Shown in pieces: positions 1 through 21,794 of a stretch of 21,794 nt of DNA (its first letter is position 1; each line of letters begins with the position of its first letter). The translations under genes and the position numbers were made by a program. The stretch lies in IMG/VR virus record IMGVR_UViG_3300036715_004281, positions 1-21,794 of that record; one strand, given 5' to 3'. The notes under the pieces were generated by a model. That model saw only the letters and a program-made list of their open reading frames with translations. It was not told where the DNA came from and did no database searches. The stretch comes from a virus.

Positions 1-35
1 GGCTGCTGCTCTGCCTCCCGGGAGGCAGCCGATGA
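1..35 (+). CDS. 3' end of an upstream gene (partial)
   Basis: The frame beginning at base 3 is open from the window edge and stops at TGA 33-35, giving a C-terminal tail ending LCLPGGSR. The stop overlaps the next start codon as ATGA, exactly the pattern used at the following fifteen junctions, which is the main reason to believe it. Its Gly-Gly codons also encode the Shine-Dalgarno sequence of the next gene. Nothing about its function can be said. Confidence 0.45.
   Translation, partial: LLLCLPGGSR
11..28 (+). promoter_or_regulatory. 18-bp perfect palindrome containing the RBS of the gene at 32
   Basis: CTGCCTCCCGGGAGGCAG is its own reverse complement. Its right half supplies the Shine-Dalgarno GGGAGG (20-25), six bases before the ATG at 32. 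Folded in mRNA, the left half would pair with the ribosome binding site, so initiation at 32 may depend on a ribosome arriving from the upstream gene and opening the stem. This is inference from base pairing only; a palindromic protein-binding site is an alternative. Confidence 0.4.
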
Positions 36-259
36 GGCCCGAGGACCGCGCCGTGCTCGTCGCTGCAGCGGCCGTGCTCGAGGCGCAGACCGCCGAGTGG
101 GAGGCCCGCGCAGGGCAGGCAGAGAGCCCCGCCGTGCGGCTCGCCTGTCTCGTTGCAGCCAAGCGCCTCCGCAGCACCCGCCTCGACCTGACCGATGCCG
201 TGGACAACCAGCATGACCTGCTCGCCGCCCTCACCCTGCTCGCCGCGAGGGCCGCATGA
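32..259 (+). CDS. Small hypothetical helical protein (75 aa)
   Basis: I do not recognise this protein. It is Ala/Leu-rich and probably all helical, with alternating charged and hydrophobic residues throughout, no cysteines apart from one near residue 39, and no membrane segment. The ATG has a good Shine-Dalgarno (GGGAGG, six-base spacing) inside a perfect palindrome. The start overlaps the upstream stop and its own TGA (257-259) overlaps the next ATG (256), so it is one link in the coupled early operon ahead of the primase. A small accessory or regulatory phage protein is likely, but no specific role can be supported. Confidence 0.6.
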   Translation: MRPEDRAVLVAAAAVLEAQTAEWEARAGQAESPAVRLACLVAAKRLRSTRLDLTDAVDNQHDLLAALTLLAARAA

Positions 260-651
260 GCGCCGCGCGCAACCTCGCCGTGGCGAGCCCCGACCCTGCT
301 CTCTGCCCCCCGGTGCCCGCGGCCCTCGCGGCAGCCTGGGAGCGGTGGTCGCCCGGGGACCGCGACCGCTGGGTCGTCGCCGTCGTCCACTACCTCGGCC
401 GCGGCATCGAGCCTTGCGACGCGGAGCTGGCCGCGCTCGAGGACGTCGAGGTCATCGAAGCCCGGCGCGAGGCCCGCTGGCAGCACGAGCAGGCGAGCGA
501 GGACGGGCAGGCAGCAAGCCCCGGTGGGCGCCCGGTCGTCCACCCCCGGGCCTGCGGCGGCTGCGGCGTCCTCGGGCTCACGCTCGGGGGCAAGGGGCCC
601 TGCGCGCGGTGCGGCTGGTCGAAGCCGCCGGTCGAGCGAGGCGCAGCATGA
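256..651 (+). CDS. Zinc-ribbon-tailed hypothetical phage protein (131 aa)
   Basis: The N-terminal ~90 residues are helical, with an aromatic segment near residues 28-50, and are unrecognised. The last 40 residues hold a compact two-knuckle zinc ribbon: Cys100-x2-Cys103 (ACGGCG) and Cys116-x2-Cys119 (GPCARCGW). The same motif, HP-x-A-CGGCG-x2-GL-x3-G-x-GPC-x2-C, recurs in the 74-residue protein at 4339, so the two are paralogous over that domain. Zinc ribbons of this size commonly bind nucleic acid or protein partners; which applies here is unknown. It lies directly before the primase-helicase gene, with 4-base overlaps at both ends, suggesting a replication accessory role (inference). Confidence 0.7.
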   Translation: MSAARNLAVASPDPALCPPVPAALAAAWERWSPGDRDRWVVAVVHYLGRGIEPCDAELAALEDVEVIEARREARWQHEQASEDGQAASPGGRPVVHPRACGGCGVLGLTLGGKGPCARCGWSKPPVERGAA

Positions 652-2861
652 TGGCTGCGACCATCGTCACCGCGAAGATGACCTCGGCCATCGCGCTCGC
701 TCGCGGGGGCTTTCGGGTCTTCCCGATCTACGACCTGCTCTCGTCGAAGCGCTGCACCTGCGGCAACGCGAAATGCCCCTCGCCGGGCAAGCACCCGCGC
801 ATCGAGGGCGGGCTGCTCTCGGCCTCCGCAGACGAGAAGATCGTCTCGTCCTGGTGGCGCCGGCAGCGGTGGGGCGAGAGCAACATCGGGATCGTCACGG
901 GCCTCTACGCCCTCGGCAAGTGCCTGCTCGTGATCGACGTGGACCCCCGCCACGGCGGGACCGAGGCGCTGGCCGCGCTCGAGCAGAGGCTCGGGGCCCT
1001 GCCCGACAGCGTCCGGGTCCACACCGGGGGCGGCGGCCTCCACATCTACCTCCAGTCCGGCGTCGAGGTGCGCAACAGCTCCTCCCGCCTCGGGCCCGGG
1101 ATCGACGTGCGCGGGGAGGGCGGCTACGTCCTCGCCCCACCGTCGACCCACGTCTCGGGCGGCGTCTACGCCTGGGACGAGGGGGGCGACCTGCTCAACT
1201 GCCCCGTCGCCGAGATCCCCCCCGCCTGGCTCGCGACCTGCCTCGAGGAGCGCGCCGGCGCCGCGGCCGGTGCCCGTCGTCGTCGGGAGGCCCCCGCTGA
1301 GGGCGGCCTGCCCATCATCGAGGGCGACCGCAACAACCACCTGACGCGCGTCGCCGGGACGTTGCGCCGGCAGGGGTGTACCGAGCAGGTCATCCTCGCG
1401 GCGCTCCTCGCGGAGAATTCTGACCGCGTCGCGCTCGACGAGGCCGAGGTCAAGGCCATCGCGGCGAGCGTGGCCCGGTACGCCCCCGGCGATGCCTGGA
1501 AGGCCATGCCGACCGCCCCCGTCCCGGCCGCAGCGGCAGGGGCCGAGGCGCAGGGGCCCGCGAGCGCCGCCAGCGCCGCGGGCGGGCAAGAGCCAGGCGC
1601 CTGGGAGGAGGTGCTCATCCGCGACAAGCACGGGCGCCCGAAGAACTGCCTCGCGAACCTCGTCGCCATCATGACCCACGCCCCCGAGTGGGCGGGGCGC
1701 GTGGGCTTTGACGAGAGCCGCGGGAAGATCCGGGTGCGGCAGCCGCTCCCCGGCGAGGAGGGCAGCGAGACCTGGCTCATCCGCGACTGGACCGACGCCG
1801 ACGAGACCGACGCGGCGGTGCAACTGCAGCGGGTCTACGGCCTGAACGCGCAGCCCACGACGGTCTACGCGGCGCTGCTGTCGGTGGCCCGCGCGGGCGC
1901 CTATAACCCCCTCGCCGCGCAGCTCCACTCCCTCGAGTGGGACGGCGTGCCGCGACTCGACACCTGGCTCTCCACCTACCTGCGCGCCGAGGATACCCCC
2001 TACGTGCGCGCCGTCGGCGCGGCGTGGCTTCGGTCAGCGATCGAGCGGGCGCTCTCTCCGGGGCGCGAGGTCTACGCGATCCTCTGCCTCGAGAGCGACG
2101 ACCAGGGGAAGGGCAAGACCAAGGCCCTCAAGATCATCGGAGACGCCTGGTACCACGAGATCACCGGCGACTTTCTCGACAAGGACACGATGATCCAGGT
2201 GCGCGCCGCCTGGATCGTCGAGATCGGCGAGGGCCTGTCGACCGCGCGCTCGTCGGTCGAGGCCGCGAAGTCGGCGATCACGCGCACGACGGACACCTAC
2301 CGCCCCGCCTACGGGCGGCACCAGATCACCGAGCCGCGGCGCTCGGCCTGGTGCCTGACGACCAACAAGCGTGACTACCTGCGCGACGAGACCGGCAACC
2401 GCCGTTACTGGCCCGTGACCGTCGGCGAGTGCGACCTCGACGCGCTCGCCCGGGACCGCAACCAGCTGCTCGCCGAGGCCGTCGCCACCTGGCAGGCCGG
2501 TCAGGGCGTCAACATCCCGCGCGACCTCTGGCCGGTCGCCGCGCTCGAGCAGAGCGACCGCCGCGAGCGCGACCCGTGGGAGGGCGCCGTCGAGCGCCTG
2601 CTCGAGGGGCGCGAGGAGCCGATCTCGATCTCCGAGGCGCTCCACCAGATCGGGATGCCGGTCGAGCGCCAGAACAAGAGCGCAGGCAACCGGATGGGCG
2701 CGGTGCTGCGGGGCCTCGGCTGGTGGCCGAGCCAGATCCGCACCCCCCGGGGGCAGGACGGGGCGGGCAAGCGGTCGCGCGTCTGGGTCTTCTGCCCCCC
2801 CGTGCCCGACGCGCCGGCTGTCACGCAAGTCACACAAGATGAGGGAGGCACGGAACGATGA
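648..2861 (+). CDS. PrimPol-VapE replicative primase-helicase (737 aa)
   Basis: A fusion of a bifunctional primase/polymerase domain with a VapE-type helicase, which would prime and unwind DNA at the phage origin. The N-terminus has a zinc cluster (C36, C38, C43, H49), then the catalytic VIDVD motif (D97, D99), GGGGLHIY (H132) and GIDVRGEGGY (D153), all typical of AEP PrimPol domains. A helical linker near residues 230-270 resembles primase C-terminal domains. The VapE half has Walker A DDQGKGKT at 484-491, a Walker B-like IVEIGE, and the family's TTNKRDYLRDETGNRRYWP stretch. Start chosen at ATG 648 (overlapping the previous TGA); an in-frame extension to 195 lies over two other genes and is rejected. 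Its last codons run into the 9-base repeat array, so origin and initiator gene are joined. Confidence 0.92.
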   Translation: MMAATIVTAKMTSAIALARGGFRVFPIYDLLSSKRCTCGNAKCPSPGKHPRIEGGLLSASADEKIVSSWWRRQRWGESNIGIVTGLYALGKCLLVIDVDPRHGGTEALAALEQRLGALPDSVRVHTGGGGLHIYLQSGVEVRNSSSRLGPGIDVRGEGGYVLAPPSTHVSGGVYAWDEGGDLLNCPVAEIPPAWLATCLEERAGAAAGARRRREAPAEGGLPIIEGDRNNHLTRVAGTLRRQGCTEQVILAALLAENSDRVALDEAEVKAIAASVARYAPGDAWKAMPTAPVPAAAAGAEAQGPASAASAAGGQEPGAWEEVLIRDKHGRPKNCLANLVAIMTHAPEWAGRVGFDESRGKIRVRQPLPGEEGSETWLIRDWTDADETDAAVQLQRVYGLNAQPTTVYAALLSVARAGAYNPLAAQLHSLEWDGVPRLDTWLSTYLRAEDTPYVRAVGAAWLRSAIERALSPGREVYAILCLESDDQGKGKTKALKIIGDAWYHEITGDFLDKDTMIQVRAAWIVEIGEGLSTARSSVEAAKSAITRTTDTYRPAYGRHQITEPRRSAWCLTTNKRDYLRDETGNRRYWPVTVGECDLDALARDRNQLLAEAVATWQAGQGVNIPRDLWPVAALEQSDRRERDPWEGAVERLLEGREEPISISEALHQIGMPVERQNKSAGNRMGAVLRGLGWWPSQIRTPRGQDGAGKRSRVWVFCPPVPDAPAVTQVTQDEGGTER

Positions 2862-3104
2862 GTGACACGAACGGAAGCCAGATTACCGGGCTTGTCACAC
2901 AAGTCACGCAAGTCACGCATCCTTTTTCCCCAGACCACCAACGCACATTCCGCAGCGTGGTGGGTGGGCTGAAAATCTCTGAGTGGTCTCTACCTAAACC
3001 TATCTGTGACATGAGTGACTTGTGTGACAACAAGGGAAAAGAGGCTGCGGAATCGCGTCACACAACTTTTCGGGGAGCACCGGAGTTGTGTGACTTGTGT
3101 GACA
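2820..3104 (+). repeat. 9-bp iteron array in both orientations; candidate replication origin
   Basis: The unit GTCACACAA (or GTCACGCAA) occurs in phase-spaced clusters. Forward copies are at 2820, 2829, 2894, 2903, 2912 (last base changed) and a single one at 3057. Reverse copies (TTGTGTGAC) are at 3020, 3086 and 3095, with degenerate ones at 3002 and 3011. TTGTCACACAAGTCAC (2892-2907) has an exact 16-base inverted copy at 3015-3030, and 15 bases of that recur at 3090-3104. The copies at 3057-3066 and 3085-3094 form a 10-bp stem. The interval is less GC-rich than the flanks and sits directly behind the primase-helicase gene, as expected for iterons bound by an initiator (compare P4 alpha protein with its iterons). 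Origin function is inference; the repeats are direct observation. Confidence 0.7.
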
Positions 3105-3193
3105 GCCGACCCCTGACCACTGGCACGTCCCCGCTCCCCTCCCCGCTTGCCCTCCTGCTCGGCGCCAGGAGCGCCGGAAAGGCCTCGTCATGA
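2858..3193 (+). CDS. Small protein translated through the iteron array (111 aa, doubtful)
   Basis: This frame starts with ATG overlapping the primase stop and ends with TGA overlapping the next ATG, fitting the coupled-operon pattern at both ends, which favours real translation. Its sequence, however, is largely dictated by the 9-base repeats: VTQVTQVTH near residue 14, then MSDLCD and LCDLCDS from inverted copies. The remainder is low complexity, rich in Ser and Pro. Base composition is more AT-rich than its neighbours. It may be a dispensable reading frame kept open only to carry ribosomes across the origin. No domain is recognised. Confidence 0.45.
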   Translation: MSDTNGSQITGLVTQVTQVTHPFSPDHQRTFRSVVGGLKISEWSLPKPICDMSDLCDNKGKEAAESRHTTFRGAPELCDLCDSRPLTTGTSPLPSPLALLLGARSAGKASS

Positions 3194-3843
3194 CGATCCC
3201 CTTCCTCCCCGCGGCCACCAACCAGTCGAAGCCGTCTCGGGCCGAGCAGCGCCTGCTCAAGGCCCTCATCAGGCGCGGGCTCCAGCCCTTCACCGACGAG
3301 GGGATCGCTCTCTACGCGCTGAGCAGCGACCAGCAGAAGATCTGCATCCGGATGGCCTGCTCGCCGCGACTGACCATTGGCGGGCTGGCCTACGTGCCCG
3401 ATTTCCTCTTCTGGGCTGACAGCGACAGCGCCGCGGGCCCGGCCCACGTCATCGTCGAGATCGACGGGAGGCAGTGGCACGACACAAATGAGGGCGCGGC
3501 CCGCGACCGCGCTCGCGATCGGGCTTTCGTCGCGGCGGGGGCCTACGTCGTGCGCTTCACGACCGAGGAGATCCACGGCGACGTCGAGCGCTGCGTCGAC
3601 GAACTCTGGACCATCTTCCGCATGCACACCGCCCGCTGGTGGAGCGCTATCCAGGCCAGGGAGAGCGCGAAAGACCACGTCTGGGGTCTCGAGATAAAGT
3701 CCGATAATGCGTGGTCTGACGGCTACGCGGAAGGCCTGCGCGACGCGAAGGCCACAGCCGAGGCCAGCAAGCAGGACGCCGAGCACCTCGCTGACTGCCT
3801 GACCGATTGGGCCGAGGTGATGCCCGCGAGGACCGCGGAATGA
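3190..3843 (+). CDS. DUF559/Vsr-like PD-(D/E)XK endonuclease (217 aa)
   Basis: A DNA endonuclease-like protein. The core reads YVPDFLF (D71), then VIVEIDGRQWHD (E90, D92, H97), then a repeated ARDRARDRAF segment and GAYVVRFTTEEI. This order matches DUF559 proteins of the Vsr/very-short-patch-repair fold, where the Asp and Glu-x-Asp bind metal and the following Arg/Asp helix contacts DNA. The C-terminal ~70 residues (Ala/Glu/Asp-rich) form an extra helical tail without a recognised domain. ATG 3190 overlaps the preceding stop. Placement just after the origin-like repeats suggests nicking or processing of replicating DNA, or cutting of host DNA; both are inference. Confidence 0.72.
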   Translation: MTIPFLPAATNQSKPSRAEQRLLKALIRRGLQPFTDEGIALYALSSDQQKICIRMACSPRLTIGGLAYVPDFLFWADSDSAAGPAHVIVEIDGRQWHDTNEGAARDRARDRAFVAAGAYVVRFTTEEIHGDVERCVDELWTIFRMHTARWWSAIQARESAKDHVWGLEIKSDNAWSDGYAEGLRDAKATAEASKQDAEHLADCLTDWAEVMPARTAE

Positions 3844-3953
3844 CCCGCTGCCTCCCCGCCCCCTCGCCCCTCTGCCCGCCACCCCTCGCCCCGCGGTGCC
3901 CCGCGGGCCCCGAGGCCCCCACCCTGCCGGCCTGCCGCGGGAGGGCCGGGTGA
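3840..3953 (+). CDS. Tiny Cys/Pro-rich ORF (37 aa)
   Basis: ATG 3840 overlaps the nuclease stop (ATGA) and its TGA (3951-3953) overlaps GTG 3950 of the next gene, so it fills the only apparent gap in the coupled operon exactly. The peptide has about eleven prolines and four cysteines (MTRCLPAPSP, then C12, C20 and C32) and ends ACRGRAG. Its last 23 bases nearly duplicate the end of the 55-residue gene at 5296. It may be a genuine microprotein or simply a translated leader that couples nuclease and downstream translation. No function can be assigned. Confidence 0.4.
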   Translation: MTRCLPAPSPLCPPPLAPRCPAGPEAPTLPACRGRAG

Positions 3954-4342
3954 GCGGCTGGGTCCTCCGCTCCGCGCTGCCCGATGGCACCCCCGTCTGG
4001 CTCACCAAGGCCCTCGTCTGGCAGGAGCTTTCCGGCCAGGCCGAGGTCCACGACCTCTACGCCAATGCGGCCGGCGTGGTCGCGGGCCTGCACCACGCAG
4101 GCGTCGACGGGCAAGCCCGCATCGTCTCCGCGACCGAGGAGCCCGACGCCGCAGCACCGGGTGACCGCGCCCGCGTCGAGCTGGCTCTCGCCGGCAACGA
4201 GGCCCGCATGACCGAGGCCCGCGCGGCCTGCGCCAGCCCGACGGAGACCCGCAGCCGCGACCTCCTCGCCGGCGAGGCCGAGGGCATCCGGCGCGCGGTC
4301 GACAAGGTTGGGCGGGCTCTCCACCCGCTGAGGGAGCGATGA
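3950..4342 (+). CDS. Hypothetical phage protein (130 aa)
   Basis: Not recognised. The N-terminus (SGWVLRSALPDGTPVWLTKA) looks like a short beta-sheet domain; the rest is helical and charged, with AGDRARVELALAGNEARMTEARA and a basic tail, and no membrane segment. I chose GTG 3950, preceded by GGGAGG at 3940-3945 and overlapping the upstream TGA, over the in-frame ATG at 3896, which would lie over the tiny ORF at 3840. Its TGA overlaps the ATG at 4339. Coupling suggests it is co-made with the small zinc-ribbon protein that follows. Confidence 0.6.
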   Translation: MSGWVLRSALPDGTPVWLTKALVWQELSGQAEVHDLYANAAGVVAGLHHAGVDGQARIVSATEEPDAAAPGDRARVELALAGNEARMTEARAACASPTETRSRDLLAGEAEGIRRAVDKVGRALHPLRER

Positions 4343-4563
4343 GCCAGCGCCCCTACCGCCCCTTCACGCCCCCGCCGGCGCCGCCCTGGGCCGTGCACCC
4401 CTGCGCCTGCGGCGGCTGCGGGATCAAGGGTCTCCAGGACCGCGGGCTCGGGCCGTGTCGGTGGTGCCGATGGCAAAAGCCCGAGCGGGAGCGCCTGGCC
4501 CTCGCAGGGCGGCTCGCACTCAACCCTGAGCTGGCCCGCCGGCTCGAGCAGGAGGCGGCGTGA
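4339..4563 (+). CDS. Small zinc-ribbon protein (74 aa), paralogue of the 256-651 C-terminus
   Basis: A proline-rich N-terminus leads into a compact zinc ribbon: C24-x2-C27 (ACGGCG) and C40-x2-C43 (GPCRWCRW), then a basic helical tail. Residues 20-48 match the C-terminal domain of the protein at 256-651 almost position for position, although the rest differs, so one domain has been duplicated and recombined onto another partner. A nucleic-acid or protein-binding adaptor is likely; the target is unknown. It overlaps the neighbours at both ends by four bases. Confidence 0.7.
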   Translation: MSQRPYRPFTPPPAPPWAVHPCACGGCGIKGLQDRGLGPCRWCRWQKPERERLALAGRLALNPELARRLEQEAA

Positions 4564-4850
4564 CCGAGGGCCGGAAAGACGATGCCGAGAAGGCCCGCTG
4601 GGATCTTCTGCCCTTCGACGCCGCGGCAGCCGTCGTCGCCGTGCTCACCTTCGGGGCCCGCAAGTACGCGCCCGACAACTGGCTCGTCGTGCCGGACGCC
4701 CGGCGCCGCTACCTCGCCGCGGCCCTCCGCCACCTGACCGCGTGGGCCCAGGGCGAGAAGCTCGACCCCGAGAGCGGCCACCCGCACCTCGCTCACGCCG
4801 GGGCCTGCATCCTCTTCCTCTTGGCCTTCGACCTCCGAGGCATCGAATGA
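4560..4850 (+). CDS. dATP/dGTP diphosphohydrolase-like protein (DUF5664, 96 aa)
   Basis: Likely hydrolyses purine dNTPs to the monophosphate and pyrophosphate, tuning the phage nucleotide pool. The sequence has the family hallmarks: ARWDLLPFDA, then VAVLTFGARKYAPDNW, then YLAAALRHLTAWAQGE, LDPESGHPHLAHAG and a final LFLLAFDL. The acidic and His residues of the last two helices resemble the metal site of all-alpha NTP pyrophosphatases. About 96 residues corresponds to a single-domain version. GTG 4560 starts within the previous stop. It is immediately followed by a SLOG-fold protein that may also bind nucleotides. Confidence 0.82.
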   Translation: MTEGRKDDAEKARWDLLPFDAAAAVVAVLTFGARKYAPDNWLVVPDARRRYLAAALRHLTAWAQGEKLDPESGHPHLAHAGACILFLLAFDLRGIE

Positions 4851-5299
4851 CCGCGCCCCTGATCCTCATCGTGTCCGGCTCCCGCACCCTCGCCACCCGC
4901 CCCGGCGGGGAGGCATGGGCCCGTCGGCAGATCGTCGAGGCGACGACCCACCTGGACCCGACCGAGCGCCTGATCGTCACCGGGGACGCCCCCGGTCCGG
5001 ACGCCTGGGCCATCGAGATCGCCAGGAACTTCGGTCTCGCGTGGCACAGCTACCGCAAGGACGGCACGATCCGCGACCACGCGGGCATGTGGGGTCGCTG
5101 GTGTTCGATCGCGCAACTCGACCCGGATCCGTACCGCCGGCCCCTGCAACGCAACAAGGCGATGGTCGACGCCTTCGCCGCCGGGGGCGTCCTGGTCCTC
5201 GGCCTCGTCGACCCCGCGAGCCGGACCCACGGCACCGACCATACGCTGACCGCGGCCCGGAAAGAGGGCCTGCGGGTGGAGAGGCGGGTGTGCCCGTGA
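4847..5299 (+). CDS. SLOG/DUF2493 family nucleotide-binding protein (150 aa)
   Basis: A Rossmann-like SLOG protein. LILIVSGSRTLA (residues 5-16) is the first strand and glycine loop, LIVTGDAPGPDAWAIEIA is the second strand with the GxxxGxD-like phosphate site, RNKAMVDA is the conserved Asn/Met helix, and VLVLGLVDP is the next strand. DUF2493 proteins are common in phages and are thought to bind nucleotides or nucleotide-derived signals; the exact ligand is unknown. ATG 4847 overlaps the diphosphohydrolase stop; an in-frame start at 4742 would overlap that gene and is not used. Adjacency to a dNTP hydrolase suggests joint nucleotide handling or counter-defence (inference). Confidence 0.78.
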   Translation: MTAPLILIVSGSRTLATRPGGEAWARRQIVEATTHLDPTERLIVTGDAPGPDAWAIEIARNFGLAWHSYRKDGTIRDHAGMWGRWCSIAQLDPDPYRRPLQRNKAMVDAFAAGGVLVLGLVDPASRTHGTDHTLTAARKEGLRVERRVCP

Positions 5300-5463
5300 T
5301 CCGCCGCTCTCGCCGCCTCTGCCTCACCTGCGGGCACCGCTACCCCGAGCACCTCGGCACGCCGTACTTCTGCTCGCACCGCTGCGCGCAGGTCTACCAG
5401 CCGCCCGCCCCGCTGCCCCAGGTCCGCCGCCGTGCCCCGCGCCTGCCCGGGAGGGCCAGGTGA
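5296..5463 (+). CDS. Small treble-clef/zinc-finger protein (55 aa)
   Basis: Starting at GTG 5296 inside the previous TGA, it encodes a basic peptide with C9-x2-C12 (CLTCG) and C26-x3-C30 (YFCSHRC), a pattern typical of small zinc fingers such as the MYND/FCS or treble-clef type. The C-terminus is Pro/Arg-rich and ends LPGRAR, where the codons double as the Shine-Dalgarno of the next gene. A larger in-frame reading from 4915 is only a shadow of the SLOG gene. Probably binds nucleic acid or a protein; target unknown. Confidence 0.65.
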   Translation: MIRRSRRLCLTCGHRYPEHLGTPYFCSHRCAQVYQPPAPLPQVRRRAPRLPGRAR

Positions 5464-5645
5464 CCCGCTACCTCGTCCGCCGCGGCATCTCCCTCTACCT
5501 CACCGCCCGGGGCGAGGTCGTCAGCGGCAAGGACAACGCCACCCGTTTCCCGACACAGGGCCGCGCCGAGGAGGTCGCCCGGAAGGCCGGCCCCGGGTGG
5601 CGGGTCGTCCCTCTCCACAAGCCCACCGACACGAGGACCCCATGA
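5460..5645 (+). CDS. Small hypothetical protein (61 aa)
   Basis: Begins at GTG 5460 with GGGAGG upstream (5449-5454) and ends at a TGA overlapping ATG 5642. The sequence (TRYLVRRGISLYLTARGEVV, then a helix RAEEVARKAG and GWRVVPLHKP) suggests a small alpha/beta domain of strand-strand-helix-strand type. This resembles many short phage proteins of unknown role, and no family is claimed. No cysteines and no membrane segment are present. Confidence 0.6.
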   Translation: MTRYLVRRGISLYLTARGEVVSGKDNATRFPTQGRAEEVARKAGPGWRVVPLHKPTDTRTP

Positions 5646-6214
5646 TCACCGAATGCCTCCCCGCCCGCACCTGCGACGCCCGCAGCGGCATGTACCACTG
5701 CACCCTCGAGCACGGACACCGCGGGGGCCACCAGGGCACGGTGCCCGTGGTCTGGCAGGCCGAGCCCGAGGCCGAGCCCCCCTCCGCCGACGACCTCCTC
5801 CGCGAGCATGTCGAGCTGGCTCTCGACCAGCTGACCCGCGGACTCCGCGCCATCGGTGTCCACCACGGCCGGGAGGTCGATGGGCTGATCGCCGAGGGGA
5901 TGAGGACCGCGGCGAGGATGGCGTACCTGACCGGGCTCGGGAGCGTGCCGGCGAGCCCGCCAGCCTCCGACGAGGAGCTGGACCGGGCCCGCGAGGAGGG
6001 GCGGCAGGAAGAGCGGGCCCGGGTGCTCGCCATCCTCGAGACCGAGTATGCCCGGCTCGGCCAGGTCGCGAGGGACGCGGACAAGGCGGCCCAGGAGGCC
6101 CTCCGCGAGGTCGCCCGCCACGAGCAGGCCGAGGCCGAGGCGACCGGCCAGCGGGGCCACCTCCGGCGGCTGGCGACACGGATGGCCGAGGGGCCGAAGG
6201 AGGTGAGCCAGTGA
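5642..6214 (+). CDS. Hypothetical protein with Cys/His N-terminus and coiled coil (190 aa)
   Basis: The first ~35 residues carry C5, C10 and C19 followed by HGHRGGH, a possible zinc-binding motif of the 'C-x-L-x-x-GH-x-G-x-H' sort often seen in small high-GC proteins. A linker rich in Pro and acidic residues leads to a long helical part (about residues 55-190) with heptad-like Ala/Leu/Glu patterns, likely coiled coil. ATG 5642 overlaps the preceding stop. Function unknown; a small DNA- or protein-binding accessory of replication is possible. Confidence 0.6.
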   Translation: MITECLPARTCDARSGMYHCTLEHGHRGGHQGTVPVVWQAEPEAEPPSADDLLREHVELALDQLTRGLRAIGVHHGREVDGLIAEGMRTAARMAYLTGLGSVPASPPASDEELDRAREEGRQEERARVLAILETEYARLGQVARDADKAAQEALREVARHEQAEAEATGQRGHLRRLATRMAEGPKEVSQ

Positions 6215-6465
6215 ACCGCGGCCTCCTGCTCGCCCTCATGGCCTCCACCATGGGCCCCCTGGCCATGCCCAGCCTGGGGCCGCCCGCGACCCCGACACCT
6301 CCCCGGCCTGAGCCCCCGCCACCGCCACCTCCCCCGGCGCCACCCCCGCCCCTGCCCGTGGTCCGCGCCCCTGAGCCGGCCCGCACCATCGTCGGCGTCG
6401 ACTACGCCCGCGGCTACCGGGCCAGCAACCAGCGGAAGAAGGCCCGGCAGCGAGGGTTCCGGTGA
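6211..6465 (+). CDS. Short proline-rich protein with hydrophobic N-terminus (84 aa)
   Basis: GTG 6211 overlaps the upstream TGA. Residues 4-20 are hydrophobic with several Met (GLLLALMASTMGPLAM), so a weak membrane or export signal is conceivable. A run of about 35 residues dominated by Pro follows, then VVRAPEPARTIVGVDYARGY and a strongly basic tail (QRKKARQRGFR). The composition is unlike a globular enzyme. It could be a membrane-tethered or DNA-contacting small protein. No family recognised. Confidence 0.5.
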   Translation: MNRGLLLALMASTMGPLAMPSLGPPATPTPPRPEPPPPPPPPAPPPPLPVVRAPEPARTIVGVDYARGYRASNQRKKARQRGFR

Positions 6466-7061
6466 AGGGTCACCGCCCCGCCGAGCAGGCGCCCCTCCCT
6501 GGCCTCCCTGCCCTCGCTCTCCACCAGCTCGCCGGAGAGCAGGCCCAGGAGCACGGGGATGAGGGGGAGGCCATCGCCGACAAGATGCACAAATTGTGCT
6601 TCGATCGCGGCGTCGCCGAGGTGTGGCGGGTGTCCAGCCACATCAAGATAGGCAAGCCGACCGGCCGCCACCCGGACGAGCATTACGCCTACGTCAAGCC
6701 TGGCCCCGGGTCGGTCGACTGCCGCGGCGCGATGGCCGACGGCCGCGAGGTCCAGGCCGAGGTCAAGCACCTCCGCCAGCAGCGCCGGGAGAGCGGCAAC
6801 GGGCTCGCTCCGCTCCGTCTCGACCTCTCCCGCGTCAAGGAACACCAGCAGGCCCAGCTCGCCCGCTGCGAGGCCCGTGGCGGCGTCGCGGTCATCCTCT
6901 GCACGGTGCACGAGCTGCTCGCCTTCGCCGTCCCCTGGCGCGTCGCCCGGGCGGTGCTGGTCAGCGGCCGGGCCTCCCTCGATGAGGCGACCCTGCGGGC
7001 TCACACCTGCGTGCCCCTGCAGCCCTACCTCCGCGAGTTCGCCCGGCCGAGGTCCCCGTGA
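6462..7061 (+). CDS. RecU-like Holliday-junction resolvase (199 aa)
   Basis: Resembles RecU/PD-(D/E)XK resolvases, which cut four-way DNA junctions. The signature is SVDCRGAMADGREVQAEVKH: D86 begins the metal site, E100-x-K102 is the E-x-K pair, and a later KEHQQAQLARCEARGG helix and VAVILC strand match the conserved Q-x-x-L-...-GG block of RecU. Length (about 200) fits the family. GTG 6462 overlaps the previous stop. It is the last gene before the terminase genes, consistent with a job of removing branches from replicated DNA before packaging (inference). Confidence 0.75.
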   Translation: MKGHRPAEQAPLPGLPALALHQLAGEQAQEHGDEGEAIADKMHKLCFDRGVAEVWRVSSHIKIGKPTGRHPDEHYAYVKPGPGSVDCRGAMADGREVQAEVKHLRQQRRESGNGLAPLRLDLSRVKEHQQAQLARCEARGGVAVILCTVHELLAFAVPWRVARAVLVSGRASLDEATLRAHTCVPLQPYLREFARPRSP

Positions 7062-7672
7062 CCAAGAAAGGCAAAAAACAGCCGAGATCTGCCTCCCCCG
7101 ACGACGGTGGTTTGACTCCTGCGCGCGACCCTCCCCCCCCGCCCCCGGTCTGCCTTCTCGGGGAGGCTCCCCCAGTCGAGGACCGGGTTCGCCACATCGC
7201 CGCCCTCATGGCCGGGGGCTGGTGGTCCACCGCCAAGGCTCACGAACTGGCCGGGCGGTGGGGGCTCAGCCTGAGCGCGATCAAGTGGTCGTCGGCGGAG
7301 GCCTCGCGCCAGCTCAAGATGTCGCGCGGCGACCTCGACGAGCAGCGGGAGACCAACCTGGGCCGCCTCGAAGCCGCCTACACCCTCGCCATGGGCTCCG
7401 GGGATGCCCTCGCCGCCGTCACCGCCGTCAAGGCCATCGCCCAGGTCGACGGCACGCTCGCGCCGAAGAAGAGCGCCGAGACGGATGCCTCCGGGAAGGA
7501 TCTGCCCCGCACGCCCCCGCTCCCCCCGCAGCTGCAGGCCCTCGCCCAGGACCCCCGGTTCATCCGCCTCTGGGCACTCCTTGGCGCCCGCCCCACCCCC
7601 GCCCAGCTCGAGCAGCTGCAGGCCGGCACGGCGCCCGAGACCATCGCCGCGCTCCTGCCCCCAAAGGGTTGA
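7058..7672 (+). CDS. Probable terminase small subunit (204 aa)
   Basis: A basic, Pro-rich N-terminus (about 40 residues) precedes a helix-turn-helix-like segment, STAKAHELAGRWGLSLSAIK, after the RHIAALMAGGW helix. A long helical region follows (RETNLGRLEAAYTLAMGSGD, AAVTAVKAIAQV), suited to oligomerisation. Small terminases recognise phage DNA through an N-terminal HTH and form rings through helices, and this protein sits shortly upstream of the large terminase gene. The family match is by architecture and position rather than a diagnostic motif, so another HTH regulator is possible. GTG 7058 overlaps the resolvase stop; this is the last link in the chain of 4-base overlaps. Confidence 0.55.
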   Translation: MTKKGKKQPRSASPDDGGLTPARDPPPPPPVCLLGEAPPVEDRVRHIAALMAGGWWSTAKAHELAGRWGLSLSAIKWSSAEASRQLKMSRGDLDEQRETNLGRLEAAYTLAMGSGDALAAVTAVKAIAQVDGTLAPKKSAETDASGKDLPRTPPLPPQLQALAQDPRFIRLWALLGARPTPAQLEQLQAGTAPETIAALLPPKG

Positions 7673-7683
7673 GATGGAACCCT

Positions 7684-7753
7684 GCATGCCTGTCCAGTGG
7701 ATGAAGTTGATCGATGCATCCATCTGGTCCACCATGGATCGACCATGGGTACC
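7684..7753 (+). promoter_or_regulatory. Palindrome-rich leader with two overlapping hairpins
   Basis: Between the small-terminase gene and the next start, base composition falls and six palindromic hexamers occur in 70 bases: GCATGC, ATCGAT, ATGCAT, CCATGG twice and GGTACC. CCAGTGGATG (7694-7703) can pair with CATCCATCTGG (7717-7727, one bulged T). TGGTC (7725-7729) can pair with GACCA (7741-7745), and that stem covers the ATG at 7745. The two stems share bases and exclude one another. A translational switch or a processing site is possible; no promoter consensus is evident. Confidence 0.35.
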
Positions 7754-8302
7754 AAGACCGACGCCGCTCCCGCGCAGCCCGCCTCTCCCCTCCCCAAGGG
7801 CGACCCGCTCGCCCCCCAGCCCCCGCCGCAGCCCGGTGCGTCCCCGCTACCGAAGGGCGACCCGCTGAACCCCAACGGGCCCAACGGCCCGGGCCCCGGC
7901 GCCGCGCCCCAGGCCCCCCAGGGCAACCCGCCCGCGTCCCCCCCGCCCGATGACCGCCCCGCGGCCGACCGGGGCCAGGATGGCGAGGGCCCCGCCCCCG
8001 CGGACCTTCCCTCGGGCTTCGCTGCGGCGGCCAAGCAGTTCCGGCTTGGGGGCCACGCCCTCCTCGGCAAGATTGCCGAGACCGCCGGCCTGCCCGAGCC
8101 CGTGCGCTCTGCTGCCCACGACATCGCCTTCGCCGTGAACACCGGGCTCGCGCCGGCGGCGGTTCAGGGCCTGCAGAAGATCGGGCCCGAGGCCTTGGGG
8201 CGCCTCGTCGACGAGGTCATCGAGGAGAAGCTCGACCAGGCCGGGGTGACGGCCCTCCTGCGCGAGCGCTTCCCCGAGCCCCAGAAGCGCATCGTCGCCT
8301 GA
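7745..8302 (+). CDS. Hypothetical protein, proline-rich N-terminus (185 aa)
   Basis: I do not recognise this protein. The N-terminal ~80 residues are disordered, Pro/Gly/Asn-rich, and carry the exact nonapeptide SPLPKGDPL twice, 19 residues apart. The C-terminal ~95 residues form a helical domain (FAAAAKQFRLGGHALLGKIA, EALGRLVDEVIEEKLDQAG). The start is uncertain: ATG 7745 has only a weak upstream GGA; GTG 7697 in the same frame is also possible. ATG 7674 has a good AAAGGG site but reads another frame to a stop at 7868. It lies between packaging genes, so a structural or packaging role is likely. Confidence 0.6.
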   Translation: MGTKTDAAPAQPASPLPKGDPLAPQPPPQPGASPLPKGDPLNPNGPNGPGPGAAPQAPQGNPPASPPPDDRPAADRGQDGEGPAPADLPSGFAAAAKQFRLGGHALLGKIAETAGLPEPVRSAAHDIAFAVNTGLAPAAVQGLQKIGPEALGRLVDEVIEEKLDQAGVTALLRERFPEPQKRIVA

Positions 8303-8310
8303 CCTGGGCC

Positions 8311-8754
8311 GTGGTGGAGCTGCCCGCGGTCGTCACCCTCCTCTGCCTCGCGCTCGCTGTCGGCGCGGCGCTCGGGGCGTGGTGCGTCCTGCGCTTTGGC
8401 TCGCCTCCTCTGCCCGCTGGCGTGCCGCTCGCGCCGGCCCTGCTCCTTGCGCCGCCTCTGCCGCCCGCGCCGGCCCCGCTCCCGCCCGTGCCCCCCGGCC
8501 TGCTCGGGCGCTTCCTCGGGCCTGCTCGGGCTGCTGCCGAGGCAATGCACGAGGCCAGGGGCGAGGACCCCGAGGAGACCGCGCAGATCCTCGCCCAGCT
8601 CGCCGCTGATCACTGGAGCCTCGGCGTGGGCGAGCTGCGCCAGGCCCTCATCACCCACTCGGCCCTCACGCCCGCTCTCGCCGAGGTGCTCGCCGAGCGG
8701 GCGATCGTGGCCCTGGAGGCGCGCCATGCACTCGGCCCTCGCCCTCGCGCTTGA
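8311..8754 (+). CDS. Single-pass membrane protein, proline-rich (147 aa)
   Basis: GTG 8311 starts a protein with a clear N-terminal membrane helix at about residues 5-27 (VVTLLCLALAVGAALGAWCV), then a Leu/Pro/Ala-rich segment to about residue 70, then a helical domain of roughly 75 residues (PEETAQILAQLAADHW). This resembles a membrane-anchored protein with one cytoplasmic or periplasmic domain. A spanin or holin-associated role is conceivable but unsupported by any specific motif. Its 3' end overlaps the large-terminase start by 29 bases. Confidence 0.6.
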   Translation: MVELPAVVTLLCLALAVGAALGAWCVLRFGSPPLPAGVPLAPALLLAPPLPPAPAPLPPVPPGLLGRFLGPARAAAEAMHEARGEDPEETAQILAQLAADHWSLGVGELRQALITHSALTPALAEVLAERAIVALEARHALGPRPRA

Positions 8755-10531
8755 GGAGGCTCTGTCACCCGCGGAGCTCGAGGCCATCGCCCTCCGGCTC
8801 TGGGCGGACGAGATCGAGCGCGCCCGCACCGACGTCAACACCTTCGTCGAGCTGTGCGCCCGGAACGACCAGGAGGACGGCAGCCCGCCGTTCGTCCAGC
8901 AGTGGTTCCACCGCGAATGGCAGGAGAAGTGGTCGAACGAGCCGATCGTCGTCATTCACGGAGCCACGGGCTTCGGGAAGACCGAGCAGATCCTCTTCCA
9001 CCTGCTCTGGCGCATGGGGCGGAAACCCGGCATCCGGATCCTCCTCCTCGGCAAGCAGCAGGAGAACGCCCGCCGGCTCCTGCGGAAGATCCGTCGCCAG
9101 ATCGAGGCAAACCCGATGGTTCGGGCGGTGTTCCCGGAGCTGGTGCCGGGGCTCCCCTGGACTGATGACCGCCTGCGGCTCGCCGGCGCCGGCATCGACA
9201 CCACCACCGACACCGTCGAGACCTACGGCCTCGACTCGAGCCCGCTCGGCACGCGCGCCGACATCGTCCTCGCTGATGACGTGGTCGACTTCGAGAACAG
9301 CCTCACCGAATACCAGCGGAAGAAGCTCATTAGCTTCCTCGACCAGTCCATCCGGACGCGCATGACGACGCACGGCCAGTTCTTCATGCTGGCCAACGCC
9401 TGGCACGAGGACGACGCGGCCTTCGACTACTCGAAGCGCGCGGGCGTCTGGTACAAGGCCTATCCCGCGGCGAACGACTCGGGCGAGCTCCTCTGGCCTG
9501 CCTTCCGCCCCCAGGCCTGGCTCGACAAGCAGCGCGCCTCGACGCCCCTGGCGAGCTTCGAGCGGATGTACCTCTGCCGCCCCCGGAGCGACTCGACGCG
9601 CATCTTCCAGGGCCCCTGGTTCGCTCTCGCCCGGAAGCTCGGCGCGGGCGTGCAGCCGATCCGCCGTGTCGCGCAGGCCTTCGACCGGCAGGGCGCGCTC
9701 ATCGACCCGGCGAAGATCCACCTGATGGGCGTCATGATGGCGACCCGCATGCGGGTTGTCATCGGCGTCGACCTCGCGACGGGCAAGAGCGAGAAGAAGC
9801 GAAAGAGCGACCTCACCGTGTTCTTCGTCCTCGGGATTCACCCCGACGGCCGTCGGCAGGTTCTCTGGATCGAGAAGGGACGCTGGTCGGCGGACGTCAC
9901 CCTCGAGCGCCTTCGCGCCCTCGACCAGCGCTACCAGCCTGAGCTCTTCGTCGTCGAGGACAACGGCGCCCAGGTCTTTTTGTCCCAGTTTGCCCGCGCC
10001 GCGGGGCTCGAGACGCCGATCTTCGACTTCTCGACGAACGCGCAGAAATGGCACGAGAGCCTGGGAATCGAGGGCATCGGCGTCGAGATGCGCGCCGGCC
10101 GGTGGATCATCCCCGCGCCGGCCGAGAACGACAACGAGAGCGAGTACCGGGGCCGGCTCGAGGCCGAGGAGCTCGAGGCCTACCTCGCGATCCGCGACTG
10201 GTCCTCGCACCTCCTCGACTTCTCCCGCGTCGGCCACACCGCCGACGACGTGATGGCCGGCTATTTCGCCAAGCAGGGCGCGCTGATGATCGCCGGCGGG
10301 ACCTTCCAGCACAGCCACGCGGCCGAGATGGAGACCCTGCCGCCCGAGTTCCGCGACCAGCAGGCGATCGGCGACTGGGGCACCGTCCAGGCCCTCTTTG
10401 CGCCCGCCCCGCCGGCCGCAGCCCCCGTCGCCGAGATCGCCCCCGCGGCTCCTTCGCCTGCAGCCCCGGTCGATCCGACTGTTCCCGCCCTCCCCGACCA
10501 CATCCGGCGCCTCTTCGGCGCTGCTGCTTGA
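8726..10531 (+). CDS. terL: Terminase large subunit (601 aa)
   Basis: The packaging motor ATPase and nuclease. The ATPase has Walker A GATGFGKT (79-86), Walker B IVLADD (180-185) and the coupling-type segment LANAWHEDD. The RNase H-like nuclease has IGVDLATG (D349), SDLTVFF (D362), VVEDNGAQ (E411-D412) and TADDVMAGY (D507-D508), i.e. the expected acidic residues for two-metal cleavage of concatemers. The tail beyond residue ~550 is Ala/Pro-rich. ATG 8726 has GGAGG six bases upstream (8715-8719). About 600 residues is a usual length. The portal gene follows nine bases later. Confidence 0.95.
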   Translation: MHSALALALEEALSPAELEAIALRLWADEIERARTDVNTFVELCARNDQEDGSPPFVQQWFHREWQEKWSNEPIVVIHGATGFGKTEQILFHLLWRMGRKPGIRILLLGKQQENARRLLRKIRRQIEANPMVRAVFPELVPGLPWTDDRLRLAGAGIDTTTDTVETYGLDSSPLGTRADIVLADDVVDFENSLTEYQRKKLISFLDQSIRTRMTTHGQFFMLANAWHEDDAAFDYSKRAGVWYKAYPAANDSGELLWPAFRPQAWLDKQRASTPLASFERMYLCRPRSDSTRIFQGPWFALARKLGAGVQPIRRVAQAFDRQGALIDPAKIHLMGVMMATRMRVVIGVDLATGKSEKKRKSDLTVFFVLGIHPDGRRQVLWIEKGRWSADVTLERLRALDQRYQPELFVVEDNGAQVFLSQFARAAGLETPIFDFSTNAQKWHESLGIEGIGVEMRAGRWIIPAPAENDNESEYRGRLEAEELEAYLAIRDWSSHLLDFSRVGHTADDVMAGYFAKQGALMIAGGTFQHSHAAEMETLPPEFRDQQAIGDWGTVQALFAPAPPAAAPVAEIAPAAPSPAAPVDPTVPALPDHIRRLFGAAA

Positions 10532-10539
10532 GGCCCTCC

Positions 10540-12144
10540 ATGGACCCCGTCACGGACTTCCTCGCCCTCGCCCTCTTGCCCGAGAAACTGGCTGCGACCT
10601 TGCGCCACCGCCGGCTCGTGATGAGGGAGCGGTACTGGCGCGGCACGCAGTACGAGGATCGGCCCCTCGACATTCAGGGCTACCGCAAGGCCAGCCGCGT
10701 CTACGGCTCGGGTGTCCGGACGCCGCCCTGGGAGGAGCGGGATCCCGGCGCGGTCTGGAACCTGCGGGGCGAGGTGGTCTCCGAGATCACCGACTGGACC
10801 CTCGCCGGCGACAGCTGGTGCCGCCTCACCGTCGCCGACGACGAGGCCGCCGAGGACTGGCTCGGGGCCGTGGCCGGGCTCACCAACATGAGCGACGTGC
10901 TCGCCCAGGCCCGCGACTACGGGGGCGCGATGGGCACAGCCGTCGTGTCCTTCCTCTGGCGCGAGGGCCGGTGCTCGCTTGAGGCCCACAACCCCCGCCT
11001 CTGCTGGCCCCTCGCCTGGCGCGACGCCCAGGAGCACCGCCCTGCCGCCGTCGCCATGGTCTTCCGGGGCGAGGATCCCTTCGCCGGCAGCGACGACGAG
11101 CAGCCTCTCTTCGCCCGCATCTGGACCGAGACCGATGAGTCGCTGCACGAGCGGGTGAAGAACCCCGACGGCTCCGAGAAGCCCTGGCGCTGGGAGGAGG
11201 TCGAGCGCGTGGCTCACAGCTTCGGGTTCTGCCCCGTGTACTGGTACCCCCAGCACGCGGTCTCGGGCTCGCACGAGGGCACCCCGGACGGCGCCGAGAC
11301 CGAGGGCGAGATCGACGAGGCCAACATGCTCTTCGCCGCCGCGGGCGTCACGACCATGCGGAACGCTGACGACACGCTCGTCATCCGGGAGGACCCGGCG
11401 CTCAACCCCGGCAACGTCCGGAAGGGCGCCTTCAACACGATCTTCGCCCGGGGCGGCGCCGAGATCCTGAGCCAGAAGGGCGAGTCGGCCACCATCTGTA
11501 TGACCATCGCCGAGAAGCGCGCGCAGCACGTCTATCGGCAAAGCGGCGTCGTCATGGTGGACGTCGAGACGCTCAAGGGCGCGGTCTCGGGGGAGTCCCT
11601 CCGGCGCATCTTCCAGCGCACGCTCAAGACCGCTGCCACGGGACGCCGGGGCTATGCCAAGGGCCTGATCGTGCCCCTCGCCCAAGGCCTCCTCGCCTCG
11701 GCGCGAATCCTCCTCGCCCGGGGCCTCGCGCTCGACGTGCCGCCCCGCGTGACCTCGGAGGAGGTCCTGGGCGCCGTCAAGGTCGAGCCCCGCATCCCGG
11801 GCAAGTCGAGCTTCGTCGAGTGCGTGTGGCCTGACGCCTTCCCGCCCGGCATCACCGACCAGAAGGCCATGATCGACGCGGCCGGCGCCGCCACCGGGGG
11901 CAAGCAGGTCATGAGCCGGGCGACGGCCGTGGCCTGGCTCGCCGCCAGCGCCATCCCGATCACCTCGGTGCAGGAGGAGCTCGAAGCCATCGAGGCCGAC
12001 GAGGAGGCCGCGGCCGAGCGCCAGCAGACCGCCTTCGGCCTCGCGCCGGACACCCCGGGCGCCGCGGGCCCGATCGGGGCGAAGGACCCCGCGGAAGGCG
12101 AGCAGGAGGCCGAGACGAGCGGCGGGAAGGTGGCAGCGGAATGA
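10540..12144 (+). CDS. Portal protein (534 aa)
   Basis: Assigned as the portal, the dodecameric channel at one capsid vertex, from size (about 530 residues), position between TerL and the MuF-like head protein, and overall pattern. An early basic segment (RERYWRGTQYEDRPLDIQGY) and a mixed beta region are followed by a long helical stem stretch, GAVSGESLRRIFQRTLKTAA, and an acidic Glu/Ala-rich C-terminal tail from about residue 480. The protein is not of the lambda GpB type; it is nearer SPP1-type or uncharacterised portals. ATG 10540 follows TerL by 8 bases. The stop overlaps the zinc-ribbon gene's ATG. Confidence 0.8.
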   Translation: MDPVTDFLALALLPEKLAATLRHRRLVMRERYWRGTQYEDRPLDIQGYRKASRVYGSGVRTPPWEERDPGAVWNLRGEVVSEITDWTLAGDSWCRLTVADDEAAEDWLGAVAGLTNMSDVLAQARDYGGAMGTAVVSFLWREGRCSLEAHNPRLCWPLAWRDAQEHRPAAVAMVFRGEDPFAGSDDEQPLFARIWTETDESLHERVKNPDGSEKPWRWEEVERVAHSFGFCPVYWYPQHAVSGSHEGTPDGAETEGEIDEANMLFAAAGVTTMRNADDTLVIREDPALNPGNVRKGAFNTIFARGGAEILSQKGESATICMTIAEKRAQHVYRQSGVVMVDVETLKGAVSGESLRRIFQRTLKTAATGRRGYAKGLIVPLAQGLLASARILLARGLALDVPPRVTSEEVLGAVKVEPRIPGKSSFVECVWPDAFPPGITDQKAMIDAAGAATGGKQVMSRATAVAWLAASAIPITSVQEELEAIEADEEAAAERQQTAFGLAPDTPGAAGPIGAKDPAEGEQEAETSGGKVAAE

Positions 12145-12341
12145 GCCAGCCGGCCCCGCCCACGCTCATTGAGCTCGACGACTATCGGCCCGTCTGGGCC
12201 ACCTCAAAGGCCCGCTGCGGGGCTTGTGGGCATCGCTGGATCGCGGCCTGGCCCGCGGGCCTCGGGTCCAGGGATCACGGCTGGGAGTGCTCGGCCTGCG
12301 GGCAACTGGCCGGGCTCGAAGTCGAGCGCGTGCTTGGGTAG
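12141..12341 (+). CDS. Zinc-ribbon protein between portal and MuF genes (66 aa)
   Basis: A small zinc ribbon with C26-x2-C29 (RCGACGHRW) and C50-x2-C53 (ECSACGQ), after a short LIELDDYRPVWAT segment. ATG 12141 overlaps the portal stop. The gene ends at TAG 12339-12341, the only non-TGA stop in the window. The same frame continues as the MuF gene after one codon (CCC) and a TTG. It may therefore be made both alone and, by amber readthrough, as an N-terminal extension of MuF. Role otherwise unknown; it could be a minor virion or DNA-contacting protein. Confidence 0.75.
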   Translation: MSQPAPPTLIELDDYRPVWATSKARCGACGHRWIAAWPAGLGSRDHGWECSACGQLAGLEVERVLG

Positions 12342-12344
12342 CCC

Positions 12345-14198
12345 TTGGCCCGCTCGCCCGTCGTCCCCCGCTCCTTCGTCGAGCCGGTCCCCGCGGCCCA
12401 GGCGCGCAGCCGCGTCCAAGAGATCGTCGACGCCGACCGGGCCGAGGTCGAGCGGGCCCTCATCACGAGGAGCAAGCAGGAGCTGCTCATCCTCCTGTTC
12501 CGCGCCGAGGCCGAGCTGGCCGCCGATGTCCGGCGCCTTGAGGGGCCCGAGGGAAAGGAGCGGACCTGGACCCAGCACGACGCCGACGCCTCGCTCGCGC
12601 AGATGAGGCTCGTGCTCGGACGCGTCGAGCCACGCTTCGTAAAGGTCCTGCAGAAGCAGGGCCTCATGGCCTACGGCCTCGGGGTCAAGGCCGCGATCGA
12701 CGTGCTCGCGCACTACGAGCAGGCCTCGGGCGGGGTGCTGCGGCCGCTCGCCCTCCGGCCCGCGCTCGCGCTCGAGCAGACCCTCATGAGCCGCTATCCC
12801 TCTTCGGTGGCCCGCTACGGCGCCCACGCGGTCGAGGTGTTTCGGCGCGAGCTGCAGACCGGCGTGCTCGCGGGTCGGACCTTCAGCGAGATGACGAAGC
12901 GCCTCGAGACGAAGGGGGGCGACCCCGGGGCCCTCGTGCAGAGCGCGGGGTGGGCGGCGCGGATTGTCCGCACCGAGGCAATGCACGCCTACGCCACCGG
13001 CACTGATCAGGAGATCCACGCCCAGCGGCTGCGGCGATTCCCCGACCTGTGCCGGAAGCTCATCGAGACCTTCGACAGCCGCACGGCCGCCGACAGCCGC
13101 GTCGCGCACGGCGAGGTCCGCGGCCCCGATGACCCCTTCGTCGACGGCGCCGGGCGCATCTACATGATCCCCCCCGGCCGCCCCAACGACAGGGCCGTGA
13201 TCATCCCCTGGCGCCGGGCCTGGGAAGAGCCAGAGAGCACCGCGCCGGGGCCTGTGGTGCCGCGGCCCGTCGTGGTTCGTCCTGTGGCGATCATCCCTCC
13301 ACCGGCGCCGCCAGCGCCGCCAGCCCCGCCCCCTCCAACACCCTCGATCGTCGTGCGGCCTGCCGAGCTTCCCGCGACGACCATGGCGCGAGCCTTCCTG
13401 GCCGCCAATGGCAGCCGCAGCCCTGGCAACCAGGCTCGCCAGCGCACTGCCGTCCGCGCGATGCTCGAGGGTGAAGGGATCACCTCGGTCGACGTGGCGG
13501 CGTCGCGCCCTGACGCGGGCAAGATGCACATTTTCCCGGGAAGGGGCTCTCTTCGCGGAACGCACGACTGGCGCGGCAAGATCAAGATCCAGCGCCAGGT
13601 GTTCGACGAGGCGATCGCAGGCATGCGTGCTCTCGACGCAGGGCACACCCTGACCAACCCACAGATCAACGGACTGCGGACGCTCACGCACGAGGAGCTG
13701 CACGGAGCGAGCCGCATCCAGCCGGGGGGCTATCGCGCGCACGGCGTTGGCATCGAGGAGGCGCTCACCGAGCTTTCCGCTCGTCGGCTCCTCGCCAGCC
13801 GCCTCGGTCTTCTGCCCGACACCCTGCCCCACGATCACCCCCTGTCAGGTCCTTTCGTCGACCCGATCACGGGAGAGTTCCGTCACGGGCGGCCCGGCTC
13901 CTACGATCACTTCATCGAACGCCTGGCCGAGCACGTCGCCACGGTCAGCATCCCCACCACGGCCCCGCGGAGCGAGATCCTCGCTCGTCGCGCCCTGATC
14001 CCGCTCCAGCTCGAGGCCGCGGTGAAGGTTCTCCGGGGGCCCTCGACTCCCCCCTCAGCCTCGATCGCCACTCCCAACGAGCACGCCCAGGCGCTCGGGC
14101 GCGCCCTTGGCTTTTCCCCCGCGCAGGTCGACACCTTCGTTGCTATCCTGCAGTCTGACCCGCGGATGATGCAGGCGCGGAGGCGGCGACGACGATGA
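12345..14198 (+). CDS. MuF head-morphogenesis protein with C-terminal HEXXH metallopeptidase-like domain (617 aa)
   Basis: Residues ~1-290 are Mu gpF-like: helical, then RIVRTEAMHAYATG (from 206), with a late FDSRTAADSRVAHGEVRG and MIPPGRPNDRAVIIPW in place of the usual PNCRC ending. Residues ~300-345 are a Pro/Ala/Val linker. The C-terminal ~270 residues are a distinct domain with THEELHGAS (HEELH 449-453) and GIEEALTELSAR (E471, E472, E476), the layout of a gluzincin-type zinc peptidase. MuF proteins connect portal and capsid, and phage MuF proteins with variable C-terminal enzymes are known as polymorphic toxins. A prohead-maturation protease is an alternative, as no other head protease is visible. 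The TTG start lacks a clear Shine-Dalgarno. Confidence 0.8.
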   Translation: MARSPVVPRSFVEPVPAAQARSRVQEIVDADRAEVERALITRSKQELLILLFRAEAELAADVRRLEGPEGKERTWTQHDADASLAQMRLVLGRVEPRFVKVLQKQGLMAYGLGVKAAIDVLAHYEQASGGVLRPLALRPALALEQTLMSRYPSSVARYGAHAVEVFRRELQTGVLAGRTFSEMTKRLETKGGDPGALVQSAGWAARIVRTEAMHAYATGTDQEIHAQRLRRFPDLCRKLIETFDSRTAADSRVAHGEVRGPDDPFVDGAGRIYMIPPGRPNDRAVIIPWRRAWEEPESTAPGPVVPRPVVVRPVAIIPPPAPPAPPAPPPPTPSIVVRPAELPATTMARAFLAANGSRSPGNQARQRTAVRAMLEGEGITSVDVAASRPDAGKMHIFPGRGSLRGTHDWRGKIKIQRQVFDEAIAGMRALDAGHTLTNPQINGLRTLTHEELHGASRIQPGGYRAHGVGIEEALTELSARRLLASRLGLLPDTLPHDHPLSGPFVDPITGEFRHGRPGSYDHFIERLAEHVATVSIPTTAPRSEILARRALIPLQLEAAVKVLRGPSTPPSASIATPNEHAQALGRALGFSPAQVDTFVAILQSDPRMMQARRRRRR

Positions 14199-14395
14199 GC
14201 GAGCCCAGCGAAGACGACGACTACCTCGATTATCCTGGCCGGAATGACGTCCCGGGCGCGCTCGCGTTCATCCGGGAGGTCGGCTCCCTCAACAGCGACG
14301 ACGTCGAGGTGCTGCTCAGGCTGCAGGACGATCCGACCGAACTGGAAGCCGCGATCGAGAAGCTCGAGGCCGAGGGCTTCCCCGTCGACGACTGA
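14195..14395 (+). CDS. Very acidic small protein, candidate immunity or DNA-mimic (66 aa)
   Basis: ATG 14195 overlaps the MuF stop, so the two are translationally coupled. Of 66 residues, 20 are Asp/Glu and only 4 are Lys/Arg. The N-terminus is SEPSEDDDYLDYPG, followed by two probable helices (NDVPGALAFIREVG and PTELEAAIEKLEAEG). Immunity proteins of polymorphic toxins are often small, acidic and placed right after the toxin gene, which fits; acidic DNA mimics that block restriction enzymes are an alternative. No family is recognised. The gene ends six bases before the stop of the convergent reverse-strand cassette. Confidence 0.65.
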   Translation: MSEPSEDDDYLDYPGRNDVPGALAFIREVGSLNSDDVEVLLRLQDDPTELEAAIEKLEAEGFPVDD

Positions 14396-14401
14396 TGTCG
14401 C

Positions 14402-14731
14402 TCAGGCGATCTGCGCCGCCGCTTCCCAGGCCAGCCACGCCTCTGCCCGCCGCAAGGCGTCCCAGCTCATCGCTACCGCCATCGTCGGGGCCGCGAGACG
14501 CCGCCGGATCTCCTCCTGGACCACGATGGCCAGGCCACCCCCGAAGTGGATCAGGTGAGCCGCAGGAGAGGGGGTGATTGGTTGCGCAGCGATGTGGAGT
14601 TTCAGAGCGTCGAGGTGCTGGGGCGACACCAACACGACCTCGAAGGAGGATGGTGCAGCCTTGATCCTCCGCTTCATCTCCCGCACGTCGTCGAGGGAGA
14701 TTCTGCTCTCGAGGGTGCGCGGGAGGCTCAC
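14402..14731 (-). CDS. Hypothetical protein of the inverted cassette (109 aa)
   Basis: Second gene of a reverse-strand pair, starting at GTG (14731-14729) that overlaps the stop of the ribbon-helix-helix gene. The sequence begins MSLPRTLESRISLDDVREMK, continues with FEVVLVSPQHLDALKLHIAA and SPAAHLIHFGGGLAIVVQEE, and ends with an Ala/Trp-rich helix. That suggests a small alpha/beta fold. I do not recognise the family, so a toxin, an anti-defence factor or a virion-unrelated accessory protein remains open. It ends six bases from the convergent + strand gene without space for a terminator. Confidence 0.6.
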   Translation of the reverse strand: MSLPRTLESRISLDDVREMKRRIKAAPSSFEVVLVSPQHLDALKLHIAAQPITPSPAAHLIHFGGGLAIVVQEEIRRRLAAPTMAVAMSWDALRRAEAWLAWEAAAQIA

Positions 14732-14904
14732 GCCACCTTGCCCTGGTGGCGCCGATCGGCCATCTCGCGAATCGCTGTCCTGATGAGGTCAGACTCGTTG
14801 ACGGCCCCGGTCACCTCCTTCAGACGCTCGAGATCTTGCTGCGTGTCGGCGTGCGCCCTCACGCGGAGCAAGCGGAAGGGCTTGGGCTCGTGGTTGCTGC
14901 TCAT
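14728..14904 (-). CDS. Ribbon-helix-helix DNA-binding protein (58 aa)
   Basis: The peptide shows the CopG/Arc-type ribbon-helix-helix plan: a beta strand FRLLRVRAH (residues 10-18), helix A TQQDLERLKEVTG, then the turn and helix B NESDLIRTAIREMADR, and a basic tail. RHH proteins bind operators as dimers and are frequent antitoxins or small repressors. Two palindromes lie 31-68 bases upstream of its start, suggesting autoregulation. ATG is at 14904-14902 with GGGAGG directly abutting it, an unusually short spacing; no alternative upstream start exists in frame. It is coupled (GTGA) to the 109-residue gene behind it. Confidence 0.75.
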   Translation of the reverse strand: MSSNHEPKPFRLLRVRAHADTQQDLERLKEVTGAVNESDLIRTAIREMADRRHQGKVA

Positions 14905-14934
14905 CCTCCCTTCGTACCACGCACAGCACCCATC

Positions 14935-14949
14935 TGCTACGGAATAGCA
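14935..14949. promoter_or_regulatory. Operator-like palindrome 1 (TGCTA-N5-TAGCA)
   Basis: TGCTACGGAATAGCA has 5-base arms either side of a 5-base centre. It lies 31-45 bases before the ribbon-helix-helix ATG, and its centre (14942) is 22 bases, about two helical turns, from that of the second site. The same half-sites in the gap give an overlapping inverted pair (ATAGCA...TGCTAT, 14944-14962). Likely bound by the RHH product; promoter elements themselves could not be called. Confidence 0.6.
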
Positions 14950-14955
14950 TACCGT

Positions 14956-14972
14956 GTGCTATCCAATAGCAC
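14956..14972. promoter_or_regulatory. Operator-like palindrome 2 (GTGCTAT-CCA-ATAGCAC)
   Basis: A perfect 7-base inverted repeat with a 3-base centre, the stronger relative of palindrome 1. It lies in the AT-richer 143-base region (14905-15047) between the divergent genes starting at 14904 (-) and 15048 (+), so it could control either or both. The remaining 75 bases to 15047 show no further repeat and no promoter that I can call with confidence. Confidence 0.65.
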
Positions 14973-15047
14973 TCAGGTGACCCACGATAAAACCAACGAT
15001 CTTAGTCACTTGCGAGACTTACCCGTCCCGCGCATCCTGCGTGAGGC

Positions 15048-15758
15048 ATGTCGGGCTCGCTCCAGCTCACTCTCTCGGTCGTCACGGCCGATCCGTCTGC
15101 GGTCTCCTCGGCGCAGCAGGCACAGGTGCGCGACCCGGTGGCGTCAGTCCATGAGTACGTGGACCAGACTCCGCGCAACGTCTCGACGCCGGGCGCCCTC
15201 GGCGCAGCCTTTGTGATGCTGGAGACGCCGGTCCAGCAGGTCGAGCGCCTCGTCGCCGATCTGCCGCCCGGCACAGATCTCATCCTCCGCACAGGAGGCC
15301 TCCCCGCGGTCGTCGTCGGCACCGTCACGGGCGCCATCGCCCCCGCGGGCGGCGAGACGCTGGCCTTCCAGGTCGACGGCCTTGGGGCCGTCACCGCAAC
15401 CCTGCAGTCGGGGGATACCAACATCGCCCTCGCCGCCAAGCGGCTCAACTATGCCGCGGGCTCTCAGGTCGCGAGCCAGGACCCGATCACGGGCGGACTC
15501 CGCGTCGCGGGCCAGCTGACCGGCGGCGCGAGCGCGCAGGCCCGGGGCTGGCAGGCGGGGAGCGTGCAGCTGGTTTCGGGCTCCGCCCTCGGGCTGCTCG
15601 GCCTCGTCCCGGGCACGACCTGGGGCGCGGGCGACGACCAGCGCCTCGGTGCGGGCCCCTTCGCAAAACCCTTCCCCGCCGCGGCCTTGCCCCGGCGCAT
15701 CGAGCTCTCGGGCACGTCGTCCGGGGCGAAATTCTGGATCGCCGGCAAGGCGAGCTGA
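15048..15758 (+). CDS. Beta-rich virion protein with a sheath-type insertion domain (236 aa)
   Basis: Residues ~101-190 (GGETLAFQVDG ... ALGLLGLVPGT) follow the same strand order as residues ~180-255 of the tail sheath at 20663 (GGEVLGLALDSG ... ATTLGLAAGT): a GGE-x-L strand, a VTAT/VTF strand, a helix with an RxN/RIN, a strand, a Gly-rich loop and a final LGL. This beta domain is known as an add-on in phage tail proteins. Residues 1-100 and the tail (RIELSGTSSGAKFWIAGK) are unrecognised. ATG 15048 has GAGG only one base away; an in-frame TGA just upstream excludes an earlier start. Probably a virion surface or neck protein. Confidence 0.65.
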   Translation: MSGSLQLTLSVVTADPSAVSSAQQAQVRDPVASVHEYVDQTPRNVSTPGALGAAFVMLETPVQQVERLVADLPPGTDLILRTGGLPAVVVGTVTGAIAPAGGETLAFQVDGLGAVTATLQSGDTNIALAAKRLNYAAGSQVASQDPITGGLRVAGQLTGGASAQARGWQAGSVQLVSGSALGLLGLVPGTTWGAGDDQRLGAGPFAKPFPAAALPRRIELSGTSSGAKFWIAGKAS

Positions 15759-15768
15759 GGACACCACC

Positions 15769-16188
15769 ATGACCACGACTCGCGCCGCGATCGACCGCGG
15801 CGACACCAACAACCTCCCCGCCGCGATGCGCCTCAGCAAGGCTGGCAGCGTCCTGCATGCCGGCGGCGTCCGCATCCAGCGCGACGTGGGCCTCGCCGTC
15901 ACGGGCGACGCCACGGCGCCGAAGTACACCATCAAGAAGCTCCTCTTCTGCGAGGTGACGGGCGGCTCGGGCGGCAACGAGGAGAAGGCCCCGGTGCTCC
16001 GCGGCGCCACCGTCGCCGCTCACCAGGCCGCGCCCGCGGCCGACGGCAAGACCATCGGCTTCTACGCCTCCGAGGTGACAGGCCCGCTTGCCGTCGCCGA
16101 GATCCACTACACGACCACCGACCCGGTCAAGGACGAGGACGGCAACGTCGCCCAGCTCTTCGACGACACCAAGACGGGGCTCATCTGA
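15769..16188 (+). CDS. Hypothetical virion protein, possible head decoration (139 aa)
   Basis: ATG 15769 follows a GAGG eight bases upstream and ends one base into the scaffold gene's start. The sequence begins MTTTRAAIDRGDTNNLPAAM and is mostly predicted beta: VLHAGGVRIQRDVGLAVTG, KYTIKKLLFCEVTG, GPLAVAEIHYTTTDP. No family recognised. Small beta proteins just before scaffold and capsid genes are often decoration proteins, which is the basis for the suggestion. The larger in-frame reading from 15649 overlaps the previous gene and is not used. Confidence 0.6.
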   Translation: MTTTRAAIDRGDTNNLPAAMRLSKAGSVLHAGGVRIQRDVGLAVTGDATAPKYTIKKLLFCEVTGGSGGNEEKAPVLRGATVAAHQAAPAADGKTIGFYASEVTGPLAVAEIHYTTTDPVKDEDGNVAQLFDDTKTGLI

Positions 16189-16910
16189 TGCCCGCCTTCA
16201 TGCGACTCGCTCTCGGGATGGCCATCCTGATGAACGCGGCCACGGGCGGCGAGGGGGCTGGCGCCGGTGGTGCGGCCGTGGGCGCTGCTGGGGCTGGGGC
16301 CGCCGGCGCAGGCGCCGCTGCCCAACAGACCCCCGCGCCCCCCGCCTTCGATGCACAGAAGGCCAAGGCTGAGGCCCGCGCCGAGACCCTTCGCGAGATG
16401 GGTTTCACCTCCGAGGAAGCCTACAAGGCTCACCTCGAGGAGAAGAAGGCTGCCGACGAGGAGAAGCGCAAGGCCGAGGACGCCAAGCTCTCGGACGGCG
16501 AGCGCCACAAGAAGCTCTACAACGAGGCACAGGAAGCGCGCGCCAAGACCGAATCCAAGTACGAGGCCGAGAAGGCCGCGCGCAAGGCGGCCGAGGACGC
16601 GCTCGCCCTCCGTGATCGCCTCGACACCCACGGCGTCGCGGCCGGCGAGCGCAAGTTCGTCGAGGTCGAGCTGCACGAGGCGGAAGGCCTGGCGAAGAAG
16701 GCCGGCCAGGCCTTCGACGAGGCGAAGTTCTTCGCCGACCTGCGGGCGAAGCGCCCCTACTTCTTCGGCTCCGCGGCCCAGGCCCAGGCCGCCACCACCG
16801 GCACGCGCCAGGTGGCCGCAGCCACCACGAAGGCGACGACGCAGAGCGGCTACGTCAATGCCGCCGAGATGACCGACGAGCAGTGGCGCGCCTGGAACCA
16901 GCACAACTGA
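16188..16910 (+). CDS. Scaffolding-like protein (240 aa)
   Basis: Placed directly before the capsid gene. After a short hydrophobic start and an Ala/Gly stretch (about residues 20-50) it becomes a long, highly charged helix (about residues 55-145; EEKKAADEEKRKAEDAKLSD, AKTESKYEAEKAARKAAED) of coiled-coil type. It then has a C-terminal region ending TDEQWRAWNQHN. Composition, helical charge pattern, length and gene order match phage scaffolds that assemble inside the prohead and leave it. The start ATG overlaps the previous stop by one base. Confidence 0.75.
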   Translation: MPAFMRLALGMAILMNAATGGEGAGAGGAAVGAAGAGAAGAGAAAQQTPAPPAFDAQKAKAEARAETLREMGFTSEEAYKAHLEEKKAADEEKRKAEDAKLSDGERHKKLYNEAQEARAKTESKYEAEKAARKAAEDALALRDRLDTHGVAAGERKFVEVELHEAEGLAKKAGQAFDEAKFFADLRAKRPYFFGSAAQAQAATTGTRQVAAATTKATTQSGYVNAAEMTDEQWRAWNQHN

Positions 16911-16937
16911 CCTCTGCCTCCCGTTTGGAGATAGCCC

Positions 16938-18428
16938 ATGTCCCTCGCTCTACTGCCCGGCGGCACCATCCCCTCGCTCGGCCTCCTCATCCTCAACAAT
17001 GCCCTGATCCGCAAGGGGAAGGACTCCCTCCGGCCCATGGCGCGCTACCGCGCCGACGCCGAGCGTGAGGAGCTGCCCCCAGGGATCGGCACCTCGCTGA
17101 ACTTCCAGCGCCTGGGCCTCCTCGACGTCAACCTGAAGCCCGCTGCGACGCTCGGCGCGACCGACCGCGGCTCGTACGAGGTCGAGCGCTACACGGCAAA
17201 CCCCCTGCCGTATGCCAACAGCGTCGACATCGACGCGATGACCGCCTACGTGCAGACCGTGGGGCGCAAGCCCGAGCAGGTCATCACCCGCCTGTCGGAG
17301 TGGTGCGGCCGCACCTCGAGCCGCGTCGCCCGCGGCAAGCTCTTTGGCGGCGCTTTTGCGGGCTTCACGATCATCCGCCGCACGCAGGGCTCGGGCACGA
17401 GCATCCTCCTGGTCGACAGCCTCTCGGGCTTCCGCTTCCAGTACCAGAGCGGCGCCCCGGTGGCGGTCTCGGCGACCAACGCCATTCCGATCACCATCGT
17501 CGCCGGCTCGACGATCACCAACCGCAAGGTGACGGGTTACACGCCTCTCGACGGCAACTACCCGGACGGACCCGGAGAGCTCACCCTCGACGGCAGCCTC
17601 GGCGCCTCGGTGGCCGCCGGCAGCTACGTCTTCGTCCAGCGCAACCCGAACGCGCTCACGCAAGCGCCGTACATGGTGCGCGCCGGGGGGCGTGCCTCGA
17701 GCGAGGCCATCCTCGCGACCGACTTCCCCGTCTATCGGGATATCCTGAAGATGCGGCAGCGCCTGGTCGACCGCGGCGTCATGCCGCACGCCTCGACCGG
17801 CACGTACCACCTGCACGTCGACGCGGCCTTCCGCGAGAAGATCACCGCCGACTCGGCGTACCAGGTGGCCTTCCAGGGCGCGGGGCTGTCGCCGATCTTC
17901 GGTGCGGGCTCCTTCTTCTCGGGCGCCGAGGGCATCACCATCCTCGAGAACAACGACAGCCCGGGCGTCGGCAAGGGGCACGAGGTCATCGTCGGCTCCG
18001 CGGGCTTCTCGGGCACGGGCGGCACGGGTTCCCCTGGCTCGAGCATCCAGATGCAGGACATCGGCCTGCCCCTCGTGAACAGCAGCGGCGTCGTGATCCG
18101 CCGGGCCATCATGACCGGCGAGGAGGTCCTCACCGAGGCCTACATCGACCACCGCAAGGTGCTCGAGGCGGGCGGCGCGAAGCTCATCCACTCCTTCGGG
18201 GAGATGGCCAGCTACGACCTCAACGGCCGGCAGTTCCTCGCCGGGAACATGGACGGCTGGTGCCTCATGATCCGGCCGCCCCTCGACGAGCGGGCGATGG
18301 TCTCGACCGTGTCGGTGATCAACTACTTTGACTTCGTCCTGCCGAGCGACGTGCTGTCGGCGGCGAACGCGAACGACACGACGCCGTTCAAGCGCGCGAT
18401 CGGCCTCGAGTACGGCAGCGACTGGTGA
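16938..18428 (+). CDS. Major capsid protein (496 aa)
   Basis: The largest virion protein of the segment, after the scaffold and before the neck genes. ATG 16938 has GGAG seven bases upstream (16927-16930), a strong initiation site. The sequence has an N-terminal arm (SLGLLILNNALIRKGKDSL), basic and acidic segments near residue 40, several beta-rich stretches, and HLHVDAAFREKITADSAY, with a C-terminal part rich in Asp/Asn, consistent with a HK97-fold shell protein of the larger (about 500-residue, P22- or N4-gp56-like) type. The call rests on position and length more than on one diagnostic motif. Confidence 0.75.
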   Translation: MSLALLPGGTIPSLGLLILNNALIRKGKDSLRPMARYRADAEREELPPGIGTSLNFQRLGLLDVNLKPAATLGATDRGSYEVERYTANPLPYANSVDIDAMTAYVQTVGRKPEQVITRLSEWCGRTSSRVARGKLFGGAFAGFTIIRRTQGSGTSILLVDSLSGFRFQYQSGAPVAVSATNAIPITIVAGSTITNRKVTGYTPLDGNYPDGPGELTLDGSLGASVAAGSYVFVQRNPNALTQAPYMVRAGGRASSEAILATDFPVYRDILKMRQRLVDRGVMPHASTGTYHLHVDAAFREKITADSAYQVAFQGAGLSPIFGAGSFFSGAEGITILENNDSPGVGKGHEVIVGSAGFSGTGGTGSPGSSIQMQDIGLPLVNSSGVVIRRAIMTGEEVLTEAYIDHRKVLEAGGAKLIHSFGEMASYDLNGRQFLAGNMDGWCLMIRPPLDERAMVSTVSVINYFDFVLPSDVLSAANANDTTPFKRAIGLEYGSDW

Positions 18429-18431
18429 CGT

Positions 18432-18869
18432 GTGACGCCCTCGAGCTGGACCGACCCCGAGTACGCCCTGGTGGCCAAGGCACTGCTCTATCCGGGCTCC
18501 CGGACGGTGGCGGTGATCTCCGGCTATTCGGGGTCCGTGCCCGTGGCCTGGCAGCTCGACGGGCGGCTCGCCCAGCTTGATCCGTCGGCAAAGGAGGACG
18601 CGCTCCTCCTGGCTCGCCAGATCCAGGTCGCGGAGGACAGGCTCCTCGCCGGCGCCCTCGGCGGCGCGGGGGGCAGCTGCGGCGCAGGGCGCGGGGCTAT
18701 CCTCCAAGTCGACTCGATCCGCTTCGACCCGCGCCTCGGCCGCACCGAGACGGAGGCCCTGATCGCTCGGGCCCGGGAGCGCCTCGCAGCCCTCGTCGAC
18801 TTCGTCATCAACCCGAACCGCACCGGCCTCGGCGCGGGCGGCGGCGTCGGGGGGACGTGGTCGCCATGA
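18432..18869 (+). CDS. Head-tail connector/neck protein (145 aa)
   Basis: GTG 18432 starts 3 bases after the capsid stop. The protein has a short N-terminal beta segment (PEYALVAKALLYPGSRTVAV), a helical core (AKEDALLLARQIQVAEDRLL) and a Gly-rich tail. The length and place immediately after the capsid gene match the small connector proteins that cap the portal. No diagnostic motif. The TGA overlaps the ATG of the next gene (18866). Confidence 0.55.
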   Translation: MTPSSWTDPEYALVAKALLYPGSRTVAVISGYSGSVPVAWQLDGRLAQLDPSAKEDALLLARQIQVAEDRLLAGALGGAGGSCGAGRGAILQVDSIRFDPRLGRTETEALIARARERLAALVDFVINPNRTGLGAGGGVGGTWSP

Positions 18870-19378
18870 GCTTCTACAGCGACCTGGCGCGCGACGTGGC
18901 GAGCATCCGTGGGGAGACCTACGGCTGCCTCGGCCTGCGTCCCTACCGGGTCTTTGCCGTCCTCGCGGGGTGGACCGGGCCCGAGGTGGGGCGCGGCACG
19001 CGGCAGATCCTCTCCCGCACCGAGCTTGGCTGCGGCAAGGCCTGCGACGGCGCCGTGGCGCCCCCGTCCCTCGTCCTCGCCGGCAGCTGGTCGCGCGCCA
19101 TGCACGGCGTCGTCGAGGAGGGCACGGCGATGCTCGAGGGACTCGACCCGACCTATGCCGAGAGCTTTCTCGCCCCCTACGCCTCCCTCGCGCCGGGCCA
19201 GGAGAGCTGGATCGAGGTCCGCCAGGATGGCGGCGCGGCCGTGCGACGCTTCACCATCACGGGCGTCCCCTTCCTCGACGCCAAGCGCTTCGGGTGGGTG
19301 CTGCGCCTGTCCACGCAGGAGCCCTCGGGCCCCTTCGCCGGCGAGCAGCTCGACGACCAGGGGGACGTCACACCATGA
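18866..19378 (+). CDS. Neck/head-completion protein, unassigned (170 aa)
   Basis: ATG 18866 overlaps the preceding TGA and replaces an in-frame GTG at 18857. Beta-rich with segments GLRPYRVFAVLAGWTGPEV, ESWIEVRQDGGAAVRRFTIT and GWVLRLSTQEPSG; it looks like a small beta domain of the kind found in head-completion or tail-adaptor proteins. No family recognised. It ends with another ATGA overlap, keeping it coupled to the next gene. Confidence 0.55.
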   Translation: MSFYSDLARDVASIRGETYGCLGLRPYRVFAVLAGWTGPEVGRGTRQILSRTELGCGKACDGAVAPPSLVLAGSWSRAMHGVVEEGTAMLEGLDPTYAESFLAPYASLAPGQESWIEVRQDGGAAVRRFTITGVPFLDAKRFGWVLRLSTQEPSGPFAGEQLDDQGDVTP

Positions 19379-19932
19379 CGACGCGCGTCTCTCCGGCTGG
19401 CTTCGCGGCGGCCCTGCGCCGCCTCAAGGAGACCCTCCCCGGGGCCGTCGAGGACGCCATGGTCGAGGGCGCCCAGCAGCTCGGCGGCGCTCTCGTGCAG
19501 CGCGAGATCGCCAGCACGGGGCCCCACCAGCCCGTCGACCAGGGCCAGTACAAGGCCGGCTGGCAGGTCACCGAGGTCAAGGGTGGCGCCATCGTCGGCA
19601 ACTCGACCCAGCAGGCGGTGTGGATGGAGCGCGGCCGCGGCCCGGGGCCCGTGCCGTTCAGCGCCATCCTCGCGTGGGTGAAGCGCAAGGGCTTCGCCAA
19701 GGCCAAGGCCAAGGAGGCCGCCAAGGGCCGCGGGCGCGACGCACAGGGGCGCTTCAAGGGCGCCTCGAAGAGCGAGATCGAGGATGCCGAGGTGGCCGCG
19801 GCCCACGCGATCACGGCCAGCATCGCGAGGAAGGGCATCGAGCCCCGGTGGGTGCTGCGCCGCGCCCTCACCGCGCTCGGGCCCTCGCTCAAGAGAATTA
19901 TCCGCCGGCGGCTGCGCGAGGTACGCCCATGA
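19375..19932 (+). CDS. HK97 gp10-like tail completion protein (185 aa)
   Basis: Recognisable as the HK97 gp10/'tail completion' type: HQPVDQGQYKAGWQVTEVKG is the V-D-x-G-x-Y/L-x-x-GW motif, followed by GNSTQQAVWMERGRGPGPVP (the strand and 'x-E-x-GRGPG' turn) and AILAWVKRKG, then a basic Lys-rich insert. These proteins sit between capsid and tail. ATG 19375 overlaps the previous stop, and its TGA overlaps ATG 19929. A longer in-frame reading from 18970 would lie over the preceding gene and is not real. Confidence 0.72.
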   Translation: MTTRVSPAGFAAALRRLKETLPGAVEDAMVEGAQQLGGALVQREIASTGPHQPVDQGQYKAGWQVTEVKGGAIVGNSTQQAVWMERGRGPGPVPFSAILAWVKRKGFAKAKAKEAAKGRGRDAQGRFKGASKSEIEDAEVAAAHAITASIARKGIEPRWVLRRALTALGPSLKRIIRRRLREVRP

Positions 19933-20666
19933 CGGTCCGCGACGACGCGGCGCTCGAGCTGGCGACCCTCGCCGGCGACCTGGTCGTGCCCCGCGCGGAC
20001 ACCGTGGCGGAGCTGACCCCCGAGCGGGCGGTCCTCACCTCGCTCGCCCGCCACCTCGCCCGCCTCGAGGCCCGCGTCGAGAACGACAGCGGCGCGCCCA
20101 CGGGCCTGCGCCTCGTCTCCGTCTCGAGCCGCTGGCCCCAGGGCACCAGCTCGGCTCTCTACCCCTCGGCCGTGGTGCTCCCCGTCACCTCGACCGAGTG
20201 GGCCACCAAGATCGGGTCGCCGGTCAGGGACAGCGAGGGCCGCGACGTCATCTCCGCCGACGACCAGCAGGCGCTCTGGCTGCTCGGCGAGGACACGGGC
20301 CTGGCCTGCGTCCACATCTTCGCGACCAACGAGCCCCACCGGGGCGCGCTGCGCCAGGCCGTCCAGGACGCCCTCTTCGGCACCATCGACCAGCGCAAGG
20401 GCCTCCGGCTCCCGCTGCCCGAGGCCTTCCTGCCTCCGGCCTTCCAGGGGCTCCTCGAGCCCTCCTCCTTCCCCCGCGGCTACGTCGCCTTCGACCACTC
20501 CGAGCTGGTCGCCGACGACCAGGCCGGCGCCGGCGGGATGTGGCGGGCCGACGTCTTCGTCCGCTGGCAGGCCCCCCGCGTCGCGGCCCGCTCGCGCCTG
20601 CCCGACCTCCGCACCGAGACCACCATCCGCGTCCTTCCCGCTGGCCAGGAGATTCCGAGCCCATGA
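19929..20666 (+). CDS. Phage tail/neck protein before the sheath gene (245 aa)
   Basis: Not assigned to a named family. The N-terminus is a helix (DDAALELATLAGDLVVPRAD), followed by alpha/beta segments (GLRLVSVSSRWPQG, YPSAVVLPVTSTEW, CVHIFATNEPHRG) and a C-terminal strand pair (RADVFVRWQAPRVAA). Position between the gp10-like protein and the sheath suggests a tail terminator or adaptor (inference). ATG 19929 overlaps the previous stop and its own TGA overlaps the sheath ATG. Confidence 0.55.
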   Translation: MTVRDDAALELATLAGDLVVPRADTVAELTPERAVLTSLARHLARLEARVENDSGAPTGLRLVSVSSRWPQGTSSALYPSAVVLPVTSTEWATKIGSPVRDSEGRDVISADDQQALWLLGEDTGLACVHIFATNEPHRGALRQAVQDALFGTIDQRKGLRLPLPEAFLPPAFQGLLEPSSFPRGYVAFDHSELVADDQAGAGGMWRADVFVRWQAPRVAARSRLPDLRTETTIRVLPAGQEIPSP

Positions 20667-21794
20667 GCCTTCGTCGCTTCACCTCCCTCCCTTCCGCCGC
20701 CGTCCTCCTGGCGCTCAGCGGCGTCGTCATCGTTGACGCGCCGCCACCCACCCCGATCACCTCCGCGTCGTTCGGGAAGATCGCCATCGTGGGGGAATTC
20801 GAGGACGGCCCCTTCAACGTCCCGACCCCGCTGCTGACGAGCACCGATCAGGCGACGAACTTCGGTCTCCTCGGCTATTCGTACAACAACGGGGCGCAGA
20901 AGAACCGCAACGCCTGCGCCTTCCGCAGCGGCGGAAACGAGCTGTGGAACGGCAACGGGTGGCTCCAGTCGTCGAAGCTCTATTTCGGTGGCCTGTCGCT
21001 CGTCCGCGTCGACAGCTCGATCGGGCAGGTGGCCCTCACGCCGCGGGCCTTCGTCCAGGGGACGCAGAAGGGGCCCTTTACGCTCTCTGCGGGGTGGACG
21101 CTGCTCTTCAACCCCAACAGCACAGGGGTGGTGACGGCGACCTTCACGGCGACCGCCGCGAGTCTCTTGGCCGTGGGCGGTACCTACACCTCGTTCGTCG
21201 GGGGCGAGGTGCTCGGTCTGGCGCTCGACAGCGGGTCGACCTTCCTGGTCACCTTCCAGGCCTCGGACACGACCCTCGCCGCCATCGTCAGCCGGATCAA
21301 CACGACTTACGGCCAGACCATCGCGAGCAACGTCTCGAGCCAACTCAAGATCACGAGCCTTCGGCTGGGCAGCTCCTCGGCGGTGGCCTTCACTCCCTCG
21401 GCGGTGGCCACGACCCTCGGCCTTGCAGCGGGCACGGCGACGGCAGGCGCCGGGAACGTGGCCGACATCACGCAGGTCACGCAGACCGAACTGGCCGCCG
21501 TCGTGGTGGCCGCGTCTGCGGCGGCCAACACCGGGACGTCGCTCGTCACCGGGAGCCAGTCCTCGGATGGCTACCCCCGGATTGTCTCGCTGCTCGCCAG
21601 CTCGGGCACTCTGCAGATCACCGGCGGGACCGCGACGGCCGCCCTCGGTTTCAGGGTCAGCGCGCTCCTGGCCACCGCCGCCATCCCCGCCGGCGGCGTC
21701 ACCGTGGCGGCCGGCGCCCGGGCCTGGGACGGTTCGACGGCGAGCAAGACGGTCGTGCTGATGCAGACGACGAAGATCGCGGCTGGCTCGGTGG
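20663..21794 (+). CDS. Tail sheath protein, 5' part (at least 377 aa, runs off the end)
   Basis: The contractile-tail sheath subunit. The N-terminal signature is a VVIVDAPPPTPI strand, then FGKIAIVGEFEDGPFNVPTP and LTSTDQATNFGLLGY, as at the start of phage sheaths (the 'aivGe...GP...p' motif). From residue ~130 an inserted beta domain begins, with the GGEVLGL...RIN...LGL repeat at ~180-255 and a second partial one further on (GTLQITGGTATAALGF). The reading frame stays open to the last base. ATG 20663 overlaps the previous TGA. Its presence makes the phage a myovirus type. Confidence 0.85.
   Translation, partial: MSLRRFTSLPSAAVLLALSGVVIVDAPPPTPITSASFGKIAIVGEFEDGPFNVPTPLLTSTDQATNFGLLGYSYNNGAQKNRNACAFRSGGNELWNGNGWLQSSKLYFGGLSLVRVDSSIGQVALTPRAFVQGTQKGPFTLSAGWTLLFNPNSTGVVTATFTATAASLLAVGGTYTSFVGGEVLGLALDSGSTFLVTFQASDTTLAAIVSRINTTYGQTIASNVSSQLKITSLRLGSSSAVAFTPSAVATTLGLAAGTATAGAGNVADITQVTQTELAAVVVAASAAANTGTSLVTGSQSSDGYPRIVSLLASSGTLQITGGTATAALGFRVSALLATAAIPAGGVTVAAGARAWDGSTASKTVVLMQTTKIAAGSV

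Follow-up and report, generated by a model that had tools for sequence, protein, structure and literature searches.

Head genes and the MuF protein

The window (the whole 21.8-kb viral record analysed here, 21,794 nucleotides) contains a single copy of a gene encoding a MuF head protein with a predicted C-terminal gluzincin-like peptidase domain (12345–14198; plus strand, as for the other head genes and the small partner ORF below). This gene lies directly 3′ of the portal and terminase genes. The terminase large subunit (8738–10531) matches phrog_38 (E = 1e-53) and the portal ORF (10048–12144), in which the true start lies later than the ORF start, matches the portal family phrog_64 (E = 8e-6). 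Portal homologues are also present directly 5′ of the MuF gene in the related loci L002, L003, L005, L007 and L014. Further downstream, the gene of a scaffold-like protein (16188–16910), so named from its position and composition and with homologues before the capsid gene in L002 and L003, precedes that of a candidate major capsid protein (16938–18428), which shows a weak match to phrog_1357 (E = 0.007) and is kept in L002, L003 and L005. The gene order of the window, terminase–portal–MuF–scaffold–capsid, is that of phages such as SPP1, which are not known to need a head protease.

Several other ORFs of the window were annotated. A small CxxC zinc-ribbon-like ORF (12141–12341) is located between the portal and MuF genes, and a 109-aa ORF on the minus strand (14402–14731), antiparallel to the head genes, occupies the gap that follows the small ORF described below; no homologue of either was detected in related loci. 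At the other end of the window, Prim-Pol, PriCT-1 and VapE-like helicase domains (PF09250, PF08708 and PF05272) are fused in one ORF (195–2861) that forms a replication module, adjoined by a DUF559/MTES_1575 endonuclease-like protein (PF04480; 3190–3843).

The MuF ORF encodes 617 aa from a TTG start, and its reading frame is open up to the end previously given for it. A preliminary description of this DNA had recognized a MuF head protein, a proline linker and a separate HEXXH domain; its coordinates and residues proved exact, and this architecture is confirmed as real, both domains being present in L003, L002 and L014 as well. The core of the MuF domain (residues 166–285, 12840–13199) matches Phage_Mu_F (PF04233) with E = 8e-5, a weak match under the curated cut-off, and head morphogenesis families of PHROGs. 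Among the relatives, the L002 protein clears the PF04233 cut-off (32.0 vs 29.6 bits), those of L014 and L003 fall marginally short and those of L012 and L013 score well over it. The family profile (A4), built on an alignment with 34 invariant columns, unites 79 MuF ORFs. The proline-rich linker that follows (residues 294–345, 13224–13379; 38% Pro) has about 50 residues in the window protein, and linkers of the relatives differ in length and content. The L002 protein (13375–15549) has about 150 extra residues between the MuF and peptidase domains that give no Pfam match and possibly correspond to a second effector domain; their assignment to a ParB-like domain was rejected for want of Pfam support. 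Searches with the whole protein and with its C-terminal domain against phage and plasmid records, and with the whole protein against named phages, returned no match, nor was any found for either among PDB sequences or, for the C-terminal domain, in Pfam or PHROGs.

The putative peptidase domain

The C-terminal domain (residues 345–617, 13377–14195) belongs to a family (A5) that we aligned from 11 sequences sharing 20–49% identity. For none of the 11 members could we detect a credible Pfam or PHROGs family, or a match to the described MPTase-PolyVal families of Pfam, and the family is uncatalogued in both Pfam and PHROGs. A single low E-value between the L046 sequence and ApbA_C was taken as chance, and matches of the domain profile to PDB sequences (Gogy, a designed helical protein, ebh) were rejected because they involve the helical tail only.

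Two conserved motifs point to a zinc site. The HEELH motif (residues 449–453, 13689–13703) contains two predicted zinc ligands and the general base (H449, E450 and H453), and the EEALTE motif (residues 471–476, 13755–13772), carried by the next helix, contains E471, E472 and E476; these six residues are invariant in the 11 sequences, together with A479, Y520 and one arginine, and H407, G454 and Y463 are near-invariant. From the spacing, E472 is likely the third zinc ligand (HExxH-x18-E) and E476 a likely ligand-orienting acid, in what we take to be the position of the thermolysin acid that orients a histidine ligand. Nowhere in the domain is conservation higher than at the predicted ligands and the general base. 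The HEELH motif alone is modest evidence, since HExxH occurs in 2.9% of shuffled sequences of equal composition; its invariance together with E471, E472 and E476 in 11 sequences exceeds what chance would give.

The AlphaFold2 model of the full domain is compact and confident (pLDDT 88.8, pTM 0.89). It presents three short strands, the HEELH helix with the motif at its end and the glutamates on a later helix, in a zincin-type order. Foldseek comparisons with the PDB placed the M4 peptidases ProA, vibriolysin and LasB at the top for the full domain (E = 0.1–0.9, none significant), and IrrE, selecase, PprI and abylysin at the top for the domain core (model pLDDT 84; E = 0.04–0.6, none significant), so that gluzincins head both lists. 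The modelled domain seems to resemble the M4 peptidases, the minigluzincins selecase and abylysin and IrrE/PprI in having an HExxH helix followed by a Glu-ligand helix and a small sheet, but differs from them in its weak, non-significant fold scores, the lack of a sequence match, the HExxH-x18-E spacing and the conserved second acid E476.

Because two histidines, the glutamate of HExxH and a glutamate on the following helix make up the gluzincin pattern, we read the domain as gluzincin-like and conclude, from the alignment and the model, that it is probably a divergent gluzincin-like peptidase, which would bind zinc and cleave proteins. The zinc site that the preliminary description had placed on a domain separate from the MuF fold is borne out by the invariance of the residues, H449, H453 and the glutamates being retained in all 11 homologues, by the confident model and by gluzincins being the best, albeit weak, fold matches. 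Regarding the fold itself, the model, the order of its elements and the ranking of gluzincins agree with that proposal, but the fold matches are non-significant.

Distribution of the domain and the small partner ORF

Relatives with a MuF gene at the same place were reached by scanning uncultivated viral contigs with the terminase; a portal-based scan found nothing. The peptidase domain is common to L003 (48% identity) and L002 (37% identity), the MuF protein of L005 stops at the MuF domain without a peptidase, and that of L007 ends in an unrelated tail rich in lysine. Three more carriers, L012, L013 and L014, came from scans with the domain alignment; in L012 and L013 the domain, with its partner, is attached to a distinct MuF type. 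A scan with the MuF domain led to a set of 80 loci, in which the profile detected the peptidase in L057, L061, L063, L064, L024 and L046, and the carriers found number 12. No host could be assigned, because the domain alignment had no match in genome contigs and the MuF alignment recovered no more than five MuFs from metagenome-assembled genomes, all lacking the peptidase domain.

The MuF stop codon of the window overlaps (ATGA) a small ORF of 66 aa (14195–14395) encoding an acidic protein (20 D/E vs 4 K/R), a candidate immunity protein or inhibitor hereafter called the partner. Partner homologues are encoded directly 3′ of the peptidase in L003 (E = 1e-16), L002 (E = 6e-6), L014, L012, L013, L061 and L063, and no homologue is present at this place in L005, which is without the peptidase domain. 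Profiles of four partners searched against 2108 ORFs gave the partners of L012 and L013 as the next best matches (E = 0.003 and 0.03). A small ORF starts between −26 and +23 nt from the MuF stop in all 12 carriers; eight of the 12 partners fall into one homology group, and those of L057, L064, L024 and L046 have no detectable homology to this main group. An ORF of 40–110 aa adjoins the MuF gene in 11 of 12 carriers vs 11 of 33 short MuFs (p = 6e-4, uncorrected for the kinship of the loci); in three carriers, the mechanical ORF picker passed over the homologous ORF for a longer frame overlapping it. The partner family is previously undescribed. In L003, the partner ORF (10442–11056) extends to 204 aa with homology stopping near residue 60, corresponding either to a lost stop codon or to a sequence error.

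The domain and its partner look like one inserted cassette, since another conserved small gene follows the partner in L064, L046, L063 and L057 and lies directly 3′ of the MuF gene in L040, the short-MuF sister of L057. In the siblings L061 and L063, identity amounts to 94% for the MuF part, 76% for the peptidase and 81% for the partner, and dN to 0.04, 0.17 and 0.16, respectively. With dN/dS ratios of 0.30 for the partner and 0.09 for the peptidase, both are thus genuine genes under selection, and they diverge more rapidly than the MuF part does. The peptidase domain has been repeatedly transferred: the tree built from 67 MuF domains requires six or more gains or losses of it, every change being forced by well supported branches.

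The slot occupied by the peptidase is filled by ADP-ribosyltransferases in L070, L073 and L079 and by many unassigned domains in other MuF relatives. Other C-terminal domains come with other small-ORF families (L027/L031/L039, L026/L036 and L034/L098). These loci present the features of MuF polymorphic toxins, i.e., variable C-terminal enzymes on a conserved MuF part and a downstream small ORF specific to the toxin type.

Some of the extensions were noted individually. Those of L034, L098, L070, L073 and L079 contain ADP-ribosyltransferase domains or are homologous to such extensions, and L027, L031, L033, L039, L043 and L050 have MuF extensions of 590–870 aa, partly of one family, without a credible Pfam match. 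The L049 protein (6764–9181), of the same MuF lineage, has a different zincin-like extension with an HELGH motif and no match to A5.

Possible roles of the peptidase and its partner

The arrangement of the slot in the relatives, with ADP-ribosyltransferases, other domains and their own small ORFs, is that of MuF polymorphic toxins and their immunity genes. The window gene shares with these toxins the MuF N-terminus, the position adjoining the portal gene, the variable C-terminal enzyme and the small ORF directly 3′; it differs from them in that its peptidase family is outside Pfam and PHROGs, its partner family is undescribed, no integrase was found in related records and its group consists of uncultivated phages for which no relative was found in phage or plasmid records. 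Among 191 published MuF toxins, 20% have a metallopeptidase domain (Jamet et al., 2017; PMC5576092). For two MuF toxins, Apk2 (PMC12226406) and Bxa (PMC11699363), inhibition by adjacent small immunity genes was demonstrated experimentally, and from these precedents we favour the reading of the gene as a MuF-type polymorphic effector, which is probably a virion-borne zinc peptidase kept silent by the 66-aa partner. The MuF part would be a minor head protein, produced with the portal protein and carried within the capsid, and the C-terminal domain an active gluzincin-type zinc peptidase on a flexible proline-rich linker. The partner, translated immediately after, would bind the peptidase and thereby inhibit it in the producing cell. 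After infection, the packaged and injected peptidase would reach the new host with the partner left behind and could exert toxicity by cleaving a host, prophage or competitor protein. Delivery with the DNA and action on the host or on competing phages, as suggested in the preliminary description, are plausible, and this idea is strengthened because the partner ORF travels with the domain and other toxin domains occupy the same slot.

That description had also considered maturation of the prohead. The peptidase could act in cis by cutting MuF at the linker, whose length and flexibility make it a possible cut site, or mature the scaffold and capsid proteins, and self-processing of the polypeptide has been proposed for zincin domains of polyvalent proteins (PMC5512222). 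In the subset of window ORFs scanned against Pfam, nothing contradicted the statement that a second head protease is not visible in the window. However, L012 and L013 carry the domain together with a separate ClpP/Mu-I head protease (PF00574, PF10123), which is likewise encoded in the head cluster but has a different fold, and L005 retains the portal, MuF and capsid genes and the scaffold position in the same order without the domain. Prohead maturation is unlikely for these reasons; with the unrelated enzymes filling the slot in relatives, the six or more changes that the MuF tree requires and the SPP1-like gene order also speaking against it, we regard a role in cis or in the prohead as quite improbable. 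Still harder to accept is the view of the domain as a degenerate, inactive zincin retained as a structural or binding module: its sequence is overall far diverged from all known peptidases, but the ligands and general base are what its 11 members conserve best and its dN/dS between the siblings L061 and L063 is as low as 0.09.

A more serious competitor, though one we consider unlikely, is that the peptidase arrives with the DNA as a harmless enzyme of take-over or counter-defence, the small ORF encoding a folding or packaging chaperone. Zincin peptidases borne by polyvalent phage proteins have been proposed to work as soon as they arrive (Iyer et al., 2017; PMC5512222), the partner has no more than 60–90 aa, and, as no integrase was found in the related records, shielding a lysogen may not be its purpose. 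Like the zincin-like MPTases of polyvalent proteins, the window domain is a phage zincin fused to a virion protein and thought to enter with the DNA; unlike them, it is toxin-like, stands alone and is accompanied by a partner ORF instead of being part of a giant multi-domain protein, and it has no match to a Pfam MPTase. Against a chaperone, the small-ORF families track the families of C-terminal domains, ADP-ribosyltransferase types included, as immunity predicts, and the MuF precedents with experiments use inhibitors.

The reading as an effector with its own inhibitor bears on the lifestyle of these phages. The MuF toxins published so far occur in temperate phages only (PMC5576092). We found no match to tyrosine integrases (PF00589) or serine recombinases (PF00239) in 15 related viral records of up to 91.6 kb, possibly fragments, with positive controls, and this absence questions the published tie of MuF toxins to temperate phages. 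Tentatively, in phages without an integrase and possibly strictly lytic, the partner might silence the capsid-bound peptidase during assembly, packaging might remove the partner and the injected peptidase might disable host defences or competing phages at entry, a scenario that is conceivable but rather doubtful. Should these phages be lytic, it is assembly and not a lysogen that the partner would protect.

The peptidase and its partner are real and functionally coherent, and the earlier interpretation of the gene is partly supported. With an uncatalogued peptidase family and a matching family of small genes, the short list of enzyme types known from MuF capsid proteins grows. The two genes provide a clear system in which to ask whether virions really deliver MuF toxins, a question made directly testable by natural pairs with vs without domain and partner (L057 vs L040, and the window group vs L005). 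If the lytic scenario is true, MuF toxins would be extended from competition between lysogens to lytic take-over, with an undescribed family of peptidases and inhibitors.
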